Assembly (NCBI GenBank): GCA_001898835.1
Contig: MKVM01000001.1
Coordinates: forward strand, 1,296,466-1,360,465
Origin: Micrococcales bacterium 72-143
GTDB taxonomy: Bacteria; Actinomycetota; Actinomycetes; Actinomycetales; Microbacteriaceae
Reading direction: 5' to 3'
Length of the DNA: 64,000 nt
Position 1 is the first letter of the stretch. Every line of letters begins with the position of its first letter. The notes below the pieces were generated by a model, which had not been told where the DNA came from, made no database searches, and was given only the letters and a program-made list of their open reading frames with translations. Made by a program: the position numbers and the translations under genes. Shown in pieces: positions 1-64,000 of this stretch.

Positions 1-825
1 GGGGTCGCGGCGATGGGTCGGGCGCAGCCAGCCGACCACGTGGGAGAGCGGCAGCGGGAATCCCAGCCGAGCAGCCTCGGCCCCGAAGCCGTCGAGCCGG
101 CTCGACTCGGCGTAGATGAGCTCGATGAGGAGGTCGGCGCGCGACTGGGTCGGGGCGAAGCGCTCGCCGAGCTCGTGCTGGAGGGCGCGCGACAGGGTCG
201 CCGCGATCACCGGCACGGCGACGAACACCGCCGCGTCTGCGGTCGCGGCGACGAGCCGGCCCACCGGCAGCTCGCCGATGCACACGGCGTCGCGGTCCGT
301 CCAGGCGACCGTCGCATCCTCGACGAGCGAGAGCTCCGTGCCGAGCGCGCCGGAGGCCGCGGCGAGGACGCCCTCCGACCCCGCCCCCTCCGTCGCCGCT
401 GCGGAGGCGAGCTCGATCGCGCGCTCGGCGCGGGCGAGCGCGTCGGCCGCGCCGCCCCGCACGATGCGGTCGATGACGACCGCGAGCTCGGACGCGGTCG
501 CCTCGTCCGCCATCAGCACGGGCACCGCGCCGCGCGCGGCGAGCTGGCGCGCGGTCTCGGCGAGCGGGAAGGCACCCGCGAAGACGAGTCCCGCGAAGCG
601 GCGCGCGATCGCCTGCCGCACGGCGATGTCGACCTGGTAGGCGGAGGGCAGCCGCCCCTCGGATGCGCCCACGATCACGAGACTGCCGACGGGCGCATCC
701 TCGAGCTCGCCGACGGTCGCGATCTCGATGCGCGTGATGCGGGCACCGGTCTGCGGACCGGCCATGTGCCGGATGCCGATCCGGTCCGCCTGCGCGAGCA
801 GCAGCTCCACTCCATCTTGTTCCAC
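1..825 (-). CDS. PucR-family transcriptional regulator, N-terminal part (cut by window start)
   Basis: This frame is open from a GTG at 825 to the window edge and was missed by the ORF track because its stop lies outside. It reads VEQDGVELLLAQADRIGIRHM, then a PucR-type N-terminal domain with GASEGRLPSAYQVDIAV, and runs to SHVVGWLRPTHRRDP, about 275 residues. The C-terminal PucR helix-turn-helix would lie off the window. Codon usage is strongly GC3-biased, unlike the plus-strand ORFs here. An in-frame GTG at 831 is an alternative start. The gene is divergent from the DUF917/hydantoinase operon, so it is a likely local regulator. PucR regulators commonly control purine, hydantoin and amino-acid catabolism; the effector here is unknown. 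Confidence 0.8.
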   Translation of the reverse strand, partial: MEQDGVELLLAQADRIGIRHMAGPQTGARITRIEIATVGELEDAPVGSLVIVGASEGRLPSAYQVDIAVRQAIARRFAGLVFAGAFPLAETARQLAARGAVPVLMADEATASELAVVIDRIVRGGAADALARAERAIELASAAATEGAGSEGVLAAASGALGTELSLVEDATVAWTDRDAVCIGELPVGRLVAATADAAVFVAVPVIAATLSRALQHELGERFAPTQSRADLLIELIYAESSRLDGFGAEAARLGFPLPLSHVVGWLRPTHRRDP

Positions 826-828
826 GAG

Positions 829-892
829 CACAGTATGCGCACATACCTGGTGCCGATCGCACATTGAGGCACCCCTGGGCGCTCCCTACTGT
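829..892 (+). promoter_or_regulatory. Promoter with repeated CACA half-sites, DUF917 operon
   Basis: CACAGTA (829-835), CACATAC (840-846) and CACATTG (860-866) precede a -10-like TACTGT (887-892) by 20 nt from the last site. Outer sites are 31 bp apart. The ATG at 899 lies exactly 6 nt after the -10, so the transcript is probably leaderless. GTATG-CGCA-CATAC (833-846) is also a perfect short inverted repeat. Confidence 0.55.
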
Positions 893-898
893 CGGACC

Positions 899-2011
899 AT
901 GCCGCACTCCCCCGAGCGACCGGGCCCCGAACTCCGCCTCATCGCGCGCGACGACGTCGCCGCCCTCGCGGCGGGCGCCGCCATCTTCGGAACGGGCGGC
1001 GGCGGCGCCGTGCACACCGTGCAGCTCGCGGTCGAGATCGCGATCGAGGAGCACGGATCGGTGCCGCTCATCGGCATCGACGAGCTCGGACCGGGCGACG
1101 CCGCGATCGTGCTGTCGGCGATCGGCGCACCCTCCGTCGGCATCGAGATGCTCGGCGCGGGCGGCCAGGCCGAGACGATCGTGCGCGAGGTCGAGCGGAT
1201 GACGGGCACGCGCGTGACGGCCGTGATGGCGGCCGAGATCGGCGGCAGCAACGGTGTCGCCCCGGTCGGCTGGGCCGCCCGGCTCGGCATCGCGGTGCTC
1301 GACGCCGACGGCATGGGCCGCGCCTTCCCCGAGGCGACCATGATCTCGATGAACGTCGCCGGCATGCCGAGCGAGTGGGCGGTGATGGCCGACGCGGTCG
1401 GCAACCTGTCGACGCTCCGCGTCATCAGCATGGCGTGGCTCGAGCGCCACGCACGCGCCATCACGGTCGCGAGCGGCGGCATCTCGCTCGGCGCCCACTA
1501 CCTGCTCACCCGCGAGACCGCGCCCGGCGCCGTCATCGAGGGCACCGTGAGCCGCGCGATCGAGGTCGGCCGCGCGCTGCTCGCCTCCCCCGAGCCCGTC
1601 GAGGCGCTCGCGGAGACGCTCGACGCGGATGTCGTGGTGCGCGGCAAGCTCGTCGACGTCGAGCGGCGCACCGAGTCGGGCTTCACGCGCGGCTCGGTCA
1701 CCATCGAGGGCACGGGTGCCGACCGCGGTCGCCTCGTGCGCGTCGAGGTGCAGAACGAGAACCTCGTCGTGCTCGAGGACGGCCGGGTGACGGCGAGCGT
1801 GCCCGACCTCATCACGATCGTCGACGCCGAGACGGGCGAGGCCATCTCGACCGAGCTGCTGCGCTTCGGGCAGCGGGTCGCCGTGCTCGCCTGGGCGTGC
1901 GATCCGCTGTGGCGCAGCCCGCGCGGGCTCGAGCTCGCCGGGCCCCCCGCGTTCGGCTACGACATCCCCTACGTGCCCTTCGCACGCGCGACCGCGGAGG
2001 CGGCCCGATGA
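899..2011 (+). CDS. DUF917 (S-Me-THD) family protein
   Basis: A 370-residue protein of the DUF917 family, renamed for S-methyl thiohydantoin desulfurase-type proteins. Visible features are the glycine-rich GTGGGG loop at residues 31-36, AAEIGGSNGVAPV, and a C-terminal beta-rich part ending in AFGYDIPYVPF. I choose the ATG at 899 rather than the longer track start because it sits 6 nt after a good -10 and the upstream frame is promoter. It overlaps the hydantoinase gene by ATGA, so the two are translationally coupled. DUF917 proteins usually neighbour HyuA-type hydantoinases; the exact reaction here is unknown. Confidence 0.85.
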   Translation: MPHSPERPGPELRLIARDDVAALAAGAAIFGTGGGGAVHTVQLAVEIAIEEHGSVPLIGIDELGPGDAAIVLSAIGAPSVGIEMLGAGGQAETIVREVERMTGTRVTAVMAAEIGGSNGVAPVGWAARLGIAVLDADGMGRAFPEATMISMNVAGMPSEWAVMADAVGNLSTLRVISMAWLERHARAITVASGGISLGAHYLLTRETAPGAVIEGTVSRAIEVGRALLASPEPVEALAETLDADVVVRGKLVDVERRTESGFTRGSVTIEGTGADRGRLVRVEVQNENLVVLEDGRVTASVPDLITIVDAETGEAISTELLRFGQRVAVLAWACDPLWRSPRGLELAGPPAFGYDIPYVPFARATAEAAR

Positions 2012-3612
2012 CCGCCCGCGACCTCTCGGTCGGCATCGACGTCGGCGGCACCAACACCGACGCCGTCGCGCTCGACGGCGCCGGCCGGGTGCTCGCCTGG
2101 ACCAAGCAGCCCACCACGCCCGATGTCACGAGCGGCATCCGCGCGGCGCTCGTCGCCGTGCTGCGGCAGCTCGGCGACCGTCGTGCCCTCGTCTCGCGCG
2201 TCATGCTCGGCACGACCCACGCGACGAACGCCATCGTGCGCCGCCGCGACCTCGACCGCGTCGCCGTCATCCGGCTCGGCGCGCCCGCCTCGACCGAGTT
2301 CCCGCCGCTGTCGGGCTGGCCGGCCGAGCTCCGCGACGCGGTGCTCGCGGGCACCTCGATCGCGGGCGGCGGCCACCTCGTCGACGGCTTCCCGATCTCG
2401 CCGCTCGACCCCGACGCCATCCGCCGCTTCCTCGACTCCCTCGACGGCGGCTTCGACGCGGTCGCCGTGTGCGGCATCTTCTCGCCCTCGTTCCCCGAGC
2501 AGGAGCTCGAGGTGGGCGACCTCGTGCGCGGACACGTCGGCGAGGTGCCCCTCTCGCTCAGCCACGAGGTCGGCGCGCTCGGCCTGCTCGAACGCGAGAA
2601 CGCGACCGTGCTCAACGCCGCGCTCGGCCGCGTCGCGGGCGAGGTGACCCGCGCCCTCCTGACGGTCGTCGCCGAGGAGGGCCTCGACGCCGACACCTTC
2701 TTCGCGCAGAACGACGGCACCCTGATGGCCGTCGACTACGCGGCGCGCTACCCCGTGCTCACGATCGGCTCCGGCCCCGCCAACTCGATCCGGGGCGCCG
2801 CGTTCCTCTCCGGCGCGAGCGACGCCATAATCATCGACGTCGGCGGCACCACCAGCGACCTCGGCGTGCTCGCGAGCGGCTTCCCGCGCGAGTCGACCCT
2901 GCCGCGCGAGATCGGCGGCGTGCGCACCAACTTCCGGATGCCCGACATCCTGAGCCTCGGGCTCGGCGGCGGCACGATCGTCGACACCGCGGCGGGCGCG
3001 TTCGGCGCCGACTCGGTCGGCTACCGCATCGCCGAGGAGTCGCTGCTGTTCGGCGGCTCGACCGCGACGCTCACCGACGCGCGCGCCGCCGTGACGGGGT
3101 CGCCCGTCGCGGGTCGCGAGCTGCCTACCCTGAGCGCCACGCAGCGCGCGGGCCTCGCCGGCGCCCTCGCGATGGCGCACGACCGCATCGAGTCGGCCGT
3201 CGAGCGGATGTCGCTCGGGCGCGCGAGCCTGCCGCTCGTCGTCGTGGGCGGCGGCGGCTTCCTCGTGCCGGACCGCGTGCTCGGCGCGACCGAGGTGCTG
3301 CGGCCCGAGCAGGGCAACGTCGCGAACGCCGTCGGGGCCGCGATCGCGCTCGCCGGCGGCCGCGCCGACCAGCTGTGCGAGCTGCCCGAGCGGGCCGCCG
3401 CGATCGAGGCCGCCTCGCGCGCGGCCGTCGAGAAGGCCGTTCAGGCGGGGGCGGACCCGCTCCGGGTCGAGGTGGTCGACATCCTCGAGACCCCCATCTC
3501 CTATACGACGCGACCGACGCTGCGGGTGTCGGTCAAGGCCGCCGGGCCCCTCGCCCGGATCGGCGACGAGACGCAGCACCCCCACACCACGAGTCAGAAG
3601 GAAGCATCATGA
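2008..3612 (+). CDS. Hydantoinase A / oxoprolinase family protein
   Basis: A 534-residue HyuA-type subunit of the ATP-dependent hydantoinase/oxoprolinase family. The N-terminus has the ASKHA nucleotide-binding loop GIDVGGTNTDA (residues 9-19); a second phosphate motif IIIDVGGTTSDL lies near 273-284, followed by LSLGLGGGTIVD. The start ATG overlaps the DUF917 stop, and the stop overlaps the next start, marking a tight operon. There is no HyuB (N-methylhydantoinase B) gene in the window. This fits the DUF917-HyuA pairing rather than a classical HyuAB enzyme. Ring-opening or activation of a hydantoin-like or cyclic amide substrate is inference. Confidence 0.88.
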   Translation: MTARDLSVGIDVGGTNTDAVALDGAGRVLAWTKQPTTPDVTSGIRAALVAVLRQLGDRRALVSRVMLGTTHATNAIVRRRDLDRVAVIRLGAPASTEFPPLSGWPAELRDAVLAGTSIAGGGHLVDGFPISPLDPDAIRRFLDSLDGGFDAVAVCGIFSPSFPEQELEVGDLVRGHVGEVPLSLSHEVGALGLLERENATVLNAALGRVAGEVTRALLTVVAEEGLDADTFFAQNDGTLMAVDYAARYPVLTIGSGPANSIRGAAFLSGASDAIIIDVGGTTSDLGVLASGFPRESTLPREIGGVRTNFRMPDILSLGLGGGTIVDTAAGAFGADSVGYRIAEESLLFGGSTATLTDARAAVTGSPVAGRELPTLSATQRAGLAGALAMAHDRIESAVERMSLGRASLPLVVVGGGGFLVPDRVLGATEVLRPEQGNVANAVGAAIALAGGRADQLCELPERAAAIEAASRAAVEKAVQAGADPLRVEVVDILETPISYTTRPTLRVSVKAAGPLARIGDETQHPHTTSQKEAS

Positions 3613-5189
3613 CCAGAAAGCACCTCGCGGCGGCCTCGGCCGTCGCGGTCGCGGCGCTCGCGCTCTCCGCGTGCACCGCCACGCCGAACGGCGGAGACGG
3701 CGGCGACTACGTCTCGGGCGGCACCTTCGTCAAGGCGCTCACGGGCGACCCCGGCAGCATCATCCCGTTCAACGCCGTCTCATTCGACACCTGGGAGGTC
3801 GTGAGCACCGCCTACGAGGCGCTCGTCTACACGACCCCGGACGGCGAGCAGAAGCCGTGGCTCGCGAAGAGCTGGGAGGAGAGCCCCAACCAGGTGGTCT
3901 TCACCCTGCACGACGGCATCACCTGCGCCGACGGAACCGCGTTCACCGCCGAGACCGCCGCCAACAACATCGCCTACAACGCCGACCCGGCGAACGCCAC
4001 CTTCTACTACGGCGCGACGATCACGGAGGCGGTCACCGCGACCGCCGACGGCGACACCCTCACCGTGAAGACCTCGGCGAACGACCCGTTCCTGCTCACC
4101 AACGTCGGCAGCATCCTCATGGTGTGCCAGGCCGGCATCGACGACCCGGACAGCCTCGCCGACAGCGCGAACGGCACGAGCCTCTTCAAGCTGACCGACA
4201 TCAAGGCGCAGTCGTCGTACACCTTCGAGAAGCGCGACGGCTACACCTGGGGCCCGGACGGCGTCACGAGCGAGACGAAGGGCCTGCCGGACGCGATCGA
4301 GCTGCGCATCGTCGACGACGTGTCCACGCGCGCGAACCTGCTGCTCGCGGGCGACATCAACGCCGCCCCCGTCGTCGGCGCCGACTCGGCGCGCCTCGAC
4401 TCGGCCGGCCTCAAGACGGTGGGTGTGCGCAACTCGGTCGGCGAGATGCTCTTCAACGAGCACGAGGGCCGCGTGTTCTCCGACCCGCTCGTCCGCGAGG
4501 CGCTCACCACCGCCCTCAACCGCGGCGACGTCGGCGCGGTCCTCGCCGACGGCAAGGCGCTCGACGCCGTCTCGCTCGTCACCAAGACGCCCCTGCTGTG
4601 CGTCGTCGACCCGCCCGAGTGGTCGCTGCCCGACACCGACCTCGAGAAGGCGGGCGAGCTGCTCGACCAGGCCGGCTGGAAGCTCGGCTCCGACGGACTC
4701 CGCACCAAGGACGGCGAGCCGCTCACGGTCAAGTTCATCTACGACGCCCCCACCGCGGCGCACGCGCCCGCGGCGGAGCTCGTGAAGGAGACCTGGGACA
4801 AGCTCGGCGTCACCACCCAGCTGTCCGCGAACGACGCGGCCGCGTGGTCCGACCAGCTGTTCACGACCTTCGACTGGGACACCGGCTGGGTGCAGCTCGC
4901 GCCCAACAGCCCCGTCCAGCTGTCGACCTTCTTCGGGGCGACCCCCGTCGACGGCGGCCTGAACTTCATGTTCGTCGACAACCCCGACTACAACGCGAAC
5001 GCCGACAAGGCGCGCGCGGCGTCGAGCTCCGATGAGGCGTGCGGCTACTGGCGCGACGCCGAGACGGCGCTCATCGAGCGGACGGATGTGTTCCCGCTCG
5101 CGGACAACATCATCCCGACCTACATGAACGGCGCGGTGTTCGAGGCCCCGGCCTACGTGATGCCGACCACCATCCGGATGCTGGGCTGA
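3609..5189 (+). CDS. Family-5 ABC transporter substrate-binding lipoprotein
   Basis: A 526-residue solute-binding protein of the peptide/nickel/opine (SBP_bac_5) family. The N-terminus MTRKHLAAAS...LALSAC is a lipoprotein signal with the lipidated Cys at about residue 22. The domain opens with GGTFVKALTGDPGSIIPFN and has the family core TPDGEQKPWLAKSWEE. A strong AGAAGGA ribosome-binding site lies inside the end of the hydantoinase gene, and the ATG overlaps its stop. It should deliver the substrate of the DUF917/HyuA enzymes to the permeases that follow. The ligand cannot be read from sequence. Confidence 0.92.
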   Translation: MTRKHLAAASAVAVAALALSACTATPNGGDGGDYVSGGTFVKALTGDPGSIIPFNAVSFDTWEVVSTAYEALVYTTPDGEQKPWLAKSWEESPNQVVFTLHDGITCADGTAFTAETAANNIAYNADPANATFYYGATITEAVTATADGDTLTVKTSANDPFLLTNVGSILMVCQAGIDDPDSLADSANGTSLFKLTDIKAQSSYTFEKRDGYTWGPDGVTSETKGLPDAIELRIVDDVSTRANLLLAGDINAAPVVGADSARLDSAGLKTVGVRNSVGEMLFNEHEGRVFSDPLVREALTTALNRGDVGAVLADGKALDAVSLVTKTPLLCVVDPPEWSLPDTDLEKAGELLDQAGWKLGSDGLRTKDGEPLTVKFIYDAPTAAHAPAAELVKETWDKLGVTTQLSANDAAAWSDQLFTTFDWDTGWVQLAPNSPVQLSTFFGATPVDGGLNFMFVDNPDYNANADKARAASSSDEACGYWRDAETALIERTDVFPLADNIIPTYMNGAVFEAPAYVMPTTIRMLG

Positions 5190-5193
5190 GACC

Positions 5194-6222
5194 GTGACGG
5201 CTCCCTCGTCAAGCACGGCCGCGGTCGCCCCGGTCGGGCGCCCTCCCGTGCGGCGAGGGAGCCGTCCGCTCCAGCTGTCGCCCCGCGTCTCCTTCCTGCT
5301 GCGACGGCTCGGACGGATGGCGATCTCGCTCGGGATCGTCGTGGTCGCGACCTTCGCGATCATCCACCTCGTGCCGGGCGACCCGGTGCGGGCGGTGCTC
5401 GGCCCGAGCGCCCCGGCGGAGCTCGTCGCCCGCACGCGCGCCGAACTGGGTCTCGACCAGCCGCTGCCCGTGCAGTTCTGGAACTACGTCGCGGGGCTGT
5501 TCCAGGGCGACCTCGGCACCTCGCTGCAGACCCATCGCCCGGTCGCCGACACGCTCGCCCAGCGGGCGCCCGCGACACTCGTGCTCGCGGGGGTCTCCTT
5601 CCTGGTCGCGGCGATCGGCGCCCTGCCGATCGGCCTCGCGACGGCGATCTCGGTGCGCAGCGGACGCCGTCGCGTGCTCGATCTCATCGCATCCGCGATC
5701 GTGGGCCTGCTGATCGTGGTGCCGAACTTCCTGCTCGCGGTCGGCCTCGTCTGGCTGTTCGCCGTCGAGTGGCGCCTGCTGCCGGTCGCCGGGTGGGGGC
5801 AGCCCGCGCAGCTCGTGCTCCCCGTGCTGGCGCTCGCGATCGGGCCGATGGCCTACCTCGCCCGCATCGTGCACGTCGAGCTGCTCGTGGTGCTCGACGC
5901 CACCTACCTCACGACCGCACGCAGCAAGCGGCTGCCCGGGCGGCTCATCTACCTGCGGCACGCGCTGCCCAACATGCTCACCTCGGCGCTCACCATCGGC
6001 GGGCTCATGCTCACCGGCATGGTCGCCGGCACCGTGCTGATCGAGACGATCTTCGCCATCCCCGGGCTCGGCACGACGATCGTGTCGTCGATCACCGCCA
6101 AGGACTATCCGATGATCCAGGGCGTCGTGCTCGTCTACGCGGGCATGGTGCTCGTGCTCAACCTCGTGGTCGACCTCGTGCTCATGACGATCGACCCCCG
6201 ATCCTCGCTCGCGGAGGGCTGA
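5194..6222 (+). CDS. DppB-type ABC transporter permease
   Basis: A 342-residue inner-membrane permease with GTG start four bases after the binding-protein stop. Six membrane segments are visible, beginning with MAISLGIVVVATFAIIHLVPGDPVRAVLG, the usual DppB N-terminal helix and PGDP loop. The C-terminal part has LPNMLTSALTIGGLMLTG and IFAIPGLGTTIVSSITAKDYPMIQG, typical of the family. The N-terminal 30 residues are Arg/Pro-rich and cytoplasmic. It pairs with the fused permease-ATPase encoded immediately downstream; its stop overlaps that start by a single base (TGATG). Confidence 0.92.
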   Translation: MTAPSSSTAAVAPVGRPPVRRGSRPLQLSPRVSFLLRRLGRMAISLGIVVVATFAIIHLVPGDPVRAVLGPSAPAELVARTRAELGLDQPLPVQFWNYVAGLFQGDLGTSLQTHRPVADTLAQRAPATLVLAGVSFLVAAIGALPIGLATAISVRSGRRRVLDLIASAIVGLLIVVPNFLLAVGLVWLFAVEWRLLPVAGWGQPAQLVLPVLALAIGPMAYLARIVHVELLVVLDATYLTTARSKRLPGRLIYLRHALPNMLTSALTIGGLMLTGMVAGTVLIETIFAIPGLGTTIVSSITAKDYPMIQGVVLVYAGMVLVLNLVVDLVLMTIDPRSSLAEG

Positions 6223-7991
6223 TGGCGACCCGCACCCGGAGATCCCGGATCCTCACCCCGGCGGGCATCACGACCGCCGTCGGCCTCGCGATCGTCGTCG
6301 GTCTCGCGATCGTCGGGCCGATCATCTGGGGCGCGCAGGCGGAGGCGACCTCGGTCGCCGACCGGCTCCAGGGGCCGAGCGCGCTGCACCCCTTCGGCAC
6401 CGACGAGCTCGGCCGCGACGTGCTCGCCCGCGTGCTCGCGGGCACCCGCACCTCGGTGCTGCTCGCACTCGGCGCGACCGCGATCGCCGTCGCCCTCGGC
6501 GTCGTCCTCGGGCTGCTGCCCACGGTGCTGCCCCGCGTGCTGCGGCGCGCGCTCACGGGCCTCATCGACATCCTGCTCGCCTTCCCGTGGCTGCTGCTCG
6601 CGCTGTTCTTCTCCGCGATCTGGGGGGCGAGCGCGACGGGCGCGATGCTCGCCGTCGGCTTCGCCGGCATCCCCGCCTTCGCCCGGCTCAACTACACCCT
6701 CGCCTCCTCGATCATGGGACGCGACTACGTGCGCGCCGCCCGCATCGTGGGCGTCGGGCCGATCGGCGTGCTCGCGCGGCACGTCGTGCCGAACGCCGCG
6801 GGCCCGCTGCTCGTCAACGCGACCGTGCACGCGAGCGGGGCGCTGCTCTCCTTCGCGGGGCTGTCGTTCCTCGGCCTCGGCGTGCAGAGCCCCGAATACG
6901 ACTGGGGCCGGCTGCTGCGCGAGGGCATCGCCCGCATCTACGTCAACCCGATGGCCGCGATCGGCCCCGGGATCGCGATCGTCGCCACGGGGCTGTTCCT
7001 CACCCTCGCGAGCGATGTGTTCGCCACCACGCCCCGGCGCGGCGCGCTCATCCGGACCGGACTGCGGGGGCTGCGACCCGCCCTCCGGACCGGAGCCGGG
7101 CGCGCCGCGTCGGCACCCCACCTCGTCACGACCGACGAGGCGGATGCCGTCTCCGTCGCCCGCGGACTGCGGATCGCCTTCCCCGGAGCGGAGGGCGGCT
7201 CCGTCGAACGCGTGCACGGCGTCGAGCTCGAGATCGCCCCCGGCGAGGTCGTCGGCATCGTCGGCGAATCGGGCTCGGGCAAGTCGATCACCGCCATGGC
7301 GCTCGCGGGCCTCATCGAGCCGCCCGGCGCCGTCGCCGCCGCCGAGCTGCGCTTCCGCGGGGTCGACCTGCTCGGCCCGCTCTCGGCGGCGTCCAAGCGC
7401 CGCCTGGGCCTCGAGCTCGCGATGGTGTTCCAGGATCCGCTCACCTCGCTCAACCCCGCGCTCACCATCGGCCGCCAGCTGACGGAGGCCGTCGAGGTGC
7501 ACGAGGGCGTGTCGCGGGCCGAGGCGCGCGAGCGGGCGGTGCGGGCGCTCGCCTCCGTCGGCATCCCGGATCCCGAGCGGCGGCTGGGACAGTACCCGCA
7601 CGAGTTCTCGGGCGGGATGCGGCAGCGCGCCATGATCGCGATGGGGCTCATGGGCAGCCCCCGCCTCATCGTCGCGGACGAGCCCACCACGGCGCTCGAC
7701 GTGACCGTACAGCGCCAGGTGCTGCAGAACCTCCGCCGCGCCCAGACGCTCACCCACACCGCGATCCTGTTCATCTCGCACGACATCGCCCTCGTCGCCG
7801 GCTTCTCGGACCGCATCCTCGTCATGAAGGACGGCCTCGTCGTGGAGCAGCTCGCCGCCGACCGCCTGCTCGTCGACGCGCAGCATCCCTACACGAAGGC
7901 GCTCATCGCCTGCGTGCCCGACATGGCGTCCGACCGCACGCAGCCGCTCCCCGTCATCGGCGACCTCGACACCGCGCGGAGGGCCTCGTGA
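6222..7991 (+). CDS. Fused DppC permease / DppD ATPase
   Basis: A 589-residue fusion. Residues 1 to about 275 form a DppC-type permease with TDELGRDVLARVLAGTRTSVLL and the C-terminal GLSFLGLGVQSPEYDWGRLL. A short linker rich in Arg/Ala (about 275-300) leads to a complete ABC ATPase: Walker A GESGSGKS near 347, Q-loop FQDPLTSLNP, signature FSGGMRQR near 461 and Walker B IVADEP near 482. Such permease-ATPase fusions occur in actinobacterial oligopeptide importers. The gene overlaps the next ATPase by GTGA. The importer is therefore SBP, DppB, DppCD fusion and DppF. Confidence 0.92.
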   Translation: MATRTRRSRILTPAGITTAVGLAIVVGLAIVGPIIWGAQAEATSVADRLQGPSALHPFGTDELGRDVLARVLAGTRTSVLLALGATAIAVALGVVLGLLPTVLPRVLRRALTGLIDILLAFPWLLLALFFSAIWGASATGAMLAVGFAGIPAFARLNYTLASSIMGRDYVRAARIVGVGPIGVLARHVVPNAAGPLLVNATVHASGALLSFAGLSFLGLGVQSPEYDWGRLLREGIARIYVNPMAAIGPGIAIVATGLFLTLASDVFATTPRRGALIRTGLRGLRPALRTGAGRAASAPHLVTTDEADAVSVARGLRIAFPGAEGGSVERVHGVELEIAPGEVVGIVGESGSGKSITAMALAGLIEPPGAVAAAELRFRGVDLLGPLSAASKRRLGLELAMVFQDPLTSLNPALTIGRQLTEAVEVHEGVSRAEARERAVRALASVGIPDPERRLGQYPHEFSGGMRQRAMIAMGLMGSPRLIVADEPTTALDVTVQRQVLQNLRRAQTLTHTAILFISHDIALVAGFSDRILVMKDGLVVEQLAADRLLVDAQHPYTKALIACVPDMASDRTQPLPVIGDLDTARRAS

Positions 7992-8779
7992 CCGACTTCC
8001 AGATCGAGCACCTCACGGTGCGGTACGGCACCGGATCGCGCGCGCACCTCGCCGTCGACGACGTGAGCCTGCGGGTCCCCCCGGGCCGCACGCTGGGGCT
8101 CGTCGGTGAGTCGGGGTCGGGCAAGTCCTCGGTGGCGGCGGCCGCCGTGGGACTCGTGCGGCCGGCGGGCGGGGCGATCCGGCTCGACGGGGTGGACGTC
8201 AGCGCGCGCGGCGCGGCGGCCCGGGCGGCACGGCGCCGCATCCAGCTCGTCTTCCAGGACCCCTTCTCGGCCCTCGACCCGCGCATGCCCGTCGGGACCT
8301 CGATCGCCGAGGCGACCCGCGCGACGGGCCGCCGCTTCACGCGCGCCGAGAAGGCGGAACGCGTGGCGGAGCTGCTGCGCCGCGTGCACATCGACCCCTC
8401 GCGGGCGGGCGAGCTTCCCGGCGCGTTCTCGGGCGGACAGCGACAGCGCATCACGATCGCGCGGGCGCTCGCGGGCGAGCCCGCCGTGCTCATCGCCGAC
8501 GAGATCACCTCCGCGCTCGACGTATCGGTGCAGGGCGTCATCCTCAACCTGCTGCGCGAGCTGCAGGCGGACCTCGGCCTCACCGTGCTGTTCATCTCCC
8601 ACAACCTCGCCGTGGTGCGCTACGTCAGCCACGAGCTGTGCGTCATGCGGAACGGCCGCGTCGTCGAGGCGGGCGAGACCGAGGCCGTGCTCGAGCGACC
8701 CGCCGACCCCTACACGCGCGAGCTGCTCGCCGCGGTCCCCGTGCTCGGCGAGCGCCTCGACCTCGGCGCCCCCGCCTGA
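7988..8779 (+). CDS. DppF-type ABC transporter ATPase
   Basis: A 263-residue ATP-binding subunit starting at a GTG that overlaps the previous stop (GTGA). Motifs are Walker A GESGSGKS (residues 40-47), Q-loop FQDPFSALDP, signature FSGGQRQR, Walker B LIADEI and the H-loop in FISHNLAVV. It is shorter than many DppF proteins because the C-terminal oligopeptide-transporter extension is reduced to RPADPYTRELLAAVP. It closes the first operon; a 148-bp gap with its own promoter elements separates it from the amino-acid transporter that follows. Confidence 0.92.
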   Translation: MTDFQIEHLTVRYGTGSRAHLAVDDVSLRVPPGRTLGLVGESGSGKSSVAAAAVGLVRPAGGAIRLDGVDVSARGAAARAARRRIQLVFQDPFSALDPRMPVGTSIAEATRATGRRFTRAEKAERVAELLRRVHIDPSRAGELPGAFSGGQRQRITIARALAGEPAVLIADEITSALDVSVQGVILNLLRELQADLGLTVLFISHNLAVVRYVSHELCVMRNGRVVEAGETEAVLERPADPYTRELLAAVPVLGERLDLGAPA

Positions 8780-8805
8780 GCCCACGCGGGCGTCCCGAGG
8801 GCGGG

Positions 8806-8878
8806 GTGACCGCACATACCCGGCAGGGAAGGGTGGAGTGACCGCCCATGGAGGGGTGGCCGTCACTGCTCGGAGACT
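8806..8878 (+). promoter_or_regulatory. Paired GTGACCGCMCAT sites before the amino-acid ABC operon
   Basis: Two near-identical direct repeats, GTGACCGCACATAC (8806-8819) and GTGACCGCCCATGG (8838-8851), lie exactly 32 bp apart. The second is followed after 21 nt by GAGACT (8873-8878), a weak -10. This is the same geometry as the other supercluster promoters. It occupies most of the 148-bp gap 8780-8927. Confidence 0.5.
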
Positions 8879-8927
8879 GGCCGGAGTGGTCGACGACGAT
8901 CGCGCCCCCAGACAGGAGACACACAGC

Positions 8928-9809
8928 ATGCAACGACGCATCACCGCCCTGGCCGCCGTCTCGGCCGCCGCACTCGCCCTCACCCTCATCGGCTGCTCGA
9001 GCGACACCGGAGGCGGCGGCGAGGCATCCGGCCCCAACGGCTTCGGCGACTGCGAGCTGCCGGGTGAGGCGGGCAGCATCCAGCTCGACCCCATCGTCGA
9101 CGGCCAGCTCTCCGTCGTCACCGTGCTGCCCAACCCCGGCTGGTGGAACGGCACGACGCCCGAGAACCTCACCGACGGCTTCGAGATGTGCATGCTCGCC
9201 GACATCGCGCACCGCGCGGGCCTCGAGAAGATGAGCATCAAGGTGCTCTCGTGGGATCAGTACATCTCCGGCTCGTTCACCGACTACGACCTCGGCGCCG
9301 TCGTCACGAGCATCACCGAGGAGCGGAAGGCGATCTTCACCTTCTCCGACCCGTACTACACCTCCAACCGCTCCGTGACGGTGCAGAAGGGCTCGAAGTT
9401 CGACGAGACCAACATCCGCGAGGCGAAGATCGGCACCATCCAGAGCACCACCAACTCGAAGTGGCTGACGGACGTGCTGAAGCCCACCCAGGACCTCGCG
9501 CTCTTCAGCGACGGGCCCGAGATGTTCGCGGCCCTCGCCGCCGGCCAGGTCGACGCGATCGTCACCGACACCGAGACGGCGCTCACCCAGTCGAAGCCCT
9601 ACGCCGACCAGCTCGAGATCCTGGGGCAGTGGAAGGCGGATGACGACTGGGGCATGGTCATGCCGCTCGACACCCCGAACGTCGGCGCCGTCAACGAGGC
9701 GCTCGCCGCCATGAAGTCCGACGGGACGCTCGCGGCCCTCTCGAAGAAGTACCTCGAGCCGCTCTTCGGGATCGACCCGGCCAGCATCCGGTTCCTCGAC
9801 GCGCCGTGA
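8928..9809 (+). CDS. Family-3 ABC transporter substrate-binding lipoprotein (polar amino acid type)
   Basis: A 293-residue periplasmic-type binding protein of the SBP_bac_3 family. The signal ALALTLIGC places the lipidated Cys at residue 23. Family features include GFEMCMLADIAHRAGL, ITEERKAIFTFSDPYY and AGQVDAIVTDTE, the usual amino-acid-binding core. A CAGGAG ribosome-binding site precedes the ATG at 8928; the longer track frame upstream belongs to the shadow of the preceding ATPase. It heads a three-gene operon with a permease and ATPase. The two Cys in GDCELPGE...FEMCML may form a disulfide (inference). Ligand unknown. Confidence 0.92.
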   Translation: MQRRITALAAVSAAALALTLIGCSSDTGGGGEASGPNGFGDCELPGEAGSIQLDPIVDGQLSVVTVLPNPGWWNGTTPENLTDGFEMCMLADIAHRAGLEKMSIKVLSWDQYISGSFTDYDLGAVVTSITEERKAIFTFSDPYYTSNRSVTVQKGSKFDETNIREAKIGTIQSTTNSKWLTDVLKPTQDLALFSDGPEMFAALAAGQVDAIVTDTETALTQSKPYADQLEILGQWKADDDWGMVMPLDTPNVGAVNEALAAMKSDGTLAALSKKYLEPLFGIDPASIRFLDAP

Positions 9810-10914
9810 CATCCGTCCGCACGGGGGAGGCGCCGGCCGTCGCCGGCGCCTCCCGCCTGAGCCCCCCGCCCCGCTCGCTCGCCCTCTCGGTCGCGGCGCT
9901 CGCGGTGCCCCTGCTGCTGCTCGTCTGGGCGGGACTGCTCGGCACGGTCGCCGCTCGGCCCACCCCGGACGAGCTGTCGGTGACGGGCCTCGTATTCGGG
10001 CTCGCCGCATCCCTCGCCGCGCTCGGCATCGCCTGGTATGCGGCCCGCGGCCTCCAGCTCGCCCTCGCGGCGGGGCGCCAGGATGCCGCGGGCGAGCGCC
10101 TCGAGGCCCGCGCCCTCTCATCGCGATCGCGCCGGCACAGCTTCGGCGCGCTCAGCAGCTCGCTCGCGCTCGCCCTCGTGCTCATGACCGTCATGGTGCT
10201 GACGGCCAACCAGGCGAAGATCATCACCACCTTCTTCAACGTCGACTACATGGTGCGCAGCGCCGAGAACATCGTGCGCGCGTTCGGGCTCAACATCTTC
10301 ATCGCCGTCATCTCGATGGCGTTCGTGCTGGTCTTCGGCCTCGTGCTGGCGGTCGTGCGGATGGTGCCGGGCGAGGGGGCGCGGCCGCTGCGGGCCCTCG
10401 CAATCGCCTACATCGACGGGTTCCGCGCGATCCCCTCGATCATCGTGCTCTACCTCATCGGCTTCGGCCTGCCCCTCGCCGGGCTCCCGTTCTTCGCGGG
10501 CCTGCCGCAGGCGTGGTACGCGATCATCGCCCTCACCCTCACCTACAGCGCTTACGTCGCCGAGATCTACCGGGCGGGGATCGAGGCGGTGCACCCCTCG
10601 CAGGTCGGCGCGTCCCGCTCCCTCGGGATGTCGTACGGGCTCACGCTGCGCCACGTCGTGCTGCCGCAGGCGGTGCGGGCCGTCATCCCGCCGCTCCTGT
10701 CGGCGTTCATCGCCCTGCAGAAGGACACCGCGCTCGTGAGCATCATCGGCGCGGTCGACGCGTTCAGCCAGGCGAAGTTCTTCGCCTCGTCCAACTTCAA
10801 CCTCTCATCGGTCGCCGTCGTCGCCGCGCTGTTCGTGCTCATCACGATCCCGCAGGCGCGCCTCGTCGACTGGCTGCTGGCCCGGGGCGCGGCGCGCCGC
10901 GCGAGGAGGACCCG

Positions 10915-10918
<4 letters not shown>
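9806..10918 (+). CDS. Amino-acid ABC transporter permease (HisM family) with extended N-terminus
   Basis: A 370-residue permease whose GTG start overlaps the binding-protein stop. The conserved HisM/GlnP domain starts near residue 155 (GLNIFIAVISMAFVLVFG) and includes the EAA loop GASRSLGMSYGLTLRHVVLPQAVRAVIPP and the end ALVSIIGAVDAFSQAKFF. The first 150 residues add three hydrophobic segments not found in the compact family members; the role of that extension is unclear. Because one permease gene is present, the transporter is probably a homodimer in the membrane. Its stop overlaps the ATPase start (ATGA). Confidence 0.9.
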
Positions 10919-11646
<728 letters not shown>

Positions 11647-11654
11647 GACCCCCC

Positions 11655-11714
11655 GCGAGTAGTCGTATTTCACCCTCATCGGCGGGTTCTTGGGCCGGAT
11701 ATACGACTACTCGC
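11655..11714. terminator. 14-bp inverted repeat between convergent genes
   Basis: GCGAGTAGTCGTAT (11655-11668) and its exact reverse complement ATACGACTACTCGC (11701-11714) are separated by 32 nt. The right arm covers the stop codon of the minus-strand regulator. A stem-loop at the meeting point of two convergent genes suits a bidirectional terminator, but the loop is long, there is no U-tract, and the AT-richer arms stand out from their surroundings, so a small palindromic repeat is also possible. Confidence 0.5.
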
Positions 11715-13098
11715 CGAAGAGGAGGAGGGCGGAGGCGGCGGAGGCCAGGGACAGGGTCGCGTGCTCGAGCTCGCGGGCGCGGGGGCGGAGGGCGTCGACG
11801 GGACCGACCAGGCAGGCGGCGGCGACGACCGAGCCCGCCGCGTCGCGGACCGGGGCCGAGATCGAGAACAGGCCCGCATCCTCGATCGACGCGAACGAGA
11901 TGACGCCGTCGCGCCGCACCCTGCGGACACGCTCGGCGAAGGCGGCCACCTCGTGGGCGGAGTGACGGGCGGGCAGCAGCTCGGCGAGTCGCTCGGGATC
12001 GAGGTCGTGGGCGAGGGCCGGTCCCCCGTCCGAGCCGATGATCGGATGCGGCCGCCCGATCCAGGACGCCATCCGCAGCCCCTCCCCGGCCGGCCCGAGC
12101 TCCTCGACGAGGGTGAAGCTGCGCATGCCGCGCAGCACGGTGAGGAACGCGCACTCGCCCGTCGCCTCGGCGGTCGCGCGCACGAGGGGCGTGCCGCGCT
12201 CGATCAGCAGCGGCTCGGCCACGGCGCGATGCCACGCGTGCAGGCCCCACGGGATGCGGTGCCGACCCGCGGGGTCGACTGCGGCGAGTCCCGCGCGGCG
12301 CGCGGCGCGCAGGATGCGGTGCACCCGGTCCGGGCCGAGCCCCGTCGCGCGCGCGAGCGCCGGGAGCGTGGCGTCCCCGCCCACGAGCGCGTCGAGCACC
12401 CGCAGTGCGGCGGGGATGCCGGTCGCAACCCCCTGCGACGCGGCGGGCGGCGGGGCGTCCTCCCGATCCCCCGCATCCGCGACGCTGCGCTCGAGCTCGT
12501 GTCTGGCCGCCGCGAGGGCCCGCCGTGCGCGCGGCACCCCGCCCCGCGCACGGTCGACGAGCAGCCGCACGGCGAGCACGGCGACGCACTCGCCGTCCGG
12601 GGTGAGCACGGGCGCCGCGACCTCGACGGCGCGGCCACGCGCCGACTCGCGGATGCCGCCCGCCGGATCCGCCGCCGCGCGGGCGATCGCCCCCTCGGCC
12701 TCGTCGGCTGATCCGCCGACGTCCGCGGGCGAGTGGAGCGTCCACGCCGAGGCGACGCTCGCGACGATGCGCCAGGTCCCGCCGGCGGGCCCGGCGAGGC
12801 ACACCGTCTCGCCGGTCTGCTGGGCCGCGAGCGCGAGCGCGAACCGCACCGCGCCCGCGTAGGGGGCGGCGGCCCGACCCGAGAGGCGGATCGCGGCGGG
12901 CCCGATCCGGTAGCCGCCGTACCCGCCCGCGCGCTCGAGCATCCCGACGCGCTCGAGCTCCGCGGCGAGGCGCGAGGTGGTGCTGAGGGTGAGCCCGAGC
13001 GTGCGCGACAGCTCGCCGACCCCGAGGGGGGCGAGCGGGTCGGGCCGCTCCGCGACGAGGCGCGCGAGGGTGAGCGCATGCGCGATCCGATCGCCCAC
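11707..13098 (-). CDS. Tandem double IclR-family transcriptional regulator
   Basis: A 463-residue protein about twice the usual IclR length. The first half has a winged HTH (LGVGELSRTLGLTLSTTSRLAAELERVG, about 20-50) and a degenerate effector-like region. The second half has another HTH (ATLPALARATGLGPDRVHRILRAARRAG) and a fuller IclR effector domain ending ASALLLFGE. I choose the GTG at 13098 because AGGAGG lies 5 nt upstream; the track start at 13215 would run through the divergent promoter. It is divergent from the FAD oxidase gene, its probable target. Confidence 0.85.
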   Translation of the reverse strand: MGDRIAHALTLARLVAERPDPLAPLGVGELSRTLGLTLSTTSRLAAELERVGMLERAGGYGGYRIGPAAIRLSGRAAAPYAGAVRFALALAAQQTGETVCLAGPAGGTWRIVASVASAWTLHSPADVGGSADEAEGAIARAAADPAGGIRESARGRAVEVAAPVLTPDGECVAVLAVRLLVDRARGGVPRARRALAAARHELERSVADAGDREDAPPPAASQGVATGIPAALRVLDALVGGDATLPALARATGLGPDRVHRILRAARRAGLAAVDPAGRHRIPWGLHAWHRAVAEPLLIERGTPLVRATAEATGECAFLTVLRGMRSFTLVEELGPAGEGLRMASWIGRPHPIIGSDGGPALAHDLDPERLAELLPARHSAHEVAAFAERVRRVRRDGVISFASIEDAGLFSISAPVRDAAGSVVAAACLVGPVDALRPRARELEHATLSLASAASALLLFGE

Positions 13099-13158
13099 GG
13101 GCACCTCCTGCAATTCGACGACGCTCGGTTTGCAGTATGCGCGGCGCGCGACCGCCGC

Positions 13159-13179
13159 GGAACGGGCGGTTCCTACAGT
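13159..13179 (+). promoter_or_regulatory. GGAAC-N5-GTTCC palindrome abutting a -10 element
   Basis: GGAACGGGCGGTTCC (13159-13173) is a perfect 5-bp inverted repeat with a 5-bp spacer, directly followed by TACAGT (13174-13179), a -10 for the oxidase gene. IclR-family proteins often bind GGAA/TTCC palindromes of this kind. This is the likely operator for the divergent double-IclR regulator. Confidence 0.5.
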
Positions 13180-13213
13180 GACCTCACCGCGAACCCGAAC
13201 AGGAGCACACCGC

Positions 13214-14341
13214 ATGGAGACCTTCGACGTCGCCGTCGTCGGGATGGGCGCGCTCGGCAGCGCCGCCGCCTACCACCTCGCCCGCCGCGGCGCGCGCGTC
13301 GTCGCCTTCGAGCAGTTCGAGCTCGGGCACGTGCGGGGCGCCTCGCACGACACCTCGCGCATCATCCGCACCTCCTACGGCGCCGAGCGCTACGTGCGGC
13401 TCGCGCAGTCGGCGTACCGCGACTGGGCGGAGCTCGAGGCGGCGACGGGAGAGCGGCTCACGACCATCACGGGCGGTGTCGTGTTCATCCGCACGGGCGG
13501 GCCGTACGCGGCGGCCGACTTCGCCGAGGCCCTCACCGCCTCGGGCGTTCCGCACGAGCTGCTGACCCCCGCCGAGGTGCACGCGCGCTGGCCGCAGTTC
13601 GCCATCCCCGAGGGGGTCGAGACCGTCTACACGCCCGACTCGGGCATAGCGCACGCCTCGCGCACGGTCGCGACGCTGCAGCTGCACGCGCGTGTGAGCG
13701 GCGCCGACATCCGCGACCGCACGCGCGTCGAGGCGGTGGAGCCGGATGCGGGGGGCGTCATCGTGCGCACCTCCCGTGGCGAGGTCCGGGCGCGCAAGGT
13801 CGTCATCGCGGCCGACGCGTGGACGAACGAGCTGCTCGCACCGCTCGGCGCGGAGATCCCGCTCATCGTCATGCAGGAGCAGGTCAGCTACTTCAAGCCC
13901 GCCGACCCCGCCCCGTACGACCCGGAGCGCTTCCCGGTGTGGATCTGGGAGGACGACCACTGCTTCTACGGCTTCCCGAGCTACGGCGAGCCCACCATCA
14001 AGGCGGCGCGCGACGTCTCCGACAACCTGATGACCCCGGGCGAGCGCACCTTCGAGCCGTCGGCGGAGCTGCTCGACGAGCTGCGCGGCTTCATGGGCGC
14101 GGTCATCCCCGGCTCGGGCGAGGTGCTGCGCACCGTGACGTGCCAGTACGCGCTCACCCCCGACCGCGAGTTCGTGCTCGGCCCGCTGCCCGAGCACCCG
14201 GATGTGCTGGTCGCGCTCGGCGCGGGGCACGCCTTCAAGTTCACGCCCGCGATCGGACGCGTGCTCGCCGAGCTCGCCCTCGACGGCGAGACGGGCGACG
14301 ACATCTCGGGCTTCGCCGTGCCGGCACGGAACGCCGAGTAG
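13214..14341 (+). CDS. FAD-dependent N-methyl amino-acid oxidase (monomeric sarcosine oxidase / MTOX family)
   Basis: A 375-residue flavoenzyme. The N-terminal dinucleotide motif VAVVGMGALGSAAAYHLARRG is followed by SHDTSRIIRTSYG, characteristic of monomeric sarcosine oxidase and N-methyltryptophan oxidase. The TVTCQYALTPDREFVLG motif contains the Cys (about residue 310) that binds FAD covalently in this family, and GAGHAFKFTPAIG closes the active site. It should oxidise an N-methyl or secondary amine, releasing aldehyde and hydrogen peroxide. The start at 13214 has AGGAG 9 nt upstream. The preceding amino-acid importer may supply its substrate (inference). Confidence 0.9.
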   Translation: METFDVAVVGMGALGSAAAYHLARRGARVVAFEQFELGHVRGASHDTSRIIRTSYGAERYVRLAQSAYRDWAELEAATGERLTTITGGVVFIRTGGPYAAADFAEALTASGVPHELLTPAEVHARWPQFAIPEGVETVYTPDSGIAHASRTVATLQLHARVSGADIRDRTRVEAVEPDAGGVIVRTSRGEVRARKVVIAADAWTNELLAPLGAEIPLIVMQEQVSYFKPADPAPYDPERFPVWIWEDDHCFYGFPSYGEPTIKAARDVSDNLMTPGERTFEPSAELLDELRGFMGAVIPGSGEVLRTVTCQYALTPDREFVLGPLPEHPDVLVALGAGHAFKFTPAIGRVLAELALDGETGDDISGFAVPARNAE

Positions 14342-14356
14342 CGTCGCCGGGCGGTG

Positions 14357-15193
14357 TCAGCCCGCGCGACGGGCGGTGCGCACGATGCCCGCGACGAGCT
14401 CGGGCCACAGCTCCCAGGGGATGAGGTGGCCCATGCCGGGGTGCACCTGCAGCTCCGCGTCGGGCATCGTGTCGGCGATGTCGAACGCGGCGTACCAGTG
14501 CAGGGTGCGGTCGTCGCGCCCATGGAACACGAGGGCCGGCACCTCGACCGCCCGCAGCGCCTCGAGTCGCCCGGTCGCCCGGTAGAGCGCCGACCACTGC
14601 CGCATGAAGCCCTCGGGCGCGTAGCCGCGGTCGTAGGCCTCCCCCGCCCGGGCGCGGTGCCAGTCCACCTGCGGGTCGTAGATCGTGCCCTCGGCCCAGG
14701 CGAGCGCCATGGGCGCAGCGCCCTCCACGACCTGCTCGCGCGTGTACCGCTGCGGCACCTCGATGACGGGGCGCTCGTGCAGCACGTAGCGGTCGCTCTT
14801 GTCGGGAATGGTCGACAGCAGCCCGAGGCTCAGCACGCGGTCCGGGTGGTCGATCGCGTAGCGCTGCGCCATCATGCCGCCCATGGAATGCCCCACGATG
14901 TGGGCCGCGTCGACGCCGAGCTCGTCGAGCACGCGTCCGATGTCGTCGGCCATGTCCTCGAGCCCGTAGCCGCCGTCGACGTCGTCGGGCCCACCGAAGC
15001 GGTGCGACATCCCGGTGTCGCGGTTGTCGAACCGCACCACCCGGAAGCCTTCGGCGGTGAGCAGCGCGATGAACCGCTCGTCCCAGCTGAGCAGCTGCGC
15101 GCCGCCGCCCGAGACGAGCACGACGAGCGGATGCGCGGGGTCGCCGAACGCCTCGAAGTAGATGCGGATGTCGTCGGTCGCTGTGTGCGGCAT
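14357..15193 (-). CDS. Alpha/beta hydrolase (copy 1)
   Basis: A 278-residue alpha/beta-hydrolase. The nucleophile elbow is GHSMGG (Ser at residue 103); FDNRDTGMSHRFGGPDDVDGGYGLEDMADD matches the esterase family that includes RdmC-like enzymes, and VPALVFHGRDDRTLHW plus GMGHLIPWELWP carry the likely Asp and His. GGAGG lies 7 nt before the ATG at 15193. It is last in the operon OCD-like, cupin, hydrolase. A paralogue in identical register is encoded at 23404-24264. The ester or amide substrate is unknown. Confidence 0.9.
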   Translation of the reverse strand: MPHTATDDIRIYFEAFGDPAHPLVVLVSGGGAQLLSWDERFIALLTAEGFRVVRFDNRDTGMSHRFGGPDDVDGGYGLEDMADDIGRVLDELGVDAAHIVGHSMGGMMAQRYAIDHPDRVLSLGLLSTIPDKSDRYVLHERPVIEVPQRYTREQVVEGAAPMALAWAEGTIYDPQVDWHRARAGEAYDRGYAPEGFMRQWSALYRATGRLEALRAVEVPALVFHGRDDRTLHWYAAFDIADTMPDAELQVHPGMGHLIPWELWPELVAGIVRTARRAG

Positions 15194-15195
15194 GC

Positions 15196-15642
15196 TCACG
15201 CCTCCGGGGTGCGGGGTCGGCCGGCCGGCGCGTTGACGGCGGCGCGGGTGTTGACGGTATACGGCGTCTGCCCGGTCGGCTCTCCGAACAGCAGGATGAG
15301 CTCGGCGGGCGCGTCCGTCTCGTTCGCGACGCCGTGCGGCACACCCTCGGGCACGTAGACGGCGTCGCCCGCCGTGAGCACGGTGCGCTCGCCGCCGACC
15401 GTCATGACGACCTCGCCGGAGATCACGAGGTACAGCTCGTGCTGGGTCTCGACGGAGCAGCTCTCGGGGTCGTCCTCGAGGTGGAAGTGCTCGCCCTCCG
15501 AGGTGCCGGGCTCCAGGTGGTAGAGCATGACGGAGGTGGGGAGTGCGGAGGCCTCCCGGAAGTACCAGTCGATGCCGACGCGGCCGTCGCCCCGGTAGAG
15601 CGCCCAGTCGTGGTGCTCGTCCCCGCGTCGCTGGATCAGCAT
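15196..15642 (-). CDS. Cupin-domain protein
   Basis: A 148-residue single-cupin protein. The sequence GEHFHLEDDPE...QHELYLVISGEVVMTVGGE carries the metal-ligand His/Glu pattern of the first cupin motif, and GDAVYVPEGVPHGVANETD matches the second. It lies between an OCD-family gene (9-bp gap) and the hydrolase (2-bp gap), so the three are one transcript. Whether it is an enzyme (dioxygenase or isomerase) or a sensor cannot be told. Confidence 0.87.
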   Translation of the reverse strand: MLIQRRGDEHHDWALYRGDGRVGIDWYFREASALPTSVMLYHLEPGTSEGEHFHLEDDPESCSVETQHELYLVISGEVVMTVGGERTVLTAGDAVYVPEGVPHGVANETDAPAELILLFGEPTGQTPYTVNTRAAVNAPAGRPRTPEA

Positions 15643-15651
15643 CCCGGGCCC

Positions 15652-16680
15652 CTATCCGAGCCCCACCGGGCTCATGGTGAAGCCGAAGAGGTCTTTCGGG
15701 TCCTCGGGCTCGGCGACGAGGTCGATGTCGACGACGAGGTCGGTGCCCGTGACGTCGGCACGCAGGTGGTGCAGGGCGGAGAAGTCCTCGATGGCGAAGC
15801 CGACGGAGTCGAACAGGGTGATGTCGTCGGCGGAGCTGCGCCCGGGGAGTCGGCCCGCGAACACCTCCCACAGCTCGGTCACCGCGAAGTCGGCGGGCTT
15901 CGACTGCAGCTCGCCCTCGATGCGGGTCTGCGGCGTGTACTCCACGAAGACGCGTGCGCGGTCGAGGATGCGGGGGTCGAGCTCGGTCTTGCCGGGGCAG
16001 TCGCCGCCGATCGCGTTGAGGTGCACGCCGGGGGCCACGTCCTCGTCGCGCAGGACGATCGCGTTGGCCTTGTCGGCGGTGCAGGTCGTGATGACGTCGG
16101 CGCCCCGGGCCGCATCGGGTGCCGACCGCGCGCGCTCGACGGCGAAGCCGAGCGGTTCGAGATTGCGTGCGCACTTCTCGACGGCGACGGGGTCGGTGTC
16201 CCAGACGCTCAACGTGTCGATGCCGAGCACCTCGCGGAAGGCGATCGCCTGGAACTCCGACTGGCTGCCGGCGCCGATGAGCGCCATCCGTCGCGAGTCC
16301 GGGCGGGCGAGCAGGCGCGCGACGGCGGCGGAGGTCGCGGCCGTGCGGAGCGCCGTGAGGATCGTCATCTCGGCGACGAACACGGGGTACCCGTTGTGCA
16401 CGTCGGCGAGCACCCCGAACGCGGTGACCGTCTGGTATCCGCGGGCCGGGTTGAAGGGATGCCCGTTGACGTACTTGAAGGCGTAGGAGTCGGGGTCGCT
16501 GATCGGCATGAGCTCGATCACGCCGAAGGGCGTGTGGCTCGCGATGCGCTCGCGCTTGTCGAACGACTGCCACCGCACGAAGTCCGCGGCGATGCGGTCG
16601 GCGAGGCCGGCGATGATGGGGCCGGTGCCGCGCTCGGCGATCCAGCGGGTCAGGTTCTGGACGCCCACGAACTCGGTCAC
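15652..16680 (-). CDS. Ornithine cyclodeaminase / mu-crystallin family NAD(P)-dependent enzyme
   Basis: A 342-residue OCD-family protein with GTG start. The N-terminal part has YAFKYVNGHPFNPARGYQTVTAFG and ILTALRTAATSAAVA; the Rossmann part has MALIGAGSQSEFQAIAF and VITTCTADKANAIVL, as in ornithine cyclodeaminases and related imine reductases. It heads the OCD-cupin-hydrolase operon. Its GTG sits 6 nt after a -10-like GAGGCT, so it may be translated from a leaderless mRNA. The family includes deaminases and reductases, so the exact reaction stays open. Confidence 0.87.
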   Translation of the reverse strand: MTEFVGVQNLTRWIAERGTGPIIAGLADRIAADFVRWQSFDKRERIASHTPFGVIELMPISDPDSYAFKYVNGHPFNPARGYQTVTAFGVLADVHNGYPVFVAEMTILTALRTAATSAAVARLLARPDSRRMALIGAGSQSEFQAIAFREVLGIDTLSVWDTDPVAVEKCARNLEPLGFAVERARSAPDAARGADVITTCTADKANAIVLRDEDVAPGVHLNAIGGDCPGKTELDPRILDRARVFVEYTPQTRIEGELQSKPADFAVTELWEVFAGRLPGRSSADDITLFDSVGFAIEDFSALHHLRADVTGTDLVVDIDLVAEPEDPKDLFGFTMSPVGLG

Positions 16681-16686
16681 CGCTCG

Positions 16687-16752
16687 AGCCTCGCACGCCG
16701 CCGGGCCCGCGGCACATGGGGCAGACCGCCATGCGTTCAGGCGAGGGGTGTG
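16687..16752 (-). promoter_or_regulatory. Paired CACA-site promoter, OCD-like operon
   Basis: On the minus strand CACACCC (16752-16746) and CCCATGT (16720-16714) are exactly 32 bp apart. After 21 nt comes GAGGCT (16692-16687), then 6 nt to the GTG start. The layout matches the other supercluster promoters. Confidence 0.5.
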
Positions 16753-16769
16753 CGCATCACCCGGCCCGC

Positions 16770-18149
16770 TCAGGGCCGGGCGGCGGCCCGCACCGAGCGG
16801 CGCAGCAGCTCGAGCCGCACGGCCGCCTGCACGCGGAAGCGGCGCTCCGGCTCCGCGAGCGCGCCGTCGAGCAGGTGCTGGATGCGATCGAGCCGCTGCT
16901 GCACGGTGTTCGGGTGGATGCGGAGCGCGTCCGCCGCCGCCCCTCGGCTCTCACCGGCGTCGAAGTACGCGCCGAGCGTCTCGACGAGTGCCGTGCCGCG
17001 GCGCTCGTCCCACGCGAGCACGGGCCCGAGCAGCTCGGCGATGAAGCCGTCGAGCGCCGCGGGGTCCATCGGGGCGAGCACCTGATACGGCGCGAACGCG
17101 TCCGACGAGACGGTCGCACCGGAGACGCCCAGCGCCGGCAGCAGATCGAGATCCCGCGCCGTCCGGTCCAGGCCCGCGCGCAGCTCGGCCATCGGCAGCT
17201 CGCGCCGCAGCGCGACGGCGGCAAGCGACGGATCGCGCAGCGTGTCGGCGACGACGCGACGCACCCGCTCCGTCTCGGCCACGACGTCCGCTGCCGTCCA
17301 CGCGATGGCGACCCGGCCGTTCCAGGCGGCCACGTAGCCCCCGTCCCCGACGGCCCGCTCGGTGTAGCGCACGGCGTCGACAAGGGTGCGCGGGGGGACC
17401 GCGAGCACCGCGCATCCCGTGAACTCCGCGGGGGTGGCGAGGGCGTCGTCCCCGGCGGGAGCGCGGCCGTCGATGACGTCGAGCAGCCAGCCGGCCCGCT
17501 TCTCGGCGAGCATCGCGAGCGCGGACGCCGACAGGTGCCGCTCGAGCTCGCGATAGGCGTCCTCCGCACGGGCGGTCGCGGACGAGGCCGCCGCGAGCAG
17601 CCGGGCGCTGTGCAGCACCGCCGCCGCGTGGTCGGCGAAGGCGGACAGCAGCAGCACCTGCTCGGGACTGAACTCGTGAGGCGAGCGGTTGCAGGCGAAG
17701 AGCGCGCCGAGCACCTCCTCCCCCACCGCGAGCGGCACGCCGAGGAACGAGACCAGGCCCTCGGCCTGCACGACCTCGTCGATGTGGGAGTCGTGCGGGG
17801 CCTCGCTCATAGCCGTGTAGCGGGGGACGCGCACGGGTGCGCGGGTGCGGACGACGAGGCTCGCGAGCCCCACCCCCGCGGGCACCCGCAGGTCGCGGAA
17901 CTCGGGGGTCACGGTGCCCGCCGTGTACCGCACCCTCAGCTCCTCCCCGTCGCCCTCCGCCTCCGAGAGGTAGGTGACGTCGGTGCCCATGAGCGAGTGG
18001 GCGCGATCGACGAGCCGGCGCAGCACCTCGTCGACGTCGCGGAGGCGCACGAGCTCGCGCGCCGTGGAGAACAGCGCCTCCAGCTCGGCCGCGCGGCGCC
18101 GCAGGCGCGCGTTCTCCGCGAGCGCGGCGGTGAGCGCGTCGTCGGTCAT
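16770..18149 (-). CDS. GAF-domain PucR/CdaR-type regulator (copy 1)
   Basis: A 459-residue regulator. A short N-terminal coiled coil (LAENARLRRRAAELEALFSTARELV) leads to a GAF domain (about 35-185) with GTDVTYLSEAEGDGEELRVRYTAG and FLGVPLAVGEEVLGALFACNR. The C-terminus has the PucR-type HTH (GAAADALRIHPNTVQQRLDRIQHLL). It is last in the operon CoA-transferase, enoyl-CoA hydratase, regulator, 9 bp after the hydratase stop. The N-terminal 190 residues are strikingly like the regulator at 33448. It is a candidate controller of the CACA-site regulon. Confidence 0.9.
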   Translation of the reverse strand: MTDDALTAALAENARLRRRAAELEALFSTARELVRLRDVDEVLRRLVDRAHSLMGTDVTYLSEAEGDGEELRVRYTAGTVTPEFRDLRVPAGVGLASLVVRTRAPVRVPRYTAMSEAPHDSHIDEVVQAEGLVSFLGVPLAVGEEVLGALFACNRSPHEFSPEQVLLLSAFADHAAAVLHSARLLAAASSATARAEDAYRELERHLSASALAMLAEKRAGWLLDVIDGRAPAGDDALATPAEFTGCAVLAVPPRTLVDAVRYTERAVGDGGYVAAWNGRVAIAWTAADVVAETERVRRVVADTLRDPSLAAVALRRELPMAELRAGLDRTARDLDLLPALGVSGATVSSDAFAPYQVLAPMDPAALDGFIAELLGPVLAWDERRGTALVETLGAYFDAGESRGAAADALRIHPNTVQQRLDRIQHLLDGALAEPERRFRVQAAVRLELLRRSVRAAARP

Positions 18150-18158
18150 GAGGGCAGC

Positions 18159-18968
18159 CTAGGAGGGCGGGATGGTACCCGCGGCGTGCGAGGGGAAGCG
18201 CGGGGGGCGCCGCTCGGCGAAGGCGGCGAGACCCTCACGTGCGTCGGCGCTCATGAAGGCCTCCTGCCCGAGCTCGGCCTCGCGGCGGAACGCGTCGTCG
18301 AGTGGCAGGGCCGAGAGCTCGCGCACCGAGCGGATGACGGTCGCGACGGCGGTGCGGCTGCGCGTGAGCACCTCGCGCGCGAGGGCGAACGCCGCGTCCT
18401 GCAGCTCCGCATCCGGCACGACCCGGTTGACGATCCCGTAGCGCAGCGCCGTCGCGGCGTCGATGCGGGTGCCGAGCAGCATGAGCTCCATCGCCCACGG
18501 GTACGGGATCTGCCGCACGAGCCGCACGAGGGTGCCGCCCGCGGGGACCACGCCGACGCCGGTCTCCGGCAGGGCGAACTGCGCCGAGGCGGACGCGATG
18601 CGCAGCTCGGTCGACAGCGCGATCTCGAAACCGCCGCCGAGGCACAGCCCGTTGACGGCGGCGATCACGGGCTTCTCGAGGCGCGTGTGCTTCTGGTGCG
18701 CGGCATCCCACTCGCTGATGTCGAAGCGCCCGGACGCGAGCGCCGGGATCGACTCGCCGAGGTCGGCCCCGACGCAGAACGCGCGATCCCCCGCCCCCGT
18801 GAGGATCGCGACCCCGAGTGCGGGGTCGTCGCGCACCTCGGCGAACGCCGCCCCGAGCTCCTCGTACATCGCGAGCGTGAGGGCGTTGAGCTTGCCCGGC
18901 CGGTCGATCGTGATGACGCCGACCCCCTCGACGCGCTCGAGCGTCACCCGCCCGTCGGACGACGGCAT
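18159..18968 (-). CDS. Enoyl-CoA hydratase/isomerase family protein
   Basis: A 269-residue crotonase. The oxyanion-hole segments FCVGADLGE and AAVNGLCLGGGFEIALSTELRIAS are clear, and the second catalytic-Glu region (PETGVGVVPAGGTLVRLVR) has Glu in the usual place. Its ATG overlaps the CoA-transferase stop (ATGA), so the two are translationally coupled. Together they suggest activation of a carboxylic acid to a CoA thioester and then hydration, isomerisation or ring/bond cleavage. The substrate is unknown. Confidence 0.92.
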   Translation of the reverse strand: MPSSDGRVTLERVEGVGVITIDRPGKLNALTLAMYEELGAAFAEVRDDPALGVAILTGAGDRAFCVGADLGESIPALASGRFDISEWDAAHQKHTRLEKPVIAAVNGLCLGGGFEIALSTELRIASASAQFALPETGVGVVPAGGTLVRLVRQIPYPWAMELMLLGTRIDAATALRYGIVNRVVPDAELQDAAFALAREVLTRSRTAVATVIRSVRELSALPLDDAFRREAELGQEAFMSADAREGLAAFAERRPPRFPSHAAGTIPPS

Positions 18969-20230
18969 CAGACGGTCCCGTCGGCGCGCAGGGCGGCGAT
19001 CTCCGACGGCGGCATCCCGAGCAGCTCGCCGAGCACGGCATCCGTGTGCGCCCCGATCCCGGGTGCCGCACCGCGGGTGCGCGGCGGCGTCGCACCGAGC
19101 TTGACGGGCGAGCCGAAGGTGCGCAGCGAGCCGACGCCCGGGTACTCCGTCTCGACGACCATGTCGCGGGCCGCGATCTGCGGGTCGGCGACGACCTCCG
19201 CGATGTCCTTGATCGCGCTGAGCGGCACGGAGTCGCCCGCGAGCTCCTCGAGCTCGGCCTTGGTCCTCCCCGCGAACCAGCCGTCGACGAGGGGCTTGAC
19301 CTTGTCACGGTAGACGTCCGCGTCGAAGCGGTCGGCCATCGCGTGCAGCTCGGGGTGCGCCTCGTACTCGCCCGGGCCGCCGAAGATGTCGCAGGAGATG
19401 CGCCAGAACTTGTCGGTGTAGCCGCCGAAGAAGACGTAGCCGTCCGCGCAGGCGAAGAGCTCGTAGGGGCGCACGAAGGGATGCGCGTTGCCGAGCGGGC
19501 GCGCGACCGCGCCCTCCGCCGTGTAGGAGACGACCGCGTTCTCGGTGAGGGTCAGGACGGAGTCCTGCTGCGAGATGTCGACGAGCTGTCCCTCCCCCGT
19601 GCGCTCCGCGTGACGGAGGGCGGCGAGCACGCCTATCGCGCCGTAGAGGCTCGCGGCGAGGTCGCCGATGATCGTGCCGACGCGCGTGGGCTCGCCGTCC
19701 GCGGGCCCGTTCATCGACCACAGGCCGCCCGTCGCCTGCGCGCTGTTGTCGTAGGCGGGCTTGCCGCGCGAGGGGCCGGTCTGCCCGAAACCGCTGAGGG
19801 CGGCGTAGACGAGGCGCGGGTTGACCTCGCGGAGCCGCTCGTAGCCGAGGCCGAGGCGGTCCATGGTGCCCGGGCGGAAGTTCTCGACGAGCACGTCGGC
19901 CGCGGCCACGAGCCGCTCGAGGAGCGCCTTGCCGCCCGGGTGCCGCAGGTTGACGGTCGCGCCGAGCTTGTTGCGGTTGAACTGGGCGAAGAATCCGCTG
20001 ACCGAGCCGCCCGCACCTTCGAGCTGCGGAGGGAAGGTGCGGGCGTAGTCCGGGTCGTCGGGGTGCTCGATCTTGATGACGGTCGCCCCGAGGTCGGCGA
20101 GGACGGTCGAGCAGTAGGGGCCGGCGACGACGCGTGTGATGTCGATCACGACGACCCCCGCGAGGGCTCCGGGGTTCGCGTCGTGGCGTCCCAGCTCGGC
20201 CAGTCGGATGCGGAGGGTCTCGTCGATCAT
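18968..20230 (-). CDS. CaiB/BaiF-type (class III) CoA-transferase (copy 1)
   Basis: A 420-residue family III CoA-transferase. It begins GVVVIDITRVVAGPYCSTVLADLGATVIKIEHPDDPDYAR, the family signature, followed by LVENFRPGTMDRLGLGYERL. The catalytic Asp is expected in KPAYDNSAQATGGLWSMNG, about residue 162. Family members move CoA between carboxylates such as oxalate, carnitine, succinate or itaconate. It heads a three-gene operon with an enoyl-CoA hydratase and a GAF-PucR regulator. A close paralogue is at 37646. Confidence 0.93.
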   Translation of the reverse strand: MIDETLRIRLAELGRHDANPGALAGVVVIDITRVVAGPYCSTVLADLGATVIKIEHPDDPDYARTFPPQLEGAGGSVSGFFAQFNRNKLGATVNLRHPGGKALLERLVAAADVLVENFRPGTMDRLGLGYERLREVNPRLVYAALSGFGQTGPSRGKPAYDNSAQATGGLWSMNGPADGEPTRVGTIIGDLAASLYGAIGVLAALRHAERTGEGQLVDISQQDSVLTLTENAVVSYTAEGAVARPLGNAHPFVRPYELFACADGYVFFGGYTDKFWRISCDIFGGPGEYEAHPELHAMADRFDADVYRDKVKPLVDGWFAGRTKAELEELAGDSVPLSAIKDIAEVVADPQIAARDMVVETEYPGVGSLRTFGSPVKLGATPPRTRGAAPGIGAHTDAVLGELLGMPPSEIAALRADGTV

Positions 20231-20265
20231 GCGGCGATCGTGTCACCGGCTCCGTGGACAGCCCT

Positions 20266-20291
20266 ATAGCTTTGCAGCCATATCGAGCTAT
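20266..20291. promoter_or_regulatory. AT-richer inverted repeat in the CoA-transferase promoter region
   Basis: ATAGCT (20266-20271) and AGCTAT (20286-20291) flank TTGCAGCCATATCG in a locally AT-rich stretch of the 92-bp gap between the PaiB-like gene end and the CoA-transferase start. TATAGG on the minus strand is a possible -10. The repeat may be an operator. No CACA pair is seen here. Confidence 0.35.
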
Positions 20292-20322
20292 CTCCTTATG
20301 GCGATCAAGCCACACGAATAGC

Positions 20323-20943
20323 TCAGGCGCGCACCTCGCGCATCCGTGCCGCGAGCTCGGGGTTCGAATACGGCCCCTCGGCCTCCAGCTCCGCGAGGAT
20401 GCGGTCCACGACCTCGGGGCGCTTGTCCTGGCTCATCTTGTCCTTCCCGATGAAGCGGGTCACCGTCATCCGGAACCCGACGGTGCCGTGCACGATGCGC
20501 TCGGCGTATGCGGCGTTCTCGAGGGTGCCGCGCATCCGGAACGGATGCGGCAGCGGGTCCTCGAAGTGGTTCACGAGGCGCTCCAGCACGGCGAGGTTCT
20601 CCTCGGTGGAGAGGATCTCGGGCACCCCGTAGGCGTGCACGGTCGCGAAGTTCCAGGTCGGCACCGCCTGGGGCAACCCGTACCAGGAGGGCGAGATGTA
20701 GCCCGAGGGGCCGTAGAAGACCACGGCGAGCTCCGACTCGCCCAGTCGGTGCAGCCTCTCGTCGGGCCTCCCGACGTGGCTCAGCAGCACGATCCCGTCG
20801 GCGCCCTCGTCGAGCAGGAAGGGGTAGTGCGACACCACGACGCCGTCGGGTGTCGCGCTCGCCATCGTCGCCCAGGGGTTGCGCCGGATGAGCTCCTTCG
20901 CCCGCTCGGGGTCGGTCAGCTCGTAGTCCGGGTTCTCGCGCAT
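20323..20943 (-). CDS. PaiB-like FMN-binding negative regulator family protein
   Basis: A 206-residue protein of the PaiB / FMN-binding split-barrel family. It contains NPWATMASATPDGVVVSHYPFLLDEG, LSHVGRPDERL and a C-terminal VGFRMTVTRFIGKDKMSQDKRPEVVDRI, all typical. I choose the ATG at 20943 because family proteins start close to this motif; the longer track start adds a low-complexity leader. Function ranges from repression to FMN-linked detoxification, so the name is only a family label. It is not obviously linked to its neighbours except by paired CACA sites upstream. Confidence 0.82.
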   Translation of the reverse strand: MRENPDYELTDPERAKELIRRNPWATMASATPDGVVVSHYPFLLDEGADGIVLLSHVGRPDERLHRLGESELAVVFYGPSGYISPSWYGLPQAVPTWNFATVHAYGVPEILSTEENLAVLERLVNHFEDPLPHPFRMRGTLENAAYAERIVHGTVGFRMTVTRFIGKDKMSQDKRPEVVDRILAELEAEGPYSNPELAARMREVRA

Positions 20944-20989
20944 GCTCCCAGCATCGGGGCCGAGGCCCCCGCGGGCGACGGGTGCATCG

Positions 20990-21028
20990 CACACCCCGAC
21001 GCCGCCGGTGCGGTGCGAGGGCACACCC
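20990..21028. promoter_or_regulatory. Pair of CACACCC sites 32 bp apart upstream of the PaiB-like gene
   Basis: CACACCC at 20990-20996 and again at 21022-21028 (plus strand) are exactly 32 bp apart, 47 to 85 bp before the PaiB-like start, but in reverse orientation to that gene. No plus-strand gene follows. The 32-bp phase matches the other sites, so the same protein may bind here, perhaps as repressor. Confidence 0.4.
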
Positions 21029-21075
21029 GCCGGACCGTCAGCGACGGATGCGACGGGCCGCGCAGCCGGCGTCGC

Positions 21076-21669
21076 TCAGTCGCGATCCCAGGGCAGGTTC
21101 TGCCAGAGCGCGGGCTCGCGGGTGAGGCGGATGAGGCGGCGCTCGAGCTGTCGCAGCTCATCCTCGCCCCCGAGGTCGCCGCCCCAGAACGGGGCCATGT
21201 TGGCGCCGTCCGCGGCGGCCACCACGAGGCGCAGCACCTCCGGCGGCAGTCCGTCGGCGCGCAGATCCGCGTCGAGACGGAGCGCGTCGGCGCGCGCGAT
21301 CTCCGCGACGGCCGGGATCGTCATGAGCTGGGCGATGAGCGCGATGCTCTCGCGGGCGGCGGCCTGATCCTGCTCCGGCGCGAGCAGCGCGCGGATGTAG
21401 GCGCGCGTATAGCGACCGGGCGCCTCGTCGTCGGGGTCCAGCTCGGCGTCGATCCAGCCGCGGAACTCGTCCAGGCGGCTCTGCGCGAGCGCCCGCAGCA
21501 GCTCGTCCTTGCTCGCGAAGTGGTAGACGAGTCCGCCCTTCGACACCCCCGCGTGCGCCGCGATGTCGTCGAGGGTGGCACCCGCACCGCGGGCACGGAT
21601 CACCTCGGCGGCCGCGGCGATCAGCAGTCGCCGTGTGTCCTCGGGGGTACGTCCTGCGGTGCGTCCCAT
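21076..21669 (-). CDS. TetR-family repressor
   Basis: A 197-residue TetR regulator. The N-terminal HTH is ATLDDIAAHAGVSKGGLVYHFASKDELLRAL (about 31-62), with the family KGxxYxxFxSK motif. The C-terminal ligand domain is alpha-helical and ends in EPALWQNLPWDRD. It lies 30 bp downstream of the MFS gene on the same strand, so both are probably cotranscribed from the promoter at 23250. A long palindrome there is the probable autoregulatory operator. Confidence 0.92.
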   Translation of the reverse strand: MGRTAGRTPEDTRRLLIAAAAEVIRARGAGATLDDIAAHAGVSKGGLVYHFASKDELLRALAQSRLDEFRGWIDAELDPDDEAPGRYTRAYIRALLAPEQDQAAARESIALIAQLMTIPAVAEIARADALRLDADLRADGLPPEVLRLVVAAADGANMAPFWGGDLGGEDELRQLERRLIRLTREPALWQNLPWDRD

Positions 21670-21699
21670 GCGTCCATCCTCCCTCGATGCGCCGCTCGG

Positions 21700-23247
21700 T
21701 CAGTGCGCCCGCGCACTCGCGTCGGCGTCCGCCGACTCCCGGGACGAGGGGATGAGCCGCCAGGCGATCACGGCCGCGATCGCGGACAGCACGGCCGCCG
21801 CCAGCGACCCGGCGCTGATGGCCGCCGTGAAGGCGTGCCGCGCCTCCTCCAGCAACGGGGACGACGGGTCGAGGGTCGCCGCTGCCGAGGCGAGCGAGTC
21901 GCGCACCCGGCCGGCCTGCTCGGCCGGCAGATCGCCGAGATCCGGGAGTCCCAGCCGGTAGGCGAAGTTCACGAACGAGCCGAGCACCGCGATGCCGAGC
22001 ACGACGCCGAGCTCGTAGGAGGTCTCGGTGACCGAGGACACCGATCCGGCCTTCTCCGGCGGCGCCGCGGAGACGATCGCGTCGGAGGTCAGTGTCGACG
22101 CCAGCCCGATGCCGAGGCCGATCGGGATGAGTGCGAGCGCGAGCCACAGGTAGTTCTCGGCCCCCACCGCGAGGGAGACCGCGCCGAGGCCGGCCGCCGC
22201 GAGCAGGAAGCCGGTCGCGATCGCCCGGCCGCGGCCGAGCCGCGCGAGGAGGACCCCCACGAGGAGGATCACGGCCATCGAGGCGATCGTCGTCGGCAAC
22301 TCGGCGAGACCCGCGATGAGCGGCCGGAAGCCGCGCACCAACTGGAGGTACTGCGAGAAGAAGAACAGCAGCCCGGTCAGGGCGAAGATCGCCACGACGT
22401 TCGACACCACAGCACCGGTGAACGCAGGGATGCGGAACAGCGCGACGTCGATCATGGGGGTCTCGAGGCGGCGCTGTCGCCGCACGAACCACCAGCCCGC
22501 AGCCGCGCCGAGGACGACGCAGACGGTGATCGTGCCGTCGAACCCGGCCGAGACGGCGTGCTTGACGGCATAGACCAGGGGCACCAGCGTCAGCATCGAC
22601 AGCACGGCGGAGAGGATGTCGAATCGGCCCGGCTGCGGGTCGCGCGACTCCGGCAGCAGCCACAGGCCGAGCACCAGCACGAGCGCCATCACCGGCACGT
22701 TGATCAGGAACACCGAGCCCCACCAGAAGTGCTCGAGCAGGAAACCGCCCACGAGGGGCCCGATCGCCGCCCCGACGCCGAAACCCGCCGACCAGATGGC
22801 GATCGCCCGGGTCCGCTCCCGGGCGTCGAGGAAGATGTTGCGGATGAGCGCGAGCGTCGAGGGCATGATGAGCGCCCCCGACAGGCCGAGCAGCGCCCTC
22901 GCCGCGATGAGCCATCCGGCGGTCGGCGCGAACGCCGCGAGCACCGAGGCGAGGCCGAAGGCGACGACGCCGATCAACAGCATCCGCTTGCGCCCGACGC
23001 GGTCGGCGAGCGTCCCGGCGACGACGAGCGCGCCGACGAGGGCGAGGGAGTAGGCGTCCCCGACCCAGAGGATCTGCTCGGCGGTCGGCGACAGTGCGCG
23101 CGTCAGGGCGGGGACCGCGAGGTACAGCACGGTGCCGTCGATGGACAGCAGCAGCATCGCCGTGACGAGCACGCCGAGCGCCACCCAGCGGCGCGGCGAG
23201 CGGGCCGTGCGGAGGCTTCGGGGGGCGGTGTCCGGCGATCTTCTCAC
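21700..23247 (-). CDS. DHA2-family (14-TM) MFS drug efflux transporter
   Basis: A 515-residue transporter. It starts VRRSPDTAPRSL and enters the first helix at WVALGVLVTAMLLLSIDGTVLYLAVPAL, typical of EmrB/QacA proteins. The motif A loop is GTLADRVGRKRMLLIG, and motif C-like glycines are present in ALLGLSGALIMP. I place the start at GTG 23247, 6 nt after TATAGT, which implies a leaderless mRNA; the longer ORF in the track runs across the divergent promoter. The downstream TetR gene indicates substrate-induced derepression. Confidence 0.9.
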   Translation of the reverse strand: MRRSPDTAPRSLRTARSPRRWVALGVLVTAMLLLSIDGTVLYLAVPALTRALSPTAEQILWVGDAYSLALVGALVVAGTLADRVGRKRMLLIGVVAFGLASVLAAFAPTAGWLIAARALLGLSGALIMPSTLALIRNIFLDARERTRAIAIWSAGFGVGAAIGPLVGGFLLEHFWWGSVFLINVPVMALVLVLGLWLLPESRDPQPGRFDILSAVLSMLTLVPLVYAVKHAVSAGFDGTITVCVVLGAAAGWWFVRRQRRLETPMIDVALFRIPAFTGAVVSNVVAIFALTGLLFFFSQYLQLVRGFRPLIAGLAELPTTIASMAVILLVGVLLARLGRGRAIATGFLLAAAGLGAVSLAVGAENYLWLALALIPIGLGIGLASTLTSDAIVSAAPPEKAGSVSSVTETSYELGVVLGIAVLGSFVNFAYRLGLPDLGDLPAEQAGRVRDSLASAAATLDPSSPLLEEARHAFTAAISAGSLAAAVLSAIAAVIAWRLIPSSRESADADASARAH

Positions 23248-23250
23248 CCG

Positions 23251-23280
23251 CAAACTATACCGTACAGTCGGTATAGTTTG
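23251..23280. promoter_or_regulatory. TetR operator palindrome overlapping the MFS promoter
   Basis: CAAACTATACCG (23251-23262) and CGGTATAGTTTG (23269-23280) are perfect 12-bp inverted arms around TACAGT. The minus-strand -10 TATAGT (23259-23254) lies inside, so binding would block transcription of MFS-TetR. The palindrome is AT-rich compared with all its surroundings. Confidence 0.8.
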
Positions 23281-23320
23281 CGGGCCGGGGATGCGCCATC
23301 CCCGAGCCCCGGGCACATCC

Positions 23321-23385
23321 CACACCCTCGACTCCTCCGGCCGGTGCGAGCGCACATGTCCGGCCACCGACCGCCTCGCTAGCGT
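23321..23385 (+). promoter_or_regulatory. Paired CACA-site promoter, hydrolase copy 2
   Basis: CACACCC (23321-23327) and CACATGT (23353-23359) are exactly 32 bp apart; 20 nt later comes the -10 TAGCGT (23380-23385). The ATG at 23404 follows after a short leader with GAGAGGAG as ribosome-binding site. Confidence 0.6.
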
Positions 23386-23403
23386 GGCCGCGAGAGGAGC
23401 CCC

Positions 23404-24264
23404 ATGCCCTACGCACGCGACGACGAGCTCGAGATCTTCTACGACGCGACCGGCCCCGAGGACGGCCAGCCGCTCGTGCTCATCGCGGGCACCGGGGCGC
23501 AGCTCGTGTTCTGGCACCCCGAGTTCGTCGCGCTGCTCGTCGCGGAGGGCTTCCGCGTCATCCGCATCGACAACCGCGACGTCGGCCTCTCGACCAAGTT
23601 CGGCGGGCCGCGCGACCTCGACGGCGGGTACCAGATCTCCGACTTCGGCGACGACATCGTGCGCGTCCTGGACGCCGAGGGGATCGCACGCGCCCACCTC
23701 GTCGGCCACTCGATGGGCGGGATGGTCGCCCAGGTCGTCGCCATCGACCACCCCGAGCGCGTGGCGAGCCTCGGGCTGCTCGCCTCGATCCCCGGGCAGG
23801 ACCCGCGCTACATCCTGCACGGCCCGCTCCCCGAGAAGCCCCCGGGGCGTCTGCCCCGCTGGGCGGCGGTGCGGCTGGCGGAGCGCGTCGCCCGACCCCG
23901 CGAACCGCAGCGCTACGACTGGGAGCGCGCCTGGGTGCGCGAGGCGGCGGGCATCGCCTACGACCGGTGCTGGGCGCCGGCCGGCCTGTGGCGGCAGTTC
24001 GCAGCCCTCAAGCGCGCGCCCGACAGGCTCGAGGCGCTGCGGGGCGTCCGCGTCCCGACCCTCGTGCTGCACGGTGACGACGACCGCAACCTGCACTGGT
24101 GCGCGGCCGTCGACATCGCCGACGCGATCCCGGATGCGGAACTCGTCATCGTCCCGGGACTCACCCACGCGCTCCCCCGCGAGCTGTGGCCGACCTTCGT
24201 CTCCGCGATCACCCGCACGGCCCGCCGGGCGACGCGCCCCGACACCGCCGTACGAGACCGGTAG
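23404..24264 (+). CDS. Alpha/beta hydrolase (copy 2)
   Basis: A 286-residue hydrolase paralogous to the one at 14357-15193. Both share GFRV(V/I)R(F/I)DNRD, the DGGY segment and GHSMGG with Ser at residue 103 in the same register. VPTLVLHGDDDRNLHW and PGLTHALPRELWP hold the likely Asp and His. AGAGGAG precedes the ATG. Unlike copy 1 it is monocistronic, divergent from the MFS operon, and followed by a separate promoter for the second peptide-type importer. Confidence 0.92.
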   Translation: MPYARDDELEIFYDATGPEDGQPLVLIAGTGAQLVFWHPEFVALLVAEGFRVIRIDNRDVGLSTKFGGPRDLDGGYQISDFGDDIVRVLDAEGIARAHLVGHSMGGMVAQVVAIDHPERVASLGLLASIPGQDPRYILHGPLPEKPPGRLPRWAAVRLAERVARPREPQRYDWERAWVREAAGIAYDRCWAPAGLWRQFAALKRAPDRLEALRGVRVPTLVLHGDDDRNLHWCAAVDIADAIPDAELVIVPGLTHALPRELWPTFVSAITRTARRATRPDTAVRDR

Positions 24265-24268
24265 TTCT

Positions 24269-24334
24269 CACACCCGGGCGTCGGCTCTGTGGGTGGACTT
24301 CACATACGCACCCGCTCGGGGCCGTGACTAGCCT
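24269..24334 (+). promoter_or_regulatory. Paired CACA-site promoter, second family-5 ABC operon
   Basis: CACACCC (24269-24275) and CACATAC (24301-24307) are exactly 32 bp apart; 21 nt later is the -10 TAGCCT (24329-24334). A 60-nt leader follows with GAGGAGG as ribosome-binding site. Confidence 0.6.
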
Positions 24335-24394
24335 CAGAGCACCCGAAACACCTCCGCACCACCTGATCGCAGCCAGAGCCGAGGAGGCCCCGCA

Positions 24395-26050
24395 ATGATG
24401 CACCCCCGTACCCGCAGCGGCAGCCGCCGCCGCCGACTCCTCGGAGTCGCGGCCGCGTTGACCGCCACCGCACTCGCCATCACCGGCTGTTCCGCCGGCG
24501 GGAAGGGCGACGGAGGCGACAGGACGCTCTACGTCCTCACCGCCGACACCACGCTCACCTTCGACCCCGCGACGAACGTCAACTTCCCGACGACCTGGCT
24601 CGGCCTGGTCGGCCGCCGCCTGACGACCTGGTCGACCGACTCCGGAACCCTCGAGGTGGTGCCGGATCTCGCCACCGACACGGGAACCCCCAGCGAGGAC
24701 GGAACCGTCTGGACCTACACCCTGAAGGACGACATCTTCTTCGAGGACGGCACCCCGATCACCTCCGCCGACATCAAGTGGGGTGTCGAGCGCACCTTCG
24801 CGCCCGAGCTCGTGGGCGGCCTGACCTACCACCACGGCCTCCTCGTGGGAGGGTCCGACTACACGGGTCCCTTCGACGGCAAGAGCCTCGACTCCATCGA
24901 GACGCCCGACGACAAGACGATCATCTTCCACCTGACGACCGCCTACGGCGACTGGCCGTGGATCGCCGCGATGAACGCCTTCATCCCGGTTCCCGAGGGT
25001 CAGGGAACCGACACCGCGACCTACGAGCGCAAGCCCGTCGCCTCCGGTCCCTACAAGATCGAGACCAACGAACCCGGCACCCAGACGGTGCTCGTGCGCA
25101 ACGAGCACTGGGTGAAGTCCACCGACGAGGCCCGCACCGCCGACCCCGACCGGATCGTATTCAAGCAGAGCCAGAACCCGTCGACCACGGGGCAGTCGCT
25201 CATCTCCGACACCGGCAGCGCCCAGACCTCGCTCAACGCGTACTCGCTGAGCGGCGCCGAGCTCGCCCTCGTGCACGCCGACCCGGACGCCGAGAAGCGC
25301 CTCATCACCTCCGACGGGGGCATGCTCTTCTACGTCGCGCTGAACAACGACAGCTCGGTGCTGAGCGACCCGCTCGTGCGTCAGGCGGTGCAGTACGCGA
25401 CCGACCGCAAGGCGATCGTGCTCGCGCTCGGCGGCGACGAGGCGGCCGTCGCGGCCACCACCGTCATCCCCCCCGGCATCCCGGGCCACGAGGACTTCGA
25501 CCTCTACCCGCACGACGTCGCGAAGGCGAAGGAGTTGCTCGCCCAGGCGGGTCACCCCGACGGCGTCACCGTCACCCTCTGGGTGGCGAACGGGGACACG
25601 GCCGCGGCCGAGGCGTTCCAGCAGGGACTCGCGCAGGCGGGGATCACCGTCAACATCACGCCGCTCGACGCGGGAGTGATGTACGGCGACGCCATGGGCG
25701 GGAATCCGAACTACGACATGTTCCTGTCGGCGTGGATCCCCGACTACCCGAGCGCGAACAGCAGCATCAGCCTGCTGTTCCAGTCGATCTACATCGACGG
25801 CGGCTACAACCTCTCGCGCACGAACAGCCCCGAGCTGGACGCGGCGATCGCGGAGGCCGTCGCCACGACCGACATGGACGCGGCCACCGCGAAGTGGACG
25901 GCGATCGACCGGCAGATCATGGGGCTCGCCTCCGAGGTGCCGCTGTTCCTCACCCGGAACTCGTTCCTCCCCGGCAGCAAGATCGAGCCGTTCACGGTCC
26001 CGGCGTACCCCTCGTACCCGAACTATCTGACCCTTACTCTGAGCAAATGA
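24395..26050 (+). CDS. Family-5 ABC transporter substrate-binding lipoprotein (second system)
   Basis: A 551-residue SBP_bac_5 protein. The signal GVAAALTATALAITGC gives a lipidated Cys near residue 32. The mature part begins GGDRTLYVLTADTTLTFDPATN and contains VVPDLATDTGTPSEDGTVWTYTLKDDIFFEDGTPITSADIKWGVERTF, the family core. Two ATG codons are adjacent; GAGGAGG supports the first. It heads a five-gene operon with coupled stops and starts through to an amidohydrolase, so the imported solute is probably an amide-type compound (inference). Confidence 0.93.
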   Translation: MMHPRTRSGSRRRRLLGVAAALTATALAITGCSAGGKGDGGDRTLYVLTADTTLTFDPATNVNFPTTWLGLVGRRLTTWSTDSGTLEVVPDLATDTGTPSEDGTVWTYTLKDDIFFEDGTPITSADIKWGVERTFAPELVGGLTYHHGLLVGGSDYTGPFDGKSLDSIETPDDKTIIFHLTTAYGDWPWIAAMNAFIPVPEGQGTDTATYERKPVASGPYKIETNEPGTQTVLVRNEHWVKSTDEARTADPDRIVFKQSQNPSTTGQSLISDTGSAQTSLNAYSLSGAELALVHADPDAEKRLITSDGGMLFYVALNNDSSVLSDPLVRQAVQYATDRKAIVLALGGDEAAVAATTVIPPGIPGHEDFDLYPHDVAKAKELLAQAGHPDGVTVTLWVANGDTAAAEAFQQGLAQAGITVNITPLDAGVMYGDAMGGNPNYDMFLSAWIPDYPSANSSISLLFQSIYIDGGYNLSRTNSPELDAAIAEAVATTDMDAATAKWTAIDRQIMGLASEVPLFLTRNSFLPGSKIEPFTVPAYPSYPNYLTLTLSK

Positions 26051-27756
26051 GGGACGAGGGCCGCGCCGAGACCGTTCTGACGGTGAGTCGACTCAGGATC
26101 GCCTTCGCCACCCAGAACGCCTCGGCCGGCCCTCCGGCCCCCGCCGTGGACGACGTCTCGTTCGCACTCGGCCGGGGCCGGGTGCTCGCCCTCGTCGGGG
26201 AGTCCGGGTCCGGCAAGAGCGCCACCGCGATGTCGATCCTCGGGCTGCTCCCGCCGAGCGCCGAGGTGTCCGGCAGCGTGCGGCTCGAGGAGGAGGAGCT
26301 CCTCACCGCGAGCGCGGCGCGCTGGCGCCGGGTGCGCGGCGGGCGCATCGGCACGATCTTCCAGGAGCCGATGAGCGCGTTCACCCCCGCCTACCGGATC
26401 GGCTGGCAGATCGCCGAAGCCATCCGCGCCCACCATCCCCGGATGTCGCGTGCCGATGTCCGCGCCCGGACCCGCGAACTGCTCGGCTCGGTCGGGTTGA
26501 GGGACCCTGACCGAGTCGGGCGCTCCTTCCCCCACGAGCTGTCCGGCGGTCAGCTGCAGCGTGCCATGATCGCCATGGCGATCTCCTGCGAGCCGGTTGC
26601 GCTCATCGCCGACGAGCCGACCACCGCCCTCGACGTCACCGTGCAGGCGGGAATCCTGGAGCTGCTGCGCTCCCTGCGAGCCACCCGCGGCACCGCGATC
26701 CTGCTCATCACCCACGACATGGGGGTGGTCGCCGACCTCGCCGACGACGTCGTCGTCATGCGGCAGGGTGCGGTGGTGGAGACAGGCCCCGTCGATCGGA
26801 TCTTCGCCGCGCCGGAGGCCGACTACACGCGCGAGTTGCTCGCCTCGGTGCCCCGGCTCTCGACCCTCCGCACCGCACCGGTGGTCCCGCGCGCGGAGGC
26901 CGTGGTGGATGCGGACGGGCTCGCCGCGGAGGTGCGCGACGCCGTGATCGCCTACGGCGGCCGCGGGCTGCGCGGGGGTGTCACGGCGGTCTCGGGGGTC
27001 TCGTTCCGCATCCCGCGTGGCCGCACCTTCGGGCTCGTCGGCGAGTCCGGTTCCGGCAAGTCGACCCTCGGACGGGCGTTCGCGGGCCTGCTCCCCCTTC
27101 GCGCAGGGACGATCGAGGTCGACGGCATCGACCTCGCCACCGCCTCCGGCTCGAGCATGCGCGCGATGCGCCGCTCGCTCGGCTACGTCTTCCAGGACCC
27201 CGCGTCCTCGATCAACCCGCGCTCGCTCGTCGGCGACGCGATCACCGAGCCGCTGCGACTGCACACCCGCCAGAGCGCCGGCGAGCGCCGCGCGCGGGCG
27301 GCGGAGCTGCTCGACGCCGTGCGCCTGCCCGCGGCCACGATCGACCGCTTCCCCCACGAGCTCTCCGGTGGCCAACGCCAGCGGGTGGCGATCGCACGCG
27401 CGATCGCGCTGCGCCCCACGCTCCTCATCGCCGACGAACCGACGAGCGCCCTCGACGTCTCCGTCCAGGCGCGCGTGCTCGAGCTGCTCGCCGAGCTGCA
27501 GCGCGAGCTCGGCTTCGCCTGCCTCTTCATCAGCCACGACCTCGCCGTCGTCAAGGAGCTCGCCGACGAGGTCGCCGTGATGCGCCTCGGCGAGATCGTC
27601 GAGCAGGGCGCATCCGAGACGGTGCTGAGCGCCCCCGAGCACGACTACACGCGCAGGCTGCTGGCTGCCGCACCCGTGGCCGACCCGGCGGCGCAGCACG
27701 AGCGGCGCAGGCAATGGCTTGCGCTCGGCGCCGAGGCACCGGAGACCGCGGCATGA
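26047..27756 (+). CDS. Fused DppD-DppF double ATPase
   Basis: A 569-residue protein with two complete ABC ATPase modules. The first (about 10-270) has Walker A GESGSGKS near residue 53, signature LSGGQLQR and [11 protein letters not shown]. The second (about 305-560) has Walker [10 protein letters not shown] near 332, signature LSGGQRQR and [11 protein letters not shown]. Its ATG overlaps the binding-protein stop. The first importer instead fuses permease with ATPase, so the two family-5 systems are not recent duplicates of each other. Confidence 0.93.
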
Positions 27757-28688
27757 CCGCGACGACCGCCCGGGAGGACGTCGCCGTCCCCGCCCGCAAG
27801 ACCGGATTCCGCACCCTCGTCGGCAACCTCGCCCGCGACCCCTGGGCGGTAGCCGCCGCCACCACGATCGTCGTCTTCGTGCTGGCCGCGATCCTCGCCG
27901 ATGCGATCACGGCGATCACCGGCGTCGACCCGTACACCTACAACCAGCACCTGCTCGACGGCCGCGGCCAACCGATCGGCTGGGGTGGCGGCATCAGCGC
28001 CACCCACTGGTTCGGCGTCGAGCCGCTCACCGGACGCGACCTCTTCGCGATCGTCGTCTACGGCGCCCGCACCTCGCTCTTCATCGGCATCTCCGCGACG
28101 CTCCTGGCGGTGCTCATCGGAACCGTCGTCGGCATCACCTCCGGCTACTTCGGCGGCTGGTACGACCGGATCACGAGCCGCGCCGTCGACGTCATGTTCG
28201 GCTTCCCGACGCTCGTGTTCCTCATCGCCCTCATGGCGATCATCCCCGCCGATCTACCCCGCCCCCCGTTCATCGCCCTCGTGATCGGGGTGTTCGGGTG
28301 GCCCGGCATCTCGCGCATCGTGCGCGGACAGACGCTCGCACTGCGGGAGCGCAACTTCGTCGTCGCCTCGAAGGCGATGGGCGCGCGCTCGTGGCGCATC
28401 GTGCTCGGCCAGGTGCTGCCGAACGTGGGGGCGACGATCGTCGTGGTGGCCTCCGTCATCATCCCCGGGATGATCGCCGCCGAGGCGGCCCTGTCGTTCC
28501 TCGGGGTCGGTGTCACGCCGCCCACCCCCTCGTGGGGCCGCACGATCGGGGAGGCGATCCTCTGGGTGCGCACGAGCCCCATGTACCTGATCTTCCCCGG
28601 CGCCGCGCTGTTCCTCATCACCCTCGCGTTCAACGTGTTCGGTGACAGCCTGCGCGACGCGCTCGACCCGAGGACCGCCCGCCGATGA
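27753..28688 (+). CDS. DppC-type ABC transporter permease
   Basis: A 311-residue permease. The N-terminal membrane helix AAATTIVVFVLAAILADAITA is followed by a periplasmic loop and TGRDLFAIVVYGARTSLFIGI, the family motif. The C-terminal part has GARSWRIVLGQVLPNVGATIVVV and LSFLGVGVTPPTPSWGRTIGEA. I use the ATG at 27753, which overlaps the ATPase stop (ATGA), rather than the track start. Its stop overlaps the next permease start in the same way. Confidence 0.93.
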   Translation: MTATTAREDVAVPARKTGFRTLVGNLARDPWAVAAATTIVVFVLAAILADAITAITGVDPYTYNQHLLDGRGQPIGWGGGISATHWFGVEPLTGRDLFAIVVYGARTSLFIGISATLLAVLIGTVVGITSGYFGGWYDRITSRAVDVMFGFPTLVFLIALMAIIPADLPRPPFIALVIGVFGWPGISRIVRGQTLALRERNFVVASKAMGARSWRIVLGQVLPNVGATIVVVASVIIPGMIAAEAALSFLGVGVTPPTPSWGRTIGEAILWVRTSPMYLIFPGAALFLITLAFNVFGDSLRDALDPRTARR

Positions 28689-29677
28689 GACTCCTGCGCT
28701 ACCTGTCGTTCCGCCTGCTCGGCATCCTCGTGGTGCTGCTGGTGATCGCCGTGATCACCTTCGCGATCTTCTACCTGCTGCCGTCCGACCCCGCGCGGCT
28801 CGCCTGCGGGCGCCCCTGCACCGAAGCGAACCTCGAACGGGTGCGGCAGTACATGGGGGTCGACCAGCCGTGGTTCGTGCAGCTGGGCGCCTTCCTGGCC
28901 GGCATCGTCGCCGGCCGCGAGTTCGGCACCACCGTCTCGGTCCACTGCGACGCGCCGTGCTTCGGGTACTCCTTCCTGCGCAACCAGAGCGTCACCGAGC
29001 TCATCGGCGAGCGCTTCCCGGCGACCGCATCCATCGCGATCGGCGCGGCGATCCTGTTCCTCCTCCTCGGGGTGATCGGCGGCCTCATCGCGGCGCTCCG
29101 GCGCAACACGATCGTCGACCGCGGCATCATGACGTTCTCGATCGCGGGGGTATCGACGCCCGTGTACCTCGCCGGCATCCTGGCGATCCTGCTGTTCGGC
29201 TTCACGCTGCGCTGGCTGCCGACATCCGGGTACGTGGCGTTGGATGACGACCCGCTCCAGTGGCTGAGCCACCTGATCCTGCCGTGGGTGTCGGTCGCGT
29301 TCGTGTCGGCCGCCGTCTACGCGCGGCTCACCCGAAGCGAGATGCTCGAGGTGATGGGGCTCGACTACATCCGCACCGCCCGCGCCAAGGGGCTCGCCGA
29401 GCGTCGCGTGATCGGCAAGCACGGCCTGCGCACGGCGCTGCTGCCCGTCGTCACGGTGTTCGGGCTCGACCTGGGCGTCCTGCTCGGGGGCGCCGTCATC
29501 ACCGAGAAGGTGTTCGCGATCCCCGGGATGGGGGCGCTGCTGATCGAGGCGGTCAGCGCCGTCGACGTGCAGCTCATCGTGGGGCTCACCCTCTTCGCGG
29601 CGTTCCTGGTGGTCACGCTCAACCTCGTGATCGACCTGGTCTACGGGTTCCTCGACCCGAGGGTGCGGGTGAGCTGA
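28685..29677 (+). CDS. DppB-type ABC transporter permease
   Basis: A 330-residue permease with six predicted membrane segments. The first is LGILVVLLVIAVITFAIFYLLPSDPARLACG. The first outer loop has four Cys (ACGRPC and HCDAPC), which could form two extracellular disulfides; this is unusual for DppB proteins. The C-terminal half has LTRSEMLEVMGLDYIRTARAKGL and VFAIPGMGALLIEAVSAVD. The order ATPase, DppC, DppB reverses that of the first importer. Its stop overlaps the amidohydrolase ATG (TGATG). Confidence 0.93.
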   Translation: MRLLRYLSFRLLGILVVLLVIAVITFAIFYLLPSDPARLACGRPCTEANLERVRQYMGVDQPWFVQLGAFLAGIVAGREFGTTVSVHCDAPCFGYSFLRNQSVTELIGERFPATASIAIGAAILFLLLGVIGGLIAALRRNTIVDRGIMTFSIAGVSTPVYLAGILAILLFGFTLRWLPTSGYVALDDDPLQWLSHLILPWVSVAFVSAAVYARLTRSEMLEVMGLDYIRTARAKGLAERRVIGKHGLRTALLPVVTVFGLDLGVLLGGAVITEKVFAIPGMGALLIEAVSAVDVQLIVGLTLFAAFLVVTLNLVIDLVYGFLDPRVRVS

Positions 29678-31245
29678 TGCTGTTCACGAACGCGAGAGTC
29701 CTGACGGGGACGGATGCCGACGCCCGCGCGTCCGCCTTCCGAGTGGAGGACGGCGTCATCACCTGGGTGGGCGCGACGGCGGATGCCGGGGATGAACCCA
29801 CGGTCGACCTCGGCGGGCGCACGGTGCTGCCCGGCCTGCTCGACCTGCACACGCATCCGGCCCTCATGGCCGAGGCCGCCGACGACGCCGACTGCCTGCC
29901 GCCCGCCGTCACCTCGCTCGCGCAGCTCGTCGAGGTGCTGCGGGCGCACGCCGCGGCGCGCCCCGACGCCCCCTGGATCGTGGGGCGCGGCTACGACGAC
30001 GCGCGCTTCCCGGAGGGTCGCGCCCCGACGGCCGCCGACCTCGACCGGGTCTCGACGGAGCGTCCCGTCATCGTCTGGCGCTGCGACGGCCACTCCGCGG
30101 CGTGCAACAGCCGCGCGCTCGAGCTCGCCGGCATCGACGCCACGACGCCCGACCCGCCGGGCGCGCGCTTCGAGCGGGACGCGGCAGGCGAGCCGACCGG
30201 GGTGCTGACTGAGCTCGCCGCGGTCGCGGCGGTCGCCGAGCACCGCCCCGTGCCCGACCACGCGGAGCTCGTGCGCCGGGTCGTCTCCCTCGACGAGCAC
30301 TTCCTCTCGCACGGGATCGTGGGCGTATGCGACCTGTTCTCGGGCGTCATCCCCGACCCGCTGCGCGTGTTCCGCGACGCCTCCGCCGCGGGGTTCCGCC
30401 CGCGGGTCGCCCTCTACCCCGGCTGGGTGCACGGGGTCCCCGAGAGCCTCAGCGACGAAGAACGCGCAGGCCGCGTGCGGATCGCCGGGGTCAAGATCCT
30501 GATGGACGGCGCCTTCTCGAACCGCACCGCCTGGGTGCGGGATCCCTACCCCGACTCGGACGCGTGCGGCATCCAGATGACCTCCGACGAGGACGCCCTC
30601 GCCGCCGGCGCCTGGGCACGCCGCAACAGCGTGCAGCTCGCCATCCACGCGATGGGCGATCGCGCGCTCGAGCGCGTGCTCGCGCTGTTCGGCGACCAGG
30701 AGCCGTGGCTCGACGACGTGCCCTCGGTGCGCCTCGAGCACGTGACGCTCGTGCCGGACGAGCTGCTGGCGCGCCTCGAGGGCGGCAGGATGCGGTTCGG
30801 CATCGCGACGCACACCGTATTCCTGTTCGCGGAGTACGAGGCCTACAAGCAGAACCTGCGCGACGTCTCCGACGGCACGGCCTACCCGCTGCGCACCCTG
30901 TACGCGAGCACGCTGCCGCTCGCGCTCTCCTCCGACCGGCCCGCGACCGCCTGGAGCGACGCCGACGACGTCTTCCTCTCGGTGCAGGCGGCCGTCGACC
31001 GCCGGGCCGCGGACGGGACGGATGTGGGGGCGTCCTCCGCCATCACGGCCGCCGAGGCGCTGCAGCTGTACACGACGCGTGCCGCGCGCCTCGCCCCGCT
31101 CGGCACGCCGGCCGCGCTGGTGCCCGGGGCGCCCGCCGACTTCGTCGTGCTCGACGCCGACGTGCTCGAGGTGCCGGCTGACCGCATCTCCCGCACCCGG
31201 GTCGCCGAGACCTGGCTCGCGGGCGAGCGCGTCTGGGCGCGCTGA
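29677..31245 (+). CDS. Amidohydrolase family 3 (YtcJ-like) metal-dependent hydrolase
   Basis: A 522-residue amidohydrolase. The metal-binding HTH motif is LPGLLDLHTHPAL (His 58 and 60); the bridging Lys is expected in GVKILMDGAFSNRTAW, with AIHAMGDRALE and LSSDRPATAW providing further ligands. YtcJ-type proteins hydrolyse N-acyl or cyclic amides. It is last in the importer operon, so the importer and hydrolase likely handle the same compound. A second member of the family is encoded on the other strand at 31806. Confidence 0.9.
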   Translation: MLFTNARVLTGTDADARASAFRVEDGVITWVGATADAGDEPTVDLGGRTVLPGLLDLHTHPALMAEAADDADCLPPAVTSLAQLVEVLRAHAAARPDAPWIVGRGYDDARFPEGRAPTAADLDRVSTERPVIVWRCDGHSAACNSRALELAGIDATTPDPPGARFERDAAGEPTGVLTELAAVAAVAEHRPVPDHAELVRRVVSLDEHFLSHGIVGVCDLFSGVIPDPLRVFRDASAAGFRPRVALYPGWVHGVPESLSDEERAGRVRIAGVKILMDGAFSNRTAWVRDPYPDSDACGIQMTSDEDALAAGAWARRNSVQLAIHAMGDRALERVLALFGDQEPWLDDVPSVRLEHVTLVPDELLARLEGGRMRFGIATHTVFLFAEYEAYKQNLRDVSDGTAYPLRTLYASTLPLALSSDRPATAWSDADDVFLSVQAAVDRRAADGTDVGASSAITAAEALQLYTTRAARLAPLGTPAALVPGAPADFVVLDADVLEVPADRISRTRVAETWLAGERVWAR

Positions 31246-31291
31246 GCCGCATCCGCACGGCGCGCTGCTCGACACTCGCATCCGTCCCCGC

Positions 31292-31386
31292 CCTCCTGCT
31301 CTCCTTCTCCCCTCCTGCTCTCCTTCTCCCCTCCTGCTCTCCTTCTCCCCTCCTTCTCTTCCCCTCCCCTCCTTCTCTTCCCCTCC
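31292..31386. repeat. Five-copy 19-bp pyrimidine-rich tandem repeat
   Basis: Three identical units CCTCCTGCTCTCCTTCTCC are followed by two variant units CCTCCTTCTCTTCCCCTCC, all 19 bp, in the convergent gap 31246-31805. The strand asymmetry is almost complete (pyrimidines on the plus strand), so triplex or slipped structures are possible. The gap holds no convincing gene; ORFs across it are shadows. Confidence 0.9.
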
Positions 31387-31428
31387 CCTCCTGCCGCCCC
31401 GTCTCTCTCCTTCCCTTCTTGTCTTCTC

Positions 31429-31508
31429 AGAAATGCAGGAGAAACTCGCCGATCGGCCGGGAGCGGCCCGAACATCCGCCACCCGATGGCGCACGCTCCT
31501 GCATTTCT
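31429..31508. repeat. AGAAATGCAGGAG-bounded palindromic element, copy 1
   Basis: AGAAATGCAGGAG (31429-31441) and exact inverse CTCCTGCATTTCT (31496-31508) flank 54 nt. The interior can itself fold (CGCCGATCGG with CCCGATGGCG, one bulge). See copies at 31636, 46968 and 47382. Confidence 0.8.
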
Positions 31509-31635
31509 CGGGGTGGAGGATACGGAGGTCGGCATCGTGCTTCGTCCCCGAGATGGGCTGCGCCGGGGGTGAGCACCGACCCGAGGCGACTCCCGACCCC
31601 GTGGCGACTCGTGACCCAGAAGTCGACCCCGACCT

Positions 31636-31716
31636 CGAAATGCAGGAGGTCGGGAGCGGCACCCCCCGGGAAATCGGGCGAGGACGCCGCGGCGGACGGG
31701 CTTCTCCTGCATTTCT
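31636..31716. repeat. AGAAATGCAGGAG-bounded palindromic element, copy 2
   Basis: CGAAATGCAGGAG (31636-31648, one mismatch) and CTCCTGCATTTCT (31704-31716) flank 55 nt of sequence unrelated to the other interiors but also GC-rich and partly self-complementary. It lies 127 bp after copy 1. The remaining 31717-31805 shows no feature. Confidence 0.78.
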
Positions 31717-31805
31717 GAGGATCTGAGGAGGGTCGGAGGAGCGACGATGCCCGGGCGAGGCTCAGCGTGCCGGGCGAGACCCGGCGCGGGAGGCGGAGAC
31801 TCCGC

Positions 31806-33308
31806 TCAGAGGTCGCGCCAGGTGAAGCGGCCACCCACGAGGGTCGCCGCGACGGGCAGCTCGCGCAGGGCGTCGCGCTCGAGCGCCGCCGGGTCGCTCT
31901 CCACGACGGCGAGGTCGGCGACGTCGCCGTCCGCGACGGTCGTGCGTCCGCGCGTCGAGGCGGCGAACGCCACCTCGAAGGGGATCCGCTGCTCCGGATG
32001 CCACGGCTCCCGGCCGTCGCGGCTGCGTGCGGTGGCCGCCGCGATCGAGATCCACGGGTCGAGCGGCGCCACGGGCGCGTCGGAGCCCAGGCGCAGCTCC
32101 GCACCGGCCGCGTGGAGGGAGCCGAAGGCGAAGGCGCGATCCGTGCGCCCCGCCCAGTGGTGGTCGGCGACGTCGCGATCGTCCATGGCGTGCTCGGGCT
32201 GCACGCTCGCGACGAGCCCGAGCCGCGCGAAGCGCGCGAAGTCGCGCCGGGCGACGAGCTGTGCGTGCTCGATCCGTCCCGTCATCCCGAGCTCCTCGTA
32301 GGCGTCGAGCACCTCGGAGTTGGCGTGGTCGCCGATCGCGTGCACGGCCGCCGCGAGACCGGCGTCACGGGCACGCGCCATGAGGGCACGCAGCTGCTCG
32401 GGCGGCGTCGTGATGACCCCCGAGGAGTGCGGATCGCGTGGGTCGAGGCCGGGGTAAGGGTCCCAGCACCACGCCGTGCGCGTGTTGAGCGAGCCGTCCA
32501 CGACGATCTTGAGCGGGCCCATCCGCACGAGCCCCGTCGCGTCGAGGGCGTCGCCCGTGCGGTGGCCCGCCGCGATCACATCCTCGAGGCGGTCGGGCCA
32601 GACGCCGACGTCGACGCGGAGCAGGTCGACACCCCCCTCGACGCGCGCGCGCCACTCGGCGACGTTGTCGGCGTGCTCGAGCTCCAGCACCCCCACGACC
32701 CCGCGCCGTGCCGCCGCCTCGGCCGCCTCGCGATAGGCCGACATCGGCACCGCACGGGCGGCGTCGAGCCGGGCGGACGCCGCGATCCACGGCCCCTCGC
32801 GCACGACGCCCGACGCATCCGGCTCGAGCCCCAGCATCCGCGCGGCGGGGGTGTTGAGCCACGCGCAGTGCAGGTCGCCGCTCACGAGTGCGACGGGAAC
32901 GCGCGGCGAGACCTCGTCGATCGCGGCGAGGCTCGGGTGCTCGGTCCACAGGCCGTCGCGGAAGCCGTAGCCCATGAGCAGCTCGCCGTCGGCGAGGTCT
33001 CGGCGCGCGAGCTCGGCCCGCAGCCGGGCGAGCACCTCGCCGGGGCTCGCGGTGTCGGCCAGATCGAGGCGACGGCGACGGATGACGTGCTGCGTGAAGT
33101 GCACGTGCTCGTCCCACAGCCCGGGCAGGAGGAGGCGCCCGCCGAGCTCGACCGGCTCGGCCCCGGAGGCCTCGAGCGTGCCGAGCCGCCCCACACCGGC
33201 GATCGTGCCGCCGCGCACCAGAACCTCTCGCTCGCCGTCCAGACCGGGGATGCGCGCTCCGCGCAGCAGGAGCTCGGGGGCGGGGCACTGCGGGACGGCG
33301 GTGGTCAC
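31806..33308 (-). CDS. Amidohydrolase family 3 (YtcJ-like) hydrolase, second copy
   Basis: A 500-residue YtcJ-like amidohydrolase. The metal motif is LPGLWDEHVHFTQH (His 68 and 70); the Lys region is GPLKIVVDGSLNTRTAW; AAVHAIGDHANSEV, RIEHAQL and LGSDAPVAPLDPW supply further ligands. It shares the family with the hydrolase at 29677 but is clearly diverged. It is transcribed alone from a CACA-site promoter, with GTG start 6 nt after the -10 TAGGGT, hence probably leaderless. It is divergent from the second GAF-PucR regulator. Confidence 0.9.
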   Translation of the reverse strand: MTTAVPQCPAPELLLRGARIPGLDGEREVLVRGGTIAGVGRLGTLEASGAEPVELGGRLLLPGLWDEHVHFTQHVIRRRRLDLADTASPGEVLARLRAELARRDLADGELLMGYGFRDGLWTEHPSLAAIDEVSPRVPVALVSGDLHCAWLNTPAARMLGLEPDASGVVREGPWIAASARLDAARAVPMSAYREAAEAAARRGVVGVLELEHADNVAEWRARVEGGVDLLRVDVGVWPDRLEDVIAAGHRTGDALDATGLVRMGPLKIVVDGSLNTRTAWCWDPYPGLDPRDPHSSGVITTPPEQLRALMARARDAGLAAAVHAIGDHANSEVLDAYEELGMTGRIEHAQLVARRDFARFARLGLVASVQPEHAMDDRDVADHHWAGRTDRAFAFGSLHAAGAELRLGSDAPVAPLDPWISIAAATARSRDGREPWHPEQRIPFEVAFAASTRGRTTVADGDVADLAVVESDPAALERDALRELPVAATLVGGRFTWRDL

Positions 33309-33314
33309 CCTGCC

Positions 33315-33379
33315 ACCCTACGAGCGGACTCGCGTCCTCCGTATGTGACATTTCGCCACCCCGCGGTCATACTCATGTG
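33315..33379 (-). promoter_or_regulatory. Paired CACA-site promoter, second amidohydrolase
   Basis: On the minus strand CACATGA (33379-33373) and CACATAC (33347-33341) are exactly 32 bp apart; 20 nt later is TAGGGT (33320-33315), and 6 nt after that the GTG start. The sites lie in the 139-bp gap shared with the divergent GAF-PucR gene, so they could also serve autoregulation. Confidence 0.65.
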
Positions 33380-33447
33380 AAATCCGCCCTCCCCCCGCGG
33401 GCACACGCCCGCGAGACTGGAAGGGCCGGTGGACGACGGAGGACCCG

Positions 33448-35253
33448 ATGAGCGACGACGACGCCGCCCGGCTCGCCGACGAGGTGGAACGCCTGCGCCG
33501 CGAGAACACCCGGCTGCGGCGCCGCGAGCACGAGCTGAGCGCGCTGTTCGCGAGCGCGCGCGAACTCGCGGAGCTGCGCGACTCGGATGCCGTGCTCGCG
33601 CGCCTCGTTCAGCGCGCCCACGAGATGGTGGGCGGCGACGTCACCTACCTCTCCGAGTTCGATCCGGCGTCCCGCGAGTTGCGCGTGCGCGAGACGAGCG
33701 GCTCGGTGAGCGCCGCGTTCCAGCGGCTGCGGGTTCCCGCGGGCGCCGGCCTCGCGAGCGTCATCGTCGAGACCCGAGCCGCCCAGTGGGTCACCCGCTA
33801 CGCCGACTACGCGAGCGATCGACACGAGCGCGGCATCGACGACGCCGTCTCGGCCGAGGGTCTCGTGTCGATCCTCGGCGTGCCGATGCTCACCGACGAC
33901 GAGGTGCTCGGCGTGCTGTTCGTCGCCGACCGCGAGGAGCACGAGTTCACCCCCGAGGAGATCGCGCTGCTGTCGGCCCTCGCCGACCACGCCTCTATCG
34001 TGCTGCAGACGGCGCGCACGCTGCGCGAGCTGCGCAGCTCCGAGGACGAGGCCCGGCAGACGCTCGAGCGGCTCACGGGCCACCTCACCGAGCGCGACCG
34101 CGCCAACACCGTGCACCAGGAGCTCGTCCACGCCGTGCTCGCGGGGGGCGGCTTCTCCCCCGTCGCCGAGACCCTCGCCACCGCGCTCGCGCGGACGGTC
34201 GCCATCGTCGACGCGGGCGGCCGGCTCATCGCCGCCGCGGGGCTCCCGCTGCCCGAGAGCATGATCGAGGTGCCGGATGCGGCGGGCTCCGCGATCGAGG
34301 AGAGCCGCGCATCCGGTCACTGCGTCACCGTCGAGGGCGTGCCGGGGCTGCACGCCGTGGTCGCTCTCACCGCGGGGCCGCAGTTCTTCGGCACGATGCT
34401 GCTCGGCGACGGCGACTTCGAGCTCGGTGCCGTCGACCGCCGCACGGTCGAGCGGGCGGCGCAGGTCGGCGCCCTGCTCTCGCTGCAGCAGGAGGCGGTC
34501 GCGGGGGCGGAGCACCGCACCCAGAGCGAGCTCGTGGCGGACCTGCTCGACGCGGTGCCGGAGCGGCGCGCCGACGTCGAGCGGCGGGTGCGACGCCTCG
34601 GGATCGACCTCGAGCGGCTCGACTCCCTGGTGCTCTTCGTGGTCCCGGGGGAGCACCGGGCGGCGGCGGCGCGGGTTCTCGCACCCTCCCTCGACCAGCG
34701 GGCGCTCGTGGGCGAGTACCGGGGCTTCGTGGTCGCCTGCTACGACGGTGAGACGCTCGCGCCGGATGTCGACCACCTCCGCGCCCGGATCTCGCGCGCC
34801 GTGCAACGTCCCGTGCTCGCGGTCGTGCCGCCGCGCTCGTCGGGCGCCCTCCCCGCCGCCGCAGGCCACGCCATGCGCACGGCGCGGCTGCTGTCGGCGC
34901 TCGGAACCGACGACCGCACGGCGCTCACCGACGACTACCTGCCCTACTCGGCGGTGCTCGACGCCGACGAGCGCACGCTCGCGGCCTTCCTCGACCAGAC
35001 GATCGGCGCCGTCCGGCGCTACGACGAGGCCCGCGGCACCGACCTGCTCGGCACGCTGCGGGCGTTCGTGCGCAACAACGCGAGCCCGACCCGCACGGCG
35101 CGGGCCCTCAACTTCCACACCAACACGATCCTGCAGCGACTCGAGCGGCTCGACGCCGTGCTGGGCGCGGGGTGGCGCGACGACGAGCGGCTGTTCCGCA
35201 TCGGCCTGGCGACCCGCCTCGACGAGCTGAGCGAGCAGCTGCACGGCGGTTGA
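33448..35253 (+). CDS. GAF-domain PucR/CdaR-type regulator (copy 2)
   Basis: A 601-residue regulator. A coiled coil (RLADEVERLRRENTRLRRREHEL) leads to a GAF domain (about 40-190) with GGDVTYLSEFDPASRELRVRETSGS. A central PucR-like region follows, and a C-terminal HTH (SPTRTARALNFHTNTILQRLERLDAVL). The N-terminal 190 residues closely parallel the regulator at 16770, but the middle is about 140 residues longer. GGAGG precedes the ATG at 33448. Position between the second amidohydrolase and the mevalonate-type operon, both with CACA-site promoters, makes it the best candidate regulator of that regulon. Confidence 0.92.
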   Translation: MSDDDAARLADEVERLRRENTRLRRREHELSALFASARELAELRDSDAVLARLVQRAHEMVGGDVTYLSEFDPASRELRVRETSGSVSAAFQRLRVPAGAGLASVIVETRAAQWVTRYADYASDRHERGIDDAVSAEGLVSILGVPMLTDDEVLGVLFVADREEHEFTPEEIALLSALADHASIVLQTARTLRELRSSEDEARQTLERLTGHLTERDRANTVHQELVHAVLAGGGFSPVAETLATALARTVAIVDAGGRLIAAAGLPLPESMIEVPDAAGSAIEESRASGHCVTVEGVPGLHAVVALTAGPQFFGTMLLGDGDFELGAVDRRTVERAAQVGALLSLQQEAVAGAEHRTQSELVADLLDAVPERRADVERRVRRLGIDLERLDSLVLFVVPGEHRAAAARVLAPSLDQRALVGEYRGFVVACYDGETLAPDVDHLRARISRAVQRPVLAVVPPRSSGALPAAAGHAMRTARLLSALGTDDRTALTDDYLPYSAVLDADERTLAAFLDQTIGAVRRYDEARGTDLLGTLRAFVRNNASPTRTARALNFHTNTILQRLERLDAVLGAGWRDDERLFRIGLATRLDELSEQLHGG

Positions 35254-35257
35254 TCCG

Positions 35258-35322
35258 CACACGAGACCCGCTCAGGCATGGGCGGACCCCCCATACGCCG
35301 TCGCCCGGCGCGTTTCTAGGGT
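35258..35322 (+). promoter_or_regulatory. Paired CACA-site promoter, HMG-CoA operon
   Basis: CACACGA (35258-35264) and CCCATAC (35290-35296) are exactly 32 bp apart; 20 nt later is TAGGGT (35317-35322). A leader of roughly 60 nt precedes the GTG at 35387, which has GAAGGAG upstream. Confidence 0.6.
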
Positions 35323-35386
35323 GAAGTCGATGCGGTCGGCCGCCCCCGGGCGGCTCGATCGACGAGCGATCCGCGAAGGAGCATCA

Positions 35387-36658
35387 GTGTCGATCAACAG
35401 CCGACTGTCGGGGTTGCGCGACCTCGACCCCACCACACGTCGGGCGACCGTCGGCCGCGCGGCGGGGCTCGACGAGAGCACGCTCACCGCCTTCGACCCC
35501 GCGAACGGGTTGAGCCTCGAGGCCGCAGACCACCTCATCGAGAACGTCGTCGGCGTCATCGGCATCCCCGTCGGGGTCGCCACCAACTTCACGATCGACG
35601 GCGTCGACCGGCTCGTGCCGATGGCCACCGAGGAGCCGAGCGTCGTCGCCGCCGCCTCCAACGCCGCGCGGATGACGCGCGAGCACGGCGGCTTCCGCAC
35701 CTCCACGACCGGCAGCGTCATGATCGCCCAGATCCAGGTCGTCGACGTGACCGATCCCGAGGCGGGACGCCTCCGCCTGCTCGAGGCGCGCGACGAGCTG
35801 CTCGCCCTCGCCGACGCCCAGGACCCGATGCTCACGAGCCTCGGCGGAGGCGCGCGCGACCTCGTCGTGCGCGCGCTCCCCACCCGAACGGGCGTGCACC
35901 TCGTCGCCCACCTGCACGTCGACGTGCGGGATGCGATGGGCGCCAACGCGGTCAACACCATGGCCGAGGCGCTCGCCCCCCGCGTGGCCGAGCTCGCGGG
36001 CGGCCGCTCGCTGCTGCGCATCCTCTCCAACAAGGCGGACCAGCGACTCGTCCGGGCCCGGGCGGTATTCGACGCCGAGCTGCTCGGCGGCGCCGGTGTC
36101 GTCGACGACATCGTGCACGCGAGCGCCTTCGCCGAGGCCGACCCGTACCGTGCCGCGACCCACAACAAGGGCATCATGAACGGCATCACCGCCGTCGTGC
36201 TCGCGACCGGCAACGACACCCGCGCCGTCGAGTCGGGCGCCCACTCGCACGCCGCACGCGGCGGAGGCTACACGGCGCTCTCGCACTTCGAGCGCGGCGA
36301 CGACGGCCACCTCGTCGGCACGCTCGAGCTGCCGATCGCGGTGGGTCTCGTGGGCGGGGCCACCCGCGCCCATCCCGTCGCGCAGGCGTCGGTGAAGCTG
36401 CTCGGCATCCGGACCGCGGGCGAGCTCGCCGCGGTCGTCGCGGCCGTCGGCCTCGCCCAGAACCTCGCGGCGCTGCGCGCCCTCGCCGCAGAGGGGATCC
36501 AGCGCGGTCACATGACCCTCCACGCCCGCACGATCGCCGCATCCGCGGGGGCTGCGGGCGAGGAGATCACGCGCGTCGCCGAGCGCATCGTCGCCGACGG
36601 GAGGATCCGCCTCGAGCACGCCCAGGACGTGCTCGCCGAGCTGCGGACCGCCCGATGA
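35387..36658 (+). CDS. mvaA: Class II (degradative-type) hydroxymethylglutaryl-CoA reductase
   Basis: A 423-residue class II HMG-CoA reductase, very like that of Pseudomonas mevalonii in length and register. Visible are ENVVGVIGIPVG, catalytic Glu83 in TEEPSVVAAASNAA, Asp146 (the residue favouring NADH in P. mevalonii), DAMGANAVNTM, the catalytic Lys in THNKGIMNG, the Asp in ATGNDTRAVE and the His in QRGHMTLHARTIA. I start at GTG 35387 because GAAGGAG lies 6 nt upstream; the track start falls in the -10. With HMG-CoA lyase next, oxidation of mevalonate to HMG-CoA is likely. Confidence 0.93.
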   Translation: MSINSRLSGLRDLDPTTRRATVGRAAGLDESTLTAFDPANGLSLEAADHLIENVVGVIGIPVGVATNFTIDGVDRLVPMATEEPSVVAAASNAARMTREHGGFRTSTTGSVMIAQIQVVDVTDPEAGRLRLLEARDELLALADAQDPMLTSLGGGARDLVVRALPTRTGVHLVAHLHVDVRDAMGANAVNTMAEALAPRVAELAGGRSLLRILSNKADQRLVRARAVFDAELLGGAGVVDDIVHASAFAEADPYRAATHNKGIMNGITAVVLATGNDTRAVESGAHSHAARGGGYTALSHFERGDDGHLVGTLELPIAVGLVGGATRAHPVAQASVKLLGIRTAGELAAVVAAVGLAQNLAALRALAAEGIQRGHMTLHARTIAASAGAAGEEITRVAERIVADGRIRLEHAQDVLAELRTAR

Positions 36659-37623
36659 CCGAGGCGGCGGTGCAGGCCACCTGGCATCCGCGCCCCCAGC
36701 CGGTCGTCGACCCGAGTCTCCCGACGCGCGTGCGCGTCTACGAGGTGGGGCCGCGCGACGGCCTGCAGGCCGAGCCCGAGATCCTGCCCGCCGCCGTCAA
36801 GTCCGAGTTCGGCCGTCGCCTGCTCGCCTCCGGCCTCCCCGCCGTCGAGCTCACGAGCTTCGTCCCGGCGCGCTGGATCCCTCAGCTCGCCGACGCCGAG
36901 GAGGTCGTGGCCGAGCTGGACGTGCCCGACGGGGTGCGCGGCGTCGCGCTCGTGCCGAACCGGCGCGGCCTCGACCGGGCGCTGGCGGCGGGCATCCGCG
37001 AGGTCGCCGTCGTCATCAGCGCGACCGAGAGCTTCGCGCACGCCAACCTCAACACGAGCGTCGAGGGCGCACTCGGCACGGCATCCGAGGTGATCGCGGC
37101 CGCGACGGATGCCGGGGTTCCGGTGCGCGGCTACGTCTCGATGTCGTTCGGCGACCCGTGGGAGGGACCGGTGCCGGCGGACCGCGTCGCGGAGCTCGCC
37201 TCCCGGCTCCACGGCGCGGGCGCCCACACGATCGCCCTCGGCGACACCATCGGCACCGGGACCCCCGGACACGTCATCGACCTCGTCGAGCGGACGACGG
37301 CCGCCGGGGTGCCGCGCGACGCGCTCGCGCTGCACCTGCACGACACCTACGGTCAGGCGCTCGGCAACGTGCAGGCCGGTCTGCGCGCCGGCATCACCGA
37401 GTTCGACAGCTCCACCGGCGGGCTCGGCCGCTGCCCCTTCGCGAAGGGCGCCACGGGTAACCTCGCAACCGAGGAGCTCGTCTGGCTGCTGCACGGCCTC
37501 GGCATCGAGACCGGCGTCGACCTCGAGAGCCTCGTGCGCACCTCGCAGTGGATGTCCCGGGTGCTCGGCCGCCCGCTCGCCTCGCGGGTCGCCACGGCCC
37601 TCACGGCAGCCGGGGTCGCCTGA
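36655..37623 (+). CDS. mvaB: Hydroxymethylglutaryl-CoA lyase
   Basis: A 322-residue DRE-TIM lyase cleaving HMG-CoA to acetyl-CoA and acetoacetate. It has YEVGPRDGLQAEPEILP, VELTSFVPARWIPQLADAEEV, LHLHDTYGQALGNVQAGL and the catalytic Cys loop GGLGRCPFAKGATGNLATEE, all characteristic of the family. The ATG overlaps the reductase stop (ATGA), so the two consecutive pathway steps are coupled in translation. A 22-bp gap leads to the CoA-transferase. Confidence 0.94.
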   Translation: MTEAAVQATWHPRPQPVVDPSLPTRVRVYEVGPRDGLQAEPEILPAAVKSEFGRRLLASGLPAVELTSFVPARWIPQLADAEEVVAELDVPDGVRGVALVPNRRGLDRALAAGIREVAVVISATESFAHANLNTSVEGALGTASEVIAAATDAGVPVRGYVSMSFGDPWEGPVPADRVAELASRLHGAGAHTIALGDTIGTGTPGHVIDLVERTTAAGVPRDALALHLHDTYGQALGNVQAGLRAGITEFDSSTGGLGRCPFAKGATGNLATEELVWLLHGLGIETGVDLESLVRTSQWMSRVLGRPLASRVATALTAAGVA

Positions 37624-37645
37624 ACCGTCGGAACGGAGCCGCACC

Positions 37646-38890
37646 ATGACCCAGCCGAACCCCACCCATCCGCTGCTCGCCGCATCCGCGGGCTCGCTCG
37701 CGGGCGTCGTCGTGCTCGACCTGTCGCGCGTGCTGGCGGGCCCCTACGCCGCCTCCCTGCTCGCCGACCTCGGTGCGACCGTGGTGAAGATCGAGAACCC
37801 CGCCGACCCGGATGTCGCCCGCGGCTTCCCGCCCTACCTGCGGCACGGCGAGGAGGAGTTCAGCGGCTACTACGGCCAGTACAACCGCGGCAAGCTCGGC
37901 CTCGCGCTCGACCTCGCGAGCGAGGAGGGGAAGGCCGTCCTGAAGGACCTCGTCGCAGCTGCCGACGTGCTCGTCGAGAACTTCCGCCCCGGAACGATGG
38001 CGAAGCTCGGCCTCTCCTACGAGACCCTCGCCCGGATCAACCCGCGGCTCGTCTACCTCGCGATCTCGGGCTACGGCCAGACCGGCTCGCGCAGTCGCCG
38101 CCCCGCCTTCGACAACACGGCGCAGGCCGCGGGCGGCATGTGGTCGATGAACGGCTACCCCGACCAGCCGCCCGTGCGGGTCGGCGTCACGATCGGCGAC
38201 CTCTCGGCATCCCTGTTCGGCGTCATCGGCGCGCTCGCCGCGCTGCGCCACGCCGAGGCGACGGGTGAGGGCCAGCTCGTCGACGTCGCGCAGGTCGACA
38301 GCATCATCGCCATGACCGAGACGGCCGTCGTCGACTACACCGTCGAGGGCAAGGTCGCGAGGCCGCAGGGCAATGCGCACGCCTGGGTGCGACCGTACGA
38401 GCTGTTCCCCTGCGCCGACGGGCAGGTGTTCTTCGGCGCGTACACCGACAAGCTGTGGCGCGCCAGCTGCGAGCTGTTCGGCACCCCGGAGGCCGCGACC
38501 GACCCCGAGCTCGACGCGATGCGCAAGCGATTCGATCCCGAGGTGTACGAGCGGCGCGTGAAGCCGCTCGTGGTGTCGTGGTTCGCGGATCGCACCCGCG
38601 CCGAGCTCGAGGAGCTCGCGGGCGACGTCATCCCGCTGACCGCCGTGCGTGACATCGGCGAGGTCGTCGAGGAGCCCGGAACCGCCGAGCGCGAGATGAT
38701 CGTCGAGGCCGACTACGGCGAGCTCGGACGGCTGCGGATGTTCGGGCAGCCGATCAAGCTCGGTGCGACCCCCGCGACCCCCGCGCGCGCCGCCAACCGG
38801 ATGGGCGAGCACGCGGACGTCGTGCTGGCGGGCCTCGCGGGCTACGACGAGGAGCGGATCGCGGCGCTGCGCGAGGCCGGGGTGATCTGA
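37646..38890 (+). CDS. CaiB/BaiF-type (class III) CoA-transferase (copy 2)
   Basis: A 414-residue class III CoA-transferase, paralogous to the one at 18968. Signatures are GVVVLDLSRVLAGPYAASLLADLGATVVKIENPADPDVAR, LVENFRPGTMAKLGL and the catalytic Asp in RPAFDNTAQAAGG (about residue 156). GGAG lies about 7 nt before the ATG at 37646. It follows HMG-CoA lyase and overlaps an HTD2-like hydratase. It could activate a C5-C6 dicarboxylate that joins the pathway at HMG-CoA; this is inference. Confidence 0.93.
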   Translation: MTQPNPTHPLLAASAGSLAGVVVLDLSRVLAGPYAASLLADLGATVVKIENPADPDVARGFPPYLRHGEEEFSGYYGQYNRGKLGLALDLASEEGKAVLKDLVAAADVLVENFRPGTMAKLGLSYETLARINPRLVYLAISGYGQTGSRSRRPAFDNTAQAAGGMWSMNGYPDQPPVRVGVTIGDLSASLFGVIGALAALRHAEATGEGQLVDVAQVDSIIAMTETAVVDYTVEGKVARPQGNAHAWVRPYELFPCADGQVFFGAYTDKLWRASCELFGTPEAATDPELDAMRKRFDPEVYERRVKPLVVSWFADRTRAELEELAGDVIPLTAVRDIGEVVEEPGTAEREMIVEADYGELGRLRMFGQPIKLGATPATPARAANRMGEHADVVLAGLAGYDEERIAALREAGVI

Positions 38891-39696
38891 TGCCCGCCCG
38901 CGTCGAGAACCTCGGCACGGCACCGGCCGCCGCCTACCGCGGCACCTTCGCACCCGCGGTGCCCATCCCCGTGGCGGGCGGCGCGCTTCCTCCGGGCTGG
39001 GAGGGGCTGTACTTCCCCTTCGACACGCCGCTCGCGGAACTCCGGCCCGACGGATCCCCGGCGCGCGACGGCATCCTGCCCGAGATCGAGCTGCCGCGGC
39101 GCATGTACGCGGGCGAGGACACCGTGTTCCACGCCCCGCTGCGCTACGGCGACCGCGTCGAGCAGCTCGCATCCGCCGGCGCCGTCGTCGAGAAGACCGG
39201 ACGCTCGGGTCGGCTCGTCTTCGCGGACATCTCGCGCGAGTACCGCGTCGACGGTCGCCTCGCGATCGAGAGCACCTGGCACGACGTGTTCCTCGAGGCG
39301 GCGCCCGAGGGGGCCGAGGCACGACCGCCCGCATCCGCGCCCGACGGGCCGGCCGACTGGTCCGAGACGGTCGCGCTCGACGCGCGGCAGCTGTTCCGGT
39401 TCTCGGCGATCACCTTCAACACCCACCGCATCCACTACGACCTGGACTGGGCGCGCGACGTCGAGGGACTCGCCGAGCTGCTCGTGCACGGACCGCTGCT
39501 GCGCATCCTGCTGCTCGACGCGGTCGGCAGGAACGACCCGCACCTCGGCGTGCGCGCCTTCTCCTACCGCTCGCACGCCCCCGTGCTGCTCGGCGTCCCC
39601 ATCGAGCTGCGCGGACGCCGTACCGCCGACGGCGCGGAGGTGCTCGCGGTGGGTACCGCGGGCGAGCTGTTGGCCCGCGGCACCGTCACCACCTGA
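38890..39696 (+). CDS. HTD2/MaoC-like acyl-CoA hydratase
   Basis: A 268-residue protein of the fungal-HTD2 / mesaconyl-C4-CoA hydratase-like family. An N-terminal hot-dog half (MYAGEDTVFHAPLRYGDRVEQLASAGAVVEKTGRSGRLVFADISREY) is joined to a C-terminal half with LFRFSAITFNTHRIHYDLDWARDVEGLAELLVHGPL, containing the His/Asp hydratase motif. Its ATG overlaps the CoA-transferase stop (TGATG). CoA-transferase plus this hydratase resembles the first two steps of itaconate or mesaconate degradation, but here the lyase is HMG-CoA lyase. Confidence 0.88.
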   Translation: MPARVENLGTAPAAAYRGTFAPAVPIPVAGGALPPGWEGLYFPFDTPLAELRPDGSPARDGILPEIELPRRMYAGEDTVFHAPLRYGDRVEQLASAGAVVEKTGRSGRLVFADISREYRVDGRLAIESTWHDVFLEAAPEGAEARPPASAPDGPADWSETVALDARQLFRFSAITFNTHRIHYDLDWARDVEGLAELLVHGPLLRILLLDAVGRNDPHLGVRAFSYRSHAPVLLGVPIELRGRRTADGAEVLAVGTAGELLARGTVTT

Positions 39697-39736
39697 TCCC
39701 GGACGACGGAGTCGGCATCCCGGATGAGGGGGGCGG

Positions 39737-40138
39737 CTACTCCCGCGTGCCGCGCTGCTGGGTCGCCCGCACGACGGGCGGCAGGAACAGCAACCCGAAG
39801 GTCAGCACCGCCACCGCGATGAGCGGCCAGCCCCACGCCGGCTGCGCGAACGCCCCCTGCAGCGCCCCGAGCCCGATCGCGAACTGCAGCACCTGCCACA
39901 CGATCGCCGAGGCCCTCACCCACGCCTGACCGCGCAGCAGTCCGAGGAGCGTCGCCGCCATCCAGGCCACCGCGACGAGCACGAGCACGGTCAGCGCGAG
40001 GGCCGTCGCGAGGGACGCGGGCTCGGCCGCCACGAGGTCGAACAGCAGCACGATCGCGACCGCCGCGACGCCCGCCAACTCGACCCCGAGGAGGGCCGCA
40101 AGCCCCCAGAAAACGGGCGGACGGGCAGGGTTTTTCAC
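39737..40138 (-). CDS. Small four-helix membrane protein, unknown function
   Basis: A 133-residue protein with GTG start and four hydrophobic segments (about 10-33, 42-64, 78-95 and 102-122). The N-terminus MKNPARPPVFWG and C-terminus RATQQRGTRE are basic and probably cytoplasmic. The sequence resembles short actinobacterial integral membrane proteins found near whiB1, but I do not recognise a named family. It is divergent from whiB1 across a 200-bp relatively AT-rich gap. Confidence 0.75.
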   Translation of the reverse strand: MKNPARPPVFWGLAALLGVELAGVAAVAIVLLFDLVAAEPASLATALALTVLVLVAVAWMAATLLGLLRGQAWVRASAIVWQVLQFAIGLGALQGAFAQPAWGWPLIAVAVLTFGLLFLPPVVRATQQRGTRE

Positions 40139-40338
40139 AGCGAGATCCCAAGCGGAGACTATTGATAAGGCGTAACAAGTATGAAACAGTGTTGACGGTT
40201 GATGTGACGCTCACGACGTGGTGAGTGCGTTCGAATCGACAAATCCCCCGCCACATTCGGACCCTCTTCAGCCGCGCGCGGATTCCTCAACCGATCCGCG
40301 GGACAGCGTCAACAGCAACACGAATGGAGCACCTCAAG

Positions 40339-40587
40339 ATGGACTGGCGCGACAAGGCCGCCTGCCTCACCGTCGACCCGGAGCTGTTCTTCCCGGTCGG
40401 CAACACGGGACCCGCCGTCGATCAGATCGAGAAGGCGAAGACCGTGTGCGGTCGGTGCACCGTCTCCGAGCAGTGCCTCCAGTACGCCCTCGAGACCAAC
40501 CAGGACTCGGGCGTGTGGGGCGGCCTCAGCGAGGACGAGCGTCGCGCCTTGAAGCGCCGCGCGGCTCGCGCCCGCCGCGCCAGCTAG
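40339..40587 (+). CDS. whiB1: WhiB1-type iron-sulfur transcriptional regulator
   Basis: An 82-residue Wbl protein starting MDWRDKAACL. The four cluster ligands are Cys 9, 37, 40 and 46 (CxxC in KTVCGRC), followed by the G(V/I)WGG turn in DSGVWGGLSEDERRALKRR and a basic tail. The match to WhiB1, including PELFFPVGNTGPA, is close. I choose the ATG at 40339; ATG 40324 and the track start would add residues absent from WhiB1 proteins. The 200-bp upstream region is AT-richer than average and contains GTGACGCTCAC. Confidence 0.93.
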   Translation: MDWRDKAACLTVDPELFFPVGNTGPAVDQIEKAKTVCGRCTVSEQCLQYALETNQDSGVWGGLSEDERRALKRRAARARRAS

Positions 40588-40638
40588 TCCCCGGCGAGCC
40601 AGCCTCAGCCATCCCGCCGATCACGCGCCGACGGTGCC

Positions 40639-41709
40639 TCAGTACGGGTAGTCGTCCATGCGCGTCGTGAACTCGTCCACGTCGCGCTCGCTCAGCACCT
40701 CGGGCACGAGGAACGAGAACCGCAGCCCCTCGACGGGCTCGGCGGTCCCCGCCACCTGCGCCTCGCGGGCGGCCCGGCGGCCGCCGTCGTCATGCGTCAG
40801 GTCGGTCACGTTCGCGTAGAACCGCATCGGCCCCGGGTAGTCGTCGGAGTACCACTCCCACTCGCTCTGGGTGCGCGGGTCGGCGCTCCCGTAGAAGCGC
40901 TCGAGATAGGCGGGGTCGAAGCCCGTCGAGGGATCGTTGAGCGCCACCAGTCCGTAGAAGTCGTAGTCGGCGAGCACCTCGTCGATGGTCGCCATCGCCG
41001 CGAGCTTGAGCGCGTGGTCGCGCACGGGCTCCGTCGTGGACCACACCTCCGAGGTGTACTGCACGAGCATCGACTCGCCTCCGTAGCCGTTGCGCTCGGA
41101 GCGGGTGCCCCCGTCGCGCCCCCGCACCCACTGGAAGCCGTACTCCTCGGTCAGCCGGTCGCGGATCGCGGCCATCACCTCGTCGGCTGTCGCCTCGACC
41201 TGCTCGAGCGACGGCCGCGCCAGGATCTCGTCCTCGCTCTGCCCCTTGATGCCCGGGTAGGCGGCCCAGTGGTCCTCCTTCGGATCGCTCGGGCCGAGCT
41301 TCGAGACGCCCGGCGCGAGGGCGCTCGCGGCACCGATCGTCCCCACGTTGACGACGAGCGCGACGGCGAGCGCGACGGCGCCGAGCGTGCGGGCGCGGGT
41401 GTTCACGAGCGCCGCGACGACGGCCACCACCAGCGCGAGCTGGAGGGCGAGCACCGCGAGGCTGTAGATCGCGGAGGTCGCGCCCGCCCCCCACATGACG
41501 AGCAGCACGAGCGCGAAGAGGATCGCCGCGCCGAGCACCGTCCAGCCGAGCGGGCTCGGCCGCCGGGGAGCGGCGACCGCGACCGGCGCCGCAGGGACGG
41601 CGGGGACCCGCATCCGCTGTGCCCCGCGGTAGCCGCCCGGAGGCGGGGGCGGCGGCGCACCGTCGGCTCCCCCGAGGTACTGTCCGCGGTCGTGCTGCGA
41701 GCTCACCAT
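40639..41709 (-). CDS. Membrane protein of unknown function, end of Bat-like operon
   Basis: A 356-residue protein. A Pro-rich N-terminus (GGADGAPPPPPPGGYRG) is followed by three close hydrophobic helices (about 55-140) and a mainly hydrophilic domain of about 220 residues that ends VDEFTTRMDDYPY. The ATG at 41709 overlaps the preceding TPR gene stop, so it is part of the MoxR/VWA operon. I do not recognise the C-terminal domain; it is probably exported and anchored. Confidence 0.78.
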   Translation of the reverse strand: MVSSQHDRGQYLGGADGAPPPPPPGGYRGAQRMRVPAVPAAPVAVAAPRRPSPLGWTVLGAAILFALVLLVMWGAGATSAIYSLAVLALQLALVVAVVAALVNTRARTLGAVALAVALVVNVGTIGAASALAPGVSKLGPSDPKEDHWAAYPGIKGQSEDEILARPSLEQVEATADEVMAAIRDRLTEEYGFQWVRGRDGGTRSERNGYGGESMLVQYTSEVWSTTEPVRDHALKLAAMATIDEVLADYDFYGLVALNDPSTGFDPAYLERFYGSADPRTQSEWEWYSDDYPGPMRFYANVTDLTHDDGGRRAAREAQVAGTAEPVEGLRFSFLVPEVLSERDVDEFTTRMDDYPY

Positions 41710-42440
41710 GGCCGATCCGTTCCGGAGCCCCCGCCGTCGCCGTTCTGCTGCTGGTCGCGGTCGTCGCGGTCCTGGGCGCCCTGCTCGAGCTGGTCCTTGA
41801 TGTCGTCGAGCTGGCCGCCGTCCGGGGTGTCCTGCTGCTCGCCCTGGTCCGGCTGATCGGGCGTCGCGCTGTCCTCGAGCTTCTCCTTGAGCCCCTGCTG
41901 CTGCTCGTCGAGCGTCTGCCCCATGCGGCGGTCGGGGTCCGGCGACTGCCGGTCGGCCTCGGGCGAGTGGCACTCCGCGGGCGCGTCCTGCGACACCGCG
42001 AGAGCCTCCTGCCAGGCCTTCGAGGCCGCCGCCCCGTCGCCGTCCCGCAGGGCGCGATCGCCGATCCGCTCGATCACGATCGCGAGGTTCACGCGGACGG
42101 CGCACTGCTCGAGGCCGCGCGCGAGCGCGAGCGCCTCCTCGAACTTGGCGCGCGCGGCGTCGAGCTCGCCCCGATCGGCGAGCCCCACGCCGACGTTGTA
42201 GGGGGCCTTGTACGGCTCGAAGATGTTGACGGGCTCCTGCCCCCGCGCCGCCTGCACCGTGCCGGAGTAGTCGCCCGCGCCGTACGCCGAGATCGCCTGG
42301 TGTGCGAAGGCGTACATGCTGAGCACCTTGCCGCAGAACAGCAGCGCCGCGAGCAGAAGGGGCGCGGACGCGAGCAGCAGGATGCGGCGCAGCCGCAGCC
42401 GGCGCCGGTTCGCCTCGAGCAGGGCGACGGGGTCCGTCAC
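41703..42440 (-). CDS. TPR-like membrane-anchored protein of Bat-like operon
   Basis: A 245-residue protein with GTG start overlapping the VWA gene stop. One membrane helix (RRILLLASAPLLLAALLFCGKVL) is followed by helical repeats with TPR character (APYNVGVGLADRGELDAARAKFEEALALARG). The last 70 residues are acidic and Gln-rich (GEQQDTPDGGQLDDIKDQLEQ). Such TPR proteins accompany VWA proteins in aerotolerance (Bat) operons, probably as scaffolds outside the membrane. Confidence 0.82.
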   Translation of the reverse strand: MTDPVALLEANRRRLRLRRILLLASAPLLLAALLFCGKVLSMYAFAHQAISAYGAGDYSGTVQAARGQEPVNIFEPYKAPYNVGVGLADRGELDAARAKFEEALALARGLEQCAVRVNLAIVIERIGDRALRDGDGAAASKAWQEALAVSQDAPAECHSPEADRQSPDPDRRMGQTLDEQQQGLKEKLEDSATPDQPDQGEQQDTPDGGQLDDIKDQLEQGAQDRDDRDQQQNGDGGGSGTDRPW

Positions 42441-43426
42441 GGCGCCCCACCCCCTCGGCTCGGTCGGCGCACCGCGGCGGCGCTCGTCAGCAGCAGGGAG
42501 GCGCGGGCGAGCTCGGCCGCGAGGAGCACCGCGACCACGAGCGCCACGATCCAGCTGAGGTCGGCGATCGACTCGGTGCTGCCCTGGGCGGTCGTCGCGG
42601 TCGCGGGGGCCGGCGGCAGCTCGAGGGCCGCACCGGCGGACCGCTCCTGGTAGGCGACGCCCAGCTGCTCGGCGATCCGCTCGAGGTTCTCGGGGTCGAT
42701 CACCGACAGCGCCCGCTCGCCCTCGTACTGGATGTAATCCCCCGGGCCGTCGACTCCCGCCGTCGTGCCGCGCATCGGCCCGCCCTCCGCGGTGCCGTAG
42801 CCGAGCACGGCGCCGCCCGACACCTCGCTCGCGCTGCCCGCGAACGACTCCGGCTTCCCCGAGCCGGTCTGCTCGCCGTCGCCGAAGTAGAACACCATCC
42901 GTGCCCGATCCGGGGAGACGGATGCCGCCTTGTCGAGGGTCTCCTCGAGCAGCGGCGCGGCAACCCCGATCGAGCTGCCGCGCGAGTTCGCGGTGACCTC
43001 GGGCCGCAGCACCGAGAGCGAGGTGACGAGCGCCGTCGTGTCGGTCGTGAGGGGCACCCGCACCACGGCGTCCGCCGCGAAGGTGATGAGCGCGAACCGT
43101 GCGCCCGGGTAGGCGTCGACGATCTGCTGCACGTCCTCCCGCACACCGTCGAGGCGCGGTCGGTCGCCGTCCCAGTCCTCCGCGACGATGCTCGCCGTCG
43201 TGTCGACCACGAGCAGGACGTCGACGTCGGTCGCGAGGGTCTCGGACGTCCCGCCGGGGATACCCGGGCGCAGCAGCAGCAGGCCGCAGGCGAGCGCGAG
43301 GGCGACACGACCGCCCCAGGCGAGACGCGCATCCGGCCGGCGGACGAGCTGCCACACCGCGAGCCCCGCGAACGCGAGGGTCACGAGCACGACGAGCACG
43401 GCGGGGAGGATCGGCTGGAAGGTCAT
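42437..43426 (-). CDS. VWA-domain membrane protein (BatB-like)
   Basis: A 329-residue protein. Two N-terminal helices (PAVLVVLVTLAFAGLAVWQL and a second near LALACGLLLLRPG) precede a von Willebrand A domain with MIDAS DTTAS (DxTxS variant) at VDVLLVVDTTASIVAEDWDGDR, TDTTAL and a C-terminal anchor helix (LSWIVALVVAVLLAAELA). It overlaps both neighbours by ATGA or GTGA. The non-standard Thr in the MIDAS still allows metal binding. Confidence 0.87.
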   Translation of the reverse strand: MTFQPILPAVLVVLVTLAFAGLAVWQLVRRPDARLAWGGRVALALACGLLLLRPGIPGGTSETLATDVDVLLVVDTTASIVAEDWDGDRPRLDGVREDVQQIVDAYPGARFALITFAADAVVRVPLTTDTTALVTSLSVLRPEVTANSRGSSIGVAAPLLEETLDKAASVSPDRARMVFYFGDGEQTGSGKPESFAGSASEVSGGAVLGYGTAEGGPMRGTTAGVDGPGDYIQYEGERALSVIDPENLERIAEQLGVAYQERSAGAALELPPAPATATTAQGSTESIADLSWIVALVVAVLLAAELARASLLLTSAAAVRRPSRGGGAP

Positions 43427-44397
43427 GTGCGCACCCTCCAGACCGCGACGAGCAGCGCGAAGGCGGCGACCACGACCACGACCGCCCAGGGGCCGGGCAC
43501 GTCCACCTTGACGATGCGGGGCTGCCCCTTCAGCACGGCCGCGTCCTGCGCCTGCACCTCGTCGACGATCCCGTCGACCGTCGTCGCGTCGTGCAGACCG
43601 AAGTAGCGGCCGCCCGTCGCCGTGGCCATCTTCTCGAGCGCGGCACCCGTCGAGGATCCGGCGGCGACCGGGTCGATCGCGTATACGCGCACGTCGAGGG
43701 AGGCCGCGTAGGCGCCCGCCTGGTCGAGGGTGACCGTCTCGGCGCCGTTCACCTCGTTGTCGGTCGCGAGGATGATGGAGCGCGAGCGCTTCTGGTCGGG
43801 GTTGTCGAAGCCGAGCGCGCACGCCGCGAGACCGTCGCCGACGAGCGAGGCGCCGTCGCTGTTGAGCGTGCCGACCCAGAACTCCGGGACGTCGTCGACG
43901 TACTCGAAGCTCTCCCGCACGCTGTCGAGGTGCTCGCGCACGAAGGCGTAGTCGTCGGTGAGCGGGAACACCTGCACGGGCGAGCTGTTGAAGATCGTCA
44001 GCCCGACCCGCTCGCCCCGGAAGTCGTCGGCGAGGCGGGAGAAGACCTCGATCACCTCGGCGTCGACGTCGGTCATCGAGCCCGACACGTCGAGGCACAG
44101 CATGACGTCGCGGCTGCGCGTCTCCGGCTGGATGACGCGCTCCTCCACGGGACGGGCGGCGACCACGGCGGCGCCCGCGAGGCCGACGAGGGCCAGGGCG
44201 AGCACCCCGGCGAGCGCGACCACCCGCATCCGCACCGCGCGGGCGACGCTCGGCAGCGCGCGCACCCGCTCCGCGCGCGCGACCCGGGCGCCGGCCGCGA
44301 GCCGGCCACGCCGGCGGCCGAGCAGCACGCCCGTCACGATCGCCGCCACCGCGAGCGCGGCGACGACGATCAGCATCGCGGGGAGCTCTAGTGCCAC
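43423..44397 (-). CDS. VWA-domain membrane protein (BatA-like)
   Basis: A 324-residue VWA protein. The N-terminal helix (LIVVAALAVAAIVTGVLLG), a second helix (VVALAGVLALALVGLAGAAVVAA) and a C-terminal anchor (WAVVVVVAAFALLVAVW) flank the VWA domain. Its MIDAS is the canonical DVSGSM in VMLCLDVSGSMTDVDAEV. GTG start at 44397 overlaps the upstream gene by 10 bp. Works with the MoxR ATPase and the second VWA protein in a presumed membrane complex. Confidence 0.88.
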   Translation of the reverse strand: MALELPAMLIVVAALAVAAIVTGVLLGRRRGRLAAGARVARAERVRALPSVARAVRMRVVALAGVLALALVGLAGAAVVAARPVEERVIQPETRSRDVMLCLDVSGSMTDVDAEVIEVFSRLADDFRGERVGLTIFNSSPVQVFPLTDDYAFVREHLDSVRESFEYVDDVPEFWVGTLNSDGASLVGDGLAACALGFDNPDQKRSRSIILATDNEVNGAETVTLDQAGAYAASLDVRVYAIDPVAAGSSTGAALEKMATATGGRYFGLHDATTVDGIVDEVQAQDAAVLKGQPRIVKVDVPGPWAVVVVVAAFALLVAVWRVRT

Positions 44398-44861
44398 GAC
44401 TGCACCACCTGCCGGGCCGCCTGCACGCCGAGCACCGGGTCGACCGGCGCCCCCCGGCGGAACAGGCTCGGATACGTGAATCGGCCGAGCGCGTCGACGA
44501 GCGCGGGATGCGCCCCCTGGGCCACGAGGTCCTGGAGCGTCAGCACGGGCGCCTCGAGGCCGCTGTACTCGTTGACGAAGGCGCGCATGAGCCGGCTGAG
44601 CTCGGCGTGCGCGCGGCGTGCGCCGAGCTCACCCGAACGCACGCGGCGCTCGACGTCGTCGATGGCCGCGCCGTACTCGACCCGCAGCTGCGTGAGCACG
44701 GCGGAGCCGTCGACCGCAGGCTGCGTGACGAGCCGCCGGGGACGCGTCAGCACCGCCACGAGCACGGCGACGCCGACGATCGCGAGCAGCACCGCGAGCA
44801 CGAGCAGCAACCAGAACGGGCTGTACTGCGCGGGCGGGTAGAGCACGTCATCGCCGGGCAT
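44388..44861 (-). CDS. Single-pass membrane protein of Bat-like operon (DUF4381-like)
   Basis: A 157-residue protein. One helix (FWLLLVLAVLLAIVGVAVLVAVL, about 16-38) is followed by a helical cytoplasmic domain (RRVRSGELGARRAHAELSRLMRAFVNEYSG). In Bat operons a protein of this plan (DUF4381-type) lies between DUF58 and the VWA genes, which is the position here. Overlaps both neighbours, hence translational coupling. Confidence 0.75.
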   Translation of the reverse strand: MPGDDVLYPPAQYSPFWLLLVLAVLLAIVGVAVLVAVLTRPRRLVTQPAVDGSAVLTQLRVEYGAAIDDVERRVRSGELGARRAHAELSRLMRAFVNEYSGLEAPVLTLQDLVAQGAHPALVDALGRFTYPSLFRRGAPVDPVLGVQAARQVVQSWH

Positions 44862-45735
44862 GCGACCTCCCGTGCAGCATCCCGAGCAGCGCGGCGATCG
44901 CCGCGTCCTGCCCGTCGAGCTCGACGTGGCTGATCTCGAGACGGTCGAGCACCGCGCGGCGGCGGGCGTCCTCCGCCACGCGCTCGGCGTGCAGCTCCTC
45001 GACGATCTCGGCGCTCCCGTGCAGGAAGTCGGGCACCGCCCATCCGCTCGCGGCGTCCCGCCGCCCGCCGGGGGGACGCGCGAACAGCACCGGGTCGGCG
45101 TCGCGCAGCGTGATCCACAGCACGTCGTGCTGCGCGCGCAGCCGCCGCAGCTGCCGCTCGACCGCCTCGCCGACGGGCGCCTCGTCCGTCACGACGACGA
45201 CGATCATGCGGCGTGCGACGGTCTGCGCGACGGCGCGCAGCAGCGCCTCCCGCGGCGCCGGCGCGGTCGCCTCGTCGACGGCGCGGTCGAGGCTGCGCAG
45301 CATGAGCTCGACACCCCCCTCCGAGCGACGCGGCTCCAGCCGGCGGGCCCGCTCGCCCTCCGCGTACATGAGCACGACGTCGTCGCCGTGCCGCACCGCG
45401 AGCAGGCCGAGAGCGCCGACGGTGAGCACCGCGAGCTCCTTCTTGCTGCGCTCGTCACGCGCGAGCGCCTGCATCCCGGTGCCCGTGTCGACCACGAACA
45501 GGATGCTGTGCCGCCGCTCCGCGTAGGAGCGCTTGACCATCGGCTCCCCCACCCGCGCCGTCGCCCGCCAGTCGATGTCGCGCACCTCGTCGCCGTGCTC
45601 GTACGGCCGCAGGTCCTCGAAGTCGAGGCTGCGCCCGCGCACGAGCGAGGCATATCCGCCGTCGAGCGGATGCACCGACTTGAGCGTCGAGGCGATGAAG
45701 AGCTTGCTCTTCACCCGGGCGAGCAGACCGGTCAT
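44848..45735 (-). CDS. DUF58 family protein
   Basis: A 295-residue DUF58 protein. The hallmark GRSLDFEDLRPYEHGDEVRDIDWRATARVGEPMVK occurs near residues 34-70, and the rest has a degenerate VWA fold (SILFVVDTGTGMQAL). The ATG at 45735 lies 10 bp after the MoxR stop. DUF58 proteins always accompany MoxR ATPases; the molecular role is not established. Confidence 0.9.
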   Translation of the reverse strand: MTGLLARVKSKLFIASTLKSVHPLDGGYASLVRGRSLDFEDLRPYEHGDEVRDIDWRATARVGEPMVKRSYAERRHSILFVVDTGTGMQALARDERSKKELAVLTVGALGLLAVRHGDDVVLMYAEGERARRLEPRRSEGGVELMLRSLDRAVDEATAPAPREALLRAVAQTVARRMIVVVVTDEAPVGEAVERQLRRLRAQHDVLWITLRDADPVLFARPPGGRRDAASGWAVPDFLHGSAEIVEELHAERVAEDARRRAVLDRLEISHVELDGQDAAIAALLGMLHGRSHARR

Positions 45736-45745
45736 GGCGTCGGGA

Positions 45746-46741
45746 TCAGGGGGTCGGCACGGCGCCGAAAACCGCGTCGACGATGTCCTCGCTGCGCACG
45801 CCCTCGGCCTCCGCCTCGTAGGTGAGCAGCACGCGGTGCCGCAGCACGACGTGGCGCAGGCTCGAGACGTCGTCGGGGACGACGTGATCGCGTCCGCTGA
45901 GCAGCGCGAGGGCGCGCGACGCCCGCAGGAACGCGATCGACGCGCGCGGGCTCGCCCCGTACTTGATGAGGCGGGCGCGGTCCTCGCCGATGTACTCGGC
46001 GGGGTTCCGGGTGACATAGGCGAGGCCCACGATGTAGTTGCGCACCTCGGGCGAGACGTAGATCGCGTCGGCCGTGTCCTGCAGCATCCGCACCTCGTCG
46101 AGCGAGGCCACCTGGGAGGCGTGACGGCCGGGCGCGAGCACACCGGAGTCGAGACGCTCCAGCACCTCGAGCTCCTCCTGCGGGCTCGGGTACTGCACGA
46201 TCTCCTTCAGCAGGAAGCGGTCCATCTGCGCCTCGGGCAGCTCGTAGGTGCCCTCCTGCTCGATGGGGTTCTGCGTCGCGATGACCATGAACGGGTCGGG
46301 CAGCTCGTGCCGCTCGCCGCCGATCGTGGTCTGCCGCTCCTGCATCGCCTCGAGCATCGCCGACTGGGCCTTCGCGCTCGAGCGGTTGATCTCGTCGAGC
46401 AGCACCACGTTCGCGTGCACGGGCCCGAGCACGGTGCGGAAGGTTCCGGTCTGCGCGTCGTAGATCTGCGTGCCGGTGATGTCGCTCGGCAGCAGGTCGG
46501 GGGTGCACTGGATGCGCTTGAAGCTGCCGTCGATCGTGTCGGCGAGGGTGGACGCCGCGGTCGTCTTGGCGAGGCCCGGAACGCTCTCCAGCAGCACGTG
46601 GCCGCCCGCGATGAGCGCGATCAGCAGGCTCGTGCGCAGGCGGTCCTGGCCGACGATGCGCTCGGAGTAGGCGTCGGTGATGCGCGCGATGACCTCGCGG
46701 GCCTCCTGCATGCGCTCGGGCGTCGGCGCGGCCTGGTTCAT
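45746..46741 (-). CDS. MoxR-family AAA+ ATPase
   Basis: A 331-residue MoxR ATPase. The Walker A is ESVPGLAKT (about 51-59), Walker B VVLLDEINR, sensor ATQNPIEQEGTYELPEAQMDRF, and C-terminal lid ASPRASIAFLRASRALALL. I choose the ATG at 46741 (MNQAAPTPERMQEAREVIARI) because MoxR proteins start here; the longer track start at 47077 would translate the tandem 9-bp repeat and palindromic element upstream. It heads a seven-gene operon to 40639. Confidence 0.92.
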   Translation of the reverse strand: MNQAAPTPERMQEAREVIARITDAYSERIVGQDRLRTSLLIALIAGGHVLLESVPGLAKTTAASTLADTIDGSFKRIQCTPDLLPSDITGTQIYDAQTGTFRTVLGPVHANVVLLDEINRSSAKAQSAMLEAMQERQTTIGGERHELPDPFMVIATQNPIEQEGTYELPEAQMDRFLLKEIVQYPSPQEELEVLERLDSGVLAPGRHASQVASLDEVRMLQDTADAIYVSPEVRNYIVGLAYVTRNPAEYIGEDRARLIKYGASPRASIAFLRASRALALLSGRDHVVPDDVSSLRHVVLRHRVLLTYEAEAEGVRSEDIVDAVFGAVPTP

Positions 46742-46880
46742 GGACGTGGCTCCTCCGGGTCGGGACGGCAGGCGCGCGAGCGCCCGGGCATCCACCCTAA
46801 CCGGCCTCCGGCCCTGGTCCCCTGGGCGCCGCCGGCCCGGCCCGCTGGCCCGGCCCGCGGGCCCGTCCGCCTCGCCCGCT

Positions 46881-46967
46881 GCGTCCGCCCCATCCGCGCC
46901 GTCCGCGCCCTCCGCGCCGTCCGCTGCGTCCGCGCCCTCTGCGCCCTCCGCCCCGTCCGCGCCCTCC
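46881..46967. repeat. 9-bp tandem repeat (CCGTCCGCG-like)
   Basis: Nine degenerate units of a 9-bp repeat (for example CCGTCCGCG, CCCTCCGCG) run directly into palindromic element copy 3. Read on the minus strand it would encode Gly-Ala-Asp/Glu repeats as an N-terminal extension of MoxR, which I consider non-coding. It lies in the 761-bp gap 46742-47502. Confidence 0.75.
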
Positions 46968-47047
46968 AGAAATGCAGGAGTTTCCGAGCGCGGGTGCCCC
47001 GGATGCCACTCGCCGCATCCGGGGCACCCGCAATCTCCTGCATTTCT
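46968..47047. repeat. AGAAATGCAGGAG-bounded palindromic element, copy 3
   Basis: AGAAATGCAGGAG (46968-46980) and CTCCTGCATTTCT (47035-47047) flank 54 nt. The interior contains a second perfect stem, CGGGTGCCCCGGATGC with GCATCCGGGGCACCCG (16 bp, 8-nt loop). The right flank GAGGTGACCGA resembles that of copy 4. Confidence 0.82.
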
Positions 47048-47134
47048 GAGGTGACCGAGGGAGGGCAGGGGCAGCACCCGACCGGACGGAGGTCTCAGCA
47101 GCCGCCGTCGAGAAAGGCGCAGGGATCCGCCTCC

Positions 47135-47277
47135 TCACGCCTGTTCACTGATCTCGTCGGTGACGTCCGCCGTGGGCAGGACCCCGAGCTCCAGAGTGCC
47201 GGCGGCATCACATGCGACCACCACGGGAAACCCGTGGCCGTCTCCGTATCGCTGTCGAGAGTCGCGTCGGAGCCCAT
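47135..47277 (-). pseudogene. Possible small frameshifted coding remnant
   Basis: An ATG at 47277 reads MGSDATLDSDTETATGF; from there the adjacent frame continues VVVACDAAGTLELGVLPTADVTDEISEQA to a TGA at 47135. Each half looks more protein-like than the surrounding frames, and one added base in CGGGTTTCCCG would join them into about 47 residues. Codon choice is less GC3-biased than in neighbours and no ribosome-binding site is obvious. It may be a decayed gene or chance. Confidence 0.25.
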
Positions 47278-47381
47278 GAGCTGCGGCGGCAGGCCACGGG
47301 CGTGCCGGCGTCGGGATGACGCAGCGCCACGGCCCCGGCAGCGAGGGGCACCCCGCGCGCCCGATCCGTCCGGATCCCCGC

Positions 47382-47462
47382 AGAAAATGCAGGAGATCCG
47401 CCCGACGACGCCTGTGTTTCCGGGCGAGCCAACATCCCGACGGCGGAATCTCCTGCATTTCT
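47382..47462. repeat. AGAAATGCAGGAG-bounded palindromic element, copy 4
   Basis: AGAAAATGCAGGAG (47382-47395, one extra A) and CTCCTGCATTTCT (47450-47462) flank 54 nt; the interior ends pair (TCCGCC with GGCGGA). Right flank GGGGTGACCGA matches copy 3. It lies 334 bp after copy 3; the DNA between holds only the possible remnant at 47135-47277. Confidence 0.8.
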
Positions 47463-47502
47463 GGGGTGACCGACACAGGGAGGGGCCGGTGGGAGGGGAT
47501 GC

Positions 47503-48999
47503 TCAGCCGCGCTGGGTCAGGTAGAGCAGCGGCACCTCGATGGTCACCTCGGTGCCCTCGCCCTCCAGGGTGTGCCAGTCGATCGTGCCGCCCAGCTCGC
47601 CCTGGATGAGGGTGCGCACGATCTGCGTGCCGAGTCCGGACCCGACCTTGCCCTCCGGGAGCCCCGCGCCGTTGTCGCGCACCCGCACCGAGAGGGTGTC
47701 GCTCTTGCGCTTGGCCGAGATGACGACCTCCCCGTCGCGATCCGCGAGGCCGTGCTCGACGGCGTTCGTGACGAGCTCGGTGAGCGCGAGGGCGAGTGGC
47801 GTCGCGTACTCGGAGGGGAGGGTGCCGAAGGAGCCGGTCTTGTGCGGTCGCACCGTCGTCGAGTGGCTGGAGGCGACCTCCGCGACGAGCAGCAGCACGC
47901 GGTCGAACACGGTGTCGAAGTCGACGTTCTGGCTGAGGCCCTCGGAGAGGGTGTCGTGCACGACCGCGATCGCCGCGACCCGGCGCATCGCCTGGGTCAG
48001 CGCATCCCGGGCGACGTCGTTGTGGGTGCGGCGGCTCTGGATGCGCAGCAGCGAGGCCACGGTCTGCAGGTTGTTCTTCACCCGGTGGTGGATCTCGCGG
48101 ATCGTCGCGTCCTTGGTGATGAGCTCCTGCTCCTGGTGCCGCGACTCGGTTACGTCGCGGATGAGCACGATCGCCCCGACCCGCTCGCCCCTGTGCCGCA
48201 GCGGGATGGCGCGCAGCGTCACCGTCACCCCGCGCGCCTCGATGTCGGTGCGCCACGGCGCGCGCCCCGTCACGACGAGCGGCAGCGACTCGTCGACCGT
48301 GAGCTTGCCCGACAGCAGCCCGGTGGCGACCTCGGCGAGCGACTCCCCCTCGAGCTCGCCCGCGAAGCCGATGCGGTTGAACGCCGAGAGCGCGTTGGGG
48401 CTCGCGAAGGTCACGTTGCCGTCGACGTCGAGCCGGATGAGGCCGTCGCTCGCACGCGGGGCGCCGCGGCGCGGAAGGGTCGGCGCGCCGAGGTCGGGGA
48501 AGTCGCCCGTCGCGATCATGCCGAACAGGTCGTCGGCGCACTGGTTGAAGGTGAGCTCCTGGCGGCTCGGGGTGCGCGCCTCGGAGAGGTTGGAGTGCCG
48601 CGTCAGCACCGCGATCGGGGTCGTCGTGGTGGCCGCGCCGCTCGGGCTGAGCCTCCGCAGCACGGGGACGGCCCGCACGCGCGTGGGCGTCTCCTCGTAC
48701 CAGTCGGGGGCGGAGGTGTCGACGATGCGCACCTCCTCGAACGCCTGCCGCACCTGGTCGCGCCACTCCGGCTTGATCTCCTGCCCCACGAAGTCGCGGT
48801 AGAAGAGCGTCGCCGCGGACGACGGACGCGAGTGCGCGACGGCGACGAAGCTGCCGGATGCCGTCGGCACCCACAGCACGATGTCGGCGAAGGCGAGGTC
48901 GGCCAGCAGCTGCCCGTCGGCGGCGAGCAGGTGGAGCCACTCGGCGTCGGCCTCCGTCGAGAGGCCCTGCGCGAGCATGAGCTCGGAGAGGGTGGACAC
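47503..48999 (-). CDS. pdtaS: PdtaS-type sensor histidine kinase (HisKA_2)
   Basis: A 498-residue cytosolic kinase. The N-terminal GAF-like domain (about 1-140) and PAS domain (about 180-290, LIRLDVDGNVTFASPNALSAF) precede the HisKA_2 dimerisation box IREIHHRVKNNLQTVASLLRIQSRR with the phospho-His near residue 302. The HATPase domain has ELVTNAVEHGL and VRDNGAGLP. This is the actinobacterial PdtaS layout; its partner is the RNA-binding antiterminator PdtaR, not in this window. Start GTG 48999. Orphan gene here. Confidence 0.9.
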   Translation of the reverse strand: MSTLSELMLAQGLSTEADAEWLHLLAADGQLLADLAFADIVLWVPTASGSFVAVAHSRPSSAATLFYRDFVGQEIKPEWRDQVRQAFEEVRIVDTSAPDWYEETPTRVRAVPVLRRLSPSGAATTTTPIAVLTRHSNLSEARTPSRQELTFNQCADDLFGMIATGDFPDLGAPTLPRRGAPRASDGLIRLDVDGNVTFASPNALSAFNRIGFAGELEGESLAEVATGLLSGKLTVDESLPLVVTGRAPWRTDIEARGVTVTLRAIPLRHRGERVGAIVLIRDVTESRHQEQELITKDATIREIHHRVKNNLQTVASLLRIQSRRTHNDVARDALTQAMRRVAAIAVVHDTLSEGLSQNVDFDTVFDRVLLLVAEVASSHSTTVRPHKTGSFGTLPSEYATPLALALTELVTNAVEHGLADRDGEVVISAKRKSDTLSVRVRDNGAGLPEGKVGSGLGTQIVRTLIQGELGGTIDWHTLEGEGTEVTIEVPLLYLTQRG

Positions 49000-49019
49000 G
49001 CCCCTAGGCTACGGGAGCC

Positions 49020-50255
49020 TCACGCCGACCGTCGTCCGAGCCGGCGCCGACCGCCGGGAGCCGCGGCGACGGGCAGGAGGGATGCCGCCAGCGCGCGGAT
49101 CGCGACGCGGGCGGCCGACCGGGGGGCCGCATCCGCGAGGGGCCGCCCGCCGAGCGTCGCCGCGTCGAAGGCCGCCGGGTCCCACGGCACCAGCACGGGG
49201 TCCTCGATACCCCCGAAGCGGGCGAGCGTCTGCCGCACCTGGCCGCCGGGGTCCACCCCGACGGCGGCCGCGCGCAGCTTGTTGACGACCACGTCGACGC
49301 GCTCCGGCTCGACCAGCTCGAGCAGCTCGGCGTGGCCGCGCAGGAGACGCGGGATGCCGACGGGGTCGGCCGCGCCCACCGCGACCACCCGGTCGGCGAC
49401 GCGCAGCACCTCGAGGCCGGCGGCGTTGCGGCGCGGCGCCGCCACGTCGCTCGCGAGCTCATCGTCCCGCTCGAGGCTTGCGGCGATGTCGACCACGAGC
49501 ACCTCGCACAGACCCCGCAGTGCCTCGAGCGCCCCGGTGACGCGCGCGGTCCCGAGCTCGGGCCAGCGCTCGGGGCGCCCGATGCCGGTCAGCACGCGGA
49601 ACGGATGCCGCGCGCCGCGCGGTACGACGGCGAGCCGATCCAGCTGCGCCTCGTCGAGGCCGCCGATGCCCGCGAGCCGGCACGCGGCCGCGAAGCCCGG
49701 GGCCTCGTCGAGCAGGCCGAGCGCCGGGGCGACGGATGCCGCGTGGGTGTCGGCGTCGGCGAGCACCGTGCGCCAGCCCGCCGCCGCGAGCTCGGCGGCG
49801 AGTGCGATCGCGAGGCTCGTGCGCCCCGGCGCGCCGTGCGGACCCCACACCGCGATGAGGGTCGCGGGTCGCCGCACCGGGGCGGACACCGCGAGGGACG
49901 GGGGCTCGGTGATCGGCGCGTCCACCGCATCCGGGCGACCGCCCTCGAGCAGCACCCAGTCGGCGGGTCCCTCGACCGTCTCGAGGATGCCCAGCCGCGT
50001 CGCGTGCCGCGCCTGGTCGGGCCCCTCGACGACCACGAGCATCCGCACACCCGCGAGGTCGGCGGTCTCGACGAGCGTCGGCGTCAGGTGCTGCGGCGTC
50101 GCCGCGACGACGACGAGCTCGACCGGCAGCTGGGGAAGACGCGGGGCGAGCTCGTCGCCACCGGAGCAGCGCACGATCACCTCGTGCCCGTGATGCGCGG
50201 CGGAGGCCGCGAGCCGCTGCTCGGCGTCGAGCGGCACGGCGAGGGCGACCCGCAT
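49020..50255 (-). CDS. CpaE-like / MinD-type ATPase with altered Walker A
   Basis: A 411-residue protein. An N-terminal receiver-like region (about 1-120) leads to a P-loop domain with WGPHGAPGRTSLAIALAAELAAAG (137-160), then DADTHAASVAPALGLLDEAPG and EVLVVDIAAS. Where MinD/CpaE proteins have KGGxGKT, this has GAPGRTS: both Lys are missing. This variant recurs in actinobacterial CpaE-like proteins (from memory). It is 2 bp after the SAF-domain gene. No pilin or secretion ATPase gene is nearby. Confidence 0.82.
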   Translation of the reverse strand: MRVALAVPLDAEQRLAASAAHHGHEVIVRCSGGDELAPRLPQLPVELVVVAATPQHLTPTLVETADLAGVRMLVVVEGPDQARHATRLGILETVEGPADWVLLEGGRPDAVDAPITEPPSLAVSAPVRRPATLIAVWGPHGAPGRTSLAIALAAELAAAGWRTVLADADTHAASVAPALGLLDEAPGFAAACRLAGIGGLDEAQLDRLAVVPRGARHPFRVLTGIGRPERWPELGTARVTGALEALRGLCEVLVVDIAASLERDDELASDVAAPRRNAAGLEVLRVADRVVAVGAADPVGIPRLLRGHAELLELVEPERVDVVVNKLRAAAVGVDPGGQVRQTLARFGGIEDPVLVPWDPAAFDAATLGGRPLADAAPRSAARVAIRALAASLLPVAAAPGGRRRLGRRSA

Positions 50256-50257
50256 CC

Positions 50258-50890
50258 TCAGCCGCCCAGCGGGAGTCCGGCGGGCACGACGGCGAGCGCA
50301 TCGCCGTTCGCCTGGGCCTGCAGCACGCGCGCGACCCGGCCCCGCGGGACGAGCACCTCGACCGCGCCGCCGCCTCGGGCCGCGACGAGACCGTCGTCCT
50401 CGACCACCCGCACCACGACGGCGTCGGCGACGAGCACGACGGGCGCGCCGAAGCCGCGCCCGTCCGCGTGCGCCGGGGAGGCCCAGACGTCGACCGTCGC
50501 CCCGGACCGCACCGAGGAGCTGGCCGGCGCGGCGAGCTCGAGCACGAGCGCCGTCGACCGCACGCCCGCCGCGTCGCCGACGGCGGCGCGCGGGAGCAGC
50601 TCGCCGTCGCGCACCGCACGCACCACGACAAGGCCGTCGGCGGGCAGCTCGCCCTCGCGCAGGTACAGCGCGTCGGCGCCGTCGAGGGCGACGGATCGCT
50701 CCACGAGGTCGCCGCGATCGATGCGATCGCCGGGGCTGAGCGCGGACGCCGCCGCATACACGGTCGTGCGCCGGTCGAGGGCACCCACGAGCGCCACGAC
50801 GCCGGCCACCGATGCGGCGACGAGCACGAGCCCCACCACGAGCCGCATGTCGATCGCGCCCCTGCGACGCCTGGATGCCGTGACCGCCAC
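50258..50890 (-). CDS. CpaB-like SAF-domain protein
   Basis: A 210-residue protein. After a basic N-terminus and one membrane helix (MRLVVGLVLVAASVAGVVALVGAL) lies a SAF domain (TTVYAAASALSPGDRIDRGDLVERSVALD), as in the Flp pilus assembly protein CpaB, followed by LELAAPASSSVRSGATVDVWAS. I choose the GTG at 50890 because GGGAGG lies upstream. It is coupled to the CpaE-like ATPase; the pair lacks pilus genes. Confidence 0.82.
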   Translation of the reverse strand: MAVTASRRRRGAIDMRLVVGLVLVAASVAGVVALVGALDRRTTVYAAASALSPGDRIDRGDLVERSVALDGADALYLREGELPADGLVVVRAVRDGELLPRAAVGDAAGVRSTALVLELAAPASSSVRSGATVDVWASPAHADGRGFGAPVVLVADAVVVRVVEDDGLVAARGGGAVEVLVPRGRVARVLQAQANGDALAVVPAGLPLGG

Positions 50891-51020
50891 GGTGCCTCCC
50901 CTCCCGCCGCGCTCGGCGGCGCGCCCATCGTGCACCGCGGCGAGCACGGGGCGAGCGAGTTATCCACAGCCCGGACGGCATCCGTCCCGGGCCGTCCGCG
51001 ACGCCGCGCATAATCGGGGC

Positions 51021-51281
51021 ATGACAGCGGATGCGGCTCCCGGGCTCGGTCGGTTCCTGACCATCGCCGACACGGCCGAGATCCTCAACATCTCCGCCGG
51101 GCAGGCCTACGCGATCGTGCGCAGCGGCGAGCTGCCGGCCATCAAGCTCGGCGCCCACGGCCAGTGGCGCGTGGAGCGCGAGGTGCTCGAGGGCTACATC
51201 GCCGCCCGCTACGAGGAGGCCCGCCGCACGGGCCTCTGGCACCAGGCCGAGTTCACCGACCTGCCGGAGCTGTTCGGCTGA
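51021..51281 (+). CDS. Small excisionase/MerR-like HTH DNA-binding protein
   Basis: An 86-residue protein with a winged-helix DNA-binding domain of the excisionase (HTH_17) type: FLTIADTAEILNISAGQAYAIVRSGELPAIKLGAHGQWRVEREVLEGYI. The C-terminal 25 residues are charged (ARYEEARRTGLWHQAEFTDLPELFG). The ATG at 51021 is the first start after the gap with the divergent SAF gene. No phage or integrase gene is nearby, so it is probably a chromosomal regulator. Confidence 0.85.
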   Translation: MTADAAPGLGRFLTIADTAEILNISAGQAYAIVRSGELPAIKLGAHGQWRVEREVLEGYIAARYEEARRTGLWHQAEFTDLPELFG

Positions 51282-51301
51282 GCTGTATCTCCGGCGCGCG
51301 C

Positions 51302-51883
51302 TCAGGCCCGGACGCACAGGATCGCGTCGAACGGAACGAGGCGGATGCGGCGCACGACCCGGTCACGACGGGCCGCGCCGGCGTCGTGCTCGGCGACGTC
51401 GAGGTGGTCGCGCGCCACCCGGTCGATCGTGCCGTGAACGATCCCGCCGCGCGTGCGCAGCTCGACGCCGGTGCGCCGACGACACAGGTCGCGCATCACG
51501 AAGCCGAGGCCGAGACGCGCCGCGAGGGCGGGCACCGCCTCGGCGGGCAGGGGACGCAGACCCAGCTCGAGCTGCTCGTGCCCCGGCAGCACGCCCGCGA
51601 TCGAGGCGAGCGGCACGACGACCGCGCGACCCGCGGATCCCGCGGGGATCTCGCCCGCGACCCAGTCGCGTCCCGCCGACTCGACCCGCACGGCGACCGT
51701 CTCGCCGTCGGCGAGCACGAGCGACACCCGCTCGCCGCCCCGTGCCATCGCGAGCACCCTGTCCCGCAGCACGAGGCGCCCGAGGCGCAGGCGCTCCTCC
51801 TCCGCGGCGAGCCCCTGCTGCTCGAGATCGAGCTCATGCTCGAGCTGCCCCTCGATGTCGGCGAAAAGCTCGTCCCAGCGCAC
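51302..51883 (-). CDS. Conserved hypothetical protein
   Basis: A 193-residue soluble protein starting VRWDELFADIEGQLEHELDLEQQGLAAEEERLRLGRLVLRDRV. An N-terminal acidic helix region precedes a beta-rich part (VSLVLADGETVAVRVESAGRDWVAGEI) and a C-terminal region ending in RIRLVPFDAILCVRA. I choose the GTG at 51883 because the longer track reading upstream is Arg/Pro-rich and crosses the divergent gene leader. I do not recognise the family. Confidence 0.7.
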   Translation of the reverse strand: MRWDELFADIEGQLEHELDLEQQGLAAEEERLRLGRLVLRDRVLAMARGGERVSLVLADGETVAVRVESAGRDWVAGEIPAGSAGRAVVVPLASIAGVLPGHEQLELGLRPLPAEAVPALAARLGLGFVMRDLCRRRTGVELRTRGGIVHGTIDRVARDHLDVAEHDAGAARRDRVVRRIRLVPFDAILCVRA

Positions 51884-52035
51884 GGCTGCGACGGTAACCG
51901 GCCACGGGCGTCCGACGTCATAGTTCTCCACAGGACGGGGCGACGGGTCGACACGAGAAAGCGTCATATGCCAAGGTGATGCGCGTCCCCCCTTCGGGGG
52001 CAGACGAGTTGGGACACCGGAGCGAGAGGACGGCG

Positions 52036-52479
52036 ATGCGCGGAGGCGAGACGGCGGCCGACGGCAGCGCCGCACGGGCGATCACGCCACGGCTCGACGA
52101 CGAGGAGCTCTTCGGCCGCCAGCCGGCCCCCACACGCGAGCTGCCCGATCCCCGGCCGCTGCTCGAGAACCTCACGCGCTGCGTCATCGAGATCATCGCG
52201 GGCGCCCGCGACCTCGAGCAGATCGCGCGCTGGGTCGACGACGCCGTCTACGCGACGCTCCTCAAACGCGTCGTCATCTCGGCTCAGGCGCGCCAAGCCG
52301 CACGGCGCCCGGCTGCCCGCCCGGTCTTCACCCTCGGCACGGTGAGCCTCTGCGAGCCGCGCGACGGTGTCGTGGAGGCGGTCGTCGTGGTCCGCGGGCG
52401 GGCGCGGACGCGCGCCGTCGCCATCCGCCTCGAGGGCCTCGACCGCCGCTGGCGGGCCACCGCCATCCACGTGCTGTAG
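52036..52479 (+). CDS. Rv3235-like conserved actinobacterial protein
   Basis: A 147-residue protein. The core PDPRPLLENLTRCVIEIIAGARDLEQIARWVDDAVYATLLKRVVISAQAR and the beta strands RPVFTLGTVSLCEPRDGVVEAVVVVRG match the pattern of the small Rv3235-type family of Actinobacteria. AGAGGA lies 6 nt upstream of the ATG at 52036. Function unknown. It converges on nrdB with a known-type interspersed palindrome between them. Confidence 0.75.
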   Translation: MRGGETAADGSAARAITPRLDDEELFGRQPAPTRELPDPRPLLENLTRCVIEIIAGARDLEQIARWVDDAVYATLLKRVVISAQARQAARRPAARPVFTLGTVSLCEPRDGVVEAVVVVRGRARTRAVAIRLEGLDRRWRATAIHVL

Positions 52480-52521
52480 GCGGGCCGAGCCTTCCCGCCC
52501 CACCTCATCCGTGGTGCCGGG

Positions 52522-52563
52522 GGTTTCGATACGCGTCGCTTCGCGGCGCTGCTCAACCAGCGG
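52522..52563. repeat. Microbacteriaceae-type interspersed palindromic repeat
   Basis: GGTTTCGATACGCGTCGCTTCGCGGCGCTGCTCAACCAGCGG is a recognisable member of the GGTTTCGATACGC...CTCAACCA family common in intergenic DNA of Microbacteriaceae. AGCGCCGCGAAGCGACGC can fold into a hairpin. It sits between the convergent Rv3235-like and nrdB genes and may help terminate both. Confidence 0.7.
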
Positions 52564-52617
52564 AAGGGGCCGAGAACGCAACTCGACCGATCCGCACCCC
52601 CGCGACCCGCGGAGGCC

Positions 52618-53619
52618 CTACGCCGAGGGACGGTCGCCCGTGGACGCCTTCGCGTTCGCCTCGTAGGAGGTGTTCGTCGACTCGAAGAAGTTGACGAGCT
52701 CGAGCGTGTCGTTCGCCGTCGCCATCCACTTGGCCGGGTTCACCACGTTGTAGTGCGTGCCGAACCCGAGCTCCTCGAGGCGGCGGTCGGCCAGGTACTT
52801 GACGTACTGGTTGATGTAGTTGGCGTTGAGCCCGAGGATGCCGTTGGGGAGCAGGTCGTTGTTGTACTGCTCCTCCATCTCGACCGCGTCGAGGATCATC
52901 TGCTTGATCTCGGCCGCGAACTCCGGCGTCTGCAGGTCGGGGTTCTCGTCGAGCACGGTGAGGATGAGGTTGATGCCGAACTTGAGGTGCAGCGACTCGT
53001 CGCGCACGATCCAGTCGACGAGGGAGCCGAAGTTGCGCAGCAGGTTCCGCTGGCGGAACGAGAGCGCCACCATGAAGCCCGAGTAGAACCAGATGCCCTC
53101 GAGGATGATGTTGTAGGCGATCAGGTTGCGGATGAAGTCCTGCTTGCCCGCGGTCGTCGTGATGTCGAGGGTCTCCTCGGTCATCCGGCGGATGTAGCTG
53201 ACCTCGAACTCCTCCTTGCGCTGCATGGAGGGGATGTCGACGTGCGAGTTGTAGGCCTCGTTGCGGTCGATCGGGAACGTCTCGAGCACGTACTCGAACG
53301 ACATGCAGTGGTTGGCCTCCTCCCACATCTGCTTCGCGAGGTAGAGGTGCGCCTCGGGGGCGTTGACGTAGGGGTACACGCCGAAGGCGAGGGCCTTGTT
53401 GACGAGCAGCTCGTTGGGGTTGAAGTAGGAGATGAGGAAGGTGACGGCGTGCCGTTCCTCGTCGGTCATCTTCTTGAAGTCGGCGAGGTCCTCGCCGAGC
53501 TGGATCTCGTTGGGGAACCAGGTGTTGGCGACCGCCTGGTCGTAGAGGTCCATCGCCCACTGGTAGGTGATGGGCTTGAGGAGGAGCCCTTCCTGGACCC
53601 CGGTGCCGAGGATGGCCAT
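52618..53619 (-). CDS. nrdB: Ribonucleotide reductase small subunit, class Ic-like
   Basis: A 333-residue R2 protein. Metal ligands by alignment are Glu70, Glu101, His104, Glu174, Glu208 and His211 (in NPNE, EEANH, ILEG and DESLH). The radical Tyr position is Phe108 (EANHCMSF), and the first ligand is Glu rather than Asp. Spacings (31, 73, 34, 3) are the same as in the Chlamydia trachomatis Mn/Fe enzyme. The protein should start the radical needed by NrdA. AAAGGA precedes the ATG at 53619. The tail STNTSYEANAK holds the C-terminal Tyr. Confidence 0.95.
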   Translation of the reverse strand: MAILGTGVQEGLLLKPITYQWAMDLYDQAVANTWFPNEIQLGEDLADFKKMTDEERHAVTFLISYFNPNELLVNKALAFGVYPYVNAPEAHLYLAKQMWEEANHCMSFEYVLETFPIDRNEAYNSHVDIPSMQRKEEFEVSYIRRMTEETLDITTTAGKQDFIRNLIAYNIILEGIWFYSGFMVALSFRQRNLLRNFGSLVDWIVRDESLHLKFGINLILTVLDENPDLQTPEFAAEIKQMILDAVEMEEQYNNDLLPNGILGLNANYINQYVKYLADRRLEELGFGTHYNVVNPAKWMATANDTLELVNFFESTNTSYEANAKASTGDRPSA

Positions 53620-53639
53620 GTCTCTAATTCCTTTCGTGA

Positions 53640-53662
53640 CCGACGGCCGGGACGGCCGTCGG
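53640..53662 (-). promoter_or_regulatory. GC-rich hairpin between nrdA tail and nrdB
   Basis: CCGACGGCC and GGCCGTCGG form a perfect 9-bp stem with a 5-nt loop in the 96-bp gap between the small tail ORF and nrdB. It could attenuate read-through or protect mRNA, setting the subunit ratio. No U-tract follows. Confidence 0.45.
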
Positions 53663-53715
53663 CGCTGGCGTCGCGGCGGACGTCAGAAATGACATCCGCT
53701 CCTAGCTCCAGCGCG

Positions 53716-53796
53716 CTACTGGCAGCTCTCGCACTGCAGTTCGTCCATGGGGTCGACGGGCACCGAGTACTCGTCGACGGCGTTGTAGCCGCTCAT
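53716..53796 (-). CDS. Out-of-frame C-terminal redox tail of NrdA (26 residues)
   Basis: The frame MSGYNAVDEYSVPVDPMDELQCESCQ starts at an ATG overlapping the NrdA stop (ATGA). Codon usage is fully GC3-biased. The terminal CESC pair is what class I NrdA proteins carry at their C-terminus to be reduced by thioredoxin, and the annotated NrdA lacks it. One extra base in the C5 run at 53803-53807 would fuse the two into RRGFGGPRMSGYN...QCESCQ. So it is either a true frameshift, a programmed one, a sequencing error, or a separately made tail. Confidence 0.75.
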   Translation of the reverse strand: MSGYNAVDEYSVPVDPMDELQCESCQ

Positions 53797-56258
53797 CCGA
53801 GGCCCCCGAATCCGCGACGCGGGGCGGCGGCGGGTGCGGCGGCCGGCGCCTCGGTTGCCGGGGCGGCGTCCGACGTGGCGCCGAAGCCGCGCTTGGCGCC
53901 CTGCGAGATCTCCTCGGCCTTGTTGACCTTGACGGTCGACTGCTCGGCCTGGTGGCGGGGCTTCACGTGCAGGTAGTAGGTCGTCTTGACGCCCTTCTCC
54001 CAGGCTGCGTAGTAGATGTCCATCATGTCGCCGAGGTCGCGCGTCTCGAGGTACATGTTGCGGCTGATGGCCTGGTCGATCCACTTCTGGGCGCGCGCCG
54101 CGACCTCGATGAAGGCGTGGGGCGAGAGCTGGAAGCTCGTCTTGTAGACCTTCTTGAGCTCGTCGGGGATCTCGGCGATCACCTGGATGTCGCCCTGGCT
54201 GCGCAGCACCTGCTCGCGGGTCTGCTCCCAGATGCCGAGCCGCTGCAGGTCGGCGACGAGGTTGCGGTTGACCTCGAGGAACTTGCCGTTGGAGGTGGAG
54301 CGGCTGAAGATCTGCGCGAACTGCGGGTCGAGGCCGGGCGTGGTGCCGGCGACGAGGCCGATGGATGCGGTGGGCGCGATCGCCATGAGGGTGGCGTTGC
54401 GCATGCCGCCCTTGACCTTCTCGCGCAGGCGGTCCCAGTCGAGGCGCATGGTGCGGTCGACCGTGATCGGCACGCCGCGGTCCTTCTCGGTGAGCTCGAT
54501 GGAGTCGAAGGGCACGAGGCCCTGCGACCAGCGGGAGCCGGCGAAGTTGTCGTAGGAGCCGCGCTCACGGGCGAGGTCGGCCGACTCGTCGATGGCCGCG
54601 TAGGAGACGTGCTCCATGATCTCGTCCATGAGGTCGTACGCCTCCTCGGACTCGTAGGAGTAGCCGAGCTTCTCGACGACGTCCGTGAAGCCCATGACGC
54701 CGAGCCCGATGGCTCGGTTGGTCTGGTTGGCGTGGTCGGCCTCGGCGACCGACGACTCGGTGATGTCGATGAGGTTGTCGAGCTGACGCACGGCGCTGCG
54801 GGCCGAGTCCTCGATGAGCGCCCAGTCGAATCCGAGGCCGCCGTTCTCGTCCACCTTGAGGTGGGTGGAGAGGTTGATGGAGGCGAGGTTGCAGACGGAG
54901 ATGTTCTCGAGGTCCTGCGGGAGGCAGATCTCGGTGCAGAGGTTGGAGAGGTGGATGGTGCCCGTGTTGTTGTTGAGGGCGCGGTTGTTGATGGTGTCCT
55001 TCCAGGTGAGCCACGGGTGGCTCGTGGTCTGGAGCGACATGAGGATGTCCTTGAACTGCGACCGCGCGGAGATCTTCTTGAACATCCGCAGCTCGCCGGC
55101 CTGGGCCTTGGCGACGTACTCGGCGTAGCGCTCGGAGAACGCCTGCCCGTAGAGCTCGTTGAGGTCGGCGACCTCGAGCGGGTCGAAGAGGTACCAGTCG
55201 TCGTCGTTCTGCACGCGCTTCATGAACTCGTCGGAGATCCAGACGGCCGTGTTGGCGGTGCGGGTGCGGCGGTAGGGGTCGCCGGAGTTCTGGCGGAGGT
55301 CGAGGAACTCGGGGAAGTCGAGGTGCCAGTTCTCCATGTAGAAGCAGAGGGCGCCGAACTTCTTGCCGCCGCGGCTGACCGCGCGCAGCACAGAGTCGAT
55401 CGTGTGCATGAACGGGATGGGGCCCGTCGAGGTGGTGTTGTTGGAGCGGATGGGCGAGCCCTGCGCGCGCAGCTTGGTGACGGAGAGGCCGATGCCGCCG
55501 GTGCCCTTGGTGAGCCACATGACGTCGCGCACGCTCTTCGCGATGTGCTCGATGTCGTCCTGCATCTCCATGACGAAGCAGTTGGAGAGCTGCGGGTAGG
55601 AGGTGCCCGCGTTGACGAGGGTGGAGCCGGCCGCGAGGTACTCGAGCTTCGACATCTTGTCGTAGAACTCGATCGCGTGGCCGGTGGGGTCGGCCTCGTT
55701 GAGCGAGAGGCCCATGGCGATGCGCATCCAGAAGAACTGCGGCACCTCGAGCGGTTCGCCGTTGCGGGCCTTGATGCCGTAGCGGTTGTTGAGGGTGACG
55801 ACGCCGATGTACTTGAGGAGGCCGTCGCGGCTCGGCTCGAGCGCGTCGGCGAGGCGGTCGAGGTCGAAGAGCTCGGGGAAGCGGGAGTCGAGGAGCAGCT
55901 CGGACACGCCGCGCTCGATGGCGCCGCGGAAGTGGCTGCGGTGGAGGGACTTGAGCTCCTCGGCGGTCTCGTAGTCGCCGAGGACGCGCTTGTAGATGGT
56001 CTTGAGGAGGAGGCGGGCGGCGACCGTGTCGAACTGGGGGTCGTCCTTGACGTTCTGCAGCGCGACCTGGATGACGGCCTCGTCGAGCTGCTGCGTCGTG
56101 ATGCCGTCGAAGAGGGTGAGCTCGAGCTCGGATGCGATCTGGGTGACCCAGGTGATGTTCTCGTCGAGCCCTTGGCTCGCGTGCTCGATCGCCAGGTTGA
56201 TCTTGTTGGCGTCGTACGGCTCGCGCTCTCCGTTGCGCTTCACGACGGTGATGGTCAC
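53793..56258 (-). CDS. nrdA: Ribonucleotide reductase large subunit (class I)
   Basis: An 821-residue catalytic subunit. The N-terminal ATP cone (VVKRNGEREPYDANKINLAIEHASQG, about 1-95) is followed by the RNR barrel with SNCFVMEM (first redox Cys), LSNLCTEICLP (catalytic Cys and Glu), SVCNLASINLS (second redox Cys) and APTASIGLVAGTTPGLDPQF. The C-terminus becomes Ala/Pro-rich and ends RRGFGGLG without the usual Cys pair, which lies in the overlapping frame at 53716-53796. GTG start 56258. Tandem NrdR boxes lie upstream. Confidence 0.95.
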   Translation of the reverse strand: MTITVVKRNGEREPYDANKINLAIEHASQGLDENITWVTQIASELELTLFDGITTQQLDEAVIQVALQNVKDDPQFDTVAARLLLKTIYKRVLGDYETAEELKSLHRSHFRGAIERGVSELLLDSRFPELFDLDRLADALEPSRDGLLKYIGVVTLNNRYGIKARNGEPLEVPQFFWMRIAMGLSLNEADPTGHAIEFYDKMSKLEYLAAGSTLVNAGTSYPQLSNCFVMEMQDDIEHIAKSVRDVMWLTKGTGGIGLSVTKLRAQGSPIRSNNTTSTGPIPFMHTIDSVLRAVSRGGKKFGALCFYMENWHLDFPEFLDLRQNSGDPYRRTRTANTAVWISDEFMKRVQNDDDWYLFDPLEVADLNELYGQAFSERYAEYVAKAQAGELRMFKKISARSQFKDILMSLQTTSHPWLTWKDTINNRALNNNTGTIHLSNLCTEICLPQDLENISVCNLASINLSTHLKVDENGGLGFDWALIEDSARSAVRQLDNLIDITESSVAEADHANQTNRAIGLGVMGFTDVVEKLGYSYESEEAYDLMDEIMEHVSYAAIDESADLARERGSYDNFAGSRWSQGLVPFDSIELTEKDRGVPITVDRTMRLDWDRLREKVKGGMRNATLMAIAPTASIGLVAGTTPGLDPQFAQIFSRSTSNGKFLEVNRNLVADLQRLGIWEQTREQVLRSQGDIQVIAEIPDELKKVYKTSFQLSPHAFIEVAARAQKWIDQAISRNMYLETRDLGDMMDIYYAAWEKGVKTTYYLHVKPRHQAEQSTVKVNKAEEISQGAKRGFGATSDAAPATEAPAAAPAAAPRRGFGGLG

Positions 56259-56381
56259 GTGATCCCTTTCCTCCCCGCGCAGTGCTGCGCGCCCCGCATT
56301 CCGATGTAAAAACCCTGGTGAGAATCGACCTCGACGGACCGATCGCCAGCTTCTTCGCTCTCCCCCGGCCCGGAGGTTCCA

Positions 56382-56429
56382 CCACTATATATCGGGCCTC
56401 CGACAGCAGGCCAACCCTAGATGTTGTGG
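56382..56429 (-). promoter_or_regulatory. Tandem NrdR boxes at the nrd promoter
   Basis: CCACTATATATCGGGC (56382-56397) and ACCCTAGATGTTGTGG (56414-56429) each resemble the NrdR box ACACWATATWTTGTGT. They start 32 bp apart, three helical turns, as usual for NrdR. The first overlaps the minus-strand TATATAGT -10 region of nrdA. The remaining part of the 285-bp gap shows no other clear site. Confidence 0.75.
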
Positions 56430-56543
56430 GCGTGTCATCCACAGATGTGCATAACTTCAGCGGTGTTATTCACACTTTCCACACCCTAGGAGCCGCATCC
56501 GACACCGCCCGCGAGACCCGGAATTGGCTAGGCTCGGAAGGCT

Positions 56544-57752
56544 GTGAACGCGTACCTCGACCTGCTGCGCACCCGGGGGGTGGCCCGGATCATCAGCGCG
56601 CAGCTGCTCGCGCGCTTCCCCGGCGGGATGCTGTCCCTCGGGTTCCTCATCCACATCGAGCACATCTTCCACAGCTACGGCGCCGCCGGTCTCGTGCTCG
56701 GCGCGACCTCCGTCGGTCAGGCGATCTCCGGACCGGTCACGAGCCGCTGGATGGGGCGCTGGGGGATGCGGCCCGTGCTCATCCTCACGACCGCCGTCTG
56801 CGCCGTCGCGCTCTCGACGATCGCCCTCGCATCCCTCCCCCTGTGGGGCTTCATGATCGCGGGCCTCGTCGCGGGCCTCAGCTATCCGCCCGTGCAGCCC
56901 GCCGTGCGCACCATCTACCCCAAGATGGTCAACTCGCGACAGCTCACCCCGCTGTTCTCGCTCGACGCATCCGCCCAGGAGATCATCTGGATCGCCGGCC
57001 CCGTCGTGGTCACCTTCGTGGCGACCCAGGTGTCCACCGTCGCCGGCATCTTCCTCTCGGTGTTCTTCCTCGTCGTGGGCGGCGCGTGGTTCATCTCCTC
57101 CCCCGAGCTGGGGCGCGTGCGCATCCCGCGGTCGAAGCGGAGGTTCGGCGTCGTGCTCAAGCGCCCCGCGGTGCTGCTGTCGACGGTCGTCGGCTTCCTG
57201 CTGGTCGGGTCGTGCGCGGCGATCGAGGCCGGCGTCGTCGCGACCTTCGGAGAGGGCGGCGCGGAGGCCGGGTTCGTGCTGGGCATCTGGGCGGTCGCCT
57301 CGCTCATCGGCGGTCTCTCCTTCGGGCACATCCCGATCGGGCCGTGGGCGCTCGCGCGCCGCATGCTCATCGTGTTCGTGGGCGCGCTGCTCGCCGTGTT
57401 CGCGTTCGAGTTCTGGTCGATCTCGGCCACCCTCGTGATCGCCGGCCTCGGCATCGCCCCCGCGCTCGCCGTCATGTTCTCGATCGTCTCGGCCACCGTG
57501 AAGTTCTCCGACACCGCGGAGGCGTACGGCTGGGTCGGCACCGGCCAGCTCATCGGCGCCGCCCTCGGCTCGGCGGTCGCGGGGTTCCTCATCGACGGCT
57601 ACGGGCCGGACGGCGGCTTCGTCGCGGCCGCGATCTTCGCGCTCGTGGGCTTCCTCGTGCCGGTCGTCTTCCGGCGCGCGCACCCCGACCTCCGCGGTCG
57701 CGACGCGAGTCCGCTGCCCGACACGGAGCCCGTGCCGATCGCGCCGAGCTGA
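56544..57752 (+). CDS. MFS transporter (12-TM)
   Basis: A 402-residue MFS protein with GTG start, divergent from nrdA. It begins with ARIISAQLLARFPGGMLSLGFLIHIEHIFHSYG and contains about 12 hydrophobic segments, with a central cytoplasmic loop RIPRSKRRFGVVLKRP. It belongs to the group of actinobacterial MFS transporters without an assigned substrate. The end RGRDASPLPDTEPVPIAPS is a hydrophilic tail. Its position opposite nrdA may be fortuitous. Confidence 0.87.
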   Translation: MNAYLDLLRTRGVARIISAQLLARFPGGMLSLGFLIHIEHIFHSYGAAGLVLGATSVGQAISGPVTSRWMGRWGMRPVLILTTAVCAVALSTIALASLPLWGFMIAGLVAGLSYPPVQPAVRTIYPKMVNSRQLTPLFSLDASAQEIIWIAGPVVVTFVATQVSTVAGIFLSVFFLVVGGAWFISSPELGRVRIPRSKRRFGVVLKRPAVLLSTVVGFLLVGSCAAIEAGVVATFGEGGAEAGFVLGIWAVASLIGGLSFGHIPIGPWALARRMLIVFVGALLAVFAFEFWSISATLVIAGLGIAPALAVMFSIVSATVKFSDTAEAYGWVGTGQLIGAALGSAVAGFLIDGYGPDGGFVAAAIFALVGFLVPVVFRRAHPDLRGRDASPLPDTEPVPIAPS

Positions 57753-57918
57753 GGCCCGCTCGCACGTGCCCCTTGCGGGAACCCTCCGGAACGCGGTAGA
57801 CCGTACTGTCGCCCCCTGACACCCCCCGAAGCTGTACCCCACCCTCGGAGATGACCCCCGATGACATCTTCACCGGCCCGATCGCGCTCGCCGCGGAGTT
57901 GACCCGAGCGGCACGGCC

Positions 57919-60486
57919 ATGCTGCGCTGCCACGAACTCCCCTGCGACTCGATCGACGCGCTCGCCAGAAGCCCCCACGACGGTGCGCTCCTGCTGATCG
58001 GCGCGCCCGGGAGCGGCAAGAGCACCGTGCTCGCGACCTCGCTCGAGCAGCGGGCCGAGGGCGGTTCCCTGGTGCGGGTCAACCCGGGCGAGGCCGCCTG
58101 GCCGCTGTCGGGCGTCTCCGCGCTGCTGGCGAGCCTCGGCGACCCGCGGATCGCCGACTTCGCGGGCCGGTTCGCCCTGCGGTCGGACGACGACGCCGCG
58201 CTCGCGGAGGCCGCCGCCGAGCTCCTCGTGGTGCTGCGCGGCCTCGGGCTGCCGCGCACGCTCCTGCTGGTCGATGACATCGACCGGATGGATGCCGCGA
58301 GCCGCCGGATCGTGGGCTACATGGCGGGGCACCTGGCGGGTTCCGGCATCCGGATCGTCGCGGCGGCGGCCGAGGTGGCACCGGACGAGCCCCTCGCGGG
58401 GCTCCCCTCGGTGCGCATCGGCGAGCTCGACGACACCGAGGCGCGGGGCATCGCCCCGCCGGGCATCGACCCGGGCACCCTGCGCATCCTCGTCTCCGTC
58501 GCGGCGGGGAACCTCGGCACGCTCGTCGCGTTGCTCTCCTCGCTCTCCTCCGAGCAGCTCTCGGGCAGGGACGGCCTCCGTCTGCCGCCGCGACCCGGCC
58601 CGGCAGCCTGGGCCGCGGTCGAACGGGTCGCGCGACGACTCGGTGCGGCCCACCTCGCCGAGCTCGACAGGCTCGCGACCGCGCCGCTGCATCCGCGCGC
58701 CGCCGCCGGACGATGGGCCGAGGACGCGGAGGACGCGCTCCAGGAGCTGCTCGACCTGGGTGTCGTGCAGGAGGCCGGCGCCTTCGTGGCGCTCGCCGAC
58801 CCGCTCGTGCGCGCGGCGCTCTCCGACGCGCTCCCCTCCCGCGTGCGCCGGGAGCTGCACGTGAGCATGCGCGAGACGGCGGGGCCGCTGCTCGAGGCAT
58901 GGCACGCGAGCTGGGCCGACCCGGGCACCGACCTGCGCGATCCCCTGCTCGACGCCGCCGCGGAGGCCGCGCGGCTCGGCTACCCGCACGCGGCGGTCGA
59001 GTTCGCGGACCGGGCGCTGCGGTCCGGACGCGACGGCCTCGCGGGACGGCTCGCCCGCGTCGCGGACGAGCTGCTCACGATCGGCGAGCCGGAGCTCGCG
59101 TACCGCTACCTGAACATGGCGTCCGCCGACCGCCACCTCGACCCCGACGCACGGGTGCGTCTGTCGATCTCCCGGCTGCGCGCCGACTACCTGGCGGGAC
59201 GCGCCATGGATCCGAACGTCGAGCTCGCGGGCGCCGATCCGGAGCTCGTCGCCCGCTGGGCGGCGATGCGTGCCGCCGTCTCCGCCGCGCGCGGCGAGTT
59301 CCACGCGGCGCGCGGACCGCTCGTGCGCGTCGAGGCGGACCTCGCCTCCGAGTCGCCGGAGACGCGCTCGCTCGCGCGCACCGCCCGCGCCCTGCTGGAC
59401 GGCCCCGGGGGCGGCGTCCGCGAGGGCGACGAGGCGCACGACCCACTGCTGATGGCCTTGCACGCGCGCGCCGAGACGCTCGCGGGCGACTACCCGCGCG
59501 CACGCGTGCTCATCGGGCGCCTGGCGTCCTCGCTGGTGCGTCCCAGCCGGATGTGGGCGGGCTGGCTCACGGCGCTCGCGATCGACTGCGCGTCGCGGGC
59601 AGGACGCATCGGCGAGGCCTTCGAGCTCGCGCGCGACTGGCGGCTGCAGCACGCCGAGGCCGAGGGGCCTCCCGGGATGGTGCCCCTCAGCGCCTGGACG
59701 AGCCTCGCCGACGCCGACCTCGAGGCAGCGGAGGCTGTCCTCGCCGAGTGGACGGACAACGGCGTCGCCCGGGTGGGACCCCTCCCGACCGCGCGCGGCC
59801 TGCTGCTGCGCGCCGAGCTGGCGCGGCTCCGCGGCGACGTCGGCGCGGCATGCGAGCTCCTGCTGCTCGCCGACACCGTGGCCGCCGCGATCGACGACCC
59901 GGCCCTGTCCCGGCACCTGCCGGAGCTCGCCGAGACCCTCGTCGAGGTGGGCCGGACGGGCGCCGCCCACGACGCCGCGCGACGCCTCGCCGCGGCGGCG
60001 GTCGCGCACCCCGGCCGGTGGTCGAGCCTCGCGGTGGCTCGGGTCGCGGTGTCGACGGCCGCCGAGACGGAGCTGCGGGACCGCCACGAGGCGGCGCTCG
60101 CGCTGCACCGCCGTGACGACGACGGCTTCGAGCTCGGCAAGCTGCACCTCGCTTACGGCCGCCGCCTCGCCGCCGCGGGCGCGGCGCACGAGGCGGCGCG
60201 CGCCGTCGCGGATGCGCGCATCGCCTTCGCGGGGGCGGGCGCACGTCCGTGGGCGGCCGCCGCATCCGGCGACGCGCAGGCGCCCGTGCCGCGGACGGCC
60301 GCGCAGCTGGAGCTGCTGAGCGCCGACGAGCGGGCGGTCGCCGACCTCGTCGTGCGGGGCCTGCACAACAAGGAGATCGCGGCAGCGCTCTACCTCTCGG
60401 TGCGCACCGTCGAGCTGCGCCTCACGCACATCTACCGCAAGGTGGGGGCGCGTTCCCGCGCCCACCTCGTCTCGCTGATGTCGTGA
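57919..60486 (+). CDS. AAA-ATPase/LuxR (LAL-type) transcriptional regulator
   Basis: An 855-residue regulator. Walker A GAPGSGKS is at residues 28-35 and Walker B at TLLLVDDIDRMD; the central part is helical and TPR-like; the C-terminal LuxR HTH is LSADERAVADLVVRGLHNKEIAAALYLSVRTVELRLTHIYRKVGA. The ATG at 57919 is the first start in frame, but an upstream ATG at 57851 reads MTPDDIFTGPIALAAELTRAARP with good codon bias in another frame, so the N-terminus may be incomplete. Neighbouring glycan genes are possible targets. Confidence 0.87.
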   Translation: MLRCHELPCDSIDALARSPHDGALLLIGAPGSGKSTVLATSLEQRAEGGSLVRVNPGEAAWPLSGVSALLASLGDPRIADFAGRFALRSDDDAALAEAAAELLVVLRGLGLPRTLLLVDDIDRMDAASRRIVGYMAGHLAGSGIRIVAAAAEVAPDEPLAGLPSVRIGELDDTEARGIAPPGIDPGTLRILVSVAAGNLGTLVALLSSLSSEQLSGRDGLRLPPRPGPAAWAAVERVARRLGAAHLAELDRLATAPLHPRAAAGRWAEDAEDALQELLDLGVVQEAGAFVALADPLVRAALSDALPSRVRRELHVSMRETAGPLLEAWHASWADPGTDLRDPLLDAAAEAARLGYPHAAVEFADRALRSGRDGLAGRLARVADELLTIGEPELAYRYLNMASADRHLDPDARVRLSISRLRADYLAGRAMDPNVELAGADPELVARWAAMRAAVSAARGEFHAARGPLVRVEADLASESPETRSLARTARALLDGPGGGVREGDEAHDPLLMALHARAETLAGDYPRARVLIGRLASSLVRPSRMWAGWLTALAIDCASRAGRIGEAFELARDWRLQHAEAEGPPGMVPLSAWTSLADADLEAAEAVLAEWTDNGVARVGPLPTARGLLLRAELARLRGDVGAACELLLLADTVAAAIDDPALSRHLPELAETLVEVGRTGAAHDAARRLAAAAVAHPGRWSSLAVARVAVSTAAETELRDRHEAALALHRRDDDGFELGKLHLAYGRRLAAAGAAHEAARAVADARIAFAGAGARPWAAAASGDAQAPVPRTAAQLELLSADERAVADLVVRGLHNKEIAAALYLSVRTVELRLTHIYRKVGARSRAHLVSLMS

Positions 60487-60556
60487 GGCACGGCACCGCG
60501 CGCCTCGACCGGCGGCCCTCGTGGAGCGCGGGTCGCTCACCCGGCCGGGCCCGCGG

Positions 60557-61822
60557 TCACCCGCGCGCCACCGCGCGACGCTCGGGTGAGACCCATCGGC
60601 CGTCGTGGTGCCGGCGCAGGAAGGCGTCGGCCATCGCGCGCAGGCACAGCCACGCGTCGAGCATGCGCAGGACGGGGAACACCGGCCCGAGCACGAGGTA
60701 GGCGGGCCGCCGCGACAGCACCGCCGCCATGACCGAGAGCAGGTAGTCCGGCACGAGAACCCCCGCGACGACCGCGAGCGGCGGGACGACGGCCGCGACT
60801 CCCGCCGCGACCCCGCTCGGGTCGAGCCCCGCCACGGCGATGATCGCGCATCCGAGGCTCAACAGCACGACCGGCAGGGCGAGCAGCACGAACACGCTGC
60901 TCGTCACGAGCTCGCCGATCGAGATCGCGAGCAGCGCCCAGAACCGGCCCGCATGGACGCCGTGCCGGCGGACCGTCTGCCAGAACCCGAGGCTCCAGCG
61001 GCCCATCTGCTTCCGGTAGTCGCGCAGGTTGTCGGGGTCCTGGGTGAGCGCGATCGCCGCATCCGGGCGGAACGCGATGCGGCCGAGGCGCTTCGCGTGC
61101 ACCTCGAACGTCATGTTGTAGTCCTCGATCGCGAGGCCGGGCGCGTCGATGTCGATGTCGGCGAGCACCCGCGTGCGGTACATGCTCGCGAAGCCGGGCA
61201 CGATCGACACCGCGTTGAGCAGGCGCGCGGCCTGACCGAACTTCTGCAGGTACTGCACGCTCAGGTAGAGCCGCTCGCGGTACGCCACGAGGACGCGGCC
61301 CATGAGGGTCGGCGGCGGCGGGTCGAGGATCGTGGTCGCGCGCCCCGCGACCGCGACGACCTCGGGGTCCGCGAACTCGGGCAGCCCCGATCGCAGGTAG
61401 TCGTCGTGCAGCTGGCTGTCGGCGTCGAGCAGCAGCATGACCTCGAATCGCGAGGCGAGCTCGAGCTCGTCCACGATCGTGCGGATGGCGCCCGCCTTGC
61501 CTCGGTTCGGGCGGATGTCGAGCGCCGTCGCCCCGCACGCGCGCGCGAGCTCCACCGTGCCGTCGGTGCATCCGTCGCACGCCACGAACACGTTCTCCAC
61601 CGGCACCTGGCGTGCCGCGGAGCGGATCGTCGCCTCGATCACGAGCTCCTCGTCGTGCGCCGCGATGACGATCGCGACCTCGGACGGCTGCGGCACGTGC
61701 CCGTCACCGACGGGTGCGCCGTCACGCAGGCGCGCGGCGACGAGCCGCACCAGCCCAGCGCTCACCCAGAGCAGCGTGTTGATGCCGACCACGACCACGG
61801 CGGTCACGATGAACGCCACCAT
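60557..61822 (-). CDS. Membrane-bound family-2 glycosyltransferase
   Basis: A 421-residue processive-type GT2. An N-terminal helix (VAFIVTAVVVVGINTLLWVSAGLV) precedes the catalytic domain with VIAAHDEELVIEATI, ACDGCTDGT, LLDADSQL, AIEDYNMTFE and QMGRW (QxxRW). Two or three C-terminal helices (WALLAISIGELVTSSVFVLLALPVVLL) form the export pore. GGAGG precedes the ATG at 61822. Product is likely a capsular or wall polysaccharide. It converges on the LuxR-type gene. Confidence 0.9.
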   Translation of the reverse strand: MVAFIVTAVVVVGINTLLWVSAGLVRLVAARLRDGAPVGDGHVPQPSEVAIVIAAHDEELVIEATIRSAARQVPVENVFVACDGCTDGTVELARACGATALDIRPNRGKAGAIRTIVDELELASRFEVMLLLDADSQLHDDYLRSGLPEFADPEVVAVAGRATTILDPPPPTLMGRVLVAYRERLYLSVQYLQKFGQAARLLNAVSIVPGFASMYRTRVLADIDIDAPGLAIEDYNMTFEVHAKRLGRIAFRPDAAIALTQDPDNLRDYRKQMGRWSLGFWQTVRRHGVHAGRFWALLAISIGELVTSSVFVLLALPVVLLSLGCAIIAVAGLDPSGVAAGVAAVVPPLAVVAGVLVPDYLLSVMAAVLSRRPAYLVLGPVFPVLRMLDAWLCLRAMADAFLRRHHDGRWVSPERRAVARG

Positions 61823-61892
61823 GGGGCCTCCTGGATCGGGTCGGTGCTCCGACGCTACGACCCCCCGCGCGCCCGCGTCGCCGCATCCGCGC

Positions 61893-61924
61893 GCGGTTTC
61901 CCGCACCCTCGTGCGGGAAACCGC
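61893..61924. promoter_or_regulatory. 14-bp perfect inverted repeat in divergent glycan promoter region
   Basis: GCGGTTTCCCGCAC (61893-61906) and GTGCGGGAAACCGC (61911-61924) are perfect arms with a CCTC loop, between the divergent GT2 and sugar-dehydrogenase genes. Because both genes point away, it is an operator or leader hairpin rather than a terminator. TTGACC near 61965 is a possible -35 for the plus-strand gene. The rest of the 258-bp gap shows nothing clear. Confidence 0.6.
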
Positions 61925-62080
61925 AACCCGGCCGCGGGGCTCCCGCACACCTCCCGCACCGCCGTTGACCGTGGCGTCGACGGGGGTCGACAGTGAGCGC
62001 ACCGGCTCCCGAACGGGCGCCGCACCCTGTCCCCCTACCCCACTGCGCCGTCCCCCCGGCGCCGCCATGGAGGCACCACC

Positions 62081-63430
62081 ATGACGTCTCTCGACACGCG
62101 ACCCCTCATCGCACACCGCGCCCGGCCCGACATCGGATCCGCGGCCCTCCCCTCCGTCCCCCCGCTGCACGCCGACGAGTTCGACATCGCGATCGTGGGG
62201 CTCGGCTACGTCGGCCTGCCCACGGCCCTCGCCTACCATCACGCCGGCGCCCGAGTGCTGGGGCTCGAGATCTCCCCGCAGCGCATCGCGAGCATCCGGG
62301 CGGGGAGCGCCGACCTGCTCCCCTCCGACCACGCGCGCCTCGAGGAGGCGCTGCACGACCCGCGCTTCGCCATCAGCGACGACGCCGCGCTGCTGCGGCG
62401 CGCGACGGCGGTCATCGTGTGCGTGCCGACGCCCGTCGACCACCACCTCGTGCCCGACCTGACGATCCTGCGCGCCGCCTGCGCCGACGTCGTCGCGAAC
62501 GCCGTGCCCGGCCAGATCCTCATGCTCACCTCGACGAGCTACGTCGGGTGCACGCAGGACCTCCTGGTCGCGCCGCTGGCCGCGCGCGGCCTCGTGCCGG
62601 GCGAGTCGATCTCGGTCGCCTTCAGCCCCGAGCGCATCGACCCCGGCAACGACTCCTACGAGCACGAGCTCGTGCCGCGCGTCGTGGGAGGCGCGACGCC
62701 CAGCTGCGAGCTGCGCGCCTCCGCCGTGCTCTCCCGCTACACGGCGCGCGTGCACCGGGTCGACTCGCTCGCCGCGGCCGAGATGACGAAACTGCTCGAG
62801 AACACCTTCCGGGCGGTCAACATCGCGCTCGCCAACGAGGTCGCCGACATCTGCCGCGAGCTCGACGTGCCCGTCACCCAGGTGATCGACGCGGCCGCGA
62901 CGAAACCGTACGGCTTCATGCCGTTCCTGCCCGGTCCGGGCGTCGGCGGGCACTGCATCCCGTGCGACCCGCACTACCTGCTGTGGCAGCTGCGGGAGCG
63001 GCACGTCGCGGCACCCATGATCACCCAGGCGATGTCGGAGATCGCCGCGCGGCCCGCGCGCGTCGTGGAGCGGGCCGCGCAGGTGCTCTCCGACGAGGGC
63101 CGCGGGCTCGGCGGGGCGCGCATCCTCGTCGTGGGCATCTCGTACAAGCCGGATGTCGCCGACCTGCGCGAGTCACCCGCCCTCGAGATCATCCACGGCC
63201 TCGAACGCCGCGGCGCCGTCGTCGAGTTCCTCGACCCCCTGTGCCCGCAGGCGCGGATGCTCGACGGCCGCATCGCGGAGACGGTGCGCGACCCGCTCGC
63301 CTTCGACCCGCACCTCGTCGTGCTCCACACGCGGCACCGCGACCTGGACCTCTCGTGGGTCGAGGAGCGCCACCTCGTGCTCGACGCCAGCTACCGCGAG
63401 CTCGCCGTGCCGCGGCGCGTCACCCTGTGA
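62081..63430 (+). CDS. UDP-sugar (UDP-N-acetylmannosamine/UDP-glucose type) dehydrogenase
   Basis: A 449-residue nucleotide-sugar dehydrogenase oxidising a sugar C6 to a uronate with two NAD. A 30-residue leader precedes the Rossmann motif GLGYVGLP (40-47). CVPTPVD, FSPERIDPGN, LLENTFRAVNIALANE and the catalytic Cys loop GPGVGGHCIPCDPHYL (about 290) are typical of the WecC/UGDH family. The C-terminal domain has GISYKPDVADLRESPALEI. The stop overlaps a possible GTG of the next gene. Confidence 0.92.
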   Translation: MTSLDTRPLIAHRARPDIGSAALPSVPPLHADEFDIAIVGLGYVGLPTALAYHHAGARVLGLEISPQRIASIRAGSADLLPSDHARLEEALHDPRFAISDDAALLRRATAVIVCVPTPVDHHLVPDLTILRAACADVVANAVPGQILMLTSTSYVGCTQDLLVAPLAARGLVPGESISVAFSPERIDPGNDSYEHELVPRVVGGATPSCELRASAVLSRYTARVHRVDSLAAAEMTKLLENTFRAVNIALANEVADICRELDVPVTQVIDAAATKPYGFMPFLPGPGVGGHCIPCDPHYLLWQLRERHVAAPMITQAMSEIAARPARVVERAAQVLSDEGRGLGGARILVVGISYKPDVADLRESPALEIIHGLERRGAVVEFLDPLCPQARMLDGRIAETVRDPLAFDPHLVVLHTRHRDLDLSWVEERHLVLDASYRELAVPRRVTL

Positions 63431-63438
63431 GGCCCGCC

Positions 63439-64000
63439 ATGCGCAGCACGGTCACCGGTGGAGCCGGATTCCTGGGCAGCCACCTCGTCGAGCTCCTGCT
63501 CGATGCGGGCGACGAGGTCGTCGTGCTCGACGACGAGTCGACGGGGCGACCCGACAACCTCCGGGACGTCATCGACGATCCCCGGCTCGAATATCGCGTC
63601 GGATCGATCCTCGATCCCGACGCGGTCCGCGCGGCGGTCAGGGGAAGCGATCGGGTGTTCCACCTGGCCGCCGCGGTGGGGGTGCGTCGCATCGTCGAGC
63701 ACCCGCTCGAGGGCCTGCGCGTCAACGTGCACGGCACCGAGAACGTGCTCGACGCCTGCGTCGCGCACGACGCCCGCCTGCTGCTCGTCTCGACGAGCGA
63801 GATCTACGGCAAGAACACGGCGGATGCGCTCTCCGAGACCGCCGACCGCATCCTCGGCTCGCCGCTCGTGGCGCGCTGGACCTACGCCGCCGCGAAGGGG
63901 CTCGACGAGTCGTTCGCGCACGCCTACATGCAGGAGTACGGCCTCGAGGTCGCGATCGCCCGGCCGTTCAACACGGTCGGCCCGCGGCAGACCGGACGCT
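63439..64000 (+). CDS. NAD-dependent sugar epimerase/dehydratase (SDR), N-terminal part
   Basis: The frame is open to the window end. It begins MRSTVTGGAGFLGSHLVELLLDAGDEVVVLDDES, an extended-SDR Rossmann fold. LAAAVGVRRIVEHPLEGLRVNVHGTENVLDAC, STSEIYG and the catalytic YAAAK follow. The pattern suits UDP-glucuronate decarboxylase or epimerase, which would act on the product of the dehydrogenase upstream. An in-frame GTG at 63427 overlaps the previous stop; the ATG at 63439 has GAGG 6 nt upstream. Confidence 0.87.
   Translation, partial: MRSTVTGGAGFLGSHLVELLLDAGDEVVVLDDESTGRPDNLRDVIDDPRLEYRVGSILDPDAVRAAVRGSDRVFHLAAAVGVRRIVEHPLEGLRVNVHGTENVLDACVAHDARLLLVSTSEIYGKNTADALSETADRILGSPLVARWTYAAAKGLDESFAHAYMQEYGLEVAIARPFNTVGPRQTGR

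Follow-up and report, generated by a model that had tools for sequence, protein, structure and literature searches.

Class I ribonucleotide reductases (RNRs) are described as always having a C-terminal redox cysteine pair on the large subunit, NrdA (PMC6187632). The nearest precedent for a detached NrdA tail is the split class II enzyme of Pseudomonas aeruginosa, NrdJa/NrdJb, where the redox-active C-terminal cysteines reside on a separate small subunit, the 229-residue NrdJb, which provides the thiols and is required in vivo (PMC4520616). Reducing thiols are also supplied to a class I RNR in a rearranged manner in Facklamia ignava, in which a redoxin domain (Grx) is fused to NrdB (PMC6187632), the reverse of detaching a tail from NrdA. 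Among the small subunits, class Ic is recognized by its Phe/Glu pairing, as opposed to Tyr/Asp in classes Ia and Ib and Tyr/Glu in class Id (PMC8463856). Tropheryma whipplei has been listed as class Ic (PMC4009431); actinobacterial class Ic enzymes are already known, hence the group itself is not new.

The window analyzed here, a stretch of 64,000 nucleotides from Micrococcales bacterium 72-143 (Microbacteriaceae), carries an operon (Table 1) which, judged from its sequence, very probably encodes a class Ic RNR whose NrdA redox tail is a detachable, trans-acting product of a separate gene. In P. aeruginosa the split enzyme is class II and is divided at one fixed site, whereas here a class I NrdA is concerned and the detached part is a microprotein of 21–50 aa. 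Unlike NrdJb, this tail is present in several copies, lies away from the operon in some genomes and is also carried by phages. The sequence-only reading of the region described the neighbouring nrdB and overlooked the split NrdA tail beside it.

Table 1. Features of the RNR operon, of the unlinked tail microgene in the same genome and of a viral counterpart.
Feature	Location	Strand	Remarks
nrdB, class Ic RNR small subunit	52618..53619	minus	333 aa; F108 codon 53298-53296, E70 codon 53412-53410
Spacer, tail microgene to nrdB	53620..53715	minus	GAAAGGA Shine-Dalgarno-like before nrdB
Stand-alone NrdA redox-tail microgene	53716..53796	minus	26 aa, MSGYNAVDEYSVPVDPMDELQCESCQ; ATG overlaps nrdA stop (ATGA)
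nrdA, RNR large subunit	53793..56258	minus	821 aa; one ATP-cone
Two-box promoter/operator module, NrdR-box-like (predicted)	56383..56424	minus	ACATCTAG ... TATATAGTG; upstream of nrdA
Unlinked tail copy	window genome, contig C5 880222-880299	minus	MNDVDTVGGYAVPVDPMDDLYCESCQ
Two-box module of unlinked tail microgene	window genome, contig C5 880358-880400
Tail, then nrdA, then class Ic nrdB	viral contig L282 9666-13977

The small subunit had been placed in class Ic from its radical-site Phe108, its first ligand Glu70 and a ligand spacing equal to that of the Chlamydia trachomatis (Ct) R2c protein, and each of these points is upheld. The reading frame had been located correctly, with the strand left unstated. 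NrdB matches the PF00268 profile (Pfam; E 1.8e-76), and its best solved-structure matches are Ct R2c itself (1syy and 4d8f; E about 1e-71), together with 6y2n, where the Phe/Glu pair also occurs; the class Ia protein of Escherichia coli is a weaker match (E about 1e-20). At 37% identity to Ct R2c, the six metal ligands and the radical-site residue align one-to-one (E70=E89, E101=E120, H104=H123, F108=F127, E174=E193, E208=E227 and H211=H230), and the radical-transfer Trp and C-terminal Tyr are also present (W34 = Ct W51, Y319 = Ct Y338). A comparison with relatives, which the sequence-only reading had suggested, returned the identical E/E/H/F/E/E/H/Y residue set in 142 loci, as against Asp and Tyr instead in 18/18 loci of class Ib NrdF; the residue set of NrdB is thus not a chance pattern. 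Membership of the R2lox group is contradicted by the adjoining nrdA, by the presence of Y319 and by NCBIfam R2lox models that fall far below cut-off. Given the residue set, the best structure match and the Phe/Glu pairing, class Ic is the best reading of NrdB and is well supported. The window genome is 99.9% complete and holds one R2 and one RNR large subunit, these being its sole PF00268 and PF02867 genes, respectively; a class III RNR was not found in it.

Position 222 of Ct R2c is a Tyr that serves as an electron relay during assembly of the Ct cofactor. NrdB has Trp203 in its place, as do 142/142 close-relative loci, and the Tyr is kept in locus L022 and in 6y2n. This substitution suggests a different electron relay, such that cofactor assembly may differ in detail from that of Ct R2c. 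It also lends something to the proposal that NrdB is a Phe-type R2 with a di-iron or di-manganese initiator in place of Mn/Fe, as does the fact that, in the literature surveyed, R2c proteins have been characterized in depth from Chlamydia only. This proposal is nonetheless unlikely, as NrdB bears the published mark of class Ic, the Phe/Glu pairing (PMC8463856), and retains all six metal ligands with Ct-like spacing. The radical initiator of NrdB is thus most likely Mn(IV)/Fe(III). NrdB may in addition be tolerant of radical scavengers or peroxide. A functional link to a nearby H2O2-producing oxidase, as formerly put forward, is unsupported, for the same NrdB occurs in 171/400 family genomes and is therefore inherited independently of the neighbouring genes of the window.

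The large subunit departs from the class I pattern at its C-terminus. Its best model is the class I alpha PRK06539, above cut-off, and the active-site residues C227, N439, C441, E443, C456 and Y761/Y762 are present. NrdA contains five Cys in total, and none is found beyond residue 456, that is, in the last 365 aa; the chain ends in ...RRGFGGLG, and the C-terminal redox Cys pair lies in a separate ORF rather than in the same chain. The protein does not belong to the split class II (NrdJa/NrdJb) group either, as NrdJ models fall below cut-off for it and an nrdB partner is present. A single ATP-cone distinguishes it from the Chlamydia enzyme, which has three (PMC9669993). Repeated [RK][RK]GFG motifs occupy residues of about 787–821 and are conserved in split and fused forms of the protein; they possibly serve as a docking motif.

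The missing cysteines are found directly downstream. The TGA of nrdA is overlapped by the ATG of a micro-ORF that lies in the -1 frame; a single G added to a GGGGG run would fuse the two frames. Among 80 relatives collected by protein search, a micro-ORF stands between nrdA and nrdB in 75 and is absent there in 5, each of which has one strong copy elsewhere in its genome. Across relatives, the microproteins are 21–50 aa long and end in YxVPxDPMDxLQC[ED]SCQ, of which P, D, P, C, C and Q do not vary, also with the phage, plasmid and fused forms taken into account. Over the last 17 codons of the tail, codon positions 1, 2 and 3 have diversities of 0.135, 0.103 and 0.329, respectively. This is the pattern of a protein under selection, and the tail is therefore taken to be one. 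Pfam and NCBIfam scans yielded no family for it and a sub-threshold DUF5816 match only. A literature search made largely without subscription papers and bioRxiv preprints brought up no account of an NrdA tail with a gene of its own, so that an earlier description is possible.

Because a single-base change in the homopolymer would join the frames, the split could be imagined as a sequencing error or as a decaying gene of the window strain. This is refuted by the conservation of the tail (75/80 relatives; 177/400 genomes of the family) and by copies elsewhere, to which the codon-position selection and the invariant C, D, P and Q may be added; the chance that it is correct is vanishingly small. 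A related proposal is that the enzyme is not truly split, in that programmed ribosomal frameshifting or re-reading of the stop codon would attach the tail to NrdA. The ATGA overlap with its -1 frame would suit such a mechanism, and the same -4 nt overlap recurs at 50/83 scored junctions (a few genomes being counted twice). However, the tail start lies at -1 nt in 19/83 and as far as +58, all three frames relative to nrdA are used across relatives, gaps of 57–58 nt and in-frame stops intervene in some of them, and there is no fixed slippery site. The varying start position and frame rule out a common frameshift mechanism. As five genomes have the tail solely at another locus, and most genomes hold an extra unlinked copy, joining of the two products is very improbable. 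A truly separate tail gene remains the preferred reading. An AlphaFold model of the NrdA of locus L041, extended past its TAA stop so as to include the tail, had a mean pLDDT of 52.6, too poor to show docking.

In other actinobacterial families, the same tail sequence forms the in-frame C-terminus of NrdA itself, for example ...VDGVACPVDPMERLQCESCQ and, in another case, ...RRGFGA...CPVDPQERLQCESCQ. Such fused swinging tails, with a homologous CPVDPxERLQCESCQ at the C-terminus, occur in families f10, f38 and f45, among others, whereas in the family of the window the tail is a free-standing gene. Since other families carry it fused to NrdA, the split form is derived from the fused form or interconvertible with it.

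The tail is common both among Microbacteriaceae and on contigs of viral origin. Among 400 family genomes it was found in 177 and class Ic NrdB in 171; both were present in 170, NrdB only in 1, the tail only in 7 and neither in 222, and the two thus occur together in 170/178 carriers. The lone genome with NrdB only is 77% complete. Fisher's test gives p of about 1e-103 for this co-occurrence, a nominal value because the genomes are related.

A second copy of the tail is encoded in the window genome on contig C5, where it has a strong Shine-Dalgarno (SD) sequence and a terminator-like inverted repeat. Its neighbours are without evident link to RNR: by eye, from translations, it is flanked by an aminotransferase-like gene and, at the opposite end, by dehydratase-like and murB-like genes. 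The pattern ACATSTAG-N20-32-TATATAGTG has exactly two matches genome-wide, upstream of nrdA and of this unlinked copy, and its reversed control has 0. The strict pattern precedes nrdA in only 3/33 relatives; shared regulation is accordingly shown in the window genome and in the unlinked copies taken together, and not in nrdA across the family. A generic NrdR consensus, at up to 3 mismatches, was not found in the window or in locus L116. In 20 further unlinked copies, TATATAG at 56–82 nt before the ATG, plus an SD, is present in 19, the exception being on a 145-kb contig, and the two-box module is present in 13. At least two tail copies occur in 47/50 tested genomes, and the three single-copy genomes are of 1.0–1.4 Mb. 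Seven copies were counted in genome G440 (that of locus L049) and six in G429 (that of L036), some of which possibly reside in prophages or plasmids.

Stand-alone tails are also carried on Clavibacter, Leifsonia and Gryllotalpicola plasmids and by phages CMP1, CN1A, phiPsal1 and Pan2. On the plasmid of Leifsonia sp. ZF2019 (L189 5962-6063), the 33-aa tail WP_223361114.1 is misannotated as ribonucleotide-diphosphate reductase subunit beta. Pseudanabaena phage Pan2 (L192 2001-2081) encodes a 26-aa tail-like protein, MDDFDTIDGFACPNDPADLVSCESCQ; this phage is assigned to a cyanobacterium, and the host assignment may deserve checking. A degenerate DNA pattern of the tail matched at least 120 viral contigs, and the reversed pattern 0. 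In 79/80 viral contigs examined the match was a small ORF of tail type, the remaining one being truncated at the contig end. Within the stretches examined, an NrdA homologue was present in only 1/80, viral contig L282. The nrdA of that contig is interrupted in frame, directly behind the catalytic Cys, by an intein-like insert of about 300 codons and lacks a Cys tail; the class Ic nrdB that follows is 80% identical to that of the window. A tblastn search with a threshold of E <= 1 detected neither NrdA nor NrdB in CMP1 and phiPsal1, and their annotations list neither. The tails of these two phages would therefore act on the host enzyme.

A mechanism can be proposed in which the microprotein would dock on NrdA via its YxVPxDPMD segment, and its CxxC would, at the end of every turnover, reduce the C227/C456 disulfide of the active site, before being itself re-reduced by a redoxin. 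Acting in trans, the microprotein would stand in for the normal swinging tail as a diffusible and exchangeable part, and the phage and plasmid copies would supply this same part to the host RNR. Conversely, the microprotein may mimic the tail and regulate or inhibit RNR, or serve as a leader peptide for nrdB, with a redoxin or low-molecular-weight thiol re-reducing NrdA directly. Direct reduction of some RNR active sites by DTT has been described, for NrdJa (PMC4520616), and interference would also fit a peptide carried by phages. Yet fused NrdA of other families has this very sequence as its ordinary tail, the microprotein accompanies this NrdB in 170/171 NrdB genomes, and the unlinked copies, being monocistronic, cannot be nrdB leaders. 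Mimicry of this kind is thus improbable, and the tail is better viewed as the reductant of NrdA acting in trans.

A genome whose sole RNR has its cysteine pair on a free protein of 21–50 aa is a natural experiment on whether a swinging tail must be tethered. The tail family has been invisible to annotation, its members being mostly unannotated and once misnamed as an RNR subunit beta, and a synthetic form of the tail peptide offers a ready means of manipulating RNR activity. Phage-borne tails suggest that phages supply a part of the host enzyme and not a whole RNR. On balance, we lean toward the view that an essential class I RNR here has its redox tail in the form of a family of diffusible, exchangeable microproteins, with several gene copies in a genome and a promoter of their own. 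Tail supply could then set dNTP synthesis, and phage and plasmid copies could drive or redirect the host enzyme.
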